From positions 1 through 64,000 of the forward strand of contig NZ_JAUHPV010000010.1 in assembly GCF_030418315.1 (NCBI RefSeq): DNA of 64,000 bases, in the 5' to 3' direction. Under the pieces are notes generated by a model. The model ran no database searches and had not been told where the DNA came from. It saw nothing but the letters and a program-made list of their open reading frames with translations. Positions within the stretch are counted from its first letter, which is position 1. Each line of letters starts with the position of its first letter. This DNA comes from Demequina zhanjiangensis (GTDB lineage Bacteria; Actinomycetota; Actinomycetes; Actinomycetales; Demequinaceae). Both the position numbers and the translations under genes were made by a program. Below are positions 1-64,000 of this stretch, one piece after another.

Positions 1-18
1 GGAGGCCCGCCGACCCCT

Positions 19-50
19 GGGCCCGGGGGGGCGCGCCCCCCCCGGGGCCC
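19..50 (-). terminator. GC-only hairpin downstream of the DUF2200 gene
   Basis: Runs of seven G (25-31) and eight C (36-43) around a CGCG centre, flanked by GGGCCC on one side and GGGGCCC on the other, fold into a stem of about 13 bp with a bulge. It follows the stop of the minus-strand gene ending at 82, so it could stop transcription, but there is no U-tract. Its homopolymers at the window edge also make it a place where assembly errors are likely. Confidence 0.4.
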
Positions 51-81
51 CCCCGCTCCTGCCGTATGCGCCGGAAGTCCG

Positions 82-432
82 TCAGGCGCGCAGGATCGAG
101 CTCATGCGCTTGCCGCGGGCCACCTCGTCGACGAGCTTGTCCATCCAGCGGATCTGCTGCATCAGAGGCTCCTCGATCTCCTCGACGCGCACGCCGCAGA
201 TCACTCCCGTGATGAGCCCGGAGTGCGGGTTCATCGCCGGGGCCTGGGCGAAGAACTCCTCGAGCGTCCGCTCGTCCGCCACCGCCTCGGCCAGCCCCGC
301 GTCGTCGTAGCCTGTGAGCCACGCGATCACCTGGTCGACCTCGTCCTGGGTGTGGCCCTTGCGCTCCGCCTTCTTCACGTAGAGCGGGTAGATGCTCGCA
401 AAGCTCATGCGGTAGATCTTGTGGCCAGCCAT
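82..432 (-). CDS. DUF2200 family protein
   Basis: A 116-residue protein that matches the DUF2200 family from memory of its N-terminus ([18 protein letters not shown]) and the conserved middle segment around YDDAGLA and [20 protein letters not shown]. The family has no assigned biochemical role; it is a small soluble protein with no signal peptide or membrane segment. The ATG at 432 is chosen because GGAGGAG sits 4-5 bases upstream; an upstream ATG at 528 would add 32 arginine-rich residues that look unlike the family. The gene is divergent from the winged-helix hydrolase. Function unknown. Confidence 0.8.
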
Positions 433-532
433 GACACTCCTCCGGGATGGATCGCTGCCGTCAAGGGTAGGCGCACCGTGCCGCGCGCGTGGGCGCGGCC
501 CGCGGGGCAGTGACTCCGTGCGCCTCACCGGC

Positions 533-538
533 TACCCT
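533..538 (+). promoter_or_regulatory. -10 element of a leaderless gene
   Basis: TACCCT ends six bases before the GTG at 545, the spacing expected when transcription starts at or next to the start codon. There is no Shine-Dalgarno sequence upstream of this GTG. Confidence 0.45.
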
Positions 539-544
539 CGCTGT

Positions 545-1747
545 GTGGGTGGGGGTCGCTACACATTCGGGGACTGCGAGCTCGACGTCGCCGGCTACAC
601 GCTGGCGCGCGGGGGCACGCAGGTCTCCGTCGAGCCTCGAGTGTTCGACCTGCTTGCGCATCTGGTCACCCACCGCGATCGCGTGGTGACCAAGGAGGAG
701 CTGCTCGACACCCTGTGGGGCACGCGTTTCGTCTCGGAAGCCGCGCTCACGACCGCGCTCCGCTCCGCGCGCCTCGCCGTCGGGGACAGCGGCAGCGCGC
801 AACGGGTGATCCGTACCGTGCACGGCCGCGGCTACCAGTTCGTGGCCAGCGTGGCGACGCAGACGCCGCAGGCGGAGGTGTCGATCCCGCACGCCCCGCC
901 GTCGCCCGGCGCGCAGCGGGTCCGCTTCTGTCACGCCGAGGACGGCGTGCGCATCGCCTACGCCGAGGTCGGGCAGGGCCCCGTGCTGATGAAGGCTGCC
1001 AACTGGATCACCCACCTGGACCTCGAATGGGGCAGTGCGGTGTGGAGCCACTGGCTCTACGGGTTGGCCGACGGCCGACGCCTGATCCGCTACGACGAGC
1101 GCGGATGCGGCATGTCGGACCAGGACGTGCCCAGCTCGACCTTCGAGGACTGGGTGAGCGACCTCGAGACCGTGGTCGACGCTGCCGGGCTGGACCGGTT
1201 CCCGCTTCTCGGCGTCTCGCAGGGCGGCGCCGTTGCGCTCGCGTACGCGGTCCGGCATCCGGAGCGTGTCACCCATCTGGTGCTGGCCGGGGCCTACGCC
1301 CGTGGCCGCATGGTGCGCGCCCGAGACGACGGCGAGCGGGCCGAGGCCGTGCTCGACCTCGACCTCGCCCGCGTCGGCTGGGAGCGAGACGACCCGAGCT
1401 TCATGCGGGTCTTCGCGTCCCAGTTCCTCCCTGGCGGCACCCTCGACGACTGGGACGACTTCACGCGCTTCCAGAAGCGGACTTGCTCCGGTGCGAACGC
1501 CGTGAGGTTCCTGGAGGAGTTCGGAAGCATCGACGTGAGGGACCTGCTTCCGCAGGTGTCATGTCCGACGCTGATCCTCCATTCGAGGGACGACAGGAGG
1601 GTGCCGGTGTCAGAGGCGCGCGACCTTGCCGCGCTCATCCCCGACAGCCGCCTGGTGCTGCTCGACAGCGCGAGCCATCTCATCGGCGCGGCGGAACCTG
1701 CCTGGCCTGAGTTCCTGTCCCATATCGACGCGTTCCTTGCGTCGTGA
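545..1747 (+). CDS. Winged-helix DNA-binding domain fused to an alpha/beta hydrolase
   Basis: A 400-residue two-domain protein. Residues 5-103 are an OmpR/CadC-type winged helix (Trans_reg_C) with the typical RVFDLLAHLV helix and the GRGYQF wing. Residues 125-400 are an alpha/beta hydrolase with nucleophile Ser225 in GVSQG, an acid at Asp349/350 and His378 in DSASHL, so the triad looks complete. Such fusions suggest a regulator whose hydrolase-fold domain senses or turns over a small ester, but this is inference. The GTG at 545 is preferred because the winged helix begins there and TACCCT lies just upstream (leaderless). No membrane segment is seen, unlike CadC. The 3' end overlaps the opposing membrane-protein gene by about 138 bp. 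Confidence 0.8.
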   Translation: MGGGRYTFGDCELDVAGYTLARGGTQVSVEPRVFDLLAHLVTHRDRVVTKEELLDTLWGTRFVSEAALTTALRSARLAVGDSGSAQRVIRTVHGRGYQFVASVATQTPQAEVSIPHAPPSPGAQRVRFCHAEDGVRIAYAEVGQGPVLMKAANWITHLDLEWGSAVWSHWLYGLADGRRLIRYDERGCGMSDQDVPSSTFEDWVSDLETVVDAAGLDRFPLLGVSQGGAVALAYAVRHPERVTHLVLAGAYARGRMVRARDDGERAEAVLDLDLARVGWERDDPSFMRVFASQFLPGGTLDDWDDFTRFQKRTCSGANAVRFLEEFGSIDVRDLLPQVSCPTLILHSRDDRRVPVSEARDLAALIPDSRLVLLDSASHLIGAAEPAWPEFLSHIDAFLAS

Positions 1748-1951
1748 CCTGCTGACCTTCACAAGGTGGTAGAGGTTCACCGCCACGAGGATCCCGTTGA
1801 GGACCACCATCGACGGGATGAGCATCAGTGCGTTGAACACGAGCAGCAGCGCTGAGGCCGCCAGGTTGAGCTGCCGAAGATGCAGCATGTCGCGCTGCGT
1901 CAGCGACAGCAGCAGGAGGGCGGAGCCGATCCAGCCGAGCGCCTCCGTCAT
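1610..1951 (-). CDS. Small YgjV-like membrane protein
   Basis: A 113-residue protein with three hydrophobic segments at about residues 5-15, 27-45 and 47-62, followed by an arginine/lysine-rich tail (KVSRSRRKER). The pattern and the segment LNGILVAVNLYHLVKV resemble the YgjV-like family of small inner-membrane proteins, whose function is unknown. The ATG at 1951 overlaps the stop of the 59-residue gene upstream as ATGA, so the two are probably translationally coupled. The last 45 or so residues are read antisense to the 3' end of the hydrolase gene, and that tail is the least certain part. No Shine-Dalgarno is seen, which fits coupling. Confidence 0.65.
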   Translation of the reverse strand: MTEALGWIGSALLLLSLTQRDMLHLRQLNLAASALLLVFNALMLIPSMVVLNGILVAVNLYHLVKVSRSRRKERVDMGQELRPGRFRRADEMARAVEQHQAAVGDERGKVARL

Positions 1952-2127
1952 CGCATCCCGATCATCAGGGCCGACGCGCTGCGCGCCGGCTCGGTGACCC
2001 AGCGGTCGCGCAGCGCTGTGCTGCTCACCTGGGATGCGCGGACGGTCCGTGCGTGGGATGCGTGGGGCTGTGGGTCTCGCGGCCTGGTGTGCGCGGCATC
2101 GGTCGCCGGGTGATTCCACTTGACCAT
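1948..2127 (-). CDS. Small 59-residue protein coupled to the YgjV-like gene
   Basis: An ORF of 59 residues beginning MVKWNHPATDAAHTRPRDPQ and ending SALMIGMR. Support comes from signals, not homology: AGAGGAG lies six bases before the ATG at 2127, the stop codon overlaps the next gene's start (ATGA), and a three-copy 11-bp repeat lies 70-100 bp upstream. It is rich in His, Arg and Pro with no membrane segment or signal peptide. I do not recognise the protein. It could instead be a leader peptide that opens the start of the downstream gene. Confidence 0.5.
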   Translation of the reverse strand: MVKWNHPATDAAHTRPRDPQPHASHARTVRASQVSSTALRDRWVTEPARSASALMIGMR

Positions 2128-2194
2128 GTCGACTCCTCTCTCGTGTGGCCCCGGTCAGGGCACCGAAAGATCGTCGTCCGGTCGGCTCGCGCAG

Positions 2195-2224
2195 ACTTGA
2201 GGCGGACCTGAGGGGAGTCTGAGG
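2195..2224. promoter_or_regulatory. Three direct repeats with 11-bp period
   Basis: ACTTGAGG (2195), ACCTGAGG (2206) and GTCTGAGG (2217) recur at exactly 11-bp steps, one helical turn. Tandem repeats of this spacing are the classic binding pattern of OmpR/PhoP-type winged-helix regulators. They lie between the stop of the first FUSC gene and the 59-residue gene, in the likely promoter of the small-protein/YgjV pair. The nearby winged-helix/hydrolase fusion is a candidate binder, by inference. Confidence 0.5.
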
Positions 2225-2230
2225 GGCGCG

Positions 2231-3328
2231 TCAGCGCGGCGCTGCGTTGCCCGCCCGACGAGGTGCGGGGATGAGCGCGGCGAGCACTCCAAGCGTCGCT
2301 CCGACGAGGGTGTCGATCACCCGCTCGGGTGCGACCGTGGAGCCTGCTGTGCCTCCCGCCGACGTGACCAGCAGCAGCACGAGAGGGGTGATGAAGGTGA
2401 GGGCGAGCGCGTAGTGGCGCACGACGAGCAGCTCGATCGTGAACTGGAGCACGCCCAGCACCAGGGCCAGCGCGACGGTGCTCAGCGAGAGCTGCGCAAG
2501 GCCTGCGAAGAGGAGCGCGCCGGTGACCGTGCCGACGACGCGGTGGAGACCGCGTGAGGCGACGGCGCGGCGGGGCGCGCGCATCGCGACGACCGCCACT
2601 CCTGCGCACACGGTCCAGTAGGCGCGATCGGGGTCCACGATCGCGACGCTGAGGATGGTGCCGGTCAGTGCGACGGCGGCGACCCTGATCGCGACCGTCA
2701 GGCCGTCGACGCTCCACGAGGGTCCCGGTACGAGCGTGCGGAGCGGAGTCGCTGTAACGCGATGGCGGGAGAGGGCCAGCGGCGCGGCGGCGATGAGGGA
2801 GGCGAACGCCACGCCTGACGCGACAGCGCCCACGAACGACACCGGGTCGACATGGCGCACTCCGTCGGTCGCCATCGTGATGTGAGCCGACGAGCCGAAC
2901 ACGAGGACGAAGAAGATGGGCCCCGGAGGCCCCACGTCGAAGACCTGCGTGAGAAGGCCCGCGGCCACGGCGATCGAGATCAGGCCGACGGCGGTGGCGA
3001 CCGCTGAGCCGCCAGCGGCTGCGCCGAGGGCGGCGCACAGCAGGAGAACGCTTCCGATCAACGGGACCGTCCGCGCGCGGTCCACGTGCTTCGCGCTGCC
3101 GAAGTACAGCAGTGCGAAGGCGCCGAGCGCAGCCTGGAAGCCGATCTCCGCGTGGCCCGCAGCGTTGCCGATGAGGATGGGCCCCGCGACGGCGATCGCC
3201 GCCTGGAGGCCGAGCGGCCATCGACGGTGGGGGTGGGGCCGCACGTCGCCGAGGCTGCGGACTGCGTGTGCCGCGGTGTCCATGGCGCGCCGCGTGCGAG
3301 ACGGGCGGTCTCCGCGTTCCTGCGTCAC
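2231..3328 (-). CDS. FUSC-type membrane protein (aromatic acid exporter-like), copy 1
   Basis: A 365-residue protein with two blocks of transmembrane helices separated by a loop, the arrangement of the FUSC/aromatic acid exporter superfamily. The conserved core DPDRAYWTV and the following helix GLHRVVGTVTGALLF are typical. These proteins are thought to export weak organic acids, but the substrate here is unknown. The GTG at 3328 has GAGGAG at the right distance and gives a protein the same length as the neighbouring paralogue; a downstream ATG at 3283 is the alternative. It lies downstream of tRNA-Ser and a hairpin and is the diverged twin of the gene at 3542-4636. Confidence 0.8.
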   Translation of the reverse strand: MTQERGDRPSRTRRAMDTAAHAVRSLGDVRPHPHRRWPLGLQAAIAVAGPILIGNAAGHAEIGFQAALGAFALLYFGSAKHVDRARTVPLIGSVLLLCAALGAAAGGSAVATAVGLISIAVAAGLLTQVFDVGPPGPIFFVLVFGSSAHITMATDGVRHVDPVSFVGAVASGVAFASLIAAAPLALSRHRVTATPLRTLVPGPSWSVDGLTVAIRVAAVALTGTILSVAIVDPDRAYWTVCAGVAVVAMRAPRRAVASRGLHRVVGTVTGALLFAGLAQLSLSTVALALVLGVLQFTIELLVVRHYALALTFITPLVLLLVTSAGGTAGSTVAPERVIDTLVGATLGVLAALIPAPRRAGNAAPR

Positions 3329-3379
3329 ATGGTCTCCTCGGGCCCTCGCGCGGGTCGGATCACCGACCGGGGAAGCAGT

Positions 3380-3412
3380 GAAGCCCCCGGCGCGCTCGGC
3401 GCCGAGGGCTTC
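3380..3412 (-). terminator. Hairpin downstream of tRNA-Ser
   Basis: GAAGCCCTCGGCGC pairs with GCGCCGGGGGCTTC with one G-U pair and a tight loop, six bases after the tRNA 3' end. It lacks a clear U-tract. It probably ends the tRNA transcript before the FUSC gene. Confidence 0.6.
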
Positions 3413-3417
3413 CTCTG

Positions 3418-3508
3418 TGGCGGTGACGGTGGGATTTGAACCCACGGTACGGGGTTACCGTACACAGCATTTCGAGTGCTGCACCTTCGGCCGCTCGGAC
3501 ACGTCACC
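3418..3508 (-). tRNA. tRNA-Ser (anticodon CGA)
   Basis: A class II tRNA with a long variable arm. The acceptor stem is GGTGACG/CGTCACC with discriminator G, and the 3' CCA is encoded. The anticodon arm is CAGCA-CTCGAAA-TGCTG, giving anticodon CGA for the serine codon UCG. The T-arm reads GTGGGTTCAAATCCCAC. The variable arm (GTACGGTAACCCCGTAC) forms its own stem, as expected for tRNA-Ser. It sits between the two FUSC genes on the same strand. Confidence 0.95.
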
Positions 3509-3541
3509 GCGAAGAAGGATACCCGTTGTTCACCGTGCCGC

Positions 3542-4636
3542 CTAATCGGCTGTGGGCGGCAGGTTGAGCCGCGCCGCCTGAGGCGGTCCAGGGGCGTGGA
3601 TGAGTGCTGTCGCAACGGCCAGGCCCGCGCCTACGACGGTGTCGAGGATGCGTTCGCCGACCACGACCGGGGTGCCGAACTCGCCCGCTGCCGAGGTGAC
3701 GATGATGAGCGCGAGGGGGGTGACCGCGGCCGTGGTGATCGCATAGTGCCGGGTGATCGCGAGCTCGGTGATGAACTGAAGCACGCCAAGGGTGAGGGCG
3801 AGCAGCCAGGGGTTCATCGGGGTCATTCCGAGCAGCATGTAGACGCCCACGCCTGCGATCGTGCCCACGGTGCGGTGGAGCCCGCGGGTGGCGGCGATGC
3901 CGCGCCCGGGCACGATGCCGACCACGACGACTCCGGCGGCCACGGTCCAGTAGGCGCGCTCCGGGTCGGTGTAGAGCATGCTGATCGCGGTGCCCAGCAC
4001 GGCGACGATGGCAGTGCGGATCAGCATCTCCCGTGCCCCGCGGTCCCATTCGGGACGCGCCAGGATCTGGCGCAGCGAGCGGGGGACCACGAGCCAGTGC
4101 ACGCGTCGCACGAGCGGCACGATGCTGGCGACCACCGCGAAGGCGCATCCGACGCTCACCCACCCCACCGTCGTCGTCCAGGGCTCACCCGCGGCTGTGG
4201 CGTGTGCCGACATGCCGTACACGATGACGGGGAAGAGCGGTCCGGGCGGCCCCAGCCGGTAGGCGTGCACGGCCGCGCCGACTCCGACGGCGACCAGGAT
4301 GAGGCCGAGGCTCGTGAGAAGCGGGTGGGCTCCGACGGCGGCGCCGAGCGCAGAGGAGGCGACGAGCACCAGGCCGGCGAGTGGTCTCAGGCGGAGGCGC
4401 TCGAGCCGGGGGAGCGCCGCGAAGTAGGGGACCGTGAAGGCACCCACGCATGCGAGCAGGCCCTCCTCGACGTGCCCTGTTGCCGCTCCGATCAGCAGCG
4501 GCACCGTCATCACGACGGTCGCCTGGAGAGCGATCGGCCAGCGGGGCTCGCCCGGTGGTGCGATCGTGCCGAGGGTCGCGACCGCGCGCCTCATGCCGTC
4601 GCGCCAGATATCGCGCGTGCGGGGTGCTTCGGTCAC
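3542..4636 (-). CDS. FUSC-type membrane protein (aromatic acid exporter-like), copy 2
   Basis: A 364-residue paralogue of the gene at 2231-3328. It has two transmembrane blocks, the core DPERAYWTVAAGVVVV and GLHRTVGTIAGVGVYML, and the same C-terminal pattern GERILDTVVGAGLAV. The role is probably export of small organic acids; the substrate is unknown. The GTG start overlaps the tadA stop (GTGA), so it is probably co-transcribed and translationally coupled to tadA. No Shine-Dalgarno is needed in that arrangement. Confidence 0.8.
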   Translation of the reverse strand: MTEAPRTRDIWRDGMRRAVATLGTIAPPGEPRWPIALQATVVMTVPLLIGAATGHVEEGLLACVGAFTVPYFAALPRLERLRLRPLAGLVLVASSALGAAVGAHPLLTSLGLILVAVGVGAAVHAYRLGPPGPLFPVIVYGMSAHATAAGEPWTTTVGWVSVGCAFAVVASIVPLVRRVHWLVVPRSLRQILARPEWDRGAREMLIRTAIVAVLGTAISMLYTDPERAYWTVAAGVVVVGIVPGRGIAATRGLHRTVGTIAGVGVYMLLGMTPMNPWLLALTLGVLQFITELAITRHYAITTAAVTPLALIIVTSAAGEFGTPVVVGERILDTVVGAGLAVATALIHAPGPPQAARLNLPPTAD

Positions 4637-5106
4637 TGCTCGCGGCGGCTCTCGAAGAAGTCGCGGAGCACCTGCGCACAGGCGTCCTCGCGCACGCCCG
4701 AGACGACCTCCACCTTGGCGCCGATCCTCGCGTCACGGACCACGTCCCACTGCGAGCCGGTGGCGCCCGCCTTCTCGTCCCACGCGCCGAGCACGAGGCG
4801 CGGGACCCGGGACTGCAGCACGGCGCCCGCGCACATCAGGCAGGGCTCCAGGGTGACAACGAGGGTGCACCCGTCGAGCCGCCAGGTGCCTCTGCGGTGG
4901 GCGGCGTCGCGCAGTGCGAGGATCTCGGCGTGGGCGCTCGGGTCGGCGTCCACCTCGCGGCGGTTCCTGCCGGTGCCGATCACCGCTCCCGACTCGTCGA
5001 GCACCACCGCGCCCACCGGGACGTCGCCTTCGGCTGACGCCTCGCGGGCGAGCACGAGCGCAGCGTCCATCGCCTCTCCGTAGGCGGCGTCATGCAGGCT
5101 GTTCAT
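4633..5106 (-). CDS. tadA: tRNA-specific adenosine deaminase TadA
   Basis: A 157-residue cytidine/deoxycytidylate deaminase-fold enzyme that converts adenosine 34 to inosine in tRNA-Arg(ACG). Zinc ligand and proton shuttle are His59 and Glu61 in SAHAEI; the other zinc ligands are Cys89 and Cys92 in PCLMC. Length and the N-terminal [16 protein letters not shown] helix are normal for TadA. The ATG at 5106 is chosen because TACCGT lies seven bases upstream (leaderless) and homology begins there. It is divergent from upp, with only about 50 bp holding both promoters. Confidence 0.93.
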
Positions 5107-5113
5107 GGCGGCC

Positions 5114-5119
5114 ACGGTA
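5114..5119 (-). promoter_or_regulatory. -10 element of leaderless tadA
   Basis: TACCGT on the minus strand ends seven bases before the tadA ATG, and no Shine-Dalgarno is present. Confidence 0.5.
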
Positions 5120-5145
5120 CTGCCCCGCGGGGCCCACGTGCTGGG

Positions 5146-5151
5146 TAGGCT
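5146..5151 (+). promoter_or_regulatory. -10 element of leaderless upp
   Basis: TAGGCT ends seven bases before the upp ATG at 5159. With the opposing tadA element it forms a compact divergent promoter. Confidence 0.5.
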
Positions 5152-5158
5152 GTCCCCC

Positions 5159-5800
5159 ATGGAGCTCCACGTCGCGAACCACCCGCTCATCGACCACAAG
5201 GTCACGATCCTGCGCGACAAGGAGACGACGTCGCCTGTCTTCCGTCTGCTCGTCGACGAGCTCGTGACGCTGCTCGCGTACGAGGCGACGCGTCACGTGC
5301 GGGTCGAGGCGCGCGAGGTGGAGACGCCTCTCACGAAGACGGTGGGCACCCGCATCTCGGACCCGCAGCCGATCATCGTGCCGATCCTGCGCGCGGGTCT
5401 CGGCATGCTCGACGGCATGACGCGGCTCATGCCGAACGCCGAGGTCGGCTTCCTGGGCCTCAAGCGCGACGAGGAGACGCTCGAGGCGATCACGTACGCC
5501 AACCGCCTGCCCGATGACCTCACCGGTCGCCAGGTGTTCCTTGTGGATCCGATGCTCGCCACGGGTGGCTCGCTCATCATGGCGATCGAGTACGTGCTGG
5601 AGCGCGGTGCGACCGACGTGACGTGCGTGTGCCTGCTCGCTGCGCCCGAGGGCATCGACAACGTGCGCAATGCTGTCGGCGACCGTGCGAACGTGAACGT
5701 GGTCGTGGCCAAGGTGGACGACCACCTCAACGAGGTCGGCTACATCGTGCCGGGCCTCGGCGACGCGGGCGACCGTCTTTACGGCATCATCGACCACTAG
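5159..5800 (+). CDS. upp: Uracil phosphoribosyltransferase
   Basis: A 213-residue cytosolic enzyme that makes UMP from uracil and PRPP in pyrimidine salvage. The PRPP loop is [11 protein letters not shown] and the uracil-binding C-terminal segment is the usual [14 protein letters not shown]. The N-terminus [19 protein letters not shown] is typical of Upp, so the ATG at 5159 is secure. Length is normal. The gene is apparently leaderless and monocistronic, ending at a hairpin shared with the convergent DUF3237 gene. Salvage of uracil here complements the catabolic pyrimidine operon near 50-57 kb. Confidence 0.97.
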
Positions 5801-5856
5801 TCCTCGACGCGCCTTCAGCGGCGCCCGTCGTCCGACGGCCGTGACGGCCCTCGCGC

Positions 5857-5878
5857 CCGGACGCCCCGACGCGTCCGG
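5857..5878. terminator. Hairpin between convergent upp and DUF3237
   Basis: CCGGACGC and GCGTCCGG form an 8-bp perfect stem around CCCGAC. The stem abuts the stop codon of the minus-strand gene and lies about 55 bp after upp, so it could serve both. There is no U-tract. Confidence 0.5.
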
Positions 5879-6343
5879 TCACCCCACCCGGTACGCCGTG
5901 TAGGACACGGTGTCCGCGCCCCTCACGGCCGAGGCGAGGAAGAGCGACTGCTGCGTCCACGCGAGCTCGGGGTCGGACGACTCGAGCGTGACCGCGGTGC
6001 GGAACGTGTACGCGTCGGAAGAGACCTGCTCGCCGCGCAGCAGCGCCTCGAGCACCTCGGGAGGACCTGAGCGGAGTCCTCGCGCGTGGATCAGCACGAA
6101 GCCTCCCGTCGAGGTCCTCGCGGTGTAGGTCGCATCCACCTCGATCGCGCCGTCGGGCCGGACGATCTGCCAGTCCGCCCCGCCGGGGAGCAGCACTCCC
6201 TCGAGCTCGCCGCTGACGGTGCCACCGACGATCGGCACGACCCTCCGGTGACCCACGCGGGTCATGCCGTGGTCCTCGAGCGGGCCGAGCTCGACCTCCA
6301 CGTGGAACGAGCGGGTGAGGGTCGGCACTGGCGCGTCGGTCAT
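5879..6343 (-). CDS. DUF3237 (UPF0311) family protein
   Basis: A 154-residue protein of the DUF3237 family, recognised by the beta-rich pattern with HRRVVPIVGGTVSG, the GADWQIVRPDGAIEVDATYTART stretch in the middle and the C-terminal SLFLASAVRGADTVSYTAYRV. The family has no settled function but often sits in catabolic gene clusters, which fits the GMC oxidoreductase next door. TAGCGT lies six bases before the ATG, so the mRNA is probably leaderless. No signal peptide is visible. Confidence 0.85.
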   Translation of the reverse strand: MTDAPVPTLTRSFHVEVELGPLEDHGMTRVGHRRVVPIVGGTVSGELEGVLLPGGADWQIVRPDGAIEVDATYTARTSTGGFVLIHARGLRSGPPEVLEALLRGEQVSSDAYTFRTAVTLESSDPELAWTQQSLFLASAVRGADTVSYTAYRVG

Positions 6344-6349
6344 GTCCTC

Positions 6350-6355
6350 ACGCTA
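6350..6355 (-). promoter_or_regulatory. -10 element of the DUF3237 gene
   Basis: TAGCGT on the minus strand ends six bases before the ATG at 6343, the same leaderless layout seen at tadA, upp and others in the window. Confidence 0.45.
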
Positions 6356-6554
6356 CCGGCGGCAGGAGGCTGTTCGTCCTCCGTCATCAGCGGCGCGCTC
6401 TGCGTCAAGCCCCCTCCAGGCGTCGGCCTGCACAATGGCACCGGCAGGCCCGTCGACGATGATCGGCCGCTTCCTACCGCCCCGGGGGTCGAGCTCCCGT
6501 CGCGGTGGGCGGCTCCGCGTCGAGGGCTCATTGGCCTGAGCGAAGGGAAGTCAC

Positions 6555-8102
6555 ATGTCAACGAGGACTGCGATCGTCGTGGGAGCGGGTTCGGCGGGTG
6601 CCGTGGTGGCGCGCCGCCTCATCGACGCGGGGGTGTCCGTCACGCTGCTCGAGGCGGGCGGCGAGGACACGAATCCTGCGATCCACGATCCGTCCCGGAT
6701 GGGTGAGCTGTGGCACAGCGAGGACGACTGGGACTACCGGACCGTCCCTCAGGAGCACGCCGCAGGCCGGCGGCTTCACCTGCCCCGTGGCAAGGTCCTC
6801 GGTGGCTCGCACGCGCTCAACGCGATGATCTGGGTGCGCTGCGCACCTGCCGACTTCGACGCGTGGGCCGCCCAGGGCAACACCGGCTGGGCCTGGAAGG
6901 ACGTGCTTCCCGTCTACAAAGCGATCGAGGACTTCTCGGGCGGCGAGTCGGAGCTGCACGGCGTCGGCGGCCCGCTGCCCGTGACCGACGACTACGAGCT
7001 GCACCCGATCCAGCGCGCCATCATGGACGCGGCGGTCGAGGAAGGCCTTCCCCTCAATGAGGACTACAACGGCGAGAGCCTCGAGGGTGTCTCGCAGCAG
7101 CAGGTGACGATGCGCGACGGCGTGCGTGCCAATACGTGGACCGAGTACCTCAAGCCCGTGCGGGACAGGCTCGACATCCTCGTCGGCGCGCACGTCCACT
7201 CCGTGCTCATCGAGGACGGCCGCGCGGTCGGAGTCCGCTACCGCTTCGACGGCGAGTATGTGGAGCTCAGGGCCGACGAGGTGGTGCTCGCCGCGGGCGC
7301 GCTCGACTCTCCCCCCATCCTCATGCGTTCGGGAATCGGCCCGGCCGACGAGCTCTCGGCGCTCGGCATCGACGTGGTCCGCGACGCGCCCGGTGTGGGC
7401 AAGAACCTGCACGACCACTTCCTGGCGCCCGTGATCTTCACGACCACGAAGCGCGAGGTGGGCCCGCCGCAGTCAGGCATGTCCGTCACCCAGTCCCATC
7501 ACTTCTGGACGAGCCTTCCCGAGCTTCCGGTCCCCGACACGCAGCCGATCCACTTCTCCGTGCCGATGTACGGCGAGATGCTCGAGCCGCGCGGCGACGA
7601 CGGCTTCTCGCTCATGGCGGGCATCGTCACCCCGAAGAGCCGCGGCACGATCGCGCTGTCCGGTCCGGGCCTCGACGACCCGGTGCTGATCGACCCGCAG
7701 GTGCTCGCCGATGAGGACGACGTGCGCTCGATGGTCGCCTCAGTCCGCAAGTGCCGCGCCATCGGCCGCCAGCCTGCGCTTGCCGACGAGTGGGGTGCCG
7801 AGGAGATCTACCCCGGCCCCGACGTCGCGGACGACGAGGTCGAGGACTACGTGCGTCGCACGATCGTCACGTACCACCACCAGGTGGGCACGTGCCGGAT
7901 GGGTGTCGACGACGAGGCAGTGGTGGACCCGCGCCTCAAGGTGCATGGCATCGAGGGTCTGCGCGTCATCGACGCCTCGATCATGCCGACGGTGACGACC
8001 GGCAACACCAACGCCCCGGCGGTCCTGATCGGCGAGCTGGGCGCGCGCTTCATGCTCGAGGATCTTGCGCTCACGGTGGGCGCGAAGACTGCCGTCGCCT
8101 GA
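6555..8102 (+). CDS. GMC family FAD-dependent oxidoreductase
   Basis: A 515-residue glucose-methanol-choline type flavoenzyme that oxidises an alcohol group. Residues 4-35 form the FAD dinucleotide fold (VVGAGSAGAVVARRL, then LLEAGGED). The GMC signature segment is LPRGKVLGGSHALNAMIWVR near residue 75, and the second is AAGALDSPPILMRSGIG near 245. The C-terminal catalytic region holds YHHQVGTCRMG and the final NTNAPAVLIGE. A Shine-Dalgarno-like AGGGAAG precedes the ATG. The substrate is unknown; the neighbouring dehydrogenase, MoaF-like and SnoaL-like genes suggest an accessory catabolic route. It ends at a strong hairpin. Confidence 0.9.
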   Translation: MSTRTAIVVGAGSAGAVVARRLIDAGVSVTLLEAGGEDTNPAIHDPSRMGELWHSEDDWDYRTVPQEHAAGRRLHLPRGKVLGGSHALNAMIWVRCAPADFDAWAAQGNTGWAWKDVLPVYKAIEDFSGGESELHGVGGPLPVTDDYELHPIQRAIMDAAVEEGLPLNEDYNGESLEGVSQQQVTMRDGVRANTWTEYLKPVRDRLDILVGAHVHSVLIEDGRAVGVRYRFDGEYVELRADEVVLAAGALDSPPILMRSGIGPADELSALGIDVVRDAPGVGKNLHDHFLAPVIFTTTKREVGPPQSGMSVTQSHHFWTSLPELPVPDTQPIHFSVPMYGEMLEPRGDDGFSLMAGIVTPKSRGTIALSGPGLDDPVLIDPQVLADEDDVRSMVASVRKCRAIGRQPALADEWGAEEIYPGPDVADDEVEDYVRRTIVTYHHQVGTCRMGVDDEAVVDPRLKVHGIEGLRVIDASIMPTVTTGNTNAPAVLIGELGARFMLEDLALTVGAKTAVA

Positions 8103-8142
8103 CGGGAGTCGCAGCTCAGGGTCTCTCTCCTCCTCCCTGACG

Positions 8143-8177
8143 GGGCCGGCGATCGGCAGCATCCCGATCGCCGGCCC
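8143..8177 (+). terminator. Intrinsic terminator after the GMC gene
   Basis: A perfect 14-bp stem (GGGCCGGCGATCGG with its complement) around a 7-base loop, followed by TTCT. It lies 40 bp after the GMC stop codon. Confidence 0.8.
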
Positions 8178-8220
8178 TTCTGCATGCGCGGGTGCCGCGT
8201 GACCGCCCCTGGACGCGAAA

Positions 8221-8251
8221 GGAGGGCCCGCCGGTGGTCGGCGGGCCCTCC
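8221..8251 (-). terminator. Intrinsic terminator of the LIV/alcohol dehydrogenase operon
   Basis: A perfect 13-bp stem (GGAGGGCCCGCCG with its complement) around a 5-base loop. On the minus strand it is followed by TTTC and lies 16 bp after the SnoaL-like gene's stop. Confidence 0.8.
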
Positions 8252-8267
8252 CTGGATTCGGTTGCGG

Positions 8268-8660
8268 CTAGCGGTCCTGTGCCGCGGCGTTCACCAGCTC
8301 GCTGTCCACGACCTGCTCGAAGCGGACCACCTTCCCGTCGGCGAGGTTCCACACGTGGGCGACTCGCGCACTGAATGGCCGGCCCGTGACACGGTGCGTG
8401 CCCGAGTACGTGCCGAGGCCCACGACGGTGTCGCCGCCGTCGATCACGTCCTCGATGACCAGCTGGAAGCCCTCCCAGTCGGCCTGGATCCGCGCGAACA
8501 CGTTCTCCAGCACCGCCTGCGGCCCGACGTACGTGCCGGCGTACGGGAAGCCGGCCGCCTCGGTCCACGACACGTCGGGCGCGAGCGGCGCGAGCATGCC
8601 GTCCATGTCGCCGCGATCGGAGGCGGCGTAGTGGTCCTTGATGATGTCAGCGTTGCTCAT
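8268..8660 (-). CDS. SnoaL-like / NTF2-fold protein
   Basis: A 130-residue NTF2-fold protein of the SnoaL-like group. Typical elements are the N-terminal helix with DHYAASDRGDMDGMLAPLAPDVSWTEA, the VIDGGDTVVGLGTYSG strand pair and FSARVAHVWNLADGKVVRFEQ. Members include isomerases, hydratases and cyclases as well as non-catalytic binders, so no reaction can be assigned. It is the last gene of the operon that starts with the LIV-type importer, 10 bp after the MoaF-like gene, and is followed by a strong terminator. The start at 8660 is set by the family alignment. Confidence 0.85.
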   Translation of the reverse strand: MSNADIIKDHYAASDRGDMDGMLAPLAPDVSWTEAAGFPYAGTYVGPQAVLENVFARIQADWEGFQLVIEDVIDGGDTVVGLGTYSGTHRVTGRPFSARVAHVWNLADGKVVRFEQVVDSELVNAAAQDR

Positions 8661-8670
8661 CGTGGTCCTC

Positions 8671-9474
8671 TCAGACGGGCTGGGCGTCGGGATACTCGAC
8701 GGAGCCCAGCGGGTAGATGTGCCCTCCTGCGCGAGAGTGCTCGGACTCGCCCTGGCCGTTGAGACCCAGGAAGATGCCCGTGGTGCGCAGCTGGTAGCCC
8801 AGGTCATGCAGCCACACGCTCGCCACGGCGATCCTGAACTCGCGGAAGCAGAACAGGTAGATGCCGTGCTCGAAGCGCCACACCGTCGACAGGTCCGTGT
8901 CGCCGTGGCCGCGCTGCACTCCCTCGAGGCACTGCCACGAGTAGCGCTGGCTGGACAGGTACACGTGCTCGTACAGGTGGTACGGGCTGTACCTGTAGAC
9001 GTTGCGCTTGCCGATCAGGTCGCGGCTGGGCCCCGGCACGTCCCCGGTCGGCTCGCCGCCATCGGTGACGCCCGCCCAGAACTCCTGCGTGACCTGCGGG
9101 GTGCCCTCGACCGCCTCGTCGGCGATGTGGGACACGATCGCCATCGCGCGATGCGTGCGCGACGACCAGATGAGGGTGAGCGCGGTGCGCTCGCGGCTCG
9201 TGAGCGGCAGGTTCACGTAGTGGACGTCCGGCCGCACCGCGACCGCGTCGTACGGGTCGATGGTGCCGTCGGCGGCCTCGATCGTGCCTGTCGCGCTCCA
9301 CGTCACCTCGGACGCGCCGAAGTCCAGCGACAGCGACGTGCCGTCGTCGAGCGTGAGAGCGATGCGGGTCCCCGAGAGGTCCTCGTTCGGCAGGCGGTAC
9401 GTGTCGATCCCGGCCGCGAACTCGTCGTAGGTCCGCCACTCGTCCAGTGCCGGGTCGGTCGTCGTCTCAGTCAT
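8671..9474 (-). CDS. MoaF-like protein
   Basis: A 267-residue protein matching the MoaF family (N-terminal and C-terminal MoaF domains). The C-terminal half has the characteristic SWQCLEGVQRGHGDTDLSTV followed by GIYLFCFREFRIAV and LRTTGIFLGLNG. Although named after molybdenum cofactor genes, MoaF proteins have a calycin-like fold and no proven role in cofactor synthesis; many sit in catabolic clusters. The start overlaps the end of the upstream alcohol dehydrogenase by 8 bp, implying coupled translation. A lipocalin-like carrier or isomerase role for the pathway intermediate is possible but unproven. Confidence 0.8.
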   Translation of the reverse strand: MTETTTDPALDEWRTYDEFAAGIDTYRLPNEDLSGTRIALTLDDGTSLSLDFGASEVTWSATGTIEAADGTIDPYDAVAVRPDVHYVNLPLTSRERTALTLIWSSRTHRAMAIVSHIADEAVEGTPQVTQEFWAGVTDGGEPTGDVPGPSRDLIGKRNVYRYSPYHLYEHVYLSSQRYSWQCLEGVQRGHGDTDLSTVWRFEHGIYLFCFREFRIAVASVWLHDLGYQLRTTGIFLGLNGQGESEHSRAGGHIYPLGSVEYPDAQPV

Positions 9475-10609
9475 GCGTGTCCTCCTCGGTTGTTCTCCAG
9501 GGGTCGAGCACGGCCTTGACGACGCCGTCGGCGCGCGACTCGATCAGAGCGAACGCGTCGGCGACCTCATCGAGGCCGAAGGTGTGGGTGACGATCTCCT
9601 CGAACGGGAGGTCGTCGCGGCTGAGCAGGGCGATCGCGGGCTCGAAGCCGCCCGCCGAGAGGAAGCTCGGCAGCACGTCCACCTCGCGGGTGAGCAGCTC
9701 CTCGTCAGCGAGGAACGTGACCGGTGCCGCGGCGCCGCAGGCGCCTGCGAGCACGACCCGTCCTCCGCGCCGCACCATCCGTACGGCGTCCTGCTGGGCG
9801 CCGGTGAGGCCGGCGGCCTCGATCACCACGTCGGGGGCCATCCCCGCGCAAGCGTCCTTCACCGCGCTGGCGGTGTCGGAGACCGCGCGCACGTTCACTG
9901 TCGCGTCTGCGCCGATCCGGGTGGCGAGCGCGAGCCGCTCGTCGCGCGTGCCCACGACCACGACCCTGCCCGCGCCCGCACTGCGTGCGGCGGCGGCGAC
10001 CAGCAGGCCGACGGGTCCCGGCCCGATCACGACCACCACGTCACCGGGAGTCACGCGGCCGCGCGCGATCGCGCGGTGCGCGACGGCCAGCGGCTCCACG
10101 AGTGCGGCACGCTCCCACGGCATGTCCTGCGGCAGGCGATGGACGACGGCCTCAGCGGGGACGTGGAGGTATTGGGAGTAGCCGCCCCACAGGCCGGGCG
10201 CCACCGTCCGGGGGATGTTCACGCCGTACTGGCGGCCACGCGTGAGTCCCGTCGCCATGTCGTCCTGCTCGCACAGGTTGTAGCGACCTTCGCGGCAGCG
10301 CGCGCACGAGCGGCACGGCAGGAGCATCTCGACCGCGACCCTGTCGCCCACCCCGACACCGCGGGTGGCGGAGGCGGCGGCGCCGATCGCGGCGATCTCG
10401 CCCACGAACTCGTGGCCGGGCACCAGGGGGAACGGGTCGCCGATGTGTCCCGCGAGCAGGTGCAGATCGGTCGCGCAGATGCCGACGCGCATGACCTTCA
10501 CCACCAGCTGGTCGTCCGAGGGGGCGGGGACCAGCGCCGTCTCGTGGGTGAGGGTGTCCGCCGCGGAGAACACCACCTGTCTGCTCATCGCGAGCGTGCT
10601 GTCGGTCAT
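9467..10609 (-). CDS. Zinc-dependent alcohol dehydrogenase
   Basis: A 380-residue medium-chain dehydrogenase/reductase. The catalytic zinc region shows GICATDLH and GHEFVGE, and the structural zinc site is CRSCARCREGRYNLC with four cysteines. The NAD(P)-binding fold follows at VVVIGPGPVGLLVAAAARSAGAGRV. It resembles sorbitol/threonine dehydrogenase-like MDR proteins and oxidises a secondary or primary alcohol; the substrate is unknown. It follows livF after an 85-bp gap holding a hairpin and overlaps the MoaF-like gene. Its placement behind an importer suggests it acts on the imported compound. Confidence 0.88.
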   Translation of the reverse strand: MTDSTLAMSRQVVFSAADTLTHETALVPAPSDDQLVVKVMRVGICATDLHLLAGHIGDPFPLVPGHEFVGEIAAIGAAASATRGVGVGDRVAVEMLLPCRSCARCREGRYNLCEQDDMATGLTRGRQYGVNIPRTVAPGLWGGYSQYLHVPAEAVVHRLPQDMPWERAALVEPLAVAHRAIARGRVTPGDVVVVIGPGPVGLLVAAAARSAGAGRVVVVGTRDERLALATRIGADATVNVRAVSDTASAVKDACAGMAPDVVIEAAGLTGAQQDAVRMVRRGGRVVLAGACGAAAPVTFLADEELLTREVDVLPSFLSAGGFEPAIALLSRDDLPFEEIVTHTFGLDEVADAFALIESRADGVVKAVLDPWRTTEEDTHD

Positions 10610-10639
10610 CGTCTGCCTTCCGGGTCGGCGTGAATGGGA

Positions 10640-10683
10640 GCGGGGTCCGCCGCACGAGCGTGGCCTCGCGCGACGGACCCCGC
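10640..10683 (-). terminator. Intercistronic hairpin between livF and the alcohol dehydrogenase
   Basis: GCGGGGTCCG pairs perfectly with CGGACCCCGC around a 24-base loop. It lies between the livF stop and the dehydrogenase start on the same strand, so it could be a partial terminator or an mRNA-stability element. Confidence 0.5.
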
Positions 10684-10694
10684 GGCTCGTGAGG

Positions 10695-11381
10695 TCATCC
10701 GAGGTAGGCCTGCTTCAACAGGTCCTCGTCGGACAGCAGGCCCTGAGGCTCGCCCTGATAGGAGACGCGGCCGCTCGTCACGACGACCGCGTCGTCCGCG
10801 ACGCCGAGCGCCATGTGCGCGAACTGCTCCACGAGCAGCACACCCACGCCGGTCTCGGAGATCTGCTTGATGATGGGCATGAGCCGCAGGAACACCACGG
10901 GCGCCAGCCCGAGCGACATCTCGTCCAGCAGCAGATAGCGGGGCTTGGCTGCGAACGCGCGGGCGAGCACCACCATCTGCTGCTCGCCACCTGACAGCAG
11001 CACGGTCGCGTTGTCGATCCGCTTCTCCAGCTCGGGGAACAGCGCGAGCGCCTCCTCGAAGTCCGCCTGGGTGCGGGCCGTCAGCTTGAGGTTCTCCCGC
11101 ACCGTCAGCGACGGGAAGATCATCCTGCCCTGCTCCACATGCTTGAGCCCGGCCGTCGAGCGGCGCCGACGTGACAGCTTCCGCAGATCGGTGCCATCCA
11201 TCGTGATGGTCCCGCCGGCAGCCTGGACGACGCCCGAGATCGCTTCCAGCAGGCTCGTCTTGCCGGCGCCGTTGGGGCCGACCAGCGTCGTGATCTTCCC
11301 CGGCTCCACCTCGAGCGAGACGTTCGAGATCACCGGGCCGATGCCGCGTCGCACCGTGACATCGTCGAGGACCAGGCTCAT
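10695..11381 (-). CDS. LIV-type ABC transporter ATPase (LivF-like)
   Basis: A 228-residue ATP-binding subunit of the branched-chain amino acid (HAAT) importer family. Walker A is GPNGAGKT, the signature is LSGGEQQM, Walker B is YLLLDEMSLGLAP, and the switch histidine position is replaced by Q in LLVEQFAHMA, as is usual in LivF. The ATG overlaps the previous gene's stop by 4 bp. It pairs with the LivG half of the fused LivM-LivG protein. The imported substrate is not known; HAAT systems also carry aromatic acids and amides. Confidence 0.92.
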   Translation of the reverse strand: MSLVLDDVTVRRGIGPVISNVSLEVEPGKITTLVGPNGAGKTSLLEAISGVVQAAGGTITMDGTDLRKLSRRRRSTAGLKHVEQGRMIFPSLTVRENLKLTARTQADFEEALALFPELEKRIDNATVLLSGGEQQMVVLARAFAAKPRYLLLDEMSLGLAPVVFLRLMPIIKQISETGVGVLLVEQFAHMALGVADDAVVVTSGRVSYQGEPQGLLSDEDLLKQAYLG

Positions 11382-13204
11382 GACACCATCTCCGTCTCTC
11401 CCATGTAGGCCTTGAGGACCTCGGGGTTCGCCAGCACGTCCTCCTGCCGGCCGGTGGCGAGCACCTGGCCGAAGTTGAGGACCACGAGGTTGGAGCAGAC
11501 GCTGCGGACCAGGTCCAGGTCGTGCTCGATGATGAGGAGGCTCACGCCGAACCGTTCCGGCACCGCCCTCAACCGATCGGCGAAGGCGACATGCTCCTCG
11601 TGGGAGAGGCCCGCCGCTGGCTCGTCGAGCAGCAGCAGCTTGGGCCCGGCAGCGATGTTGGCTGCCACCTCGATGAGGCGGCGCGTGCCCACGTCGACCA
11701 TCTGGAGCGGCGCCTGCGTGCCAGGGCATCCGAAGAAGGCGAGCACCTCGTCGATCAGGTCCTCATCCACCTCCTTGCCACCGACGAAGCGGGCGTAGGC
11801 GCCGACCGTCATGGTTGAGGGCACGCGGTCCTGCTGGAACGTGCGTCGCAGGCCGGCCCGTGCGATCTTGTGCGGCGCCAGCGAGTCGAGCTCGACCCCG
11901 TCCAGCGTCACCGAGCCCGTGTGATGCGGAAGGAACCCGGTGAGGGAGTCCACGAAGGTGGACTTGCCTGCGCCGTTGGGACCGATCAGGCCGAGGATCT
12001 CGCCCTCGTGGAGCTGCATCGTCACGTCGGACAGCGCCACCACGGCGCCGAACTCGACTCTCAGGTCCTTCACCTCGAGCAGCACGTTGTCGCTCGCCGC
12101 GGGCACAGGTGCGCCCACGGGTTCAAGCGAGACGAGCGTCGACTCGATCGAGTTGAGGCCTCGCTTGCGCTGCCACGCGAGGATCATGCGTCGCAGGTCG
12201 TTGCCCATGCTCGACTTGGTGGTCAGCGCCTGGATTCCGAGGACCGCGTAGATGATGCTCGCCCACTCGAGCGGGATGTTGAACTGCTTGAGGATCTCCG
12301 GGATCAGCACGAACAGGATGCCGCCGAAGAACGCCATCTCGATGAGGTGCGCGCCGACCGCCATGGACAGCACGTACAGGCCCAGCGAGTTGAGGGTCTG
12401 GAACGTGATGTAGTTCGCGGTGGTGATCTGGCCGACCATGAGCGAGCCCGCGATGCCGCCGATGAAGGCGCTCACCATGAAGGCGCTCAGCTTGGCCGAG
12501 GTGACCGAGGTGCCGGTGGACGCCGTGCCTCGCTCCGAGAACGCGACCATCCGCCAGCCCGCACCCCAGCGGGAGCGCTGCAGGTAGAACACCCCGAGGG
12601 CGACGATGATGACGACGCCGGCGACGAACAGGAAGTACGAGCGGTTGCCCGACAGGTCCTCGGCGCCGGGGATGCCGAACGGGCGCTGGACACGCTCGTT
12701 GGTCCACTGGTCGGGGAACGAGACCTTCTGCAGCGTCATGTCGAGCGCCGCAGCCACGCCGAGCGTCACGACTGCGAGGTTCACGCCACGCAGTCTCAGC
12801 GCCGGCAGGCCGACGATGAGGCCCAGCAGTGAGGCGGCGGTCGCGCCGACGAGCATGGCGACGACGAACGCGGCGCCCCCGAGCAGCTCTGGCAGGGCCG
12901 TCTGCGTCATCAGCAGGTCCATCACCCAGCCGCCGACGGCGGCGAAGGACAGCTGGCAGAGCGCGATCATGCCTGCCGTGCCGGTGACGATTCCGAGGCC
13001 GAGCAGCGACATCATGGCCACGAGCACGGAGGTCGCGATGAGCAGCCAGTAGTCGGGAAGTGCGAAGGCGAGGCCGGTGGCGAGGACGGTGACGCCCAGG
13101 GCGACGGCCCACGGGAACCACCACGGACCGTGGCGGCGGGGAGCGGGGGAGCCGGCGTCGGGCTGACGGCTCGAGGTGGCGGCGGTGGTGTCAGCGAGCG
13201 ACAT
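11378..13204 (-). CDS. LIV-type ABC transporter permease-ATPase fusion (LivM-LivG)
   Basis: A 608-residue fusion. Residues 30-345 are a LivM-type permease with about nine membrane segments and the family stretch LPALRLRGVNLAVVTLG. Residues 375-608 are a LivG-type ATPase with Walker A GPNGAGKST at 408-416, Walker B KLLLLDEPAAGLS and switch His in LLIIEHDLDLV. Fusion fixes a 1:1 ratio of the two subunits. It overlaps livH by 14 bp upstream and livF by 4 bp downstream, so the operon is tightly coupled. Such fusions occur in other actinobacterial and proteobacterial HAAT systems. Confidence 0.93.
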   Translation of the reverse strand: MSLADTTAATSSRQPDAGSPAPRRHGPWWFPWAVALGVTVLATGLAFALPDYWLLIATSVLVAMMSLLGLGIVTGTAGMIALCQLSFAAVGGWVMDLLMTQTALPELLGGAAFVVAMLVGATAASLLGLIVGLPALRLRGVNLAVVTLGVAAALDMTLQKVSFPDQWTNERVQRPFGIPGAEDLSGNRSYFLFVAGVVIIVALGVFYLQRSRWGAGWRMVAFSERGTASTGTSVTSAKLSAFMVSAFIGGIAGSLMVGQITTANYITFQTLNSLGLYVLSMAVGAHLIEMAFFGGILFVLIPEILKQFNIPLEWASIIYAVLGIQALTTKSSMGNDLRRMILAWQRKRGLNSIESTLVSLEPVGAPVPAASDNVLLEVKDLRVEFGAVVALSDVTMQLHEGEILGLIGPNGAGKSTFVDSLTGFLPHHTGSVTLDGVELDSLAPHKIARAGLRRTFQQDRVPSTMTVGAYARFVGGKEVDEDLIDEVLAFFGCPGTQAPLQMVDVGTRRLIEVAANIAAGPKLLLLDEPAAGLSHEEHVAFADRLRAVPERFGVSLLIIEHDLDLVRSVCSNLVVLNFGQVLATGRQEDVLANPEVLKAYMGETEMVS

Positions 13205-14054
13205 CCCAGACCTCCTTGCGCTGGTTCCACAGCAGGAACAGGACGATGACGGTGAGCGGCACCCAGTCGGTGAGCAGGGTGATGCTCGGGAAGCCGGTGA
13301 GGACGCCCTGGAGGGCGCCGACGAGGAGGCCGCCGGCGACGGCGAGCCACACGTTGGTGAACGCGCCCACGAGCGCGGCGGCCGCGGCGGGGATGAGCAG
13401 CACGATCATCGAGTTGGCGCTGCCCGCCTGGGCGTTGCCGACGATCGAGATGAACAGGGCCGACATCGCGCCGGTCTGCGCCCACACGAACAGCTGGAGG
13501 CCCTTGACGTTGATGCCGAGCAGCTCGGCGGCGGTCTGGCGGTCGGCGATGGCGCGAAGCCGCACACCCAGGGAGGTCTTCGTGAGAAGGAGCCTCGAGA
13601 CCGCCGCGATGCCCACCGCGAGCGCGAGCATCAGCACGCCCACCTTGGTGACGGCGATGTCCCCGAAGGTGAACAGCGGACCCACCAGGAGCGGCGGATT
13701 GGCCTGCGGCCTGGTGCCGAAGACGAGGAACGACAGGGAGATGAGCCCCAGGAGCGTCGCGACCGTGACGGCTGAGCGGGCGGTGGTGCTCGACTCGCCG
13801 AGCCAGGTCGCGATGATCCAGCCGAGCAGCGCGGAGATCGCCGCCGCCGTCACCATCGCGATCAGGATGATCACCCAGGTGGGGAGGTCGAGCGGGATGA
13901 ACCTCAGCGAGAGGTAGGCGCCGAAGACGCCGACTGCGACCTGCGAGAAGTTGATGACGCGGGTCAGGGTGGCCATGAGGACGAGCAGCACGCCGAATGC
14001 GGCGTACAGGCCGCCCGAGCTCAGGCCGACGACGAGGGAACCGAGGATGTCCAC
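13191..14054 (-). CDS. LIV-type ABC transporter permease (LivH-like)
   Basis: A 287-residue membrane permease with about eight membrane segments. The N-terminus GSLVVGLSSGGLYAAFGVLLVLM and TRVINFSQVAVGVFGAY are typical of LivH. It starts with GTG at 14054, preceded by AAGGAG. It is separated from the binding-protein gene by a perfect 15-bp hairpin, which would keep its expression below that of the binding protein. Confidence 0.92.
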   Translation of the reverse strand: MDILGSLVVGLSSGGLYAAFGVLLVLMATLTRVINFSQVAVGVFGAYLSLRFIPLDLPTWVIILIAMVTAAAISALLGWIIATWLGESSTTARSAVTVATLLGLISLSFLVFGTRPQANPPLLVGPLFTFGDIAVTKVGVLMLALAVGIAAVSRLLLTKTSLGVRLRAIADRQTAAELLGINVKGLQLFVWAQTGAMSALFISIVGNAQAGSANSMIVLLIPAAAAALVGAFTNVWLAVAGGLLVGALQGVLTGFPSITLLTDWVPLTVIVLFLLWNQRKEVWDVAR

Positions 14055-14082
14055 GATGCTCCTTGGGTTGTCGTTGCCGGGG

Positions 14083-14116
14083 CGCCGCGAGGGGGTCTGT
14101 CGACCCCCTCGCGGCG
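14083..14116 (-). terminator. Intercistronic hairpin between livK and livH
   Basis: CGCCGCGAGGGGGTC pairs with its perfect 15-bp complement around TGTC. It lies 17 bp after the livK stop and 28 bp before the livH start codon. Without a U-tract it is more likely an attenuator or a 3'-end stabiliser that raises binding protein over permease than a full stop. Confidence 0.65.
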
Positions 14117-14133
14117 GTGGGATCCCGGTCGGG

Positions 14134-15369
14134 TCAGGTGCCGGCCGGGACGGTGGAGTACTGCCAGCCGATCTCGTCGCCGATCAGCAGCGGTCCGAGC
14201 GACTCCCACTCGTTGGTGCCGGCACGGAGCACCACCGGGTAGGCGGTGTTGTTCGGCTGGTGGAAGTCGGCGTCGCCGAAGAGGAACGGCGCCTGGGCGA
14301 TCGGCGAGTCGATCGGGTCGGTCATGCCCTTCGCCGCGGCCGTGAAGCTCTCGCGGGTGACGTCACCGTCGATCGACTCGAGGATGTCGATGAAGTACTG
14401 CGCCGCGAGGTAGCCGCCCTGCGAGAAGGCGGTCTTCGGGACGCCGTGGGCATCCATCGAGTCGGCCCAGTCCTGCATGCCGTCGATCGTCATGTCGCCG
14501 TAGGGCGCCCACTCGGCCGGCAGGTAGATGTCCGAGCTGTAGGCGGCCGAGGCGGCGAACTGGTCGGAGTAGGCCGAGGTGAGGACGAGGACGGGGAGGT
14601 CCACGCCCTGGTTGGAGGCCTCACCGAGGAGCGCGAGGACGGCGTCGCCGACCTCCGCGACGAAGAGCGCGTCGCACGTCTCCGACTTGAGGCTCGAGAC
14701 GTTGCCCGCGTAGCTCGCCTGGCCGCGCACGAGCGTCGTGTCGAGGTAGGAGAGCTCCTTGCCGGTCGAGGCCGACCAGGAGGCGATGGCCTGCTCGTAG
14801 GCCGCCTTCGCGGCAGCCTCATCCGGGACCATGATCGCGCAGATGTTCTCGAAGCCCAGCTCCTCGGATCCGTAGTAGAGCGTCGCGAACGTGTCGAAGT
14901 ACGGACCCGTGTTGGTGGGGGCGATGTTCGGTGTCGCGAAGCAGTAGGGGTCCACTCCGGTGCCCTGGATGGAGACGATGCCGTTCTCCTCCCAGGTGGT
15001 GTGGTTCACCGCGCAGTCGAGCAGCGAGGAACCGCCCACGAGCGCGACCGCGCCGGACGAGAGTGCGTCCTGCGCGGCGGTCGCGGAGGCTGCCGGGTCG
15101 GTCTTGTCGTCGTAGACGGTGTAGTCGATCGGGCGTCCGTCGAGTCCGCCGGCGGCGTTGTAGTCGTCGAACACCGCCTGGACGGCCTCGGGCGCCTCGG
15201 GGAAGAAGGTCAGGCCGCTGAGCGCCGCGACGACGATCGGGTCGCCGGTGGCTGCGCTGCCCTCGCTCGAGGGGTCGTCGCTGGCGGACGTGCCGGAGCA
15301 GGCGGCGAGCGTGAGCGCGCCGACCGCGGCGATGGCTGCGACCGCCTTCAGGTTGCGTGAACTGTGCAT
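14134..15369 (-). CDS. LIV-type ABC transporter substrate-binding lipoprotein
   Basis: A 411-residue periplasmic-binding-type lipoprotein. Residues 1-25 are a signal peptide with lipobox LAAC (Cys24), followed by a Ser/Asp/Glu linker and a type I fold starting DPIVVAALSG. It is the first gene of an operon that runs livK-livH-livMG-livF-dehydrogenase-MoaF-SnoaL. The 240 bp upstream separate it from hpaI on the same strand; I found no clear promoter there, so read-through from the hpa operon is possible. The ligand is unknown; an aromatic or alcohol compound would fit the neighbours. Confidence 0.9.
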   Translation of the reverse strand: MHSSRNLKAVAAIAAVGALTLAACSGTSASDDPSSEGSAATGDPIVVAALSGLTFFPEAPEAVQAVFDDYNAAGGLDGRPIDYTVYDDKTDPAASATAAQDALSSGAVALVGGSSLLDCAVNHTTWEENGIVSIQGTGVDPYCFATPNIAPTNTGPYFDTFATLYYGSEELGFENICAIMVPDEAAAKAAYEQAIASWSASTGKELSYLDTTLVRGQASYAGNVSSLKSETCDALFVAEVGDAVLALLGEASNQGVDLPVLVLTSAYSDQFAASAAYSSDIYLPAEWAPYGDMTIDGMQDWADSMDAHGVPKTAFSQGGYLAAQYFIDILESIDGDVTRESFTAAAKGMTDPIDSPIAQAPFLFGDADFHQPNNTAYPVVLRAGTNEWESLGPLLIGDEIGWQYSTVPAGT

Positions 15370-15609
15370 GGGTGCGTGCCTCTCATGTCATGGCGGGACG
15401 GCGTTGTCTCGCGCGAGGAGCGCTCGTGTCACGTTGCACGATGACCCGCTCGACGGTGGCTCGCGCTGCGTCTTCGCAGCGATAGGGACCGTTCCGGGGC
15501 CGGTGCACTCCCTTGTTCTCAGGCTAGGAAGGGCCTGGATGATGCCCTAGACCAACGGGGCACGGGAGTTGTCTATGCGTGAACGTGTCGTGCACGCATC
15601 GTCATGGCG

Positions 15610-16413
15610 TCAGTACGAGGGGCGCGAATCGGCGCCGGGCTCGGGCGTCCACCGGGCCGCGAGGGCCTCGGATCCGCGCGCGAGCATGGCCACATCTGCG
15701 GCGACGAGGACGAAGCTCGCACCCTCGTCGAGGTATTGCTGAGCGGCATTCGGGTCGAAGGCGTTGACGCCCACCGGCTTGCCCGCCGCGCGGACTGCGG
15801 CGAAGGCGCGCAGCACGGCGGCCACCACGTCGGGGTGGGTCTGCTGACCGAGCAGCCCCATGGAGGCGGCCAGGTCGCTCGGCCCGACGAACACTCCGTC
15901 GACGCCTTCGACTGCGGCGATCTCACCTGCGGCGTCGACCGCCTCGGCCGTCTCCACCTGGACCAGGAGCGAGACGTGGGATCCAGCGTCGGCCAGGTAC
16001 CCGTCGACCCTGTTCCAGCGTGCCGAGCGCGACAGCGCGGAGCCGACGCCGCGACGTCCGAGCGGGGGATAGCGCACCGCCTCGACGGCGGCCCGCGCCT
16101 CCTCGGCCGACGCCACCATGGGGACGAGCACTGTCTGCGCGCCGAGGTCGAGCACCTGCTTCAGCAGCACAGGGTCGTTCGCGGGCACCCGCACCACCGG
16201 CGTGGTCGGGTAGGCGGCGACGGCCTGGAGCTGCGCGAGCACGGACTCGAGGCCGTTCGGTGCGTGCTCCATGTCGATCAGCAGCCAGTCCAGGCCCGCG
16301 CCCGCGCAGATCTCGGCGACGACGGGCGAGCCGGAGCACACCCACATCCCGGCGAGAGGTCGGTCGGACGCGTCGAGCCGGTCGCGCAGGGTCGGGTCTA
16401 GACGAAGCGGCAT
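15610..16413 (-). CDS. hpaI: HpcH/HpaI aldolase (4-hydroxy-2-oxoheptanedioate aldolase)
   Basis: A 267-residue class II aldolase that splits 4-hydroxy-2-oxoheptane-1,7-dioate into pyruvate and succinate semialdehyde, the last carbon-cleaving step of homoprotocatechuate breakdown. Family marks are LLIDMEHAP, VPMVASAEEA, the metal ligand Glu in VQVETAEAV and GVFVGPSDLAASMG. Length is normal. The start overlaps the hpaH 3' end by 16 bp. Its product is the substrate of the succinate-semialdehyde dehydrogenase encoded across the divergent promoter. It is the last gene of the six-gene hpa operon. Confidence 0.92.
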   Translation of the reverse strand: MPLRLDPTLRDRLDASDRPLAGMWVCSGSPVVAEICAGAGLDWLLIDMEHAPNGLESVLAQLQAVAAYPTTPVVRVPANDPVLLKQVLDLGAQTVLVPMVASAEEARAAVEAVRYPPLGRRGVGSALSRSARWNRVDGYLADAGSHVSLLVQVETAEAVDAAGEIAAVEGVDGVFVGPSDLAASMGLLGQQTHPDVVAAVLRAFAAVRAAGKPVGVNAFDPNAAQQYLDEGASFVLVAADVAMLARGSEALAARWTPEPGADSRPSY

Positions 16414-17183
16414 GAGATCGTCCCCATCGGTCCGTAGTCGGCGAGCACCGTGTCACCAGGGTGCACCCACATGGGTCGCGTGAACGAGCCGGCGAGGATG
16501 ATCTCGCCCGCCTCGAGCGAGTCGCCGTGCTGCGCGAGCTTGTTGGCGAGCCAGGCGACGCCGGTCGCCGGGTGGTTCAGGACGGCCGCGGCGACGCCCG
16601 ACTCCTCGATGACCTCGTTGCGGTACAGGAGCGCCGAGACCCAGCGCAGGTCCACGGCGTCCGGGGCCGTCGGGTTGCCCCCGTAGACCATGCCGCCCAT
16701 GGCCGCGTTGTCGGAGATGGTGTCCACGATCGTGCGGCCGTGCATCTCGATCCGCGAGTCGAGGATCTCGAGCGCAGGGATCACGTACTCGGTGGCGCGC
16801 ATCACGTCGAACACCGTCACCTCGGGCCCCTCGAGCGGCTCGCCGAGGACGAAGGCGAGCTCGACCTCGATGCGGACGTTGGAGAAGCGCGCGTGCTCGA
16901 TCGTCGAGCCGTTCTCGAACACCATGTCCGCGAAGATCGCGCCGTAGTCCGGCTCAGTGATGCCCGTCGCCGCCTGCATCACCTTGCTCGTCAGCCCGAT
17001 CTTGCGGCCGACCGAGCGGCGGCCCGAGGCGATGCCTCGACGCCGCCACTCGTTCTGGACCGCGTACGAGTCCTCGACCTCCATGTCCGGGTAGCGGGCG
17101 GTGAGCAGCGGCACGGGCGTGCGCGTCCGCTCGGCCTCGGCGAGCTCGTCTGCGATGGCGACGATCGTCTCAGGGGGGAGCAT
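16398..17183 (-). CDS. hpaH: 2-oxo-hept-4-ene-1,7-dioate hydratase
   Basis: A 261-residue member of the FAH-like hydratase family that adds water to 2-oxohept-4-ene-1,7-dioate (HpaH/HpcG step). Typical segments are GRKIGLTSKVMQ, the metal ligands in RIEVELAFVLGEPL, and PALEILDSRIE. A strong GAGGAGG precedes the ATG at 17183. It lies between hpaD and hpaI in pathway company, which supports the HpaH assignment over the similar MhpD/DmpE hydratases. Confidence 0.9.
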   Translation of the reverse strand: MLPPETIVAIADELAEAERTRTPVPLLTARYPDMEVEDSYAVQNEWRRRGIASGRRSVGRKIGLTSKVMQAATGITEPDYGAIFADMVFENGSTIEHARFSNVRIEVELAFVLGEPLEGPEVTVFDVMRATEYVIPALEILDSRIEMHGRTIVDTISDNAAMGGMVYGGNPTAPDAVDLRWVSALLYRNEVIEESGVAAAVLNHPATGVAWLANKLAQHGDSLEAGEIILAGSFTRPMWVHPGDTVLADYGPMGTISCRFV

Positions 17184-17204
17184 GGATGCCTCCTCGGGCG
17201 TGGG

Positions 17205-18362
17205 TCAGAGCTGGTGGCCGAGCTTGTACTCGCCCTGCTTCCAGGCGGGCAGGTCCTCGGGGTCGTCGCTGGCGCGGGTGTAGCTGAATCCGTCGGCGCC
17301 GATCGTGACCTCCATCTCGGAGTCGTCGGTGCGCGCGATCACGGGCTGTGGCTTCCCGTCCAGGTCGAGCACGAGCGACGCCTCGGTGTACCAGGTGGGG
17401 ACCACGGGGTTGCCCCACCAGTCGCGACGCTGGTTGTCGTGGACGTCCCACGTGATGACGGGGTTGTCGGGGTCGCCCGTGTAGTAGTCCTGCGTGTAGA
17501 TCTCGACGCGGTGGCCGTCGGGGTCGCGCAGGTACAGGTAGAAGGCGTTGGAGACGCCGTGGCGGCCGGGGCCGCGCTCGATCCTGTCCGACAGGCGCAG
17601 CGCGCCCAGCTTGTCGCAGATCGCGAGGATGTTGTGCTTCTCGTGGGTGGAGAAGGCGACGTGGTGCATGCGGGGGCCGTCGCCGCCGGTCATGGCGGTG
17701 TCATGGACGGTCGGCTTGCGACGCATCCAGGCGGCGTAGACGGTGCCCTCCTTGTCCTGGATGTCCTCGGTGACGCGGAAGCCCAGGTCCTGCATGAACT
17801 TCGCGGCGCGCGGCACGTCCGGGGTGACCTGGTTGAAGTGGTCCAGCCGCACGAGCGCTCCGGGCGTGTACAGGTCGTAGCGCCAGGCGAGGCGCTCCAC
17901 GTGGTCCACGTCGTAGAAGAACTCGTAGGGGAAGCCCAGCGGATCCTCCACGCGCACCGAGTCGCCGATGCCCTTGGTGAAGCCCTCCGCGCGACGCTCC
18001 ACACGGCAGCCGAGCTCCGTGTAGTAGGCGACCGCCTTGTCGAGGTCCTCGGGCGTGCGGACACGGTACGAGAAGGCGGCGACGGCGGCCACCGGACCCT
18101 TGCGGAGCACGAGGTTGTGGTGGATGAACTCCTCGAGCGAGCGCAGGTAGATGACCTCGTCGTCCTCCTCGGTCACGGTCAGGTCCAGCACGTCCACGTA
18201 GAAGGCGCGCGAGGCGGCGAGGTCGGTGACCACCAGCTCCATGTAGGCGCAGCGCAGGATGTCCGGCGGCTCCACGCTGGGCGTGGGGATCGGGTTGTCC
18301 GTGTGGATGGGGGCTTCCTCGGTGACGAAGAAGCCCGAGCTGGTGGGCTTGCGGTCCTTCAT
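17205..18362 (-). CDS. hpaD: Homoprotocatechuate 2,3-dioxygenase
   Basis: A 385-residue type I extradiol dioxygenase that opens the ring of 3,4-dihydroxyphenylacetate between C2 and C3. It matches, from memory, the Brevibacterium fuscum and Arthrobacter enzymes (Fe or Mn) over its whole length, with a 20-residue N-terminal extension. Metal ligands are His175 (RLDHFNQ), His234 (MHHVAFSTH) and Glu287 (HRVEIYTQD); the second-sphere acid-base His220 (TVHDTAMTG) is also kept, so the enzyme should be active. The ATG at 18362 follows GGAG. It gives the region its pathway identity. Confidence 0.96.
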   Translation of the reverse strand: MKDRKPTSSGFFVTEEAPIHTDNPIPTPSVEPPDILRCAYMELVVTDLAASRAFYVDVLDLTVTEEDDEVIYLRSLEEFIHHNLVLRKGPVAAVAAFSYRVRTPEDLDKAVAYYTELGCRVERRAEGFTKGIGDSVRVEDPLGFPYEFFYDVDHVERLAWRYDLYTPGALVRLDHFNQVTPDVPRAAKFMQDLGFRVTEDIQDKEGTVYAAWMRRKPTVHDTAMTGGDGPRMHHVAFSTHEKHNILAICDKLGALRLSDRIERGPGRHGVSNAFYLYLRDPDGHRVEIYTQDYYTGDPDNPVITWDVHDNQRRDWWGNPVVPTWYTEASLVLDLDGKPQPVIARTDDSEMEVTIGADGFSYTRASDDPEDLPAWKQGEYKLGHQL

Positions 18363-18418
18363 GGTGGCGCTCCTTTGCGTCGAAGTGGTGGACCGGCCGT
18401 GACGGCCGTGCGGCGTGG

Positions 18419-19948
18419 CTAGTGGTCGGTCGCCTCGCGGCCGAAGGTGGGGTTGTGGACCTTGCCGAGCGTGATGTGCACGGACTGCTGATCCGTGTAG
18501 AAGTCGATCGAGCGGTAGCCGCCCTCGTGGCCGAGCCCGGAGGCCTTCACACCTCCGAACGGGGTGCGCAGGTCGCGCACGTTGTTCGAGTTGAGCCACA
18601 CCATGCCTGCCTCGACCGACTGCGAGAAGTTATGGGCCCGCTTGAGGTCATTGGTCCAGATGTAGGCGGCGAGCCCGTACTTCGTGTTGTTCGCGAGCGC
18701 GAGCGCCTCCTCGTCCGTGTCGAACGGGGTGATCGCCACGACGGGGCCGAAGATCTCCTCCTGGAAGATGCGGGCGTCGGGTGCGACGTCGGCGAAGACG
18801 GTGGGCTCGACGAAGTTGCCCGTCTCGTGCCCGGCGGGGCGTCCGCCGCCTGCGACGAGGCGTCCCTCGGACTTGCCGAGCTCGACGTAGCTCATGACCT
18901 TCTCGAAGTGCTCGGGGTGGACGAGCGCTCCCACCTCGGTGGCGGGGTCGTGGGGGAGGCCCACGCGGACCCGCTTGGCCTGCGTGGCGTAGCGCTCCAC
19001 GAACTCGTCGTAGACGTCGCGCTGGACCAGGATGCGGCTGCCGGCGGTGCAGCGCTCCCCGTTGAGGGAGAAGACGCCGAAGATGGTGGCGTCCACGGCG
19101 GCCTCGATGTCCGCGTCGGCGAAGACCACCGCAGGGCTCTTGCCGCCGAGCTCCATGGACAGGCCCTTGAGGTAGGGGGCGGCGTTGCCGAAGATGAGCT
19201 GTCCGGTGCTGCTCTCGCCGGTGAACGAGATGAGCGGCACGTCGGGGTGCTTCACGAGCGCGTCGCCCGCGTCCTCGCCCATGCCGTTGACCAGGTTGAA
19301 GACGCCCGCGGGCAGCCCGGCCTCCTCGAAGATCTCGGGCCACAGCGAGGCGGACAGCGGCGTGAACTCGGCCGGCTTGAGGACGACGGTGTTGCCGGTC
19401 GCGAGGGCCGGGCCGAGCTTCCACGACTCGAGCATGAACGGCGTGTTCCACGGCGTGATGAGCCCGGCGACGCCGATCGGCTTGCGGTTGACGTAGTTGA
19501 TCTGGCGGCCCGGCACCTTGTAGGTGTCGTCGGCCTGGGCGACGATCAGGTCCGCGAAGAAGCGGAAGTTCTCGGCGGCGCGGCGCGCCTGGCCGAGAGC
19601 CTGGGTGATCGGCAGGCCCGTGTCGAAGGACTCGAGCTCGGCGAGCCGGGCGTCGCGGGACTCGACCACGTCGGCGATGCGGTGCAGGATGCGCGAGCGC
19701 TCGCGGGGGAGCATGCGCGGCCACGGGCCCTCGGTGAACGCGGTGCGTGCCGCCTCGACCGCACGCTCGATGTCGGCCTTCTTGCCGGCGGCCGCCTCCA
19801 CGTAGACCTCGTTCGAGACCGGGTCGAGCACTCCGAAGGTGTCGCCGTCGAGCGACGGGACCGACTCGCCTCCGATGTAGTGCAGGATCCGGTCGGGAAG
19901 ATCGGCGGGGACGTGACGCTCGACGGTGAGCGTGGTGGAGTCGGTCAT
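18419..19948 (-). CDS. hpaE: 5-carboxymethyl-2-hydroxymuconate semialdehyde dehydrogenase
   Basis: A 509-residue NAD-dependent aldehyde dehydrogenase that oxidises the ring-cleavage product of HpaD. The catalytic Cys lies in NGERCTAGSRI and the general base Glu in SMELGGKSPAVVF. It is assigned HpaE because it lies directly upstream of hpaD in the operon and has the HpaE-like C-terminus with GGVKASGLGHEGGYRSIDFYTD. Start by the family length; GAGGCC lies before the ATG. Confidence 0.92.
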   Translation of the reverse strand: MTDSTTLTVERHVPADLPDRILHYIGGESVPSLDGDTFGVLDPVSNEVYVEAAAGKKADIERAVEAARTAFTEGPWPRMLPRERSRILHRIADVVESRDARLAELESFDTGLPITQALGQARRAAENFRFFADLIVAQADDTYKVPGRQINYVNRKPIGVAGLITPWNTPFMLESWKLGPALATGNTVVLKPAEFTPLSASLWPEIFEEAGLPAGVFNLVNGMGEDAGDALVKHPDVPLISFTGESSTGQLIFGNAAPYLKGLSMELGGKSPAVVFADADIEAAVDATIFGVFSLNGERCTAGSRILVQRDVYDEFVERYATQAKRVRVGLPHDPATEVGALVHPEHFEKVMSYVELGKSEGRLVAGGGRPAGHETGNFVEPTVFADVAPDARIFQEEIFGPVVAITPFDTDEEALALANNTKYGLAAYIWTNDLKRAHNFSQSVEAGMVWLNSNNVRDLRTPFGGVKASGLGHEGGYRSIDFYTDQQSVHITLGKVHNPTFGREATDH

Positions 19949-19971
19949 GGTGGCCTCCGGGGTGGCGGATC

Positions 19972-20649
19972 TCAGATGTCGATGAGGCTGGATGCCTCGT
20001 CGGGGTGTTCATGGGTGACGTAGGCGTTCAGGGTGGCGACCCTGTGCCGACGGGCGGCGTCCTCGATGGCGGACAGGGGCGCGCCGGACTCGATGAGGGT
20101 GAGGATCACCTCGTGCTCCCTCACCGACTCCTGCGCGCGTCCGGGGACGAAGATGAAGGTCGACTCGCGCAGGTGGCCGAGCCGTCCCCACTCGGCGGAC
20201 ACGAGCTCGACCATGCGTGGGTTGCTGCACCGTTCGAACAGGGTCGTGTGGAACTCGCGGTTGAGCTGCGTGAAGGTGCGCGGGTCGAAGTGGTCGAGCG
20301 TGTCGATCATCTGGGCGTTGACGGCGCGCGCCTTCGCGATGTCCTCGGCGTCGAGGCTCCGGGCGGCGAGCGCGGTGGCGGCGCCCTCGAGGATCCCGAG
20401 CGACTGCATGCTGTACCGGTACGCCTGGTCGTCGACCATGGCGACGCGGGCGCCGACGTTGGTCTCGAACACCACGAGGCCCTCGGCCTCGAGCTGACGG
20501 ATGGCCTCGCGCACGGGGACGACGCTCATGTCGTTCTCGGCTGCGATGGTGCCCAGCACGAGCCGGTAGCCGGGGCTGAAGCGCTGGTCGGTGATGCGCT
20601 CCTTGATCCAGTCGTAGGCGCGCTGGGACTTGCTCTGGGTGACGGTCAT
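19972..20649 (-). CDS. GntR family (FCD) transcriptional regulator of the hpa region
   Basis: A 225-residue repressor of the FadR/VanR-like GntR subfamily: winged helix at residues 5-75 (SVVPVREAIRQLEAEGLV) and an all-helical FCD ligand domain at 85-215 with metal-ligand-type residues in LNREFHTTLF and HEVILTLI. It overlaps the fused hpaG gene by 4 bp and is therefore part of the operon it probably controls. The palindrome ATCGTATATGAT, found on both -10 regions of the divergent promoter and again before the AraC gene, is the likely operator. The inducer is presumably a pathway compound such as homoprotocatechuate or 4-hydroxyphenylacetate (inference). Confidence 0.9.
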   Translation of the reverse strand: MTVTQSKSQRAYDWIKERITDQRFSPGYRLVLGTIAAENDMSVVPVREAIRQLEAEGLVVFETNVGARVAMVDDQAYRYSMQSLGILEGAATALAARSLDAEDIAKARAVNAQMIDTLDHFDPRTFTQLNREFHTTLFERCSNPRMVELVSAEWGRLGHLRESTFIFVPGRAQESVREHEVILTLIESGAPLSAIEDAARRHRVATLNAYVTHEHPDEASSLIDI

Positions 20650-22157
20650 GAGTCCTGATCCTCCCGCGTCGCGTCGTAGCGGGCACGCCATTCGGCGTTC
20701 ATGGGGAACAGTCCGTCGACGGGGTTGCCCTCCTTGACGCGGTCGGCGATCCAGGCGTCCTCGGCCTCCTGGGCGAGCGCTGCCTCGGCGATCTCGCGCG
20801 CCATCGTCGGCGGGAGGACGATCACGCCGTCGTCGTCGCCGACCAGGATGTCTCCGGGCTGCACCGCTGCGCCTCCGCAGGCGATCGTGGTGTCGATCTC
20901 CCAGGGCACGTGCTTGCGGCCGAGCACGGCGGGGTGCGGCCCGGCGGTGTAGACGGGCAGCCCTGTGGCCGCGACGGCGGCGGCGTCGCGGACGCCTCCG
21001 TCGGTGACGACGCCCTGTGCCCCGCGTGAGTGGGCGCGGATGGCGAGGATGTCGCCGAGCGTGCCGGACCCTGACTCGCCGCGGGCCTCGATGACGATGA
21101 CGTCTCCGTCGCGCACGGTGTCGAAGAGCCTCTTCTGCGCGTTGTAGCCGCCTCCGTGGGAGGCGAACAGGTCCTCGCGTCGGGGGATGAAGCGCAGGGT
21201 GCGGGCCACCCCGACCATGCGGCGGCCGGTGACGAGCGGGCGGACGCCGTCGATGGTGACGTTCTCAAGCCCCTTGCGTCGCATCTGGGCGGAGAGGGCC
21301 GCGACGGGGGTCTGCTCGAGGATCGCACGCAGCTCGTCGTCGAGCGGCGCGGGTCCGGCAGGTGCGGCGGGGGGCAGGCCCGCGGCCTCGCGTGATCCCC
21401 ACGCTTCGGTGCGCTGGAGGTCGTCGATGGCGGGCATGGACCCGAGCGTCGGGTCGAACGGTGTGGTGCCCTGCGTGACGGTGGTGGTGAGCCTGCCGCT
21501 GCTGGCGCCGGTGGCGGGGGAGTCGACCTCGACCTCGACCACGTCGCCTGGCACGATCACGGAGGAGCCGGCGGGGGTGCCCGAGAGGATGACGTCGCCA
21601 GGCTCGAGCGTGAGGTGCTGCGACAGGTCGGCGACCATCTGCGCGAGCGGGAACATGAGGCCAGCGGTCGTGTCGTCCTGCGCAAGGGAGCCGTTGACCC
21701 AGGCGCGGACCCTGAGCGCGGTGGGGTCCACGGTGCGTGCATCGATCAGGGTGGGGCCGAGCGGCGTGAAGCCCTCGCCGCCCTTGGACCGGACGTTGGA
21801 GCCACGGTCGTTGGCGCGCAGGTCGTACAGGCCCAGGTCGTTGCCGGCCGTGACCCAGCCGACGTGGCTCCAAGCCTCCTCGAGCGGCACGTGCCGTGCG
21901 GCGGTGCCGATCACGAGCGCGATCTCGCCTTCGAAGGCGAGCAGCTCGGTGCCGTGCGGGCGCTCGACGGTGCCGCCGGACGCGGCGACGGAGCTGGACG
22001 GCTTGAGGAAGTAGGAGAGGGCGTCGGGACGACGGCCGCGCTGGGCGGCGCGGGACTCGTAGGCCTGATGGATCGCGATGATCTTGCCCGGGCGTGACGG
22101 GAGGGCGGTGAACCGCGGGTCCGGGGTGGTGGTCCCGGTGGCCGTCTGATCGCTCAT
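20646..22157 (-). CDS. hpaG: Fused fumarylacetoacetate hydrolase-fold (HpaG-like) and RraA-like enzyme
   Basis: A 503-residue two-domain protein. Residues 20-255 are an FAH-fold domain with metal ligands in FEGEIALVIG and the family stretch LEPGDVILSGTPAGSS. Residues 275-490 are an RraA/HMG-aldolase-like domain with GSGTLGDILAIRAHSRGAQGVVTDGGVRD, whose RGAxGxVxDGxxRD pattern carries the catalytic Arg-Asp pair of 4-hydroxy-4-methyl-2-oxoglutarate aldolases and oxaloacetate decarboxylases. In the pathway the protein should decarboxylate 5-oxopent-3-ene-1,2,5-tricarboxylate and isomerise the product (HpaG). In E. coli HpaG both halves are FAH-like; here the second is RraA-like. First gene of the operon; GAGGGAG precedes the ATG. 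Confidence 0.88.
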   Translation of the reverse strand: MSDQTATGTTTPDPRFTALPSRPGKIIAIHQAYESRAAQRGRRPDALSYFLKPSSSVAASGGTVERPHGTELLAFEGEIALVIGTAARHVPLEEAWSHVGWVTAGNDLGLYDLRANDRGSNVRSKGGEGFTPLGPTLIDARTVDPTALRVRAWVNGSLAQDDTTAGLMFPLAQMVADLSQHLTLEPGDVILSGTPAGSSVIVPGDVVEVEVDSPATGASSGRLTTTVTQGTTPFDPTLGSMPAIDDLQRTEAWGSREAAGLPPAAPAGPAPLDDELRAILEQTPVAALSAQMRRKGLENVTIDGVRPLVTGRRMVGVARTLRFIPRREDLFASHGGGYNAQKRLFDTVRDGDVIVIEARGESGSGTLGDILAIRAHSRGAQGVVTDGGVRDAAAVAATGLPVYTAGPHPAVLGRKHVPWEIDTTIACGGAAVQPGDILVGDDDGVIVLPPTMAREIAEAALAQEAEDAWIADRVKEGNPVDGLFPMNAEWRARYDATREDQDS

Positions 22158-22171
22158 GAGCTCCCTCGCAC

Positions 22172-22216
22172 TTGATTGGTATTTCAAATCGTATATGATC
22201 GGTCGGGACGGGGCAA
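22172..22216. promoter_or_regulatory. Divergent promoters for the hpa operon and the hydroxylase
   Basis: On the plus strand TTGATT (22172-22177) and TATGAT (22194-22199) are 16 bp apart. On the minus strand TTGCCC (22211-22216) and TACGAT (22188-22193) are 17 bp apart. The two -10 hexamers are adjacent, so one bound repressor would block both directions. Confidence 0.6.
22188..22200. promoter_or_regulatory. Candidate GntR operator, copy 1
   Basis: ATCGTATATGATC holds the near-palindrome ATC-G-TATA-T-GAT typical of FCD-type GntR sites. It covers the -10 hexamers of both divergent promoters and is repeated exactly, on the opposite strand, at 25712-25724. Confidence 0.65.
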
Positions 22217-22278
22217 CCCTGACGGTCGACGAGGACCGGCGGGACAGGCCCGAGACTGACGCGGACGAAGGAGTCGGC

Positions 22279-24165
22279 ATGCAGTTCCACCACCACGGCT
22301 ACGTGTCCGGGGATCCGAGGATCAGCCCGGCCGCAGCCACGCTCGCCCCCGAGGAGCTCCCCGACGAGGTCGACGTGCTGATCGTCGGCGCCGGGCCGGC
22401 GGGCATGATCCTCGCGGCCCAGCTCGCGCAGTTCCCCGACATCGTCGCCCGAGTCGTCGAGCGCAGGCCCGGGCGCCTCGAGGTAGGCCAGGCCGACGGC
22501 ATCCAGGCACGCAGCGTCGAGACCTTCGAGGCCTTCGGCTTCGCCCAGCAGATCACCGCCGAGGCGTACCAGATCAGCTCCATGAACTTCTGGGCCCCCG
22601 ACCCCGCCGACCACAGCCGCATCGTCCGCGCCAGCCGCGCGATCGACGACCCCACCGGCATCAGCGAGTACCCGCACCTCATCGTCAACCAGGCGCGCGT
22701 GCTCGACTACTTCGCCGCCTCCATGGCCGCCGCCCCCACCAGGCTCACCCCGGACTACGGCTACGAGTTCGTCTCGCTCGAGGTGCACGACGGGGAGCCG
22801 CACCCCGTCGCGGTCACCCTCGCCCACACCGCGGGCGAGCAGCAGGGGACCGAGCGCGTCGTGAAGGCCAAGTACGTCGTCGGCTGCGACGGCGCCCGCA
22901 GCGGCGTCCGCGAAGCGATGGGGTTGAAGATCGAAGGCAACCAGGCCATGCACGCCTGGGCGGTGCTGGACGCGCTCGCGGTCACCGACTTCCCCGACAT
23001 CCGCACCAAGTGCGCCATCCAGTCCGTCGAGGGAAGCATCCTGCTGATCCCGCGCGAGGGCGGCTACCTGTTCCGCATGTACGTGGACCTGGGCGACCTC
23101 GCCCCCGAGGACCACGGTCGCGTGCGCAGCACCACCGTCGAGGAGGCCATCGCTCGCGCCAACGCGATCCTCGCGCCCTACACGCTCGACGTCCGCGACG
23201 TCGCCTGGTTCTCCGTCTACGAGGTGGGCCACCGCATCGCCCCCCGCTTCGACGACGCACCCCAGCGCGCCGACGGCCTTCCTCGCGTCTTCATCGCTGG
23301 CGACGCGTGCCACACCCACAGCGCCAAGGCGGGTCAGGGCATGAACGTGTCCATGCAGGACGGCTTCAACCTGGGCTGGAAGCTCGCGACGGTGCTGCGG
23401 GGGGGAGCGCCGCGGGAGCTGCTCGCCACCTACGATGCCGAACGCCACGAGATCGCGCAGAACCTCATCGACTTCGACCGCACCTGGTCCACGATGATGG
23501 CCAGCAAGCCGGACGAGTCGAGCGACCCCGACGCCCTTGCCGAGTTCTACACGCGCACGGCAGAGTTCCCCGCGGGCTTCATGACCTGCTACCCGCCCTC
23601 CATGATCGTCGGTACGGACACGCACCAGGCGCTCGCGGCGAAGGTGACAGTGGGGAAGCGCTTCCGGTCGTGGCCCGTCCGGCGCGTGGCCGACACGGTG
23701 CCGGCGCACCTGGGCCATCACGCCAAGGCCGACGGCAGGTGGCGCGTGTACGCCTTCGCGGACCGCGGCGGCCTCGCGCTTCACGACTGGGCGGAGGCGG
23801 TGACCGACGTCCGCGACGGCGCCGTCGCCCGCGTCACCCCGCTCGGCGCAGACCTGGACTCCGTGCTCGACGTGAAGGCGATCTACCAGGAGCCCTACGA
23901 CGAGGTTGCGCTTGAGAGGGTTCACCCGCTGTTCCTGCCACGGGTCGGTCCCTTCGGGCTCATCGACTACGAGAAGGTCTACGCCGCCGACCCCGAGGAC
24001 GACATCTTCGACGCTCGCGGCATCTCCCGCGACGGCTGCGTGGTCGTCGTGCGGCCCGACCAGTACGTGGCGCACGTGCTCCCCCTGTCCGAGCCTGAGG
24101 CGCTCACCGCCTTCCTCGCGCAGCACCTCCACGCCGTCTCCACCGAACCCTCCATGAGCCACTGA
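22279..24165 (+). CDS. MobA-like FAD aromatic hydroxylase
   Basis: A 628-residue single-component flavoprotein monooxygenase with strong similarity, from memory, to 3-hydroxybenzoate 4-monooxygenase (MobA) and phenol 2-monooxygenase. Residues 33-46 are the FAD fold (VLIVGAGPAGMILA), followed by GQADGIQARSVETFEAFGF, the DG motif CDGARSGVR, the GD motif IAGDACHTHSAKAGQGMN, and a C-terminal thioredoxin-like domain ending VVVRPDQYVAHVLPL. The ATG at 22279 has GAAGGAG upstream. Divergent from the homoprotocatechuate operon, it may make that catechol from a monohydroxyphenylacetate, but the true substrate is not shown by sequence. Confidence 0.88.
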   Translation: MQFHHHGYVSGDPRISPAAATLAPEELPDEVDVLIVGAGPAGMILAAQLAQFPDIVARVVERRPGRLEVGQADGIQARSVETFEAFGFAQQITAEAYQISSMNFWAPDPADHSRIVRASRAIDDPTGISEYPHLIVNQARVLDYFAASMAAAPTRLTPDYGYEFVSLEVHDGEPHPVAVTLAHTAGEQQGTERVVKAKYVVGCDGARSGVREAMGLKIEGNQAMHAWAVLDALAVTDFPDIRTKCAIQSVEGSILLIPREGGYLFRMYVDLGDLAPEDHGRVRSTTVEEAIARANAILAPYTLDVRDVAWFSVYEVGHRIAPRFDDAPQRADGLPRVFIAGDACHTHSAKAGQGMNVSMQDGFNLGWKLATVLRGGAPRELLATYDAERHEIAQNLIDFDRTWSTMMASKPDESSDPDALAEFYTRTAEFPAGFMTCYPPSMIVGTDTHQALAAKVTVGKRFRSWPVRRVADTVPAHLGHHAKADGRWRVYAFADRGGLALHDWAEAVTDVRDGAVARVTPLGADLDSVLDVKAIYQEPYDEVALERVHPLFLPRVGPFGLIDYEKVYAADPEDDIFDARGISRDGCVVVVRPDQYVAHVLPLSEPEALTAFLAQHLHAVSTEPSMSH

Positions 24166-24207
24166 CACCAGGCGGACGGCCGCGTCCGCCAGAAGGAGCG
24201 ACATCGC

Positions 24208-25677
24208 ATGAGTCCCCACCAGCACGACCTCCTCGCCCAGGTTCCCGACCGGCTGTTCATCGGCGGACAGTGGCGCGAGGCCTCCGACGGAGCGAGGCTC
24301 GACGTCCGCGATCCCGCGACGGGGGAGGTGTTGCGCACCATCGCCTCGGCCACGGTCGAGGACGGCAAGGCGGCGCTCGACGCCGCGTGCGACGCCGGCC
24401 CCGCGTGGGAGGCCACGCCCGCCCGCGTCCGCTCCGAGATCCTCCGCAAGGCGTTCGAGATCGTGACCGCCCGCGCCGAGGACTTCGCCCTGCTCATGAC
24501 CCTCGAGATGGGCAAGCCCCTGCACGAGGCCAGGGGAGAGGTGGCCTACGGGGCCGAGTTCCTGCGATGGTTCGCCGAGGAGGCGCCGCGAGTGTCCGGG
24601 CGGTACGGGGCGAACCCCGAAGGCACCGGCCGGATGATCGTGACGCAGCATCCCGTCGGCCCCTGCTACCTGATCACGCCGTGGAACTTCCCCCTCGCGA
24701 TGGCGACCCGCAAGATCGCGCCAGCCCTCGCCGCGGGCTGCACCGCGGTCATCAAGCCTGCCGAGCTCACGCCCCTCACGACGCTGCTGCTGGCCTCGGT
24801 CTTCGAGGAGGCCGGGCTTCCCGACGGAGTGCTGAACGTCCTCACGACCCACCACTCTGGCGCGATGTCGGAGCCGATCGTGCGGGATCCGCGTCTGCGG
24901 AAGCTCTCGTTCACCGGATCCACGCAGGTGGGCATCCGGCTGCTCGAGCAGGCCGCCTCCGGCGTGCTGCGCACCTCGATGGAGCTCGGCGGCAACGCGC
25001 CGTTCGTCGTCTTCGACGACGCTGACCTCGACAAGGCCGTGGACGGGGCGATCGCCGCGAAGTTCCGCAACATCGGCCAGGCGTGCACCGCCGCCAACCG
25101 CTTCATCGTGCATCGCAGCATTGCCGAGGAGTTCGCGCGCCGCGTCACCGAGCGGGTGACCGGGATGAAGGTCGGCGCGGGGACGGAGGAGGGCGTGGCG
25201 ATCGGTCCGCTCATCGACGACCGTGCGGTGGCCAAGGCCTCCGAGCTGGTCGCCGACGCCGTGGGACGGGGCGCTCAGCTGCGCGTCGGTGGCCGTGCCA
25301 TCGATGGCCCGGGGACCTTCTTCGAGCCCACCGTCGTCTCGGACGTGGCCGCGGGGAGCGAGATCCTCCGCGAGGAGATCTTCGGCCCGGTCCTCGCGAT
25401 CGTGCCGTTCGATTCGGAGGAGGAGGCGGTGAGCATCGCGAACGACACCGAGTACGGTCTCGTCTCCTATGTCTACACGGAGTCGCTCTCGCGCGGTCAG
25501 CGCATGATCGAGCAGCTGGCCACGGGGATGATGGGCCTCAACGTGGGGGTCGTCTCCAATGCCGCGGCGCCGTTCGGCGGCTGGAAGATGTCGGGCCTGG
25601 GCCGCGAGGGCGGGGCTGAAGGCATCCACGAGTACCTGCAGACCAAGTACACCCTCACGCCGGATCCCCGCGCGTGA
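24208..25677 (+). CDS. gabD: NAD(P)-dependent succinate-semialdehyde dehydrogenase
   Basis: A 489-residue aldehyde dehydrogenase that should convert succinate semialdehyde from HpaI into succinate for the TCA cycle. The catalytic Cys is in IGQACTAANRF, the base in SMELGGNAPFVVF, and the C-terminus GGWKMSGLGREGGAEGIHEYLQTKY is typical of GabD-like enzymes. AAGGAG precedes the ATG. It is co-transcribed with the hydroxylase 42 bp upstream, and ends at a hairpin. With the hpa operon it completes the route from homoprotocatechuate to pyruvate and succinate. Confidence 0.92.
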   Translation: MSPHQHDLLAQVPDRLFIGGQWREASDGARLDVRDPATGEVLRTIASATVEDGKAALDAACDAGPAWEATPARVRSEILRKAFEIVTARAEDFALLMTLEMGKPLHEARGEVAYGAEFLRWFAEEAPRVSGRYGANPEGTGRMIVTQHPVGPCYLITPWNFPLAMATRKIAPALAAGCTAVIKPAELTPLTTLLLASVFEEAGLPDGVLNVLTTHHSGAMSEPIVRDPRLRKLSFTGSTQVGIRLLEQAASGVLRTSMELGGNAPFVVFDDADLDKAVDGAIAAKFRNIGQACTAANRFIVHRSIAEEFARRVTERVTGMKVGAGTEEGVAIGPLIDDRAVAKASELVADAVGRGAQLRVGGRAIDGPGTFFEPTVVSDVAAGSEILREEIFGPVLAIVPFDSEEEAVSIANDTEYGLVSYVYTESLSRGQRMIEQLATGMMGLNVGVVSNAAAPFGGWKMSGLGREGGAEGIHEYLQTKYTLTPDPRA

Positions 25678-25681
25678 TCGC

Positions 25682-25700
25682 GGGAACCTTTCGGGTTCCC
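25682..25700 (+). terminator. Weak hairpin after the semialdehyde dehydrogenase gene
   Basis: GGGAACC pairs with GGTTCCC around TTTCG, five bases after the stop codon. No U-tract follows, so termination may be incomplete. Confidence 0.4.
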
Positions 25701-25711
25701 AAAAGATGACA

Positions 25712-25724
25712 GATCATATACGAT
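25712..25724. promoter_or_regulatory. Candidate GntR operator, copy 2, on the AraC-gene promoter
   Basis: GATCATATACGAT is the exact reverse complement of the 13-mer at 22188-22200. It contains the likely -10 hexamer TACGAT (25719-25724) of the AraC gene, with a weak -35 TTCCCA 17 bp upstream. This places the AraC-aldehyde dehydrogenase pair under the same regulator as the hpa genes. Confidence 0.6.
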
Positions 25725-25754
25725 GCCCGGTATCTTCCATGAAGAGGTGGCGAG

Positions 25755-26726
25755 ATGAGCTCAGCAACGACGCTAGCGAAGCAGGACTTCTCCGTCCGAC
25801 AGGACGGCGATGCCGACGTGCCCGTGGGGTTCCCCCAGTACCGTGACGCGGTCTCGAGAGCCGTGGTGGCGCTCGACGTGCAGTCGTCGATCCCCGACAC
25901 GTTCAAAGGACTGGTCAACGCCGCGACCACCGGCGACATCCACCTGCTCGACGTGGACGCCGACCAGCACTCCGTGCACCGCACGCAGGGCCTGATCGCC
26001 CGCAGCCCCAAGCACTACCTCAAGTTCAGCGTGATCGAACGAGGAAGCGGGATGGTCGTGCAGGACGGGAGGGAGACGCGCGTCGGCGCGGGCGACCTCA
26101 TCGTCTATGACACGGAACGGCCCTACTCGCTTCTGTTCGACGACCACATGCGCATGTCCGTGGTCATGTTCCCCCGCGACCTGCTCGAGATCCCGCAGTC
26201 CGCGCTGGCCCAGGTGACAGCGCAGCGGCTCGGCTCCGACAGCGGTGCCGGTGCCCTCGTGGGCCGTTACATCGGCGGGCTCGCGAGAGAGCTCGGCACG
26301 CTCGAGCCCCACGCGTCCCGCCGGCTCGTGCGCGCCGCGCTCGACATGGTGGGAACCGTCATCGAGACCGCGGTCGGAACCCGCGCGAGCGACCACGGGC
26401 ACGACGCGCTCATGCGCCGCATCCTGGACCACATCGACGAGAACCTCGTCTCGCCGGAGCTCACGCCCGCGTCGATCGCCTCCGTGCACTTCATCTCCCT
26501 GCGGCATCTCCACGGGCTGTTCGCCGAGCAGGGCACCACGGTCTCGACCGTCATCCGCACACGCCGCCTCGAGCGGGCCTACGACTCGCTGGTCGACCCG
26601 CGCCAGGCGGGCAGGCTCGTCTCAAGCATCGCGTTCGACGCGGGCTTCGCCGACCCGGCCCACTTCAGCCGCACCTTCCGTGCGCACTTCGGCCAGGCGC
26701 CGTCGGACGTGCGCAAGGCGGCGTGA
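25755..26726 (+). CDS. AraC family transcriptional activator (FeaR-like layout)
   Basis: A 323-residue regulator. Residues 30-190 form an AraC-binding-like cupin domain with GSGMVVQDGRETRVGAGDLIVYDTERPY, and residues 215-320 two helix-turn-helix motifs (LTPASIASVHFISLRHLHGLF and SIAFDAGFADPAHFSRTFRAHFG). The cupin type and the adjacent aldehyde dehydrogenase recall E. coli FeaR, which controls phenylacetaldehyde dehydrogenase. It probably activates the gene 109 bp downstream. GAAGAGG precedes the ATG. The effector is unknown. Confidence 0.88.
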   Translation: MSSATTLAKQDFSVRQDGDADVPVGFPQYRDAVSRAVVALDVQSSIPDTFKGLVNAATTGDIHLLDVDADQHSVHRTQGLIARSPKHYLKFSVIERGSGMVVQDGRETRVGAGDLIVYDTERPYSLLFDDHMRMSVVMFPRDLLEIPQSALAQVTAQRLGSDSGAGALVGRYIGGLARELGTLEPHASRRLVRAALDMVGTVIETAVGTRASDHGHDALMRRILDHIDENLVSPELTPASIASVHFISLRHLHGLFAEQGTTVSTVIRTRRLERAYDSLVDPRQAGRLVSSIAFDAGFADPAHFSRTFRAHFGQAPSDVRKAA

Positions 26727-26835
26727 CCCGCCACGACGATCCCGGGCTGCGCGCCGTGTCATCCACCGTGCGCGTCAAGACAATGGGCCCACGCCGCCAT
26801 CGGGTGGAATGGGCAGCAACATCAAGGAGGATGTG

Positions 26836-28245
26836 ATGAGCACCACTGCCACGATCCTGGACGCCATCAGCGCGGACGCGAGCACCGGCCGGCCGATCCC
26901 CGACGCCGCCACCCGAGAGATCATCGGATACGCCCCCGAGCACACCGTCGCGGACCTCGACGCCGCCATCGCCGCCGCCAAGGCCGCGCAGCCCGCGTGG
27001 GCCGCGCTCAGCCATGAGGAGCGATCGACCATCCTGCACGCCATCGCCGACGACATCGAGGCGAATGCGGAGGAGCTCGCGCAGATCCTGTCGCGTGAGC
27101 AGGGCAAGCCGCTCGACGGCCCGAACGCGCGGTTCGAGGTGGGCGCGTGCGCGGTGTGGACCAGGAGCGCCGCCGACACCGTGCTCGAGCCCGAGGTGGT
27201 CTTCGAGGACGGCGCCGCGCGTGCAGAGATCCACTACGACGCGCTCGGCGTCGTGGGCGCGATCGGACCGTGGAACTGGCCCATGATGATCACCGTCTGG
27301 CAGGTCGCCCCATCCCTGCGGATGGGCAACGCGGTCGTCGTGAAGCCCAGCGAGTTCACCCCGCTGTCGGTCATGGCGCTCATGGAGATCTTCACGCGCC
27401 ACCTTCCCGACGGGCTGCTGACCGTCATCTCCGGTGGCCGCGACGTCGGCGCCGCGATGGCCGCGCACTCGGGCCTGGACAAGATCATGTTCACGGGCTC
27501 GACGGCGACCGGTCGCAAGATCGTGGAGTCGTCGGCCCACAACCTCGCCCGCCTCACGCTCGAGCTGGGCGGCAACGACGCCGGCATCGTCCTGCCCGAC
27601 ACCGACATGTCCGGGATGATGGAGGACCTCTTCTGGGGCTGCTTCATCAACACCGGCCAGACCTGCGCCGCGCTCAAGCGCCTCTACGTCCACGAGTCCG
27701 TCTACGACGACGTGGTCGAGGGCCTCGCGGCGATGGCGGCGCAGATGCCCATGGGTCCTGGGCTCGCGGGCGGCAACGTGCTGGGGCCGCTGCAGAACGA
27801 GAAGCAGTTCCAGATCGTGAGCGACCTGGTGGAGGACGCCAAGTCTCGCGGCGCCCGGGTGGTCGTCGGCGGCGAGCCCGCCGCCGACCTTGGCCCGCTC
27901 TTCTACCGCGCGACCGTGGTCGCCGACATCGACGACGGCGCGCGGCTCGTCGACGAGGAGCAGTTCGGTCCCGCGATCCCTGTCATCAAGTACTCGGACG
28001 TGGACGACGCAGTGCGTCGCGCCAACGCGTCCGAGCAGGGGCTCGGCGCCTCCGTCTGGTCCAACGACCCCGATGAGGCCTTCAAGGTCGCGACCCGTCT
28101 CCAGGCCGGCACCGTGTGGGTCAACGGACATGGAGGGCTCAACCCGGCCGTCCCGTTCGGCGGCACCAAGGCCTCCGGATACGGCAAGGAGTTCGGCGCG
28201 CACGGCCTCAAGGCGGTCGCGTCCCCCAAGGTGATCTCCCGCTGA
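26836..28245 (+). CDS. Aldehyde dehydrogenase (possible arylacetaldehyde dehydrogenase)
   Basis: A 469-residue NAD(P)-dependent aldehyde dehydrogenase with the catalytic Cys in NTGQTCAALKRLYV, the base in LELGGNDAGIVL and the oxyanion Asn in GPWNWPMM. AAGGAGG lies five bases before the ATG. By position behind a FeaR-like activator and in the hpa region it could oxidise an aryl acetaldehyde, such as hydroxyphenylacetaldehyde, to feed the pathway, but its best sequence similarity may be to general ALDHs. It ends at a strong hairpin. Confidence 0.88.
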   Translation: MSTTATILDAISADASTGRPIPDAATREIIGYAPEHTVADLDAAIAAAKAAQPAWAALSHEERSTILHAIADDIEANAEELAQILSREQGKPLDGPNARFEVGACAVWTRSAADTVLEPEVVFEDGAARAEIHYDALGVVGAIGPWNWPMMITVWQVAPSLRMGNAVVVKPSEFTPLSVMALMEIFTRHLPDGLLTVISGGRDVGAAMAAHSGLDKIMFTGSTATGRKIVESSAHNLARLTLELGGNDAGIVLPDTDMSGMMEDLFWGCFINTGQTCAALKRLYVHESVYDDVVEGLAAMAAQMPMGPGLAGGNVLGPLQNEKQFQIVSDLVEDAKSRGARVVVGGEPAADLGPLFYRATVVADIDDGARLVDEEQFGPAIPVIKYSDVDDAVRRANASEQGLGASVWSNDPDEAFKVATRLQAGTVWVNGHGGLNPAVPFGGTKASGYGKEFGAHGLKAVASPKVISR

Positions 28246-28262
28246 GCATCTCTCCTCACCGC

Positions 28263-28292
28263 GCGGCGGCCACGTGACGACGTGGCCGCCGC
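28263..28292 (+). terminator. Terminator after the aldehyde dehydrogenase
   Basis: A perfect 13-bp stem (GCGGCGGCCACGT with its complement) around GACG, 18 bp after the stop codon. No strong U-tract follows. Confidence 0.65.
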
Positions 28293-28524
28293 GTCGTGCG
28301 TCTGGCGGAGTGTGACGTGCCGCGCACCGTGGCTCTCCGCTCTGGTCGTTTCATGACACGTGGAATACACTTCCCCACGGAGTCGTTACTACCTGAGTCG
28401 CGTGCCGTCGCATGGGAGTCGAGCCGCGATCCACGACGCGATCCCCCGACGAACGGATGTGAGAGGACCGCGCCCGCGCCGCTGTGGCCACTCGAATCTC
28501 GTTCCTCTGGAGAGCACCACCCGT

Positions 28525-29811
28525 ATGACCGCTGACCTCAACACCCGCCGTCCCGCCGTCGCCGACGCCGCACCCGCGTCGCCCGCGAGCGTGGACGTGC
28601 ACCCTGGAGACGCGCTCACCAAGGGCCAACGGGGCCTCCTCATCACCCTTCTCGGCGCGGCGGTCGCCCTCGGCCCTTTCACCGTGGACATGTATCTGCC
28701 CGCGTTCCCGCAGGTCGCCGAGAGCCTCGGCACCACCGAGGCGTCCATCCAGCTCACCCTCACCGCCACGATGATCGGTTTCGGCCTGGGCCAGCTGATC
28801 ATCGGACCCCTCAGCGACGCGGTCGGCCGACGCTGGCCGCTCCTGGTCGCCACCTCGGTGCACGTGCTCGCCTCGGTGAGCATCCTGTTCGCACAGAACG
28901 TCGAGGCCGTCATGATCGGCCGGGTCTTCCAGGGCCTCGGCGCCGCAGGCGCCGCCGTGGTGTCCATGGCGATCGTGCGCGACCTCTTCTCCGGTCAGAA
29001 GCTCATCCGCACCCTCGCACGCATGGCCATCATCACCGGGCTCGCCCCCGTGCTCGCGCCGATCGTCGGCGCGCAGGTGCTCCAGTTCGTCGAGTGGCGC
29101 GGCGTGTTCGCCGTGCTCGCCGCCTACGGTCTGCTCGTCACGGTGGTCGCCTCGATCCTGCTCTTCGAGACCATGCCCGCCGACCGACGCGGCCGCTTCG
29201 AGCGCCGCGTGGTCCTGAGCCGCTACCGCGTGCTCCTGCGCGACCGCACCTTCCTGGGCATCATCGCGATCGGATCGATGGCGTTCTCCGGCCTCTTCTC
29301 CTACCTCTCCTCCTCGACCTTCGTGCTCCAGGACATCTACGGACTGACCACCCAGCAGTTCGCGCTCGTCTTCGGTGCGAACGCCGTCGGACTCGTCGCC
29401 TTCAACCAGACCGGCGCGCGCCTGATGAGGCGCTATCCGCCGCGCATGGTGATGACGCTGGGGCTGTCGCTCGTGGCGCTCGGCGCCGTGTCGCTGCTGA
29501 TCGTGGGCCTTTTCGACCTGGGCCTCGTGGGCGTGCTCGCGTCGCTGTTCCTCTGCGTCGCGCCGCTCGGGTTCGTCATGCCGACGGTGCAGATCCTCGC
29601 GCTCGCCGATCACCCGCGCGAGGCGGGCACCGCGGCGTCGCTCATCGGCGCCGTGAACTTCGGCATCGCCGGCGTGGTCTCCCCGGTCGCAGGCATGCTC
29701 GGCATCTCCGTCATCGCGATGGCCACGGTGATGTGCGTGACGCTTGCGATCGCGCACCTGAGCCTGTGGCTCGTGGTCCGGCCCAGCGTCAGCCACGAGG
29801 TGATGCGCTAG
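28525..29811 (+). CDS. Bcr/CflA family multidrug efflux MFS transporter
   Basis: A 428-residue major facilitator with 12 predicted membrane segments. The first helix region ALGPFTVDMYLPAFPQVAESL is diagnostic of the Bcr/CflA (DHA1) group, and motif A appears as GPLSDAVGRRWPLL. Proteins of this group export drugs such as bicyclomycin, or sulfonamides and dipeptides. The 280 bp upstream hold the previous terminator and a stretch with an out-of-frame ORF that overlaps the start; it may be an untranslated leader. CTCTGGAGAG lies before the ATG. Confidence 0.88.
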   Translation: MTADLNTRRPAVADAAPASPASVDVHPGDALTKGQRGLLITLLGAAVALGPFTVDMYLPAFPQVAESLGTTEASIQLTLTATMIGFGLGQLIIGPLSDAVGRRWPLLVATSVHVLASVSILFAQNVEAVMIGRVFQGLGAAGAAVVSMAIVRDLFSGQKLIRTLARMAIITGLAPVLAPIVGAQVLQFVEWRGVFAVLAAYGLLVTVVASILLFETMPADRRGRFERRVVLSRYRVLLRDRTFLGIIAIGSMAFSGLFSYLSSSTFVLQDIYGLTTQQFALVFGANAVGLVAFNQTGARLMRRYPPRMVMTLGLSLVALGAVSLLIVGLFDLGLVGVLASLFLCVAPLGFVMPTVQILALADHPREAGTAASLIGAVNFGIAGVVSPVAGMLGISVIAMATVMCVTLAIAHLSLWLVVRPSVSHEVMR

Positions 29812-29855
29812 GCGCCAGCGCCGCTGCGCGCTTCCGTGGAACCCCGCACGGCGGC

Positions 29856-29861
29856 TACCGT
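29856..29861 (+). promoter_or_regulatory. -10 element of the leaderless DJ-1 gene
   Basis: TACCGT ends six bases before the ATG at 29868 and no Shine-Dalgarno is present. Confidence 0.45.
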
Positions 29862-29867
29862 GCTCCC

Positions 29868-30473
29868 ATGAGAAACGTCGGCATCCTCGTCTTCGACGGC
29901 TTCGACCTCATGGACGTCGCCGGGCCCTACGAGGTGTTCCTCACCGCCTCGCGCCTGTCCGAGAGGGATGGGGGAGCGCCGCTGTACTCGATCACCATGA
30001 TCGCCCCCGACGGCGCGGACGTGTCCGCGTACGGCGGTCTTGGCGTCACGGGGCTGACGTCCGCAGCGGATGCGGGAGCGGTCGACGTGCTGGTCGTCCC
30101 AGGAATCATCGACCTTGCCACGGGGCGTGCCGATCGCGTGCTCGCCGCGGCGGTGCGGACCCTCTCCGATGAGGCGACCCTCGTCACCTCCGTATGCACC
30201 GGCGCCTTCTTCCTGGCAGACGCAGGCCTCCTCACGGGCAAGAGCGCCACCACCCACTGGGAGGACGTCCCTGACCTGGCCGAGCTCGCCACCGTCGGCG
30301 AGGCGGTGCCGGGGATGAGGTGGGTCGACGCCGAGGACGTGGTGACGTCCGGCGGGCTGATCTCGGGCATGCATATGGCGCTGCACGTCGTCGCACGGCA
30401 GCACGGGGACGAGCTCGCCTCCCGGACGGCGAGGCAGATCGACCTGGACTGGAGCCCGCGCCCCGAGCGTTGA
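29868..30473 (+). CDS. DJ-1/PfpI family protein
   Basis: A 201-residue class I glutamine-amidotransferase-like protein. The nucleophile elbow is SVCTGAFFLADAGLLTG with Cys, and ATTHW follows, as in isonitrile hydratase-like and AraC-associated DJ-1 domains. Asp at DGFDLMDVAGPYE is the conserved N-terminal acid. It lacks an attached AraC DNA-binding domain. Possible roles include isonitrile or glyoxal hydration or stress protection; none can be chosen from sequence. Probably monocistronic and leaderless, ending at a small hairpin. Confidence 0.85.
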   Translation: MRNVGILVFDGFDLMDVAGPYEVFLTASRLSERDGGAPLYSITMIAPDGADVSAYGGLGVTGLTSAADAGAVDVLVVPGIIDLATGRADRVLAAAVRTLSDEATLVTSVCTGAFFLADAGLLTGKSATTHWEDVPDLAELATVGEAVPGMRWVDAEDVVTSGGLISGMHMALHVVARQHGDELASRTARQIDLDWSPRPER

Positions 30474-30492
30474 GCCGCGCACCGGGCGCGGC
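30474..30492. terminator. Short hairpin between convergent genes
   Basis: GCCGCGC and GCGCGGC form a 7-bp stem around ACCGG, filling the 24-bp gap between the DJ-1 gene and the sigma-factor fusion. Confidence 0.45.
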
Positions 30493-30497
30493 GAGCG

Positions 30498-33416
30498 TCA
30501 GCGCTCGACCGCGGTGAAGGTGACGGAGCCCAGCAGGTAGCTGTCGGCGGATCCGTGGAGGGTCAGCGTGTGAAGGCCCTCACCCACGGTCTTCTCACGG
30601 AAGCTCTTCGCGTCGACGCCGAACGAGTTCGCGTTCGCGAATCCGAAGGCGGTCGAGTCCATCGCGTTTCCCGAGTCGGCGGTCGAGACCGAGCCGTTGC
30701 GCCAGTGCAGCGGGGCGAGAGTGTCGCCGTCGATGTCGAGCTGCTCGCCGATGGTGCCGCGCTCGCCACCCCAGCCGACGACGCCCACCGTGACGTTCGC
30801 GGCACGGGGCGCGAACAGGTCGAGTCGAGCCATCGTGCCCGGGACTACCCACTGGGTGCCGTCGTACACGGCGACGGACGCCTCGGGCAGCGAGTCGTCC
30901 GAGTAGACGACCGTGAGAGTGAACCCTGCGTAGTAGTCGCGGACGGCCGCCGGGTCGTGCGGGTCGTTGGCGAGCGCCACGTCGGCGAGACCGTAGGTGC
31001 CGGCCCCGGCGGCCGCGACGAGGTCCGTGATGTCGAGGCGCGCCTGGTAGACGGCGCGGCCGTCGGCGTCGGTGCTCACATCCACGTCGTCCGCAGTGAT
31101 GTCAAGCAGCTCGGTCGCGCCCGGGACGTGGAGCTTCGCGGCTGCCGTGTCCGAATCGAAGGTCGAATCGTGCACCGAGCTGCTGGCCGCCCACTCGAGC
31201 ATCGCGTACTCGACCGTCGCGCCTGCCGGGAGGTCGAGCTCGGTCACGTTCGACGCGTCGCGGCCCGCGAGCCCGTCCGCGGGAACCAGGTCGTAGTAGC
31301 GGCCGTTGAGGGACGGCATCGAGGCGTTGCCGTTGAAGTCGGCGGCGTGACCGCACGAGTGGTCGCCGGTGCGGCACTCGAGGAGGCTTGCGCCCACCTG
31401 GGTCGCGGCGACCTGTCCGGACGTCCAGTAGGCGGGCACCAGCAGGGACGACGCGGAGGACAGTCCGGTGCGGACGGTGTACTCGAACGTGTCGTCACCC
31501 GCGGAGACCCGGAACGACGTCGTCGCGTCGGACGCGAGTGCGCCTCGAATGTCCACGTCGAGGTCGAGCGTGGTCGACTCGCCGGAGCCCAGGCTCGCCA
31601 GATCGCATGAGGCGGTGGACCTGTCGTCGGAGAGGGTGCACTCCCACCCGCCGACGGTGAAGGTGCCTTCCGCGGCGAACGTCAGGTAGTCGCCGAGCAG
31701 GTCGGACTGCAGGAGCGAGAAGCCCATGCCGCCCGCGTCCGGAGTGGAGAACGTCAGGCCGTCCGGAAGGGTGATCTCCGCGGTCACATCCTCGGCCGCG
31801 CCCTCACCGTCGTTGTCCACGGTCACGGGAACGGACGGGGCGCTCGACGAGATCGACAGGAAGCCCAGCGGCGCCTGCTGGATCGACAGGCTCGCCAGCG
31901 CGACCGGCGGCTCGGTGGGCGGCGGAGGCGGGGGAGTGGTCGGAGGCGTCGTCGGCTTGATGGTGGTGGGAGGCGTCGTCGGCTCGGGCTCGGGCTCGGG
32001 CGTGTCCTCGGAGGTGGGCTCCTGGGGAGCCTCCGTCTCGTTCGGCGCCGCCGCGTCGTCCGACGAGGTCGAGTCGTCGTCAGAGGTCTGGGAGGCGGGC
32101 TCGAGCTCGATCACCGGAGCCGCCTCGGCGGTACCGCTGCTCTCCGGCTCCTCCTCCGCGTCGGGGGCCACGCTCGCCTCGGGCGACGCCTCGGCCGGCG
32201 TGCTCGCGCCAGCGGCGGGGCTCTCCGCCGAGGCCGTGGCCGCGGTCTCCGACGGGACGGGCGCTGCCGCCGGCTCGTCTCCGGGGCCGAAGAGGCCCAG
32301 ATAGGAGGCTCCCGTCGCGGCCAGCGCGACCACGCCGACCGTCGCAGCGATCGGCAACGCAAGGGACGCGGCCGTGCCGAGGAAGCCTGCGACGGTGCCT
32401 GCCGTCGCCGCGGTGCCCGCCGCGCCCGCCGAGGCGAGCCCGCCGGCGCCTGCGGCACCCGCCGCGACACCGCCCACGGAGGTGGCCGACGTGGCGGTCG
32501 CTCCGCCGGATGCGGCACCGGCACCCGTGCCGGAAGCTCCTGCTCCGCCCGCGGCGCCGCTGCCGGATGCGGCACCCGCGGCCCCAGCACCGAGCGCGCC
32601 GCCGATCGGAAGTCCCCCCTCGAGCGCCCCCACTCCGAGGACGCCCATCACTAGAGGGGCGATGATCCCCCGCATGCCTCGATTGACGTCCTCGAGCTCG
32701 GCGACCAGTGCGGTGCATCGTTCGCACGACTGCACGTGGACGTCCACACGCGACGTCTCTCGCTTGCTCAGCCCGCCGCGCACGTACGCGCCCAGCTGGG
32801 TGTTCGCCTCAAGGCAGTCCACCTGGTCCGACGTGGCCAGGTGCTGCTGCAGGTAGGCCTGGCGGAGAGCCTCGCGCGCACGGTAGGCGAGCGCCGCGAC
32901 GCCGTTCGCGCTCAGACCGAGCAGCGGGGCGATCTCCTTCGGGCTCTTCTTCTCGACCTCGGTGTACCAGAGGACGGCCTGCCAGCGCTCAGGCAGCGAA
33001 CGGAAGGCGTCCGCGACGAGTCCCTGCTCGAAGCCCTCTATCGCAGGCTCTTCGGACGAGGCGCCGTAGCCGAGCGCGGCCTCGTACTCGCCCATGTCCT
33101 CGCGGGGACGCGTGCGTGCGCCGCGATTGATGACGTCCATGCCTGTGCGGCGGACGATCGTGAAGAGATAGGCGCGGAAGGCGAGGTCGGGGCCATCGCC
33201 ACGCTGCAGCGCCCGCAGCACGCGCGAGAAGGACTCGGACACGACGTCGTCGATGTCGGCTGCAGTGTTCGTGTACTGCGCGGCGACCTTGCGGGCCGCG
33301 TCGACGTGGCGCTCGTAGAGCACGCCGAAGGCCGCCGCATCGCCGGCGCGCACGCCCGCGATGAGCTCGGGATCGCTGGACGAATCCGTCCACAGTGCGA
33401 TGGCCTCGTGACTCAT
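30498..33416 (-). CDS. ECF sigma factor fused to a zinc-finger anti-sigma domain, membrane segment and extracellular sensor
   Basis: A 972-residue protein combining a whole signalling chain. Sigma region 2 is about residues 15-100 (ADIDDVVSESFSRVLRAL) and region 4 about 130-190 (RWQAVLWYTEVEKKSPKEIA). A zinc-binding anti-sigma domain follows with Cys201, His227, Cys231 and Cys234 (HVQSCERC). Residues 265-345 are Gly/Ala-rich; 347-373 is one membrane helix. Residues 378-504 are an acidic then Pro/Thr-rich wall-spanning linker, 505-654 a DUF11-like beta domain, and 655-972 a DUF3344-like domain. AAGGAAG precedes the ATG at 33416. Actinobacterial ECF groups with such C-terminal extensions are known (ECF52/53 type, from memory); the signal is unknown. 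Confidence 0.9.
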   Translation of the reverse strand: MSHEAIALWTDSSSDPELIAGVRAGDAAAFGVLYERHVDAARKVAAQYTNTAADIDDVVSESFSRVLRALQRGDGPDLAFRAYLFTIVRRTGMDVINRGARTRPREDMGEYEAALGYGASSEEPAIEGFEQGLVADAFRSLPERWQAVLWYTEVEKKSPKEIAPLLGLSANGVAALAYRAREALRQAYLQQHLATSDQVDCLEANTQLGAYVRGGLSKRETSRVDVHVQSCERCTALVAELEDVNRGMRGIIAPLVMGVLGVGALEGGLPIGGALGAGAAGAASGSGAAGGAGASGTGAGAASGGATATSATSVGGVAAGAAGAGGLASAGAAGTAATAGTVAGFLGTAASLALPIAATVGVVALAATGASYLGLFGPGDEPAAAPVPSETAATASAESPAAGASTPAEASPEASVAPDAEEEPESSGTAEAAPVIELEPASQTSDDDSTSSDDAAAPNETEAPQEPTSEDTPEPEPEPTTPPTTIKPTTPPTTPPPPPPTEPPVALASLSIQQAPLGFLSISSSAPSVPVTVDNDGEGAAEDVTAEITLPDGLTFSTPDAGGMGFSLLQSDLLGDYLTFAAEGTFTVGGWECTLSDDRSTASCDLASLGSGESTTLDLDVDIRGALASDATTSFRVSAGDDTFEYTVRTGLSSASSLLVPAYWTSGQVAATQVGASLLECRTGDHSCGHAADFNGNASMPSLNGRYYDLVPADGLAGRDASNVTELDLPAGATVEYAMLEWAASSSVHDSTFDSDTAAAKLHVPGATELLDITADDVDVSTDADGRAVYQARLDITDLVAAAGAGTYGLADVALANDPHDPAAVRDYYAGFTLTVVYSDDSLPEASVAVYDGTQWVVPGTMARLDLFAPRAANVTVGVVGWGGERGTIGEQLDIDGDTLAPLHWRNGSVSTADSGNAMDSTAFGFANANSFGVDAKSFREKTVGEGLHTLTLHGSADSYLLGSVTFTAVER

Positions 33417-33546
33417 GGCTTCCTTCGTCGCCGCCGCAGGGGTTCGGCGGGTGCCGCTATTTTCTCGTGTACGCGAAGGAACATTCAAGGCCACGGCGTG
33501 AGCAATTGGTCACAGATGGATAAACCGGACACCGGCGCGACTCGCC

Positions 33547-33565
33547 GAAGAAATTCTTCGAAGAA
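33547..33565. repeat. Overlapping palindromes between divergent signalling genes
   Basis: GAAGAAATTCTTC (33547-33559) and TTCTTCGAAGAA (33554-33565) overlap, giving GAAGAA/TTCTTC half sites repeated across 19 bp. It is an A/T-rich island in the 187-bp gap between the sigma fusion and the degenerate GGDEF gene, so it may be an operator. Confidence 0.4.
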
Positions 33566-33603
33566 CCGCGTCATAGGTGTCATGGCCGCCCGTCTCATCT
33601 GGC

Positions 33604-34374
33604 ATGAGCAGCGATGTGAACGTCTCGAGGACCGCCGTCGGCTCGCTCCTGCGCACGTGGGAGTCGGCCTCGGTGGACTCGGTGTGGCTGCGCCCCGGCG
33701 ACTGGTACACGCCCGCCGCCGAGGCCCTGGTCGAGGCGCTTGAGGCGCGACTCGACACCGCCCCCGCCGCGTATCGGCTGGGCCAGGCCCGCGCCGCCGC
33801 CGGCGTCGGCATCACCGAGGCGATCGACGACATGGCCGTCCTGTTCCGCTCGGCCGGTTACGAGTCGGCGCCGATCCGCTCGATCCGTTCGCTCTGTGAG
33901 GGGTGGACCGAGGGAGACGCCACCGCGCAGGTGTCCACGCAGATGCACGACCCCGAGTCGGGCCTCGGCACCCCCGAGTACATGGTGCAGCGCCTCGCGG
34001 AGGTCTACGGAGCCGCGGAGCGCACCGGGCTCAAGGTGATCGACACTCACGCGCTCGTGATGGTGGACGTCTCCGTCGAGGACAACGACCCCTGGCAGCG
34101 CATGGCACGCAACGCCGCCGTCGGCCAGGCGCTCACCGGCGCCTACGGCGCGGGGCACCCGATGGCCCGCATGGGCGACGGGCTCTACGCCGTGCTCGTC
34201 GAGCGTGGCGCCGGCCTGGGCATCGGCATCGCCGAGCTCCGGGACCACATCGGCGCGAAGGCGGTCGCGATGCGCGTCGCGAACCTCGTGCGCCAGCCTC
34301 CGCGCGTGTGGATCGAGTCGCTCCCGGGCACGCACCGGTACGCGAGCGAGCTCCTGGAGTCCCTCCAGCGCTAG
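33604..34374 (+). CDS. Degenerate GGDEF-like protein
   Basis: A 256-residue soluble protein. The C-terminal half follows the GGDEF pattern: ALVMVDVSVEDNDPWQRMA at 150-168 aligns with the LMIDIDHFK...ND region and ARMGDGLYAVLVE at 188-200 aligns with R-L-G-G-D-E-F-A-V-L-L, but the GGDEF signature is lost, so cyclase activity is not expected. The N-terminal 140 residues are helical and unassigned. It lies 196 bp before an intact GGDEF-EAL gene on the same strand, but two terminators separate them. It may bind a nucleotide or act as a partner. No Shine-Dalgarno is obvious at the ATG. Confidence 0.6.
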   Translation: MSSDVNVSRTAVGSLLRTWESASVDSVWLRPGDWYTPAAEALVEALEARLDTAPAAYRLGQARAAAGVGITEAIDDMAVLFRSAGYESAPIRSIRSLCEGWTEGDATAQVSTQMHDPESGLGTPEYMVQRLAEVYGAAERTGLKVIDTHALVMVDVSVEDNDPWQRMARNAAVGQALTGAYGAGHPMARMGDGLYAVLVERGAGLGIGIAELRDHIGAKAVAMRVANLVRQPPRVWIESLPGTHRYASELLESLQR

Positions 34375-34390
34375 CGCGACACACAGTCTT

Positions 34391-34425
34391 GCGGCGCGTG
34401 ACGAGCTGAGGGCGTCACGCGCCGC
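34391..34425 (+). terminator. Intrinsic terminator after the degenerate GGDEF gene
   Basis: GCGGCGCGTGACG pairs with its perfect 13-bp complement around a 9-base loop and is followed by ATCTTTCTCTC. This is the most standard rho-independent terminator in the window. Confidence 0.85.
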
Positions 34426-34437
34426 ATCTTTCTCTCC

Positions 34438-34470
34438 GACGCCCCGTCTGCATGCTGCAGGCGGGGCGTC
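34438..34470. terminator. Second hairpin in the same gap
   Basis: GACGCCCCG pairs with CGGGGCGTC, with an inner CTGCA-TGC-TGCAG stem. It lies 13 bp after the first terminator and 100 bp before the GGDEF-EAL gene; it may back up termination. Confidence 0.55.
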
Positions 34471-34570
34471 GTCGTGCGCGGCGCGACCGGCCCCTCCCGC
34501 CTTGAATCTCTCGCGCTCACGCGTGCGCGCCGACGCTCAACGACGGCCTCCTCGGGTCGATAGGAACCTC

Positions 34571-36907
34571 ATGGATGGACGTGTCAGCCCGGTGGGCGGT
34601 GACCTCGCGGGCGCAGGCGCTCGTCAGGTGCCGCTCATCGTCATGCTCACGTTGTCCGCGCTGATCGTCGCGTGGGTCGCGCTGGAGGTATGGCTGGTGG
34701 CCCTCGGCCCGGGCGACCATCCGCACCGCGACATGACCCTCTACCTCTCGATCGTCGGCGGCGCCGCGGTGCTGACGTTCATGCGAGGCTGCTGCCGCCG
34801 CAGCGGCGACAGGTCCGTCTGGTTCCTCCTCGGCACCGCGCTCATCCTGGCGACGCTCGGCGACTTCATCTACACGCAGGTCGTGTCCGGCCGGGAGCCG
34901 GAACCCTTCCCGTCGATCGCCGATCCGTTCTATCTGGGCTACTACCCGTTCGCGATCGCGGGGGTCGTCGTCTTCGTGCGCGCGAGGGCAAGGCAGATTC
35001 CCGGCGCCGTCTGGCTCGACGGGATCATGCTCGCGCTCGCGACGGCGGGCCTCGTGGGAGCGGTCTTCCTCGCACCCCTCACCGACACCCTCACGGGCGG
35101 CACCGCCGCGATCCTCGTCGGCGTCGCCTACCCGGTGGGCGACACGATCGTCATGCTCATCGCCGGTGTCGGCATCGCGCTCGTCGGCATCAGGCGGGCG
35201 GAGGCGCTCGTCCTCATCGGAGCCTCCATGGTGGTCTCCGCGCTCGCGGACCTCCTCTACTGGAACCTCCTCGCGACCGACTCCTACGACGAGGGCACCT
35301 GGATGGACGGCCTCTGGCCCCTCAGCGCGCTCCTGCTCGCCGCAGCGGCGTGGATCCCCGCCGCCTCAAGGCAGACGGCGGCCTCGGGATCGCGGGGCCT
35401 CATGGTCGTGCCGGGCGCCACGCTCATCGCCGCCACCGCCACGCTCGTCATCGGCACCGCCGTCCCCATCCCCGTTCTCACGATCGGCATGGCGATCGCC
35501 GCGATGGGCGGCGTGCTCGTCAGGCTGAACGCCACGGTGCGGTCGACCCTCCAGCTGATGGACGCGCGGCGTGAGGCGACGACGGACGACCTCACCGGGC
35601 TGCTCAATCGTCGCGGCTTCGCGATCGAGGGGGCGCAGCTGCTGCTCGAGGTGGAGACCGACGGCAGAGCAGCGCTGCTCCACGCCGACCTGGACGGGTT
35701 CAAGGAGGTGAACGACAGCCTGGGCCATGAGGCGGGAGACCAGGTGCTGCGCGCCGTCACCGAACGACTCACCCTCGCTGTCGCCGGAGTGGACCCGCTT
35801 CTGGGCAGGCTCGGCGGCGACGAGTTCGCGGTGCTCGTGCCGCAGCTCGACGGCTCCGACGCGGCCCTGCTCGCGCACAGGATGAGGGCTGCGCTCGAGA
35901 AGCCGTTCGAGGTGCACGGCACCGCGGTCGCGCTGGGTGTCAGCGTCGGCATCGCGGCGGCTCCTGACGATGGGGCCGACCTTCCCGTCCTTCTTCGACG
36001 CGCTGACATCGCGATGTACCGCGCGAAGGTCGACGGCCTGGGCGTCGCGGTCTTCGACCCTGAGGTGGACATGGCGGGCGAGGACCACCTGCAGCGGGTC
36101 GCGGAGCTGCGCGAGGGGATCCGCGCCGGCGAGCTGGTGCTGCACTTCCAGCCGAAGATCTCGCTCGCGACCGGCGACCTCGAAGGGGTCGAGGCTCTGG
36201 TCCGCTGGGACCGCCCGGGGATCGGTGTCGTCCCTCCGTACGGGTTCCTGCCGCTCGCCACGCGTGCAGGTCTCATGGGGGAGGTGACGGTCGCAGTCCT
36301 CGATGCGGCGGCGGCCCAGGCGGCACGCTGGCGGGCGATCGGCATCGACCTGCCCATCGCCGTGAACATCCCCGCCATGACGTTCCGCAACGACCGGCTG
36401 CCGGTGCTCATGGAGGGACTGCTGTCGTCCTACGGGCTCCCGGGCTCCGCGATCCAGGTGGAGATCACCGAGGAGGCGCTGCTCAAGGACCGGGATCGAG
36501 CGCGTACAGTCCTGACGGCCCTGCGCGCGATGGGCGTGCGGTCGGCGATCGACGACTACGGCACCGGCTACTCGTCGCTGGTCTATCTGCAGGAGCTCGA
36601 CGTGGACGAGGTGAAGATCGACAGGTCCTTCGTGCTGCCGCTGCTCCAGGACGAGCGCTCCGCCTCGATCGTGCGCTCCACGATCGACCTGGTCCACGCG
36701 CTCGGCCTGCGGGTGGTCGCGGAGGGGATCGAGGAGTCTCGCGTGGCGGATGCGCTCACGGCGCTCGGATGCGATGCCGCGCAGGGTTTCCACTGGACGC
36801 GGCCGCTGCCGGCGGCCGACTTCGAGTCCTGGTTCGGCACCTACCGCACCATCGCCACGATGGCGACGATGCGAGTGGCCGACGAAGAGGTCGTGCCTGG
36901 ATCCTGA
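34571..36907 (+). CDS. Membrane-bound GGDEF-EAL cyclic-di-GMP enzyme
   Basis: A 778-residue protein. Residues 18-320 hold about eight to ten membrane segments of an unassigned sensor. The GGDEF domain spans 330-500 with intact GGDEF at 415-419 and no RxxD inhibitory site five residues before it. The EAL domain spans 505-760 with EAL at 541-543, plus NIPAMTF, EITEEALLKD, the DD pair in IDDYGTGYSS, Lys in VDEVKIDRSF and the Glu in VVAEGIEES. Both activities could be live. The start ATG at 34571 precedes the first hydrophobic segment. The 3' end lies 4 bp from the convergent hspR. Confidence 0.92.
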   Translation: MDGRVSPVGGDLAGAGARQVPLIVMLTLSALIVAWVALEVWLVALGPGDHPHRDMTLYLSIVGGAAVLTFMRGCCRRSGDRSVWFLLGTALILATLGDFIYTQVVSGREPEPFPSIADPFYLGYYPFAIAGVVVFVRARARQIPGAVWLDGIMLALATAGLVGAVFLAPLTDTLTGGTAAILVGVAYPVGDTIVMLIAGVGIALVGIRRAEALVLIGASMVVSALADLLYWNLLATDSYDEGTWMDGLWPLSALLLAAAAWIPAASRQTAASGSRGLMVVPGATLIAATATLVIGTAVPIPVLTIGMAIAAMGGVLVRLNATVRSTLQLMDARREATTDDLTGLLNRRGFAIEGAQLLLEVETDGRAALLHADLDGFKEVNDSLGHEAGDQVLRAVTERLTLAVAGVDPLLGRLGGDEFAVLVPQLDGSDAALLAHRMRAALEKPFEVHGTAVALGVSVGIAAAPDDGADLPVLLRRADIAMYRAKVDGLGVAVFDPEVDMAGEDHLQRVAELREGIRAGELVLHFQPKISLATGDLEGVEALVRWDRPGIGVVPPYGFLPLATRAGLMGEVTVAVLDAAAAQAARWRAIGIDLPIAVNIPAMTFRNDRLPVLMEGLLSSYGLPGSAIQVEITEEALLKDRDRARTVLTALRAMGVRSAIDDYGTGYSSLVYLQELDVDEVKIDRSFVLPLLQDERSASIVRSTIDLVHALGLRVVAEGIEESRVADALTALGCDAAQGFHWTRPLPAADFESWFGTYRTIATMATMRVADEEVVPGS

Positions 36908-36911
36908 CCCG

Positions 36912-37325
36912 TCAGTGGTCGTGGCGATGCCACAGGACGAGGGAGCGGCCCTCGTCGCGTCGCGCACGCTTGCCGCGCTCCACGATGACGACGTTGCCGC
37001 TCGGGCCCGTGGTGAACACCCGGGAGCCGACATCGGCCCTGGGGCGAAGACGCTCGACCTCCTTCTCGAGCCGCTGCACCTCGTGAGCAAGGTGGAGGAT
37101 GCGCTTGATGCCTGCAAGGTTGATGCCCTCGTCCTGGCTCATGCGCTGGATCTCGCGCAGCGTCGCGACGTCCCGAAGCGAGTATCGCCGGCCTCCTCCT
37201 GGCCGGCGCTGAGGCACGACGAGGCCGAGCCTGTCGTACTGGCGCAGGGTCTGGGGGTGCATGCCCGCGAGCTCCGCGGCGGCGGAGATCAGGAAGACTG
37301 GCTCGTCGACGTCCGGCTGCTCCAC
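36912..37325 (-). CDS. hspR: Heat-shock repressor HspR (MerR family)
   Basis: A 137-residue MerR-type repressor of the dnaK operon. The DNA-binding domain begins FLISAAAELAGMHPQTLRQYDRLGLV and has the HspR-typical wing RRPGGGRRYSLRDV. A coiled coil (HEVQRLEKEVERL) leads to the C-terminal tail. HspR binds HAIR operators with DnaK as co-repressor in Streptomyces and mycobacteria. AAGGAGG abuts an earlier GTG at 37331 with no spacing but lies six bases before the GTG at 37325, so the latter is preferred. Last gene of the operon. Confidence 0.93.
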   Translation of the reverse strand: MEQPDVDEPVFLISAAAELAGMHPQTLRQYDRLGLVVPQRRPGGGRRYSLRDVATLREIQRMSQDEGINLAGIKRILHLAHEVQRLEKEVERLRPRADVGSRVFTTGPSGNVVIVERGKRARRDEGRSLVLWHRHDH

Positions 37326-37342
37326 GGTCACCCTCCTTGAGG

Positions 37343-38296
37343 TCAGATCTCTGCGTCCCTGTACAGATCCTTGCGCGGGTCGTCCTTCGCCGTCTCGATC
37401 GCGAACTTCTGCAGCAGCTCCTTCGCGACCTTCGACAGCTTGGACGGCGCCGCGATCTCGACGGTCGCGAGCAGGTCGCCTGCGCCGTCCTTCGTCTGGA
37501 GCCCACGGCCCTTGACGCGCAGCGTGGTGCCTGACGAGGTGCCTGCGGGGACCTTGACCTTGACGCGCTGGCCGTCGAGCGTGGGGACCTCGACGGCGGA
37601 GCCCAGCACCGCCTCGTCGTACGAGATGGGCAGGCGCACCTTCAGGTTCTTGCCGTCCATGCTGAACACGGGGTGCTTCGCCACGTGCACGGTGAGCAGG
37701 AGGTCGCCGTTCGGGCCGCCGTTCGCGCCGGGCCTGCCCTTGCCGCGCAGGCGGATCTTCTGGCCGTCCTTGACGCCGACAGGAAGCCGAGTCGAGACCG
37801 AGCCGGTGTCCATGCGGAGCGACACCGTCGCGCCCTCGGCGGCCTGCCGGAAGGTGACCTCGGTGGCAGCCGCCACGTCGTTGCCCTGCTGGGGCCCGCG
37901 CCGGCCGCCCCCGAAGAGGTTGCCGAGCAGGTCCTCGAAGCCCTGCGCGCGGTACTGGCCGCCACCGGGTGCGCCCCCGGGAGCGCCGCCGCCGAACATG
38001 CCGGAGAACATGTCCTCGTAGCCGCCGCCTCCCGGGCCGCCCGCGGTGAAGCGTGCCCCGCCGCCCATGGCGCGGACGGCGTCGTACTGCTTGCGCTGCT
38101 CGGCGTCGGCGAGCACCGCGTAGGCCTCGCCGACCTCCTTGAAGCGCTGCTCGGCTGCGGCGTCACCAGGGTTGCGGTCCGGGTGGAGGTCCTTCGCGAG
38201 CTTGCGGTAGGCCTTCTTGACCTCGTCGGCGGAGGCATCCTTGGTCACGCCGAGCACCTTGTAGAAGTCCTTGCTGAACCAGTCCTGACTCGTCAT
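37343..38296 (-). CDS. dnaJ: DnaJ-family co-chaperone lacking the zinc finger
   Basis: A 317-residue J-domain protein: J domain at 10-75 with the HPD triad (LHPDRNPGD), a Gly/Phe-rich linker to about 150, and two beta-barrel client-binding domains after that (VTFRQAAEGATVSL, then RLPISYDEAVLGSAVEVPTL). The four CxxCxGxG repeats of classical DnaJ are absent, so it is type II, like CbpA. It lies between grpE and hspR, the normal dnaJ1 position. It should stimulate the ATPase of DnaK encoded upstream. Confidence 0.93.
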   Translation of the reverse strand: MTSQDWFSKDFYKVLGVTKDASADEVKKAYRKLAKDLHPDRNPGDAAAEQRFKEVGEAYAVLADAEQRKQYDAVRAMGGGARFTAGGPGGGGYEDMFSGMFGGGAPGGAPGGGQYRAQGFEDLLGNLFGGGRRGPQQGNDVAAATEVTFRQAAEGATVSLRMDTGSVSTRLPVGVKDGQKIRLRGKGRPGANGGPNGDLLLTVHVAKHPVFSMDGKNLKVRLPISYDEAVLGSAVEVPTLDGQRVKVKVPAGTSSGTTLRVKGRGLQTKDGAGDLLATVEIAAPSKLSKVAKELLQKFAIETAKDDPRKDLYRDAEI

Positions 38297-38327
38297 GCCT
38301 TGCCTCCTTCCTGGGGTCGTGCGGTCT

Positions 38328-38927
38328 CTACTGCTGGTCCTCGGGCTGGGCGACGATCACCCGCGCGGGGCGGACGACGCGATCGCCGATGCGGTGGCCC
38401 GGCTGCGCGACCTGCTGGATCGTCGGCTCGGTCACCTCGCTGCTGGGCTGCGACATCAGCGCCTCGTGGTGCAGCGGGTCGAAGAGCTCGCCCGCCGCGC
38501 CGAAGCTGGACCAGCCCAGGCGACCGAGCGCGGTCTCGAGCTTCTCCGCGATCGATGCGAACGGGCCGTCGGCCAGGTCGCCGTGCTCGCGCGCCGCCGC
38601 GATGTCGTCGAGCGCGGGGATGAGCGCCTCGATCGCCTTCGCGGTCGCGTTGGTGGCGATCAGCTCGCGGTCGCGGTCCACGCGCTTGCGATAGTTCACG
38701 TACTCCGCCTGGAGACGCTGGAGGTCGGCAAGGTGCTCGGCCGCCTTGGCCTGGGCCGCGTCGAGCGCGTCGTCTGCGCCCGCCTCGTCGGCCTGGAGGT
38801 CGTCCCTGCCGTCGGCGTCCTCGTCGAGGAAGGTGCTTTCCGGGACGCTCTCCGCGGCGTCGTTGAGGATCCTCTCGGCCTGGGCCAGCGGGTCCTCCGA
38901 CTCGGGGTTCTTGTTCTCGTCGGTCAT
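38328..38927 (-). CDS. grpE: Nucleotide exchange factor GrpE
   Basis: A 199-residue GrpE with an acidic N-terminal tail (1-55), a long helix (DLQRLQAEYVNYRKRVDRDREL) and the C-terminal beta domain with FDPLHHEALMSQPS and GHRIGDRVVRPARVIV. It releases ADP from DnaK. It follows dnaK after a 75-bp gap holding a strong hairpin, so it is probably made in smaller amounts. Confidence 0.95.
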   Translation of the reverse strand: MTDENKNPESEDPLAQAERILNDAAESVPESTFLDEDADGRDDLQADEAGADDALDAAQAKAAEHLADLQRLQAEYVNYRKRVDRDRELIATNATAKAIEALIPALDDIAAAREHGDLADGPFASIAEKLETALGRLGWSSFGAAGELFDPLHHEALMSQPSSEVTEPTIQQVAQPGHRIGDRVVRPARVIVAQPEDQQ

Positions 38928-38961
38928 GGGTCCTCCTTCAGGACGTGGGGGAAGCGCGGAC

Positions 38962-38995
38962 GGCGGGCGCCCGGGCATGGTGCCGGGCGCCCGCC
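38962..38995 (-). terminator. Intercistronic hairpin between dnaK and grpE
   Basis: GGCGGGCGCCCGG pairs with CCGGGCGCCCGCC, a 13-bp GC stem seven bases after the dnaK stop. There is no U-tract. It probably sets the excess of DnaK over GrpE by attenuation or by protecting the dnaK 3' end. Confidence 0.65.
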
Positions 38996-39002
38996 TGAAC
39001 CG

Positions 39003-40874
<1,872 letters not shown>

Positions 40875-40928
40875 GTGTGTACCTCCATTTGCGGCCGGGT
40901 GCCGCGACGTTCGAATGCTCGCTCGATA

Positions 40929-40949
40929 GTTGAGCGACCTGCACTCAAG
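40929..40949. promoter_or_regulatory. HAIR operator 1 of the dnaK operon
   Basis: GTTGAGC-N7-ACTCAAG fits the HspR consensus CTTGAGT-N7-ACTCAAG, with one perfect half. It overlaps the dnaK -10 hexamer and the expected start point, so binding should block initiation. Confidence 0.88.
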
Positions 40950-40975
40950 TTATCCACAGCCGGGGTGCCTGTCAA
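40947..40975 (-). promoter_or_regulatory. dnaK promoter
   Basis: On the minus strand TTGACA (40970-40975) and TAACTT (40947-40952) are 17 bp apart, a near-ideal sigma-70/HrdB promoter. The start point should lie near 40940, inside HAIR operator 1. Confidence 0.8.
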
Positions 40976-40990
40976 GCCGAGCGGGCCGAA

Positions 40991-41011
40991 GTTGAGTCGA
41001 CTCTGCTCAAG
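40991..41011. promoter_or_regulatory. HAIR operator 2 of the dnaK operon
   Basis: GTTGAGT-N7-GCTCAAG matches the HspR consensus in 12 of 14 positions. It lies 15 bp upstream of the -35 element, about 62 bp from operator 1, so looping or cooperative binding is possible. Confidence 0.85.
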
Positions 41012-41309
41012 TTCTCAGGTGCACTGCGAATCCTTGGCGCAGCGGGCGCTCGCGTGGCGGCGACATATCGCAGAAATCCACCTGTGATAAGGGCAACACG
41101 CGCTTGGGGCACGAATCGTGACCTGCGATCGTTGGAAGGGCAGTCGCAATGCGGATGCCAGGTCTCCTGATCGCATCCGCATCGCCACGCTGAGGGACGG
41201 TCTCCGGTCGCTCCGCCATCCAGGCGGGGCCGGCCCGCACGCCCCTCGGCGTTTCCCCGTCGAGATATGGAGTGCCCCGGTCCGGCCATCCGGACGTCCC
41301 CCCCTGCCT
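41012..41309. other. Intergenic region upstream of the VanY-type gene
   Basis: With the HAIR region this forms a 435-bp gap between the divergent dnaK and vanY-type genes. It holds the inverted repeat at 41149-41182 and no gene I can support. I compared it by eye with the cyclic-di-AMP (ydaO) riboswitch pattern often found before cell-wall hydrolase genes and did not find it. The VanY-gene promoter is not obvious. Confidence 0.5.
41149..41182. repeat. Inverted repeat in the VanY-gene leader
   Basis: ATGCGGATGC and GCATCCGCAT are perfect 10-bp arms around a 14-base loop, 128 bp before the start codon. It could be a leader hairpin or an operator. Confidence 0.45.
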
Positions 41310-42815
41310 ATGAAGTTCACCACGTCACGTCTCCGCTACCTCGCGGCCGCGTCCATCGTCGCCTCTGTGGGCGCAGGAGCAGGCGCCGCAGGCGCTCACG
41401 CCGCCACCGTCGAGGTCGCCCTCCACCAGGCCCGTGAGGCCGCACGCGCAGTCGAGGACAAGCGCGACGGACTCGCGGCCTCCATCGAGCGCGCGCAGTC
41501 CGCCACCATCGTCGCCGAGGCGCACCTCGGTGAGGACTCGGTGTCCACCGCGGTCGGCCAGCTCGACAGCACCATCACCGCCGCCGCCTCCACTGCGGAG
41601 AGCCTCGATGTGGTCGTCGACATCCCTGAGATCGTCGCCACGCCGCCGCTCGTGGAGCCGACTGCAGAGGCTCCCTCTCCGCTGAGCGTCGACCCCTCGG
41701 CCGAGGAGGCCGCCGACGGCGACCCGGGTGACCAGGAGGAGACGGCCGAGGAGCCGGTCATCCAGAACGAGGAGGTCCAGAAGGTCCTCGACCGCGAGCC
41801 CGTCGGCCTCGATGCCGTCCGCGCCGCCACCGAGGAGCTCGAGGCGACCGCAGCAGCGCTCGACGAGGCCGCCGCAGAGGTGCATCGCGCCGCGAAGGAC
41901 GTCGATGACGCCACCGCCCGTGCCGTGCTCGCCGACACCGTCGACACCCTTCACGCCGACGTCATCGCCGCGAACTCCCAGCTCGCCGACACCTTCGACA
42001 GCCTCGCGACCGTGGGGGACAGGGTCATGGACCCGCTCACCATCGAGTCCGCGACCGACGCCCGCGACAATCTCAAGGCCGCCCTCGCGTCGAGCGTCGA
42101 GCTCGATGACCTGCGATCCGTCCGGACGCTCGTGTCCCAGATCAGCGACGCCAAGGCAGGGCTCGACGACGCCATGATCGGCGTCGGCATGTCCCACCTC
42201 GAGTGGGTCGACGCCGAGAACGAGCGCATCGACGCCGAGAACGCGGAGATCACCCAGGCGTACAGGGTCGCGAAGGCCGAGGCCGCCGACGAGCTCACCT
42301 CCGCCTATCGCGCCGCGGTCGCCTCCCGGCAGAACGGCTGGAGCGGCGCGCCCCCCGGCGTCTCCTACTCGAACGGCCGCCTCCCGTCCTCCGCGCTGAC
42401 CGCGATCCCGTTCGCGCCGAGCCACATGCTGCACCGCGACGCGGTCCGCTCGCTCGTGGCGGCGAACGCCGCCTACCGCGCCGAGACCGGCCGGAACCTG
42501 AGCTTCACCGACTCGTACCGGTCCTACTCCGCCCAGGTCGCCGCACGGGCGGCCAAGCCCACCACCACCGCGGCGCCCGGCACCTCCAACCACGGCTGGG
42601 GCATGGCGATCGACTTCGACTACGACTCCGCGAGGTGGATGGCGGCGAACGGCGCGGACTACGGCTGGGTCCACCCGCGCTGGGCACGGCCGGGAGGCTC
42701 CAAGCCCGAGTGGTGGCACCTCGAGTTCGTGGCGCCCGGCGTGAGCGGGACGATCAGCGTCGACGAGCCGGAGCTCGTCGCCAATGTGAAGAGCCTGCTC
42801 CCCGAGACCAAGTGA
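41310..42815 (+). CDS. Secreted VanY-type D-alanyl-D-alanine carboxypeptidase with coiled-coil stalk
   Basis: A 501-residue exported protein. Residues 1-32 are a signal peptide ending AGAHA. Residues 35-100 and 165-335 are Ala/Glu-rich helices, predicted coiled coils, separated by an acidic Pro/Glu linker. Residues 365-485 are a VanY/D-Ala-D-Ala peptidase domain with the zinc motif SNHGWGMAIDFD (His and Asp ligands) and the third ligand in EWWHLEF. It should trim peptidoglycan stem peptides in the wall. The closeness of HAIR sites upstream raises possible heat-shock control, but those sites are oriented around the dnaK promoter. Confidence 0.9.
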   Translation: MKFTTSRLRYLAAASIVASVGAGAGAAGAHAATVEVALHQAREAARAVEDKRDGLAASIERAQSATIVAEAHLGEDSVSTAVGQLDSTITAAASTAESLDVVVDIPEIVATPPLVEPTAEAPSPLSVDPSAEEAADGDPGDQEETAEEPVIQNEEVQKVLDREPVGLDAVRAATEELEATAAALDEAAAEVHRAAKDVDDATARAVLADTVDTLHADVIAANSQLADTFDSLATVGDRVMDPLTIESATDARDNLKAALASSVELDDLRSVRTLVSQISDAKAGLDDAMIGVGMSHLEWVDAENERIDAENAEITQAYRVAKAEAADELTSAYRAAVASRQNGWSGAPPGVSYSNGRLPSSALTAIPFAPSHMLHRDAVRSLVAANAAYRAETGRNLSFTDSYRSYSAQVAARAAKPTTTAAPGTSNHGWGMAIDFDYDSARWMAANGADYGWVHPRWARPGGSKPEWWHLEFVAPGVSGTISVDEPELVANVKSLLPETK

Positions 42816-42818
42816 TGG

Positions 42819-43208
42819 TCACGCCGCCGGCCAGCGCTCCACGAGGTGCCGGCGGTGCGTGGGCGCCGGATAGTCGTCCGGCCAGTACTCGTGCATGCGC
42901 ACGATCCGTCCTGCGTCGACCGTGAAGAACGTGATCACGCGCGCGTTCGTGCGGCCATCGCTGACACGCGTGTCCGTGACCACCGCGCCGCCGTCCACCG
43001 CGGCACGCTCCACTTCGAACGTCCAGCGCGCGCCGGCCGGGTAGTCGGCGTTGATCAGCCGGAACGCCTCGGGGCCACGGATCAGCTCATGCGACTGGGG
43101 CCACACGCAGGTGAAGTCGTCGTGCAGCAGCTCGCTGATCTTCGCGAACTGGTTCTGCCGCATCAGCTCCCAGTAGCGCGCCACCACCTCGGCCGGTCCG
43201 TTCCTCAT
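42819..43208 (-). CDS. SnoaL-like / NTF2-fold protein
   Basis: A 129-residue NTF2-fold protein with the N-terminal VVARYWELMRQNQFAKISELLHDDFTCVWPQS helix-strand unit, NARVITFFTVDAGRIVRMHEYWPDD strand pair and a short tail. This last segment is typical of DUF4440/SnoaL-like proteins. No reaction can be assigned. TAGCCT lies six bases upstream of the ATG (leaderless). It is convergent with the VanY-type gene with a 3-bp gap and is unrelated in sequence detail to the family member at 8268-8660. Confidence 0.85.
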   Translation of the reverse strand: MRNGPAEVVARYWELMRQNQFAKISELLHDDFTCVWPQSHELIRGPEAFRLINADYPAGARWTFEVERAAVDGGAVVTDTRVSDGRTNARVITFFTVDAGRIVRMHEYWPDDYPAPTHRRHLVERWPAA

Positions 43209-43214
43209 GCGGTC

Positions 43215-43220
43215 AGGCTA
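43215..43220 (-). promoter_or_regulatory. -10 element of the leaderless SnoaL-like gene
   Basis: TAGCCT on the minus strand ends six bases before the ATG at 43208. Confidence 0.45.
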
Positions 43221-43306
43221 GTGAGCGCGGCGGCGCCGATGCGGAGATCCGCAAACCTGTGGAGAACCGTGCAAGCGCGCCGGGCCGCACACGCGCGAGC
43301 GGGCTG

Positions 43307-44065
43307 TCAGCCGTCCGCGCGATACGAGGCGGCGGCGGCCTCCACCTCCGCGCGGAACGGCTTGAGCCCGCCCGACGGGGTGGTGAGGGTGAACGTCACG
43401 TCCGAGTCTCCGCACCGCACGAGCAGCAGCAACGTGTCGGTGGAGTCGCCCGTGAGCTCGACCGTCGCGGTCTCGTATCCGAGCGGGCTCTGGCCCACCT
43501 CCATCGCACCCAGCCCGGACCTGTCCGCAGGCAGGTAGTAGCCGTCCATCGCGTCCTCGATCGGCAACGACGCAGAGTCGCCTGCGGCGAAGACGTCCAC
43601 CTGGAGCAGCGCATCGGACGCCGCGGCCGTGCCGCCATCGAGGGCCCATACGCCCCCGAGCCAGTCCCCGTCCTCGGGCTGCGCCTCGAGGTGCTCGGCG
43701 GTGACGTCCGCCCAGCCGTCGGGGATCGACAGATGGCCCCAGTAGTTCCGGAGGTTCCACACCGCGACCCCATCGAGGTCTGTGCCCAGGTACGAGGGGA
43801 CCGATCCGTTCTCCGCGATCACGGACTCCCGCGTCGGCTCCGGAGCGTCGGGGGAGGCTGCAGGCGCCTCGGACGTCGGAGCGGCTGAGGCGGCCGCCTC
43901 AGCCTGGGAGAAGAGGAGGAACCCGCCTCCGATGCCCACCGCGATCGTCGCAAGGACCGCCGCGATCACGACGGCCACGATCCAGGGGCCGCGCCGTCGC
44001 CGCGCCTTCACCGGGCTCGTCTGCTCGCCGAGCGGTGCCTCAGCACCCTGCCCCGTCTGTGACAT
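43307..44065 (-). CDS. Membrane-anchored protein of unknown function
   Basis: A 252-residue protein: a cytoplasmic N-terminus with a positive cluster (KARRRRG), one membrane helix at about 28-52 (WIVAVVIAAVLATIAVGIGGG), an Ala/Pro/Glu-rich linker to about 80 and an extracellular domain of about 170 residues. The domain resembles, in layout only, the small exported domains common in actinobacteria that follow an N-terminal anchor; LSIPDGWADVT and FTLTTPSGG suggest strands. I do not recognise a family. GAGGGAGAG precedes the ATG at 44065. Confidence 0.75.
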   Translation of the reverse strand: MSQTGQGAEAPLGEQTSPVKARRRRGPWIVAVVIAAVLATIAVGIGGGFLLFSQAEAAASAAPTSEAPAASPDAPEPTRESVIAENGSVPSYLGTDLDGVAVWNLRNYWGHLSIPDGWADVTAEHLEAQPEDGDWLGGVWALDGGTAAASDALLQVDVFAAGDSASLPIEDAMDGYYLPADRSGLGAMEVGQSPLGYETATVELTGDSTDTLLLLVRCGDSDVTFTLTTPSGGLKPFRAEVEAAAASYRADG

Positions 44066-44199
44066 CAAGCTCTCCCTCTCGCGTGCGCGGGAGCCTTCCC
44101 GCGGCGGCCACCGGAGCACCCTATCGGTCGGTTCCGGAAGCGAGCTGAGACTTCCAGCCCGGTGCCGGAAGCCTCTGGACCGGCACCGTCCCGCGTGCG

Positions 44200-44205
44200 T
44201 ACCTT
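44200..44205 (+). promoter_or_regulatory. -10 element of the leaderless rhodanese gene
   Basis: TACCTT ends six bases before the ATG at 44212; no Shine-Dalgarno is present. Confidence 0.45.
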
Positions 44206-44211
44206 CTATCC

Positions 44212-44697
44212 ATGGAGACCGTCCCCACTCCGGCCCAGGCCGCCGCGCACTTCGCAGCCCGTCTCTCCTTCGAGACGGACTGCTCCGACGTCCACGCCGC
44301 TCTCGAGTCCGGTGAACCTGGCTTCGTGCTGATCGACACGCGCAACGTCGAGGCGTGGGAGCAGGGGCACGTGCGCGGCGCGATCCACATGCCCAAGCCC
44401 GACATGCCCGCGCGCATCCCCGCCGAGTTCCCTGAGGGCACGCAGTTCGTCGTCTACTGCTGGGGCCCCGGCTGCAACGGCGCCACCCGCGCGGGACTCA
44501 TCATCAGCGAGCTCGGCTACGCCGTGAAGGAGATGATCGGCGGCTTCGAGTACTGGGCCCGCGAAGGTCTGCCCGTCGACCGGGAGGCCCACGACCAGGC
44601 GAGCGGCATCACGCTGACGATCGACGCGACCCGCGTCCCGGACCCGCTCACCGCGGTCGCCAGCACGTCGGGCGAACGCATCGCCTGCGACTGCTGA
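44212..44697 (+). CDS. Rhodanese-domain protein
   Basis: A 161-residue single-domain sulfurtransferase. The core runs from VLIDTRNVEAWEQGHVRGAIHMP to the active-site loop YCWGPGCNGATRAG, where the Cys in CNGATR occupies the persulfide position, and AVKEMIGGFEYWAREG. A C-terminal tail of about 45 residues ends in CDC. It may move sulfane sulfur or detoxify cyanide; the partner is unknown. Leaderless, followed by a long inverted repeat. Confidence 0.88.
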   Translation: METVPTPAQAAAHFAARLSFETDCSDVHAALESGEPGFVLIDTRNVEAWEQGHVRGAIHMPKPDMPARIPAEFPEGTQFVVYCWGPGCNGATRAGLIISELGYAVKEMIGGFEYWAREGLPVDREAHDQASGITLTIDATRVPDPLTAVASTSGERIACDC

Positions 44698-44710
44698 GGC
44701 TTCCGAGCGC

Positions 44711-44764
44711 TGGCATCGCTTGAGTGCCGGGATCGGCGTGGAGCTCGGCACTCACGCGATGCCA
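44711..44764. repeat. Long inverted repeat after the rhodanese gene
   Basis: TGGCATCGCTTGAGTGCC and GGCACTCACGCGATGCCA form an 18-bp stem with one mismatch and an 18-base loop. It lies 14 bp after the rhodanese stop and about 95 bp before the promoter of the F420-type enzyme. No U-tract follows. It may be a terminator, an operator or an extragenic palindrome. Confidence 0.6.
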
Positions 44765-44859
44765 GGACGCGCGGGCGAGGGCTGACGGGACAGCGTCCGT
44801 GCGGCACGCCAGCGCACAGGTCCAGTTCTATCCGTGCGCTCAGGTGCCGATCCGGCGCG

Positions 44860-44865
44860 TACGAT
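44860..44865 (+). promoter_or_regulatory. -10 element of the leaderless F420-type enzyme gene
   Basis: TACGAT ends seven bases before the ATG at 44873; no Shine-Dalgarno is present. Confidence 0.45.
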
Positions 44866-44872
44866 GCCGCGC

Positions 44873-45865
44873 ATGACGATCGGCTACTCGGCGATGCTCG
44901 CGCAGCTGGCCCCGCGCGAGGCGGTCGACCTCTCGATCCACGCGGAGCGCCACGGCTTCAGCGGCGTCATGGCCGCCGACCACTTCCAGCCGTGGGTACC
45001 GCAGCAGGGTCAGGCGCCGTTCGTGTGGAACGTGCTGTCGGCGATCGGCGAGCACACGACCGGCGACCTGGGCCCTGGGGTCACGACGCCGACGTTCCGG
45101 TGGCATCCCGCGATGGTCGCCCAGGCGTCGGCCACGCTGGCCGCCCTCCATCCCGGGCGGCACTGGCTGGGAATCGGCTCGGGTGAGGCGCTCAACGAGC
45201 ACATCGTCGGCGAGTACTGGCCCGAGCCGCCCGAGCGCATCAACCGCATGTTCGAGGCGGTCGAGATCATCCGCAAGCTGTTCGACGCCTCGCTCGCGGG
45301 GAGGGACGTCCGCCACACGGGCACCTACTACAGGCTCGAGTCCACCCGCCTGTGGACCATGCCCGAGGTCGCGCCGGCGATCATGGTCGCCGCCGCTGGA
45401 CCGGTGGCCGCGCGTCGTGCTGGCAGGAACGCCGACGGGCTCATCACCGTCGGCGCGCCCGCCGCGCGCCTCGAACAGCTGCTCGCGAGCTTCTCCAAGG
45501 GTGCGCGCGAGGCCGGCAAGGATCCGGCCGTCATGCCGAAGGTGCTCCAGCTCCACCTGTCCTGGGCTCCCACGTACGACGAGGCGCTCGCCCACGCGAT
45601 GACCGAGTGGCCGAACGGCGCGATGCGGTTCCCGCATGGCGACATCCGCTCGCCCTACGAGATCGAGCAGATGGCGCGTCTGGTGCGGCCCGAGGACTTC
45701 GAGGATCGGATGCTGATCAGCGCCGACCTCGAGGAGCATCGCGCGAGCATCCAGCGCTACCTGGATCTGGGGTTCGACCGCATCTACCTCCACCACGTAG
45801 GACGCAACCAGCGCGAGTGGATCGAGGCGTTCGGCGCCGAGGTGCTCCCGGCGCTCTCGCATTGA
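44873..45865 (+). CDS. F420-dependent LLM-class oxidoreductase (Fgd-like, TIGR03557 type)
   Basis: A 330-residue luciferase-like TIM barrel of the group related to F420-dependent glucose-6-phosphate dehydrogenase. Marks include SGVMAADHFQPWVPQQGQ, the F420-site segment GVTTPTFRWHPAMVAQASATLAALHPGR, GIGSGEALNEH and PAIMVAAAGPVAARRAGRNADGLI. This group uses coenzyme F420 as hydride carrier. The natural substrate is not set by sequence. It is convergent, with a 24-bp gap, to the three-gene ABC cassette proposed to import F420-0, and the pairing supports cofactor use. Confidence 0.88.
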   Translation: MTIGYSAMLAQLAPREAVDLSIHAERHGFSGVMAADHFQPWVPQQGQAPFVWNVLSAIGEHTTGDLGPGVTTPTFRWHPAMVAQASATLAALHPGRHWLGIGSGEALNEHIVGEYWPEPPERINRMFEAVEIIRKLFDASLAGRDVRHTGTYYRLESTRLWTMPEVAPAIMVAAAGPVAARRAGRNADGLITVGAPAARLEQLLASFSKGAREAGKDPAVMPKVLQLHLSWAPTYDEALAHAMTEWPNGAMRFPHGDIRSPYEIEQMARLVRPEDFEDRMLISADLEEHRASIQRYLDLGFDRIYLHHVGRNQREWIEAFGAEVLPALSH

Positions 45866-45889
45866 GGTCCGGGCCGGCGGTGCCTGCGG

Positions 45890-46663
45890 CTAGTCGATCG
45901 AGCCGTCGAACGCGATGACAGGCCGTCCGTCGCTCGGGTGGGTGAGGACGGTCGCGGACACCCCGTAGACCTCGGAGAGCGTCCGTGGCGTGAGGACCTC
46001 GGCGGGTGGGCCGTCGGCCGCCACGGTGCCGTCGCTGAGCACGATCACGCGGGTGCACCAGCGGGCCGCATGGTTGAGGTCGTGCAGCGCGGCGACGACG
46101 GTCACGCCGAGCCGCGACACGAGGTCGAGGGTGTCGAGCTGCGCGGTGACGTCGAGGTGGTTCGTCGGCTCGTCGAGCAGCAGGATGCCGGGCCGCTGCG
46201 CCAGCGCCCGGGCCACGCTGACCCGCTGCCGCTCGCCCCCGGACAGGCTCTGCCAGGCGCGATCGGCGAAGGCGCCCGCGCCGACGGAGTCGAGGGCCGC
46301 GCGCGCCTCGGCGCTGCGGCGCGCGTGGTCGCCGCGTGCGAAAGTCCTGTGGTGGGGGAGCGAGCCCAGCTCGACGATCTCGAGCGCGGTCAGCGGGATG
46401 TTGCGGTCCGCCTGCTGCTCCATGAGCGCGAGGCGCCTCGCGATCTCCTGGCGGGGCGCGCGATGCGCGACGAGGCCGTCGACGGTGACCTGCCCGGAGG
46501 TGGGCGAGAGCATGCCCGCGATCGCGCCGAGCAGGGTGGACTTGCCCGCGCCGTTCGGTCCGAGCAGGCCGACGAGCTCGCCGGGTCCGGCCGAGAAGGA
46601 AACGTCCGACAGCACCTCCCGGTGCCCCCGGTGGACGGTGACGTCCTGGACGTTCAGCTCCAT
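45890..46663 (-). CDS. ABC transporter ATPase (proposed F420-0 importer)
   Basis: A 257-residue FecE/BtuD-type ATPase: Walker A GPNGAGKST, signature LSGGERQRV, Walker B ILLLDEPTNHLD and switch His in VAALHDLN. It overlaps the permease gene by 10 bp. Together with the genes at 46654-47700 and 47704-48705 it forms the cassette that TIGRFAM models (TIGR03873 for the ATPase, from memory) propose to import the cofactor precursor F420-0 in actinobacteria lacking most F420 biosynthesis. A generic iron-siderophore role is the alternative. Confidence 0.85.
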   Translation of the reverse strand: MELNVQDVTVHRGHREVLSDVSFSAGPGELVGLLGPNGAGKSTLLGAIAGMLSPTSGQVTVDGLVAHRAPRQEIARRLALMEQQADRNIPLTALEIVELGSLPHHRTFARGDHARRSAEARAALDSVGAGAFADRAWQSLSGGERQRVSVARALAQRPGILLLDEPTNHLDVTAQLDTLDLVSRLGVTVVAALHDLNHAARWCTRVIVLSDGTVAADGPPAEVLTPRTLSEVYGVSATVLTHPSDGRPVIAFDGSID

Positions 46664-47700
46664 GTGGACCTCCCCGACCGCCACAGCACGAGCACGAACA
46701 CGGGCACGCCGATCAACGCGGTGACCACGCCGACGGGGATCTCGCGGGGGTCGAGCACCGTGCGGGCCAGCGTGTCCGCCCAGACGAGGAAGATCGCACC
46801 GCCGAGCGCCGCAGCCGGGAGGACCCGTCGGTGAAGGCCTCCGGTGAGGGCGCGGACCACGTGGGGGAGCACGAGCCCGACGAAGCCGATCGCCCCGCTT
46901 GTGGACACCATCGCACCGGTGAGCGCGGCGACGAGCACGAACAGCACGATGTAGGTGCGTCGCGCGGGGATGCCGAGCGCCTCGGCCGCGGACTCTCCCA
47001 GGGCGAAGGCGTCGAGGCGAGGCGCGTAGAGCCGCAGGACCGGGTAGATCGCCACGAGTGCGATCGCTGCGACCGCGACCGTGGACCACGAGGATCCGGC
47101 GAGCGACCCGAGCAGCCAGCTCAGCACCTCCCGGTACGAGTCGCCCTTCGCGGCGATCACGATCACGAGGGAGGTCGCAGCGGCGAAGAGCTGCGACATC
47201 GCGAGACCCGCAAGCACTGCCGTCGTCGGCGTGATCGCCCCGGCGAGGCGGGCGATTCCGAGCGCCGCGACGAGCGCCACCAGGGCCCCGACGAAGGCCG
47301 CGACGGGCAGCGCCACGGTGATCGCGACCGCCGACCCGATGCCGAGCAGGAGCACGGACACGGCGCCGAGCGAGGCGCCCGAGGACAGCCCGAGCAGGTA
47401 CGGGTCGGCGAGCGGGTTGCGGGTGATGCCCTGCATGACGACGCCCGCGGTCGCGAGCCCCGCGCCGACGAGGGCCGCTGTGAGCACGCGGGGGAGCCGG
47501 ATCCCCCACACGATCGCATCCGTCGTGGTGGAGGGAGCCGAGCCCGCCCCGAGCCCCAGGTGGGAGGCGACCACATCCCAGACCTGCCCCACGGTGAGCC
47601 CGGCCACCCCGATCGTCACGGCGACGACGATCGAGAGGGCGAGCAGCACCGCGAGCGCGACGGGGACCGCCGCGTGTGCTCGGATGGGTCGGACCTCCAT
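46654..47700 (-). CDS. ABC transporter permease, FecCD type (proposed F420-0 importer)
   Basis: A 348-residue permease with about ten membrane segments. FecCD marks are RLPRVLTAALVGAGLATAGVVMQGITRNPLADPYLLGLSSGASLGA and ALGIPARRTYIVLFVLVAALTGAMVSTSGAIGFVGLVLPHVVR (only short parts diagnostic). It lies 3 bp after the binding-protein gene and overlaps the ATPase gene. In the F420-0 import proposal this is the TIGR03869-type subunit. ATG at 47700; the binding-protein stop is adjacent. Confidence 0.87.
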   Translation of the reverse strand: MEVRPIRAHAAVPVALAVLLALSIVVAVTIGVAGLTVGQVWDVVASHLGLGAGSAPSTTTDAIVWGIRLPRVLTAALVGAGLATAGVVMQGITRNPLADPYLLGLSSGASLGAVSVLLLGIGSAVAITVALPVAAFVGALVALVAALGIARLAGAITPTTAVLAGLAMSQLFAAATSLVIVIAAKGDSYREVLSWLLGSLAGSSWSTVAVAAIALVAIYPVLRLYAPRLDAFALGESAAEALGIPARRTYIVLFVLVAALTGAMVSTSGAIGFVGLVLPHVVRALTGGLHRRVLPAAALGGAIFLVWADTLARTVLDPREIPVGVVTALIGVPVFVLVLWRSGRSTWS

Positions 47701-47703
47701 GTG

Positions 47704-48705
47704 TCAGTCGGTCTCGATCTCGGCGAGCTGATCCACGATCGACTGGACGGCCTGCGCGTTGCGCACGCCCGCCTCCCCCGCCGCGAAGGGGACGATCACG
47801 TACCGCTGCTCCTGCACCGCGGTGAGGTTGGCGGTCGCGTCCATGGTCTCGAGGCGCTCGATCTTGCTCTCGGCGGTGTTCCATGCGGCGTCGACGAGCA
47901 CGATCACGTCGGGATCGGCGGCGACGACCGACTCCCACGTGACGGCGGTCCACGTGTCGTGGACGTCCACGATGTTGGTGAGCCCGGCGGCGTTCATCAT
48001 CATCTGCGGCGCGCCGATGGCGGCGCCGACGTACGGGGTGTCGTCTCCCGAGGAGTACCAGAGCGCGGTGAGCCCGCGGTCGTCGGGCACCACCGCGTCG
48101 AGGTCCGCCCGCATCTCCGTCACCAGCGTCGCCGCCGCGTCCTCGGCGCCGAGCACGGCGCCTGCCTCCTCGATCTGCGAGAACAGCAGGTCGAAGGTGA
48201 GCGGGTCCGGCTGGTAGCCGTCCTCGCGGCACGCGGACGGGGCGACGTACGAGGCGATGCCGCGGTCCGCGAGCACGTCGCGCTCGCCGACGCCGTCGGC
48301 CGCGAAGTTGGACTCCCAGCCTCCGAAGATCAGGTCCGGCTCGAGTGCGAGCGCCGCCTCCTGGCCGGGGAGGAAGTCGGACAGGACGGGGATGTCGGTG
48401 GGCGCGTCGGAGTAGGGCAGGTCGATCTCGCCGTCAAGGAAGGAGGCGCCGACGATCCGGTCGCCGAGGCCCAGCTCGAGGACGAGCTCGGTGGTGGTCG
48501 ACTTGACGGTGACGATCCGCTCGGGCGAGCCGCCCAGAGGGACGTCGAAGCCGCAGTTGTCGACGCTCGTGGGGGCGAGGTCGGCGGTCGCGGTGGGGCT
48601 TGCCGACTCGGCGGCGGGGGGCTCCGACGCGGTGGTGGCGGAGCAGCCGGCGAGGGCGACGACGGCGGTGGCCGCGACGAGCGCGGGCAGGGTGTGGCGA
48701 GGCAT
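47704..48705 (-). CDS. ABC transporter binding lipoprotein (proposed F420-0-binding)
   Basis: A 333-residue lipoprotein (signal peptide with lipobox LAGC, Cys21) of the class III periplasmic-binding fold. I recognise the segments NCGFDVPLGGSPERIVTVKS, GWESNFAADGVGERDVLA, ACREDGYQPDPLTFD and LTALWYSSGDDTPYVGA as those of the TIGR03868 proteins proposed to bind F420-0. AAGGA precedes the ATG at 48705. It is the first gene of the cassette, with a possible -10 TATGCT at 48808-48813 on the minus strand. Confidence 0.86.
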   Translation of the reverse strand: MPRHTLPALVAATAVVALAGCSATTASEPPAAESASPTATADLAPTSVDNCGFDVPLGGSPERIVTVKSTTTELVLELGLGDRIVGASFLDGEIDLPYSDAPTDIPVLSDFLPGQEAALALEPDLIFGGWESNFAADGVGERDVLADRGIASYVAPSACREDGYQPDPLTFDLLFSQIEEAGAVLGAEDAAATLVTEMRADLDAVVPDDRGLTALWYSSGDDTPYVGAAIGAPQMMMNAAGLTNIVDVHDTWTAVTWESVVAADPDVIVLVDAAWNTAESKIERLETMDATANLTAVQEQRYVIVPFAAGEAGVRNAQAVQSIVDQLAEIETD

Positions 48706-48837
48706 GGAGGTGTCCTTGAGTGGCGACGACGACGGCGATCTCGTACGGGCCTGCCGCCCCGATCTGGACGGCGCACCATGCCACACCCGGCAGGGACCCT
48801 GGGTGCCAGCATAGCCACGACGTGTTGCCGGGAGGTG

Positions 48838-50226
48838 TCAGCCTTCGTGGGCGGCGAGAGCGATCGCCGCGGCGATCTCGGGGAAGCCTTCGACGAGCAG
48901 GCCAAGGCTGACGCGGATGTGGTCGCCCCGGTGGGGTCCGGGCTGGAGTCCACGGGGCTCGTCGTCTCCGCCCACCTGGAAGGCGCTGCCAAGGCTCACG
49001 CGGATGCCGTGCGCAGCAAGCGTGATCTGGGCGGCCTGCTCGTCGCGCACAGGCACCCACACGTTGAGGCCGTCGGCTGCGGACACTGTGACGCCGGCGG
49101 CGCGGAGGGCTGCGGCGAGCTCGCGCTGGCGGGTGAAGTAGGCGTAGCGGGCGCGTCGGACCGTGGCCTCGGCAGCGCGGTCCTCGAGCAGGTGGTGCAG
49201 GAGCGCCTGCGTCATCCGCGAGGTCCAGCCAGGACCGAGCACGCGGTGCCCGACGATGCGGTCGATCGCCCCCTGGGGTCCGCCGAGCGCGGCGATGCGC
49301 AGGTCCGGGCCATGGGACTTGGAGAAGCCGAGCAGGTGGAGCGTCCGGGAGGGCAGATGCTGGCCGAGGCTCACGGAGGGCGCGGCGGTGACGAGGGCGC
49401 TGTGGTCGTCCTCGATTACCACCGCGTCACGGCCGTAGCGGTGGCGGGTGAGCACGGCGGCCAGGTCTGCGGCGCGGCCGGCCGTGAGGGAGGCGCCGGT
49501 CGGGTTGTGGGCGCGCGGTTGCAGGACCACCGCGGCGGGCCGTGAGGACAGCGCGGCGTCGAGCGATTCGGGCAGCATGCCGTGCCTGTCCATCGTGGCG
49601 GGCACGGCCATCAGGTGCAGGTGCTCGAGCAGGTCGAGCAGCACGGGGAACGTCGGCGTCTCGACCACCACACGGTCGCCGAAGCGGGCGACGGTGCGCA
49701 GGGCGCGCTCCATGCCGTCCATCACCCCGTCGACGACGGTGAGCGCCTGCGGCTCGTACGGCCAGATGCGGCGCAGGGGGGCCTCGAGCTCGGGGATGAG
49801 CGGGGGCTGCAGGTAGGTGGCGACGTTCGCGTGGCGGGGCAGGGCGCGGTCGAGGCTGGCCTTGATGTCGGGCAGGAGCGCCGGGTCGGGCATGCCCGTG
49901 GCCAGGTCGATGCGGGGGAGCGTCCCCTCGGGTGAGGGCGCGCGGCCCGCGAGCCGGTGTGAGCGGGGCGTGAGCCAGGGCGTCGGCTGCTCGAGCACGA
50001 AGGTGCCGGCGCGTCCGCGGGCAGCGATGAGGCCCGCGGTGATGAGGCCGTGCCACGCGTTGCTGACCGTCGCGGGGCTGACGCCGAGCTCGGCGGCGAG
50101 CGCGCGGACCGTGGGGAGCCGGGTGCCGGGGGGCAGCTCTCCGGTGCGTATCAGCATGGACAGCGCTGCGGCGATGCCCTGCGGATTGGGCTCCTCGATC
50201 TCCCGGACCAACGTCCCGACGTCCAT
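48838..50226 (-). CDS. MocR/PdxR-type regulator with aminotransferase-like domain
   Basis: A 462-residue regulator: GntR winged helix at 5-75 (LPTVRALAAELGVSPATVSNAWHGL) joined to a fold-type I aminotransferase domain at 110-455. The PLP lysine is in LGFSKSHGPDLRIAAL, and PRAHNPTGASL carries the typical NPTG. MocR proteins often sense PLP adducts of amino compounds. It is divergent from the pyrimidine-catabolism operon, so the amino product beta-alanine (or 3-aminoisobutyrate) is a sensible effector, by inference. The ATG at 50226 is chosen by the start of the DNA-binding domain. Confidence 0.88.
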   Translation of the reverse strand: MDVGTLVREIEEPNPQGIAAALSMLIRTGELPPGTRLPTVRALAAELGVSPATVSNAWHGLITAGLIAARGRAGTFVLEQPTPWLTPRSHRLAGRAPSPEGTLPRIDLATGMPDPALLPDIKASLDRALPRHANVATYLQPPLIPELEAPLRRIWPYEPQALTVVDGVMDGMERALRTVARFGDRVVVETPTFPVLLDLLEHLHLMAVPATMDRHGMLPESLDAALSSRPAAVVLQPRAHNPTGASLTAGRAADLAAVLTRHRYGRDAVVIEDDHSALVTAAPSVSLGQHLPSRTLHLLGFSKSHGPDLRIAALGGPQGAIDRIVGHRVLGPGWTSRMTQALLHHLLEDRAAEATVRRARYAYFTRQRELAAALRAAGVTVSAADGLNVWVPVRDEQAAQITLAAHGIRVSLGSAFQVGGDDEPRGLQPGPHRGDHIRVSLGLLVEGFPEIAAAIALAAHEG

Positions 50227-50332
50227 GGCGGCAGCCCCCGGTCCGTGCTCATGTCGTGTCCCGTCCGTAACGAGACAGTCACGAAAGGAAACAGAGGAGA
50301 AATGTTCAAGCCTCACGATAACAGTCATTCGA

Positions 50333-50352
50333 GACGCCTCAGCGACGCCTCA
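50333..50352. promoter_or_regulatory. Tandem direct repeats before the pyrimidine operon
   Basis: GACGCCTCA occurs at 50333-50341 and 50344-50352, an 11-bp period, just upstream of the GAGGAG of the first gene. A second repeat, ACAGTCA, occurs at 50275 and 50321. MocR regulators usually bind direct repeats, so these are candidate operators. Confidence 0.5.
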
Positions 50353-50374
50353 ACGACATAGAGGAGCGAATGGA

Positions 50375-51223
50375 ATGACTGTCATCAAGGCAGCGATCAC
50401 CCAGACGACGTGGACCGGGGACAAGGAGTCCATGCTCGACAAGCACGAGCAGTTCGTGCGCGACGCCGCGGCCCAGGGCGCGGACGTCATCTGCTTCCAG
50501 GAGCTCTTCTACGGCCCCTACTTCGGGATCACCCAGGACAAGAAGTACTACCGCTACGCCGAGCCGGCCGACGGCCCGATCGTGCAGCGCTTCGCCGCGC
50601 TTGCGAAGGAGTTCTCGATGGTGATGATCCTCCCCATCTACGAGGAGGACATGACCGGGGTGTACTACAACACCGCCGTCGTGGTCGACGCGGACGGCAC
50701 CATCGTCGGCAAGTACCGCAAGAACCACATCCCCCACGTGGACAAGTTCTGGGAGAAGTTCTACTTCCGTCCCGGCAACATGGGCTACCCCGTCTTCGAC
50801 ACCGCCGTCGGCAAGGTCGGCGTCGTCATCTGCTACGACCGCCACTTCCCCGAGGGCTGGCGCGAGCTCGGACTCAACGGGGCCCACCTCGCGTTCAACC
50901 CCAACGCCACCAAGCCCGGCCTCTCCAACCGCCTGTGGGAGATCGAGCAGCCCGCCGCCGCCGTCGCCAACGGCTACTTCGTGCTCGCCCCCAACCGCGT
51001 GGGCCGCGAGGACAACGAGTACGGCGACGAGGCGGTCGACTTCTACGGCAAGTCGCAGATCGTCGACCCGCGCGGCAACTACGTGGGCGAGCTCGGCTCC
51101 GGCACTGACGAGGAGTTGATCGTCCGCGAGCTCGACATGGACCTCGTGCAGCAGATGCGCGACGACTGGCAGTTCTACCGCGACCGCCGCCCCGACAGCT
51201 ACGGCGAGATCGTCGCCCCGTAA
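50375..51223 (+). CDS. Nitrilase-superfamily amidohydrolase (N-carbamoyl-beta-alanine amidohydrolase-like)
   Basis: A 282-residue carbon-nitrogen hydrolase with the catalytic triad Glu43 (FQELFYGPYF), Lys116 (YRKNHIPH) and Cys153 (VICYDRHFPE). It resembles N-carbamoylputrescine amidase and beta-ureidopropionase. With the dihydropyrimidinase 28 bp downstream it should hydrolyse N-carbamoyl-beta-alanine to beta-alanine, CO2 and ammonia, the third step of reductive pyrimidine breakdown. GAGGAG precedes the ATG. First gene of a seven-gene operon. Confidence 0.88.
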   Translation: MTVIKAAITQTTWTGDKESMLDKHEQFVRDAAAQGADVICFQELFYGPYFGITQDKKYYRYAEPADGPIVQRFAALAKEFSMVMILPIYEEDMTGVYYNTAVVVDADGTIVGKYRKNHIPHVDKFWEKFYFRPGNMGYPVFDTAVGKVGVVICYDRHFPEGWRELGLNGAHLAFNPNATKPGLSNRLWEIEQPAAAVANGYFVLAPNRVGREDNEYGDEAVDFYGKSQIVDPRGNYVGELGSGTDEELIVRELDMDLVQQMRDDWQFYRDRRPDSYGEIVAP

Positions 51224-51251
51224 GGCATCAGGAACGAAGGGAGAGACCATC

Positions 51252-52688
51252 ATGGCCACCACACTCATCAAGGGCGGCACCGTCGTCTCGGCCACCGGCC
51301 GCGTCCTCGCCGACGTCCTCGTCGACGACCAGACCATCGTCGCCGTGCTCCAGCCCGGCTCCACGTCGCTCGGGCACGACCTCGCGTCCACCGTCGACCG
51401 CGTCATCGACGCCACCGGCAAGTACGTGATCCCCGGCGGAGTCGACGCTCACACCCACATGCAGCTCCCGTTCGGCGGCACCAACGCGTCCGACACGTTC
51501 GAGACCGGCACCAAGGCCGCCGCCTGGGGAGGCACGACCTCGATCATCGACTTCGCCGTCCAGAAGACCGGCGAGAAGGTCGAGGACGGCCTCGCCGCCT
51601 GGCACGAGCTCGCGAACGGCAACACGTTCGTCGACTACGGCTTCCACCAGATCATCGGCGGCGCCGACGCCGACGCGCTCGCCGCGCTTCCGAAGCTGGT
51701 GGACGAGGGCATCACCTCGTTCAAGATGTTCATGGCCTACCCGGGCGTCTTCCACTCCGACGACGCGCAGATCCTCAAGGCCATGCAGATCGCGGCGGAC
51801 ACCGGCCTGATGACGATGATGCACGCCGAGAACGGCCCGGTCATCGACGTCATCGCCGAGCAGCTCGTCGCCCAGGGCAAGACCGACCCGTACTACCACG
51901 GCGTCGCACGCGTGTGGCAGGCCGAGGAGGAGGCCACCCACCGCGCGATCATGCTGGGCAACATCACCGGTGCCCCGCTCTACGTGGTGCACGTGTCCGC
52001 CAAGCAGGCGCTCGCCCAGATCGCGACCGCCCGCGACGGCGGCCAGAACGTCTTCGCCGAGACCTGCCCTCAGTACCTCTACATGTCGCTCGAGGACCAC
52101 CTGGGCGCCACCTCCGAGGAGTGGGGCGCTTTCGAGGGTGCCAAGTACGTCTGCTCCACCCCCGTGCGCTCCAAGGAGGAGGAGCACCAGGACCACATGT
52201 GGAACGGCCTGCGCACCAACGACCTCCAGATGGTCTCCACCGACCACTGCCCCTTCTGCATGAAGGACCAGAAGGAGCTCGGACTCGGCGACTTCCGCAA
52301 GATCCCCAACGGCATCGGCTCTGTCGAGCACCGCATGGACCTGCTCTACCAAGGCGTCGTCACCGGTGAGATCACGCTCGAGCGCTGGGTCGAGATCACC
52401 TCGACCACGCCCGCCCGCATGTTCGGCATGTACGGCAAGAAGGGCGTCATCCAGCCCGGCGCCGACGCCGACATCGTCGTCTACGACCCCAACGGTCACA
52501 CCTCGATCGGCGTGGGCAAGACGCACCACATGAACATGGACCACTCCGCCTGGGAGGGCTGGGAGATCGACGGCCACGTGGACGTCGTCATGTCGCGCGG
52601 CAGCGTGCTCGTCGAGAACGACACGTTCCTCGGCACCAAGGGCCACGGCTCGTTCGTCAAGCGCGGCCTGTCCCAGTACCTCATCTAG
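51252..52688 (+). CDS. hydA: Dihydropyrimidinase (D-hydantoinase)
   Basis: A 478-residue amidohydrolase that opens 5,6-dihydrouracil or dihydrothymine to the N-carbamoyl-beta-amino acid. The binuclear metal site is visible: His67 and His69 in DAHTHMQ, the carbamylated Lys158 in SFKMFMAYPG, and VVHVSA and STDHCPF farther on. GGGAGAG precedes the ATG. Length and the C-terminal RGSVLVENDTFLG are normal. It is the second step of the pathway; the first step, ring reduction, has no classical enzyme in this operon. Confidence 0.95.
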   Translation: MATTLIKGGTVVSATGRVLADVLVDDQTIVAVLQPGSTSLGHDLASTVDRVIDATGKYVIPGGVDAHTHMQLPFGGTNASDTFETGTKAAAWGGTTSIIDFAVQKTGEKVEDGLAAWHELANGNTFVDYGFHQIIGGADADALAALPKLVDEGITSFKMFMAYPGVFHSDDAQILKAMQIAADTGLMTMMHAENGPVIDVIAEQLVAQGKTDPYYHGVARVWQAEEEATHRAIMLGNITGAPLYVVHVSAKQALAQIATARDGGQNVFAETCPQYLYMSLEDHLGATSEEWGAFEGAKYVCSTPVRSKEEEHQDHMWNGLRTNDLQMVSTDHCPFCMKDQKELGLGDFRKIPNGIGSVEHRMDLLYQGVVTGEITLERWVEITSTTPARMFGMYGKKGVIQPGADADIVVYDPNGHTSIGVGKTHHMNMDHSAWEGWEIDGHVDVVMSRGSVLVENDTFLGTKGHGSFVKRGLSQYLI

Positions 52689-52732
52689 CCGCGCCCCGCC
52701 CGGCCTCACCCTTCCCCCGAGAGGAAAGACCC

Positions 52733-53749
52733 ATGGACTTCGGAGTGGTCGTCCAGACCGATCCGCCCGCGCAGCGCACGGTGGCGCTCGCGAAGAGGGC
52801 AGAGGAGCACGGCTTCGGCTTCTTCTGGACCTTCGACTCGCACCTGCTGTGGCAGGAGCCGTACGTCATCTACAGCGCGATCCTCGCCGAGACCGACCGC
52901 ATCAAGGTCGGCCCCTACGTCACCAACCCGGCGACCCGCGACTGGACCGTCACCGCATCCACCTTCGCGACGCTCAACGAGATGTACGGCAACCGGACCG
53001 TGTGCGGCATCGGCCGCGGCGACTCCGCCGTCCGCGTCCTCAACGGCAAGCCCGTCACCGTCAAGGAGATGCGCAAGTCGATCGAGGTGATCCGCGAGCT
53101 CGCCAACCGTCGTCCGGTGGAGCACAACGGTGCGACGCTGCAGTTCCCGTGGGCCAGGACCTCCGAGCTCGAGGTGTGGGTCGCGGGCTACGGGCCGCTC
53201 GCGCTCAAGGCGGCAGGAGAGGTCGGCGACGGCTTCATCCTCCAGTGCGCCGACGTCGACATCGCCAAGTGGATGATCGAGACCGTCAAGACCAACGCCT
53301 CCAACGCGGGCAAGGACCCTGACAGCCTCGAGTTCTGCATCTCCGGACCCATGTACATCGGCGACGACTGGGAGCACATGCGCGAGCAGTGCCGCTGGTT
53401 CGGCGGCATGGTCGGCAACCACGTGGCCGACATCGTCGAGAAGTACGGCAAGGGAGACCACATCCCCGACGTCCTCGCCGACTACATCGCCGAGCGCAAG
53501 GGCTACGACTACAACGAGCACGGCCGCGCAGGGAACTCGCACGCCGAGTTCGTGCCGGACGACATCGTCGACCGCTTCTGCGTGCTCGGCACCGCCGACC
53601 AGCACATCGAGAAGCTCGAGGCGCTCAAGGCCGTCGGCGTCACGCAGTTCGCGGGCTACCTCCAGCACGACAACAAGGAGGAGACCCTCCGCGTGTACGG
53701 CGAGAAGGTCATCCCCGCGCTGTCCGACTCCATCACGGCGAAGAGCTGA
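52733..53749 (+). CDS. F420-dependent-type LLM oxidoreductase (TIGR03842 type) in the pyrimidine operon
   Basis: A 338-residue luciferase-like flavin/F420 enzyme. The start MDFGVVVQTDPPAQRTVALAK, FFWTFDSHLLWQEPYVIYS, GPYVTNPATRDWTVTAS and GIGRGDSAVR match the TIGR03842 subgroup as I remember it, which often lies beside hydantoinase genes. GAGGAAAG precedes the ATG. It sits 44 bp after the dihydropyrimidinase and ahead of the transporter, in the place where a pyrimidine reductase would be expected. A role as F420H2-dependent reductase of uracil/thymine is inference; RutA shows that LLM enzymes can act on pyrimidine rings. Confidence 0.85.
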   Translation: MDFGVVVQTDPPAQRTVALAKRAEEHGFGFFWTFDSHLLWQEPYVIYSAILAETDRIKVGPYVTNPATRDWTVTASTFATLNEMYGNRTVCGIGRGDSAVRVLNGKPVTVKEMRKSIEVIRELANRRPVEHNGATLQFPWARTSELEVWVAGYGPLALKAAGEVGDGFILQCADVDIAKWMIETVKTNASNAGKDPDSLEFCISGPMYIGDDWEHMREQCRWFGGMVGNHVADIVEKYGKGDHIPDVLADYIAERKGYDYNEHGRAGNSHAEFVPDDIVDRFCVLGTADQHIEKLEALKAVGVTQFAGYLQHDNKEETLRVYGEKVIPALSDSITAKS

Positions 53750-53763
53750 GCGGGGGAGCGACG

Positions 53764-54636
53764 ATGTCCAAGCGTGCGGCAGCGGTCCTGTGGGGGATCG
53801 CAGGAGTCATCGCCGCGCTCGCGATCTGGGAGATCTACAAGGCTCTCGGACCCGACGAGGGCGTGGTGATCGGCGACGTCACCGTGCTGCCGCGCACCAC
53901 CGACATCGCCATGCCGCACACCTGGGACGTCCTCGCCCGCCTCTTCGAACCCGTGACCCGCGCCGCCGGGGCCGACGTGCTGTGGTGGGCGGTCCTCCAG
54001 GCCGCCGCCTTCTCGCTCGGCATCGCGGCGCTCGGATGGCTCATCGGCGTCACCTTCGGGCTGGGCATCGCGCTGCTGATGCAGCGGTGGATCACGGCCG
54101 AGTCCGCGATCCTGCCGTGGGTCGTGCTCAGCCAGACCGTGCCGCTCATCGCCATCGCTCCGCTCGTCCGACGCTGGGGCTCCGAGATCACGATCGGCTC
54201 CTTCCAGTGGGAGAACTGGATGTCCGTCGCCGTCATCGCGTCGTACCTCGCGTTCTTCCCCGTCGCCGTCAGCGCGCTGCGCGGGCTCAAGTCGCCTCCC
54301 AGCGCCGACACCGACCTGTTCCGCGCCTACTCCGCCTCCTGGTGGACCACCCTGCGCAAGCTCCGCCTGCCGTCGTCAGTGCCGTACCTCATCCCCGCGC
54401 TCCGGCTCGCCGCCGCGAACGCCGTGGTCGGCACCGTCGTCGCCGAGGTCTCCATCGGCCTCGGCGGAGGAATCGGCCGCATGATCATCGAGTTCGCCGC
54501 CACCGCGAGCGGCGACCCCGCCAAGACCTACGCACCCATTCTCGGCGCAGTGCTGATCGGACTCGTCTCGGCGGGCCTCGTGGCGCTCATCGGCGTGGGA
54601 CTCAGGCGCTACACGAGAGGAGGGGCTCCGGCATGA
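53764..54636 (+). CDS. ABC transporter permease (SsuC/TauC type)
   Basis: A 290-residue permease with about six membrane segments of the nitrate/sulfonate/taurine/pyrimidine-type family; the EAA-like loop is SASWWTTLRKLRLPSSVPYLIPALRLAAANA. GGGGGAGCG precedes the ATG. It overlaps the ATPase gene by 4 bp (ATGA). It probably pairs with the second permease of this operon to import a pyrimidine or related N-heterocycle. Confidence 0.88.
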   Translation: MSKRAAAVLWGIAGVIAALAIWEIYKALGPDEGVVIGDVTVLPRTTDIAMPHTWDVLARLFEPVTRAAGADVLWWAVLQAAAFSLGIAALGWLIGVTFGLGIALLMQRWITAESAILPWVVLSQTVPLIAIAPLVRRWGSEITIGSFQWENWMSVAVIASYLAFFPVAVSALRGLKSPPSADTDLFRAYSASWWTTLRKLRLPSSVPYLIPALRLAAANAVVGTVVAEVSIGLGGGIGRMIIEFAATASGDPAKTYAPILGAVLIGLVSAGLVALIGVGLRRYTRGGAPA

Positions 54637-55439
54637 CCGCCAAGCCCGTCGCCGTCACCGTCACGAACGTCGACAAGATCTTCCGCTCCCGCAAGGGCGC
54701 TGAGGTTCACGCGCTCTCCGACGTCAGCCTCGAGGTCGCCGCAGGCGAGTTCATCTCGCTCATCGGCCCCTCCGGCTGCGGCAAGTCCACCCTCATGCGC
54801 CTCGTCGCCGACCTCGACGGCATCACGTCCGGTGAGATCACCGTCTTCGGCAAGACCCCGGAGAAGGCGCGCAAGGACCAGGACTACGGCATCGCCTTCC
54901 AGCAGGCCGGCCTGCTGCCCTGGCGGAGCGTCCGCGCGAACATCGAGCTGCCGCTCGAGATTCACGGCTGGGAGCCCCGCGACCGCAAGGAGCGCTCCGA
55001 CGAGCTGCTCGAGCTGATCGGTCTCGCCGACTTCGCCGACCACAAGCCGGACCAGCTCTCCGGCGGCATGAAGCAGCGCGTCGCGATCGCCCGTTCGCTC
55101 GCCGAGCGGCCGCGTCTGCTGCTCATGGACGAGCCGTTCGGCGCGCTCGACGAGATCACGCGCGAGCACATGCAGAACGAGCTCGTGGCCCTGTGCCAGG
55201 AGACCGGAGCGGCCGTCATCTTCGTCACGCACTCGATCCCCGAGGCAGTGTTCCTGTCCGACCGCGTCGTCGTCATGTCGCCCCGGCCCGGACGCATCAC
55301 CGAGGTGATCGACCTGGACTTCTCCAGCCGCGACGAGGAGCTGCGCGAGGACGCCGCCTTCTACGAGGGCGTCACCGCAGTCCGCAACGCCCTGCACGGC
55401 GGCGAGACCGCCGGCGCCCGAGGGGTGGAGAACCGATGA
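54633..55439 (+). CDS. ABC transporter ATPase (SsuB/TauB type)
   Basis: A 268-residue ATPase with Walker A GPSGCGKST, Q-loop AFQQAGLLPW, signature LSGGMKQRV, Walker B LLLMDEPFGALDE and switch His in FVTHSIPEAVFLSDRV, all typical of SsuB/TauB. Both ends overlap neighbours by 4 bp (ATGA), so permease, ATPase and permease are translated as a unit. Confidence 0.92.
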   Translation: MTAKPVAVTVTNVDKIFRSRKGAEVHALSDVSLEVAAGEFISLIGPSGCGKSTLMRLVADLDGITSGEITVFGKTPEKARKDQDYGIAFQQAGLLPWRSVRANIELPLEIHGWEPRDRKERSDELLELIGLADFADHKPDQLSGGMKQRVAIARSLAERPRLLLMDEPFGALDEITREHMQNELVALCQETGAAVIFVTHSIPEAVFLSDRVVVMSPRPGRITEVIDLDFSSRDEELREDAAFYEGVTAVRNALHGGETAGARGVENR

Positions 55440-56203
55440 ACGCAGGCTCGACCGCACGCACGCTCCTGGCCCCCGTGGTCCTGGGGGCGGCAGCGATCGC
55501 GCTCTGGCAGCTGCTCGTCGTCGCCTTCCAGGTCGAGCCGTTCCTGGTGCCCAGCCCGTCGGGCATCGCCGGCGCGTTCGCCGACACCGCGTCGGGGATC
55601 ATGGAGGCGAGCCTCGCGACCGGCCTCAACGCCCTGATCGGCCTGCTGATCGGCGCCGTCCTCGGCATCTTCGTCGCCATCATCGCGAACGCCCTCACCT
55701 TCCTGGACCGCATGCTCGTGCCGCTCGTCGCGGCGCTTGCCGTGATCCCGATCGTCGCTCTCGCGCCGATCTTCTACGCCATGTTCGGCGCCGCCGCCGA
55801 GACAGGGCGCCAGCTCGTCGCCGCCGTCGCGGTGTTCGTGCCGATGTACCTCAACACCCTGCACGGCCTCCGCCAGGTGGAGCCCGTGCACCGCGACCTC
55901 ATGCGCTCGTACGCTGCGACGAAGGAGCAGACGAACCGCATGCTTCTCATCCCAGGGGCCATCCCCTACGTCCTCACGGGGCTCAAGATCGGGTCCTCGC
56001 TCGCCGTCATCTCCGCGCTCATCGCCGAGTACTTCGGAGGGCCCGCCAAGGGTCTCGGACGTGCGATCACCTCGTCGGCCGCCGCCAGCAACTACACCGT
56101 CGCCTGGGCCTACGTGCTCGGCGCGGTGCTGCTCGGCACGGTCTTCTACGGCGTCACCGCCGCACTTGAGAGCTTCTCGCACCGTCACAGGAGCGGGACA
56201 TAG
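55436..56203 (+). CDS. ABC transporter permease (SsuC/TauC type), second copy
   Basis: A 255-residue permease with about six membrane segments and the loop MRSYAATKEQTNRMLLIPGAIPYVLTGLKIGSSLAV, typical of BPD_transp_1 subunits. It differs clearly from the first permease, so the transporter is probably a heterodimer. It overlaps the ATPase gene by 4 bp. Confidence 0.9.
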   Translation: MNAGSTARTLLAPVVLGAAAIALWQLLVVAFQVEPFLVPSPSGIAGAFADTASGIMEASLATGLNALIGLLIGAVLGIFVAIIANALTFLDRMLVPLVAALAVIPIVALAPIFYAMFGAAAETGRQLVAAVAVFVPMYLNTLHGLRQVEPVHRDLMRSYAATKEQTNRMLLIPGAIPYVLTGLKIGSSLAVISALIAEYFGGPAKGLGRAITSSAAASNYTVAWAYVLGAVLLGTVFYGVTAALESFSHRHRSGT

Positions 56204-56253
56204 GCCCCCGGCGCACGACGGGGGTCCCGACAGGGGAGAACAGGGAGAGAACC

Positions 56254-57438
56254 ATGGTTCAGATGGCACGACGCGGACGCCGCGTCATGGCCGGAGCGGC
56301 GCTGGCGGTCGCTGGCACGCTCACGCTCGCCGCTTGCTCGGGCGACACCGAGGCCTCGGAGCCCGAGGGCACGTCGTCCGACGCGCCGGCGGCCGAGGAG
56401 CTGACGCCGGTCTCGGTGCAGCTGCAGTGGCTGACGCAGGCGCAGTTCGCCTGCTACTACTCGGCGCTCGACCAGGGCTACTACGAGGAGGCGGGGCTCG
56501 ACGTCACGATCCTCCCGGGTGCGGTGGACATCGTCCCGATCGACGTCCTGACCTCCGGTGGCGCCGACTTCGCGATCTCGTGGGTCCCGAAGGTGCTCGG
56601 CGCCGTCGAGCAGGGCGCGGCCGTCACCAACGTCGCGCAGATCTTCGAGCGCTCGGGCACGCTTCAGGTCGCGTTCGCCGACTCGGGCATCACCTCGGCG
56701 GCCGACTTCGCGGGCAAGAGCATCGGCTCGTGGGGCTACGGCAACGAGTGGGAGCTGATCGCCGGCATGCAGGCCAACGGTGTCACGCTCGACGACCTGG
56801 CCGGCGGCTCGACCGTGCAGCAGGCGTTCGACATGAACGCCTTCATCGCGGGCGACATCGACGCGGCGCAGGCGATGACCTACAACGAGTACGCGCAGGT
56901 CCTCGAGACGATCAACCCGGAGACCGGCGAGCTCTACACCGAGGACGACCTGGTCGTCATCGACTGGAACGACGAGGGCAGCGCCATGCTGCAGGACGCC
57001 ATCTGGGCCGACGCGGACCGCCTGGCCTCCGAGCCCGCCTACGAGGAGGCCACCACGGCGTTCATCAAGGGCACCATCGAGGGCTGCGTCTTCGCGAAGG
57101 ACGACCCGCAGGCCGCGGCCGACATCGTCACCGCCGCAGGCTCGACGCTCGGCACCTCGCACCAGCTGTGGATGGCCAACGAGGTCAACAAGCTGATCTT
57201 CCCGTCCACCTCGGGCGTGGGTCACATCAACGAGGACCAGTGGGACGCGACCGTCTCCATGTCGCTCGAGACGGTCAACCCTGAGGGTGCGACCATCATC
57301 ACCACCGAGCCGCCGGAGACCGCCTACACGAACGACTACGTGGACGCGGCCCTCGAGGAGCTCGAGGCCGAGGGCGTCGACGTGTTCGGCGCCGACTACG
57401 CACCGATCGAGGTCACCCTCAACGAGGGCGGCGAGTGA
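56254..57438 (+). CDS. ABC transporter binding lipoprotein (NMT1/THI5-like)
   Basis: A 394-residue lipoprotein with lipobox LAAC (Cys28) and the NMT1/THI5-like fold (VQLQWLTQAQFACYYSALDQGYYEEAGLDV). This fold binds pyrimidine-type compounds such as thiamine precursors, and the YxALDxGYYxExGLDV pattern is diagnostic. It is the last gene of the operon, ahead of a strong terminator. The ligand is likely uracil, thymine or a related pyrimidine, by context. AGGGAGAG precedes the ATG. Confidence 0.9.
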   Translation: MVQMARRGRRVMAGAALAVAGTLTLAACSGDTEASEPEGTSSDAPAAEELTPVSVQLQWLTQAQFACYYSALDQGYYEEAGLDVTILPGAVDIVPIDVLTSGGADFAISWVPKVLGAVEQGAAVTNVAQIFERSGTLQVAFADSGITSAADFAGKSIGSWGYGNEWELIAGMQANGVTLDDLAGGSTVQQAFDMNAFIAGDIDAAQAMTYNEYAQVLETINPETGELYTEDDLVVIDWNDEGSAMLQDAIWADADRLASEPAYEEATTAFIKGTIEGCVFAKDDPQAAADIVTAAGSTLGTSHQLWMANEVNKLIFPSTSGVGHINEDQWDATVSMSLETVNPEGATIITTEPPETAYTNDYVDAALEELEAEGVDVFGADYAPIEVTLNEGGE

Positions 57439-57498
57439 TCCGGACGCAGGTCTGAACCTGATCGGCCGACGGTCCTCCAAGGCCAGCCGATCTGAGCC

Positions 57499-57540
57499 GA
57501 GACGGGCGGGGCGATGCGCAGGCATCGTCCCGCCCGTCTC
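57499..57540 (+). terminator. Terminator of the pyrimidine operon
   Basis: GAGACGGGCGGGGCGATGC pairs with its complement over 19 bp with one mismatch, around GCAG, and is followed by TTGCGC. It lies 60 bp after the last stop codon. Confidence 0.85.
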
Positions 57541-57640
57541 TTGCGCTTGCGCCGCTCTCGTGGGTGCGCGCACGGCCACGTCTCCCGGCAGGAGGGTGTC
57601 GACGACGTATCGTGGCGACGACCAGACTGTGAGGAGCATC

Positions 57641-58273
57641 GTGCAAGCCCGAAACCTCGTGCCCACCGCCTTCGCGGCAGCCGCAGCGCTCGCCGTGCTC
57701 GCGGGGTGCACCTCGTCACCCGAGCCCGAGCCGACGGAGACCGCCGGGCCGACCGTCGCGGCCACCTCGTCAGCCCCGGCCTCGACCGCCTCACCGACAG
57801 GTTCGCCGAGCCCCACTTCCACGGCTGAGGCTCCGCGTGAGCCTCGAGTCGAGGCGCCGGCCGACTGGTCTGAGGCCTCGTCTGAGATCGTGGACCAGAT
57901 CGCCGCCGACCCTTCGGTCGACGAGGTCGTCGGGGTGTGGACCCTCTCCGACGGATCTGTCGTGTCGGTCGTCTCGACCACGAACGACAGCGGGTCGACG
58001 GATGCGGAGGCCTACTTCGCGTCGACGTTCGGATCCCTGGGCGCCGAGGACGGGGTGGAGGTCTCGCACGAGGTCACCACGACCGACGCGGGCGACCCGC
58101 TGCTGATGGTCGACACGGTGCCCGCGGGAGGGCTCGGCGGGGACGCGCAGTCCATGTTCTACGTGCTCACCTCCGAGGTCATCGTGTCGGGTGTCGTGAC
58201 GACCTCGGTCGACGCCGCCGCGGATGTCTCGGACCAGATGCACAGCCTCGCCCGATCCGTCACATTCGAGTGA
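57641..58273 (+). CDS. Lipoprotein of unknown function
   Basis: A 210-residue lipoprotein starting with GTG. The signal peptide ends in lipobox LAGC (Cys24). Residues 25-70 are a Thr/Ser/Pro/Ala/Glu-rich linker and 75-210 a compact domain with VVGVWTLSDGSVVSVVST and a C-terminal helix SDQMHSLARSVTFE. No family recognised. GAGGAGC precedes the GTG, and TATCGT (57609-57614) may be its -10. Confidence 0.75.
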   Translation: MQARNLVPTAFAAAAALAVLAGCTSSPEPEPTETAGPTVAATSSAPASTASPTGSPSPTSTAEAPREPRVEAPADWSEASSEIVDQIAADPSVDEVVGVWTLSDGSVVSVVSTTNDSGSTDAEAYFASTFGSLGAEDGVEVSHEVTTTDAGDPLLMVDTVPAGGLGGDAQSMFYVLTSEVIVSGVVTTSVDAAADVSDQMHSLARSVTFE

Positions 58274-58370
58274 CTTTGGCCACGCCGGCTCAGGGCCTGC
58301 TGGGAACCCGCCGATAACTCACTTACCCTGGGCGCTGCGCGCTCTGGCATCCGTTGAAAGGTACGACCCC

Positions 58371-60806
58371 ATGCGTCCTACGTTCGCCGCTGGCCGTCTG
58401 CACCGATGGGCGGCCACGATCCTGACTGCCGTCATGGCGGTGACGGTCCTCGCCGTCACGCCTACGACGGCGCAGGCTGCGGATGCCAGCGACTTCGACC
58501 CCGGCTACATCATCTCGGACGAGCTGTTCTTCGACGGCGACTCGATGACGGCCGCCCAGATCGACTGGTTCATCGATTCGAAGAATCCCGGATGCGCGAT
58601 CGGACGCACGTGCATCGAGAACTACCGGGAGAACGTGACCTCGAAGTCCGCCACCTCGTACTACGGGTGCGCGGCGATCTCCGCCGCCTCCAACCAGACG
58701 GCCGGCCAGATCATCGCCAAGGTCGCCAAGGCCTGCGACATCAGCCCCCGCGCGATCATGGTGATCCTCCAGAAGGAGCAGAGCCTCATCACGAGCACTG
58801 CCCCCTCCACCCGCGCGTTCGCGTACGCGATGGGTGCCGGTTGCCCCGACACGGCGCCGTGCGACGAGGACTATGCAGGCTTCTACGAGCAGGTCTATTA
58901 CGGCGCGAAGCTGCTCAAGGGCTACACGCTGCCGCATTCGACGCACTACAACCGTTACGCCGCGGGCACGACGTCGTCCATCTACTACAACCCCAGGCAG
59001 TCCTGCGGCTCCAAGAGCGTCTTCGTCGCGAACCAGGCGACTCACGCCCTGTACGTCTACACGCCGTACACGCCGAACGCCGCGGCGCTGAACAACCTCT
59101 ACGGCACCGGCGACTCGTGCTCCGCATACGGCAACCGCAACTTCTGGCGGCTCTACACCGACTGGTTCGGCTCCACCACGGTGCCGGGCGCCGGCCAGGT
59201 CGAGGCGAAGTGGGCCGAGGAGGGCGGCGCCGACGGGTGGCTCGGCGACAAGGTCGGCGACCTCGAGCAGTACTCGGACAACGGCGGCGGCCTGGTGCAG
59301 GCCTTCGACGGCGGCTACATCGTGTGGAGCAAGAAGTACGGCGCCCACGTCGTCTGGGGAGCTGTCCTGAACTTCTGGCGCGCCAGGGGCGGCCCTGAGA
59401 GCAACCTCGGCTGGCCGAGGGAGGACAACACTCGCACCAGCACCGGGGTCGGCGGACGCCACCAGCTGTTCGCCGGCGGCCTCGTGGTCGCGACGGGCGA
59501 GTACGGCACGTACAAGGTGTACGGGAACGCGTACAAGCGCTACGTGTGGACGGCGCTGACCGAGGGAAGCCTCGGGTATCCGCTGAGCAACCTCTACAGG
59601 GACCCCGTCTCGGATCTGCAGGCGCAGGACTTCGAGGGCGGCACGATCTTCCTCGACGGCGGCGACTCGACCTGGGTGCCGAACGAGCTCCGGGAGAAGG
59701 TGGATGCCTCTGGCGGCCTGACCGGCACGTACGGATGGGCCGAGCTGCCGCGCCGCTACGGTGCGGACGGCTGGTACCAGGAGTACGACGCGGCGATGCT
59801 GACCTGGAACGAGGAGCGGGGGGCGATCTCCGTCTTCGGCGGCATGTACAGGGCGTGGCTCTCGTACGGCGGTCCTGACGGTGCGCTCGGCTGGCCCACC
59901 ACCGGCATGGGGCGCGAGACCGGCAGCGGCGCCGCGGTGCAGGACTTCGAGCACGGCACGATCTACGTCACCGGCGGCAGCAAGGGCTGGGTGTCTCCCG
60001 AGTTCGCGGAGATGTACGCGAGGAGCGGAGGCCCGTCCGGCGTGTACGGATGGCCAGGCAACGGCGGCATCGAGGACCCGAGCAACGGCGGTGGAGTCCG
60101 TCAGGAGTTCGCGCGGGCCACGCTCACGAAGACCGAGGCCGGCGAGGTCATCTCCGTGTTCGGCGGCATGTACAGGGCGTGGCAGGCGCTCGGCGGCCCG
60201 TCGGGCGAGCTCGGCTGGCCTGTCTCGAGCCTGTACAAGGACGCGGCCACCGGACTCTCCGCGCAGGACTACCAGCACGGGACGCTCTACACGAGCGGCT
60301 CCACGTACGGCTGGATCGGCTCGGAGTTCGTCCCGTTCGTCAGCGAGGCGGGCGGTGTCACCGGCAACTACGGCTGGCCGACCGGCGCGCCGGTCGAGTC
60401 GACCGCCAACGGTGGCGGCATGAGCCAGACGTTCCGCTCTGCAGTGCTGACGTGGACCGAGGAGAGCGGCGTGCAGTCCGTGTTCGGCGGCCTCAAGAAC
60501 GCGTGGCTCGCCTACGGCGCGGAGTCGGGTGTTCTCGGATGGCCCACCTCGGGTCTCTACCGCGACCCGGAGCACGGCTTCGCGATGCAGGACTTCCAGC
60601 ACGGCACGCTCGTGACGTCCGGCAGCCGACGGGCCTGGATCCCGGCGCAGATCTCGACTGCAGTCGCAGAGGCCGGCGGGCTTGGCGGTTCGCTCGGGTG
60701 GCCTACTGCGGCTCCGTACGTGGGTGACGACGCGGTGTCGATGACGTTCCCCGGGGGCACTGTCACCTGGACCGAGGCCACGGGCGCCGTCGTCACGCTG
60801 GGCTAG
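58371..60806 (+). CDS. Secreted LGFP-repeat cell-wall protein with N-terminal lysozyme-like domain
   Basis: An 811-residue exported protein. The signal peptide ends near residue 37 (TTAQAADA). Residues 45-270 form a domain with six or more cysteines and a helix ISPRAIMVILQKEQSLIT, a pattern found in putative lysozyme-fold hydrolases of actinobacteria, where the Glu could be catalytic. Residues 280-811 hold nine LGFP-type units, each with a core such as LGWPTSG, LGYPLSN, YGWPGNG or LGWPVSS and spaced about 50-60 residues. LGFP repeats anchor proteins to the mycolate-type or peptidoglycan layer. Role: probably wall-bound muralytic or structural. The ATG at 58371 is preceded by a weak AAAGG. Confidence 0.85.
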   Translation: MRPTFAAGRLHRWAATILTAVMAVTVLAVTPTTAQAADASDFDPGYIISDELFFDGDSMTAAQIDWFIDSKNPGCAIGRTCIENYRENVTSKSATSYYGCAAISAASNQTAGQIIAKVAKACDISPRAIMVILQKEQSLITSTAPSTRAFAYAMGAGCPDTAPCDEDYAGFYEQVYYGAKLLKGYTLPHSTHYNRYAAGTTSSIYYNPRQSCGSKSVFVANQATHALYVYTPYTPNAAALNNLYGTGDSCSAYGNRNFWRLYTDWFGSTTVPGAGQVEAKWAEEGGADGWLGDKVGDLEQYSDNGGGLVQAFDGGYIVWSKKYGAHVVWGAVLNFWRARGGPESNLGWPREDNTRTSTGVGGRHQLFAGGLVVATGEYGTYKVYGNAYKRYVWTALTEGSLGYPLSNLYRDPVSDLQAQDFEGGTIFLDGGDSTWVPNELREKVDASGGLTGTYGWAELPRRYGADGWYQEYDAAMLTWNEERGAISVFGGMYRAWLSYGGPDGALGWPTTGMGRETGSGAAVQDFEHGTIYVTGGSKGWVSPEFAEMYARSGGPSGVYGWPGNGGIEDPSNGGGVRQEFARATLTKTEAGEVISVFGGMYRAWQALGGPSGELGWPVSSLYKDAATGLSAQDYQHGTLYTSGSTYGWIGSEFVPFVSEAGGVTGNYGWPTGAPVESTANGGGMSQTFRSAVLTWTEESGVQSVFGGLKNAWLAYGAESGVLGWPTSGLYRDPEHGFAMQDFQHGTLVTSGSRRAWIPAQISTAVAEAGGLGGSLGWPTAAPYVGDDAVSMTFPGGTVTWTEATGAVVTLG

Positions 60807-60845
60807 GCCGGGCCTTCCCGACGCCGCGGGCCGGGGTCAGTGCGC

Positions 60846-61214
60846 TCAGGCGCGTGCCTCACGTGCGCTGTGGCGCGCTTGATCAACCTGGGACATGTGG
60901 GTGACCACCCAGTCCTCAAGCGCGTGGAGCGGCGCGATCAGGGTGCGACCGTCTGTGGTCAGCTCGTAGTCCACGCGCACCGGGACCGAGGGCGTCACGG
61001 TGCGGGAGACGAGTCCGTCCTCCTCGAGCTGCCGCAGGGTCTGGGTGAGCATCTTCTCCGACAGCCCGTCAACGCGCCGCGCGATGTCCGAGAAACGTGA
61101 GGGTCCTTCGGCGAGCACCCCGACGATCAGGATGGTCCAGCGCGAGCTGATCCTGTCGAGCAGGCCCCTGCTGGGGCAGTTGCGGTCGTAGGGGTTCCAG
61201 GCGGGTTCGCTCAC
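60846..61214 (-). CDS. HxlR family transcriptional regulator
   Basis: A 122-residue winged-helix regulator of the HxlR type: RNCPSRGLLDRISSRWTILIVGVLAEG, RFSDIARRVDGLSEKMLTQTLRQLEEDGLV and the wing VPVRVDYELTTDGRTL. The Cys in NCPS is in the usual redox- or ligand-sensing place. GAGGAGCAACC precedes the GTG at 61214; an ATG at 61268 would add residues unlike the family. It is divergent from the NAD(P)-binding gene it probably controls. Confidence 0.9.
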   Translation of the reverse strand: MSEPAWNPYDRNCPSRGLLDRISSRWTILIVGVLAEGPSRFSDIARRVDGLSEKMLTQTLRQLEEDGLVSRTVTPSVPVRVDYELTTDGRTLIAPLHALEDWVVTHMSQVDQARHSAREARA

Positions 61215-61281
61215 GGTTGCTCCTCTCCCCGATCCCGCGACCACTCTATCACTTGAGGTGCGTAACAATGTTTGCGAAAGT

Positions 61282-61300
61282 AACTAACTACGAGTAAGTT
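61282..61300. promoter_or_regulatory. Candidate HxlR operator
   Basis: AACTAAC and GTAAGTT form an imperfect inverted repeat with a 5-bp spacer in the A/T-rich part of the 168-bp divergent region. Its composition and place fit an HxlR site. Confidence 0.4.
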
Positions 61301-61382
61301 GCCTGACGTCGGCGGGATTCACCGCCCAGACCCACCGATGGCGGTCGCCATCGGGGCTGATCACTGGAAGAAGGAACGCATC

Positions 61383-62033
61383 ATGACTCGCATCGCCGTC
61401 ATCGGAGGAACCGGATACGCGGGACGGAACATCGTCGCCGCCGCTGCCGCCAAGGGTCTCGAGGTCGTCTCGTACAGCAGGAGCCTGCCGGAGACGCCCG
61501 TGGAGGGCGTGGACTACAGGACTGGAGACGTCACCGACCAGGCCTTCCTCGCCCAGGCCTTCGACGGGGTCGACGTGCTCGTCTCTGCACTGTCGCCGCG
61601 CGGCGCGCTCGCCGAGCCCGGCACGCTCCGTGGGATCGAGAGGACGCTCGCGCGCCTCGCCGAGAGCAAGGCAGTGCGGTTCGGCGTGGTCGGCGGCGCG
61701 GGCTCGCTGCTCGTCGCCGAGGGCGGGCCGATGGTCGCGGACACTGAGTCCTTCCCGGCCGCAATCAAGCCTGAGGCCGACGAGATGGCGAGCGTGCTCG
61801 CTGACCTCCGCGCCCACGAGGGCGAGCTCGACTGGTTCTTCGTGAGCCCGGCAGGCGGCTTCGGAGCCTTCGCTCCCGGGGAGGCGACCGGCGCCTACCG
61901 CGTGGGCGGCGACGTGCTGCTCGTGGACGGCAACGGTGAGTCCCACATCTCCGGGGCGGACTTCGGCCTCGCAGTGGCCGACGAGATCGTGAACCCGACC
62001 CACCGCAAGGCCCGCTTCACCGTCGCCTACTGA
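61383..62033 (+). CDS. NAD(P)H-binding atypical short-chain dehydrogenase
   Basis: A 216-residue Rossmann-fold protein of the NAD(P)H-binding (SDR a5 / NmrA-like) group: RIAVIGGTGYAGRNIVAAA at the N-terminus, then VDVLVSALSPRG and VGGAGSLLVAEGG. It lacks the YxxxK pair of classical SDRs, so it may be a redox sensor or a reductase. HxlR regulators frequently control such neighbours in response to electrophiles. AAGGAACGCATC precedes the ATG. Confidence 0.87.
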   Translation: MTRIAVIGGTGYAGRNIVAAAAAKGLEVVSYSRSLPETPVEGVDYRTGDVTDQAFLAQAFDGVDVLVSALSPRGALAEPGTLRGIERTLARLAESKAVRFGVVGGAGSLLVAEGGPMVADTESFPAAIKPEADEMASVLADLRAHEGELDWFFVSPAGGFGAFAPGEATGAYRVGGDVLLVDGNGESHISGADFGLAVADEIVNPTHRKARFTVAY

Positions 62034-62078
62034 GCGATCGGCGCGGGCTGGTCCTGGCCGCCCGCGCCGCGCCGGGGT

Positions 62079-62765
62079 CTACAGCAGCCGGCCGTCGCCC
62101 ATGCGGAGCACCCGGTGGGCCATCGCCTCCGCCTCGGCCGGGTCGTGGGTCACCAGCAGTGCGGAGACGCCCTGCGAGCGAAGGATGTCTCGCACATCCT
62201 TCGCGAGCCGTGTGCGCAGGTCTGCGTCGAGCGAGGACAGCGGCTCGTCGAGCGCGAGCAGCCGAGGCCTGGCCGCAAGGGACCGGGCGAGCGCCACGCG
62301 CTGGCGCTGGCCACCCGAGAGCTCGGACACCGCCCGGCCGCCCAGTCCCTCGAGGCCGACGATCTCAAGGAGCTCCGTGACGCGCGCGGCGCGGGCCTCG
62401 GCGGACACGCCGGCCATGCGCGGGCCGAAGCCGATGTTGCGTGCCACGTCCAGGTGCGGGAAGAGCTGGCCGTCCTGGAACACAAGGCCGAAGCGCCGCC
62501 GGTGCACGGGCGTCCAGGTCAGGTCCTGGTCGTTCCACGCCACCGTTCCAGAAGTCGGCTCGACGATCCCGACCACGGCGCCCAGCAGTGAGGACTTGCC
62601 GCAGCCCGACGGGCCCAGCAGCGCCACCGTCTCACCCGGGCCGACTCGCAGGGAGACTCCGCGCACCGCTTCCACCGGGGGCTTGCCGGGGTAGGTGACG
62701 ACCAGGTCGGTGACTGTCAGCCCGCCCGGCATCCGCTCGTCGTCGCTCGCGCGTCCGTACGTCAT
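62079..62765 (-). CDS. ABC transporter ATPase (thiamine/iron(III) type, ThiQ-like)
   Basis: A 228-residue ATPase with Walker A GPSGCGKSS, Q-loop LVFQDGQLFPHLDVARNI, signature LSGGQRQRV, Walker B LLALDEPLSSLD and switch His in LLVTHDPAEAEAM. It is close to ThiQ and FbpC types and pairs with the two-domain permease upstream, with which it overlaps by 4 bp. No extra regulatory C-terminal domain, which favours ThiQ over FbpC. Confidence 0.87.
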   Translation of the reverse strand: MTYGRASDDERMPGGLTVTDLVVTYPGKPPVEAVRGVSLRVGPGETVALLGPSGCGKSSLLGAVVGIVEPTSGTVAWNDQDLTWTPVHRRRFGLVFQDGQLFPHLDVARNIGFGPRMAGVSAEARAARVTELLEIVGLEGLGGRAVSELSGGQRQRVALARSLAARPRLLALDEPLSSLDADLRTRLAKDVRDILRSQGVSALLVTHDPAEAEAMAHRVLRMGDGRLL

Positions 62766-64000
62766 AGTCCGCTCCCTGCTCTGGCGCGCCAGCGCTCCGA
62801 CATCAGCATGATCGCCGCCACCGTCACCGCCAGCAGCACCGCCGACGCGTATGCCAGCCCCACGTTCTCCGCGCCCGGACGGCTCAGCAGCCGCGCGATG
62901 GCCGTGGTCAGTGTGGGACGGTCAGGGCGCGCGACGAAGGCCGTGGCGCCGAACTCGCCCATCGCGATCGCGAAGGCGAATGCCAGTCCTGCGCCGATCG
63001 CGGGTCGCAGCAGCGCGCCGTCCACGTGGAGGAGCACCCGCCACGGAGGCGCGCCGAGACTTGCTGCAGCGGCGCGAAGGCGCGGCTCGATCGCCCGGGC
63101 GGCCGGCACGAGCGCCCGCACCAGCAGAGGCAGCGCGACCACGGCCTGGGCGATCGGCACCAGCCACCACGACGCGCGCAGGTCCACGCCCAGCACGTTC
63201 CGGTTGAGCGTGAGCAGCAGGCCAAGGCCGACCACGACGGCGCTGACGCCCAGAGGAAGCATGGCGAGCGCCTCAAGGGTCGCGCCGCGCCGGCTGCGCT
63301 GCGCGATGAGCATCGCCGCCGTCACGCCGACGATCCCCGCGAGCAGGGTGGCGATCGTCGCCGTCACCACGGAGTTCAGGGCGGCCTGCCACACGGGCAC
63401 CGGCAGCACGCCCCGCGCAGGCGTCGCGACCAGGGCGAGATAGTGGTCGAGCCCGTAGCCGTCACCGACCCGGAACGAACGCTCCACGAGCGCGCCCAGG
63501 GGGAGCGCGAGCAGGACGAGCGCCGGGGCGAGCGCCCCGCCCACGGCGAGCCTTTCGCCCCGGCGAGGGCCGCGTCGACCGTGCACGGTCTGCGTGAAGC
63601 CGCGCGCCCGGCCCATGCGCGAGCTGAGCCATAGCGCGAACGCGACGATCGCGACCTGCACCAGGGCCAGGACGGAGGCGGCGCGCAGGTCCAGGAACTG
63701 GTTCACCTGCAGGTAGATCTCGGTCTCCACGGTGCGCACGCGCGAGCCGCCCAGGATCAGCACCAGCGCGAACGACGTCGAGCAGAACAGGAAGACGACC
63801 GCCGCGGCCGAGGCGATCGCGGGAGCCAGCGCGGGCAACGTCACCCGCAGGTACGCCTGGGCACGGCTGGCGCCCAGGGTGCGTGCGGCGTCGGCGAGGC
63901 CAGGAGGCAGCGCCTCCCACGCGGTGCTCACGAACCGCACGATGACCGACACGTTGAAGAACACGAGGGCGATCACGATCGACGCCGGCGTCTGGTCAAG
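62762..64000 (-). CDS. ABC transporter permease (ThiP/FbpB type), 5' end outside the window
   Basis: At least 412 residues of a permease; the frame is open to the window end and its N-terminus lies beyond position 64000. Two BPD permease modules are visible: the end of the first has ADAARTLGASRAQAYLRVTLPALAPAI, and the second, after a linker near 63600, has LRAAAASLGAPPWRVLLHVDGALLRPAIGAG. This two-module build is that of ThiP and FbpB. A thiamine or iron-binding protein gene is expected upstream, just outside the window. Confidence 0.87.
   Translation of the reverse strand, partial: LDQTPASIVIALVFFNVSVIVRFVSTAWEALPPGLADAARTLGASRAQAYLRVTLPALAPAIASAAAVVFLFCSTSFALVLILGGSRVRTVETEIYLQVNQFLDLRAASVLALVQVAIVAFALWLSSRMGRARGFTQTVHGRRGPRRGERLAVGGALAPALVLLALPLGALVERSFRVGDGYGLDHYLALVATPARGVLPVPVWQAALNSVVTATIATLLAGIVGVTAAMLIAQRSRRGATLEALAMLPLGVSAVVVGLGLLLTLNRNVLGVDLRASWWLVPIAQAVVALPLLVRALVPAARAIEPRLRAAAASLGAPPWRVLLHVDGALLRPAIGAGLAFAFAIAMGEFGATAFVARPDRPTLTTAIARLLSRPGAENVGLAYASAVLLAVTVAAIMLMSERWRARAGSGL

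Follow-up and report, generated by a model that had tools for sequence, protein, structure and literature searches.

A winged-helix and alpha/beta-hydrolase fusion and its triple 11-bp repeat recur together in other bacteria and probably mark a little-studied kind of gene switch

The 64-kb stretch of DNA analyzed here (the window, contig C2 of the 3.1-Mb genome G000) carries three short direct repeats close to a gene that joins a DNA-binding domain to a hydrolase, which raises the question of whether the repeats are the operator of that protein and, if so, what they control. The first-pass annotation, made from the letters of the window, had noted the three repeats at exact 11-bp steps, and they are present as the units GACTTGAGGCG (2194-2204), GACCTGAGGGG (2205-2215) and AGTCTGAGGGG (2216-2226) of the plus strand, with TGAGG at 2198, 2209 and 2220 and a degenerate fourth unit (TCAGC) at 2231. 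On the minus strand, the array reads as CCTCA toward position 2127, and it lies 0.45 kb from the fusion gene (545-1747), in the gap that separates that position from the stop codon of a minus-strand FUSC-family gene (2231-3292). Direct repeats at 11-bp steps, by which operators of the SARP/OmpR type are recognized, were found in the array at 2194-2226 and also at other loci of the family. The OmpR/PhoP-type form proposed for the repeats was thus borne out as an OmpR/SARP type, and sequence and comparison together mark the array as a predicted operator.

Taken by itself, the triple is within chance, and its significance comes from the comparison with other loci only. The window contained one run-of-5 triple with a period of 11 for any word, compared with 0.77 ± 0.88 in 30 Markov sequences. 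Arrays were scored as the word YTGAGG occurring three times at steps of 10-12 (maximum 18), and the array of the window scored 18 of 18. In 20 Mb of simulated sequence, scores of at least 16 arose at a rate of 0.032 per 10 kb and scores of at least 17 at 0.0005 per 10 kb, no array reached 18, and 390 kb of background sequence held no YTGAGG array of at least 16. The strict YTGAGG triple was found five times in the 44 genomes of the genus, own included, against two for a reversed-pattern control. Only two of these are in G000, namely the array of the window and one in the promoter of an LRR-protein gene (C11:225059), and the others are in G027, G060 and G064 (contig C9), with no link to a fusion seen for G027 and G060. 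A looser pattern (TGAGG with gaps of 5-7) matched in 32 of the 44 genomes; the word alone is therefore not specific, and this pattern was dropped for counting a regulon.

The gene just beyond had been read as an OmpR-type winged helix fused to a hydrolase ending nearby, and Pfam supported this reading for the gene that ends at 1747 on the plus strand. A Trans_reg_C domain of the OmpR/PhoB type (PF00486, E 2.6e-16, 59.9 bits against a cut-off of 26.2) spans 614-841 and an Abhydrolase_1 domain (PF00561, E 1.2e-24, 87.8 bits) spans 1031-1684. Going by the known fold, we take the segment SEAALTTALRSAR to be the recognition helix of the Trans_reg_C domain. The protein has both the fold and the Ser-Asp-His triad by which alpha/beta-hydrolases are recognized, with Ser225, Asp349/350 and His378 intact in the alignment (GTG 545 being residue 1). 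Among the aligned relatives, the catalytic Ser is kept in 24 of 24 rows and the His in 23 of 23, and the acidic position, residue 350, holds Asp in 21 of 24 rows and Glu in three distant members. Neither a receiver domain nor a BTAD domain was found, as Pfam matches at E ≤ 0.1 comprised Trans_reg_C and hydrolase-fold families only. In the genome G197 (L260, G197:C5:430000-437500), the same hydrolase domain is joined, by eye, to a SARP-like part (winged helix and BTAD), which looks like an exchange of the sensor half between regulators. The Ser and His kept in all aligned rows, together with related hydrolases paired with other output parts, suggest that the hydrolase domain is the input module of the fusion. 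Current databases label such proteins 'alpha/beta fold hydrolase' or 'winged helix-turn-helix domain-containing protein', and no relatives were found in viral contigs.

The fusion gene probably starts at a leaderless GTG (545), as judged by eye from orthologs. A candidate -10 element, TACCCT (533-538, plus strand), was picked by eye 6 nt before this GTG, and orthologs have TANNCT at similar spacing; the leaderless-looking pattern of TACCCT, 6 nt and GTG at 533-547 is repeated in them by eye. A DUF2200 gene identified by Pfam (82-432, minus strand) is divergent from the fusion, and a DUF2200-like gene (by eye) also stands directly before the fusion in the genome G085. The first 60 nucleotides of the window are a very G/C-rich, self-complementary contig start, which is probably an assembly break.

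The second strict triple of G000 lies between a membrane-protein gene and a gene for a BspA-type LRR protein (PF13306), the N-terminus of which looks, by eye, like an export signal, and the fusion gene of this genome is located elsewhere. In six congeners (G002, G011, G024, G033, G061 and G064), the fusion is directly upstream of the LRR gene, and the array between the two genes includes the stop codon of the fusion. A membrane-protein gene of the same type precedes the fusion in G011, G033 and G061, and no match to it was found in G002, G024 and G064. Seven genomes of the genus, G000 among them, have a strong LRR match (E below 1e-50, a threshold that cut 12 LRR matches to 7), and in all of them an array scoring 16-18 stands before the LRR gene. 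Near this type of membrane-protein gene, the best array scores were 13-15 in the 20 genomes, out of 24, that do not have that LRR gene, and 16 of the 24 loci, in fusion-free genomes, scored 13-15; the loci of G033 and G029 did not extend as far as the array position. In G012, which has no strong LRR match, a partial array (score 15) and an LRR-gene remnant (by eye) follow the membrane-protein gene. In G020 (L147, contig C13), a deletion joins the winged helix in frame to a C-terminal, LASTG-type wall-anchor-like segment of the LRR protein, so that the hydrolase and the array are gone, together with most of the LRR protein. The co-occurrence at the LRR locus and the remnants in G012 and G020 indicate that array and regulator belong together, and in G000 the regulator gene seems to have been relocated from its place beside the LRR gene. 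A simple duplication of the LRR-locus array into the window was rejected, as the flanks did not match by eye. In the fusion-bearing genome G064 (L083, contig C9), a strict YTGAGG triple lies 43 bp (hand count) before TACAGT, ahead of a gene for a secreted-looking Ig/P-domain protein, and this Ig-domain gene is likely a second surface-protein target.

Fusions outside the genus were used to compare the repeat word with the recognition helix. Matches at E ≤ 1e-40 were obtained in 26 of 394 sampled genomes of the class; outside G000, both halves of the fusion matched in G501, in seven genomes of the lineage f22, in three of the lineage f38 and, more weakly, in G412, and the fusions of G242 and G085 came from the order sample, the gene of G085 being split between two frames. 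No YTGAGG array of at least 16 was found in 124 kb around 14 distant fusion loci, so YTGAGG was rejected as the site of all fusions and a second word, RTGGAG, was sought. A YTGAGG triple (score of at least 16) was present at 8 of 10 fusion loci with a TTALR helix versus none of 12 with a TSRIK-class helix, worded (L/V)TSR(I/V)K, and an RTGGAG triple at steps of about 11 bp was present at 11 of the 12 TSRIK loci versus none of the 10 TTALR loci. The 390 kb of background sequence held no YTGAGG site and three RTGGAG sites. Left out of the ten TTALR loci were G020 (a winged-helix remnant), G029 (the contig breaks in the gene) and the window itself. The loci lacking their word were those of G004 and G012, which have TTALR-helix fusions with no array of at least 16 near them, and that of G242, which has a TSRIK helix with no RTGGAG array; G197, G879 and G770, which do not have the short winged helix, had neither word. 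Exact tests of word by helix class gave 1.4e-4 and 3.4e-5, values that are descriptive and do not count independent events since the classes are also clades. Because, in addition, a single locus of one genus accounts for six of the eight TTALR positives and RTGGAG was chosen from the scored loci, the covariation may rest on one or two events. The fusion of the window has a TTALR helix (ALTTALR) beside a YTGAGG array, and its word thus matches its helix class. At the level of the compared sequences, regulator and array are paired, and repeat word and helix class match.

The genes beside these arrays differ between lineages. In G085, which belongs to another family, and in G501, which lies outside the order, fusions with an ALTTALR helix have YTGAGG arrays beside them, scoring 16 and 16 in the former and 17 and 17 in the latter. 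One array of G085 (at 3453 of L259) has an FAD-oxidoreductase-like gene on one side and, on the other, the DUF2200-like gene that comes before the fusion; the second (at 6453) precedes a methyltransferase-like gene with no Pfam match. In G501, one array precedes the gene of a secreted-looking protein with no Pfam match and the other an AMP-ligase gene, after which comes another fusion whose helix differs; the second array could therefore belong to either fusion. Each of the seven f22 genomes has the RTGGAG array close after the stop codon of the fusion, followed in 7 of 7 by a similar gene that looks, by eye, like one for a lipoprotein. In f38, all three genomes have the array in front of the fusion itself, accompanied at a fixed distance by TAACCT, TAATCT or TAGCCT; in G412 it is 2.4 kb from the fusion.

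Plasmid records provided a further comparison, with a fusion match in 97 records, seven of which cover at least 80% of the protein; five of the 97 records were examined. The Streptomyces canus plasmid NZ_CP108710.1 encodes a fusion (WP_331737018.1) that is 53% identical and has the sole TTALR-like helix (ALATGLRTAR) among the five, and this locus, checked after the word was fixed, has a perfect YTGAGG triple (18) between a divergent hypothetical gene and a co-directional row of Vps62-related, AMP-binding and fusion genes. On a Gemmatirosa plasmid, a fusion with a TSRIK-like helix (NSRIK) has an RTGGAG array (score 16) about 2 kb past it. The plasmid fusions of Shinella, Acuticoccus and Ruegeria have a third helix type; neither word was found at the Shinella and Ruegeria loci, and the Acuticoccus locus had one YTGAGG match (score 16) 1.3 kb before the fusion. 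At these three loci (L312, L313 and L314), a divergent gene for a hypothetical protein of 61-85 residues lies just upstream of the fusion, and the gap contains 11-bp TCCYTG-like repeats by eye, clearest in Ruegeria. The alphaproteobacterial fusions possibly form a third class of helix and word. Together, the pairing of word and helix at other loci and the perfect triple of S. canus indicate that the array of the window is most likely the operator of the fusion's family.

The position of the array suggests how it would act. The minus strand of the window reads CCCTCAGACTC CCCTCAGGTCC GCCTCAAGTCT, followed by GACGAT (2170-2175, minus strand), a candidate -10 element; the proximal repeat CCTCAAGT (2195-2202) starts 27 bp before it, and an alternative -10-like element, GATCTT, is at +30. 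Similar spacing was observed in S. canus (GACGAT at +28) and at two promoters of G501 (GATGCT at +27 and +28 after the proximal C..CCAAG repeat, picked by its CAAG), and in f22 the distance from the third repeat to the start of NATGCT is exactly 27 bp at 7 of 7 loci. The methyltransferase promoter of G085 has no such element. All -10-like elements, and the proximal repeat in S. canus and G501, were picked by eye, and a promoter scan of 1-4000 gave no sigma-70-type match. At the LRR promoters, the array is reversed and farther upstream, with a repeat 43 bp before TANNNT. Set against the spacing in the window, S. canus and G501, this arrangement points to two promoter layouts, of which the window has the first, with the proximal repeat in the place of the -35 box. 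According to a passage of PMC5930380, SARP operators other than that of PimR overlap the -35 box, and the geometry of the window, S. canus and G501 resembles them in this respect.

The minus-strand transcript faced by the array is predicted to start near 2163 and to cross a 59-codon open reading frame (1948-2127), whose start lies 5 nt past GAGAGGAG and whose end shares the bases ATGA with the next start. The first-pass annotation had described this frame, with its strong Shine-Dalgarno and ATGA coupling, correctly; its proposal that it is a small-protein gene was not accepted. The only relative at E < 0.001 in the 44 genomes of the genus, own included, was the frame itself, there was no Pfam or NCBIfam match, and its codon score of 0.019 lies between those of genes (0.54 ± 0.15, minimum 0.30) and those of off-frame stretches (-0.53 ± 0.44, maximum 0.38). 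The frame is probably a leader ORF or spurious, and the strong Shine-Dalgarno keeps a translated leader possible.

The YgjV-like membrane protein proposed as the next gene starts at 1951 on the minus strand as described. The proposed family and length fared less well, as it matches YgjV (PF10688) with 19.0 bits against a cut-off of 23.5, aligning to positions 91-157 of 159, and is a truncated half of 68 residues (1748-1951). This segment has a codon score of 0.737 and is clearly coding; past 1748, the frame continues to 1610, antisense to the last 138 nt of the fusion, with a score of -0.09 that is not gene-like. Pfam, relatives and codon use identify it as the N-terminal part of a YgjV-like family whose members mostly have about 200 residues. 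Of 396 order genomes, 113 (G000 among them) have a match, with identities of relatives up to 52%; among the matches listed, they mostly continue into a soluble half, and a few are open frames of 110-142 residues. In the three relatives scanned, PF10688 was again below the gathering score, and an identification by eye of the soluble half as GNAT-like was dropped for want of Pfam support. The soluble half is missing from the gene of the window exactly where the 3' end of the fusion begins. No relative was seen beside a fusion among the 113 order genomes with a match, and in the ten congeners with a fusion or its remnant the nearest one was on another contig or more than 100 kb away. The membrane gene was therefore rejected as a conserved partner. 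The sole relative in the contig search (L150, 45% identity) is on a Pseudoalteromonas shioyasakiensis record, an unexpected host, with contamination or transfer as possible explanations.

On the other side of the array, the FUSC-family gene, identified by Pfam, has its stop codon within 5 bp of it. In 2231-4636, a tRNA-Ser (cga, 3418-3508, minus strand) lies between two FUSC-family genes that share about 42% identity, and in G012 the fusion adjoins the counterpart of the second one. Neighboring genes seem to change at this spot. The array at 2194-2226 was seen in G000 alone and, like the 59-residue frame, is not conserved at this location in relatives, so the circuit first proposed does not hold for this location in that form; the operator word is kept with the regulator elsewhere. 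Of that circuit, the fusion as the likely binder and a site that faces a minus-strand gene with the spacing of the family's promoters are retained, and the small protein and the membrane partner are not.

We consider it likely that the array at 2194-2226 is an operator of the fusion's regulator family, with the regulator most likely activating the minus-strand transcript. A chance triple in GC-rich DNA would be in keeping with the expectation of about one triple of any word per 64 kb; the word fixed by other loci, however, has a simulated rate of 0.0005 per 10 kb at scores of at least 17 and here stands 0.45 kb from a matching regulator gene, which makes chance very improbable. The array could instead be the site of a different OmpR-family regulator, for instance an unlinked response regulator of a two-component system, which would control the LRR gene as well and leave the fusion a mere neighbor. 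Operators of a similar kind serve response regulators, Trans_reg_C proteins are numerous in the genus (many weaker winged-helix matches per genome), another OmpR-family protein of the genome could share the word, and G004 and G012 have a fusion without a nearby array. Nevertheless, the fusion comes with arrays in several families, both places in G000 have one, the word changes with the recognition-helix class of the fusion, and 16 of the 24 loci of the LRR-associated membrane-protein gene, in fusion-free genomes, score only 13-15, and we regard this explanation as rather unlikely.

A more serious rival accepts the same operator identity and denies its present use here, the array being a relic of a lost target gene and the truncated membrane gene and leader ORF decaying without regulation. 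The soluble half lost exactly where the 3' end of the fusion begins, with the frame running antisense into the fusion, makes a decaying target a rival to be taken seriously. It gains from the leader ORF that is not gene-like, from the partial array beside an LRR-gene remnant (by eye) in G012 and from the deletion in G020 that joins the winged helix to a segment like the C-terminus of the LRR protein. In contrast, the array score is perfect (18), the spacing to the -10-like element matches that of other promoters, and the 68 residues keep a coding signature (0.737). We hold decay to be distinctly possible and do not favor it over an operator in use.

For such an operator in use, we propose that three (or four) 11-bp units arranged head to tail, one per helix turn, are bound by the OmpR/PhoB-type winged helix at the N-terminus, and that the C-terminal alpha/beta-hydrolase, with its triad intact, would serve as the input domain, binding or turning over a small molecule. 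The array would face the minus-strand transcript with its proximal repeat in the -35 place, 27 bp before GACGAT, a position from which the regulator would most likely activate, and the activated transcript would carry the leader ORF and the truncated membrane gene. Binding, activation over repression, sensing by the hydrolase and any function of the membrane product are what we infer; the one-component regulator with a hydrolase sensor is suggested by the domain order, and the spacing recurs among the compared promoters.

Several known systems share parts of this arrangement. OmpR/PhoB operators consist of 11-bp head-to-tail repeats, and the DNA-binding fold of the fusion is common to OmpR/PhoB and CadC/ToxR/HilA winged-helix regulators (PF00486). 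Compared with OmpR/PhoB-type regulators, the fusion has no receiver domain that was found and carries a soluble alpha/beta-hydrolase in the place of the sensor. In LipJ, a lipase/adenylate cyclase that we take to be Rv1900c, a hydrolase of the same superfamily is joined to a signal-output domain (NCBIfam NF058673 on 123-384, 85.4 bits); the score is far below the cut-off of 800, and the output is cyclic-nucleotide synthesis, whereas that predicted for the fusion is DNA binding. The closest named and solved relatives of the hydrolase half are enol-lactonase/arylesterase hydrolases (PcaD, bromoperoxidase-type esterases), whose triad is conserved in the fusion, although the match is far below equivalog cut-offs, and none of the 50 PDB matches listed spans both domains. 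YgjV-type proteins (PF10688) align with the membrane segment below the gathering score, and most relatives of the segment carry the extra soluble half. A passage of PMC5930380 describes the operator of PimR (SARP-LAL) as three heptamers with 4-nt spacers, which resembles the array of the window; the fusion of the window differs from SARPs in having no BTAD match, and its distant relative in G197 has a BTAD-like part by eye. The fold and the operator type are thus already known. Among the open-licence literature matches listed, no paper dealt with a winged-helix and alpha/beta-hydrolase regulator, and neither the joining to a hydrolase nor the two operator words came up.

The proposed targets include several exported-looking proteins (by eye, by kind), namely the LRR proteins, the f22 lipoproteins, the secreted protein of G501 and the Ig-domain protein of G064. 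Others are the AMP-ligase gene, the methyltransferase-like gene, the FAD-oxidoreductase or DUF2200-like genes and the row of S. canus, with the fusion itself in f38 and the membrane segment in the window. Tentatively, and with somewhat less than even confidence, we suggest that winged-helix and alpha/beta-hydrolase proteins are widespread one-component switches that would sense an ester- or lactone-like molecule through an enzyme fold turned receptor and drive genes for exported or surface proteins among others, their operator word having co-evolved with the helix, in Actinomycetota and, by architecture, in Gemmatimonadota and Alphaproteobacteria. The plant hormone receptors KAI2, D14 and GID1 use the alpha/beta-hydrolase fold. 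The comparison gives these generically labeled proteins a predicted operator, predicted targets and a putative built-in specificity code of two helix classes and two repeat words, and, if the hydrolase is the sensor, they would be a bacterial counterpart of the plant receptors of the same fold, wired directly to DNA.
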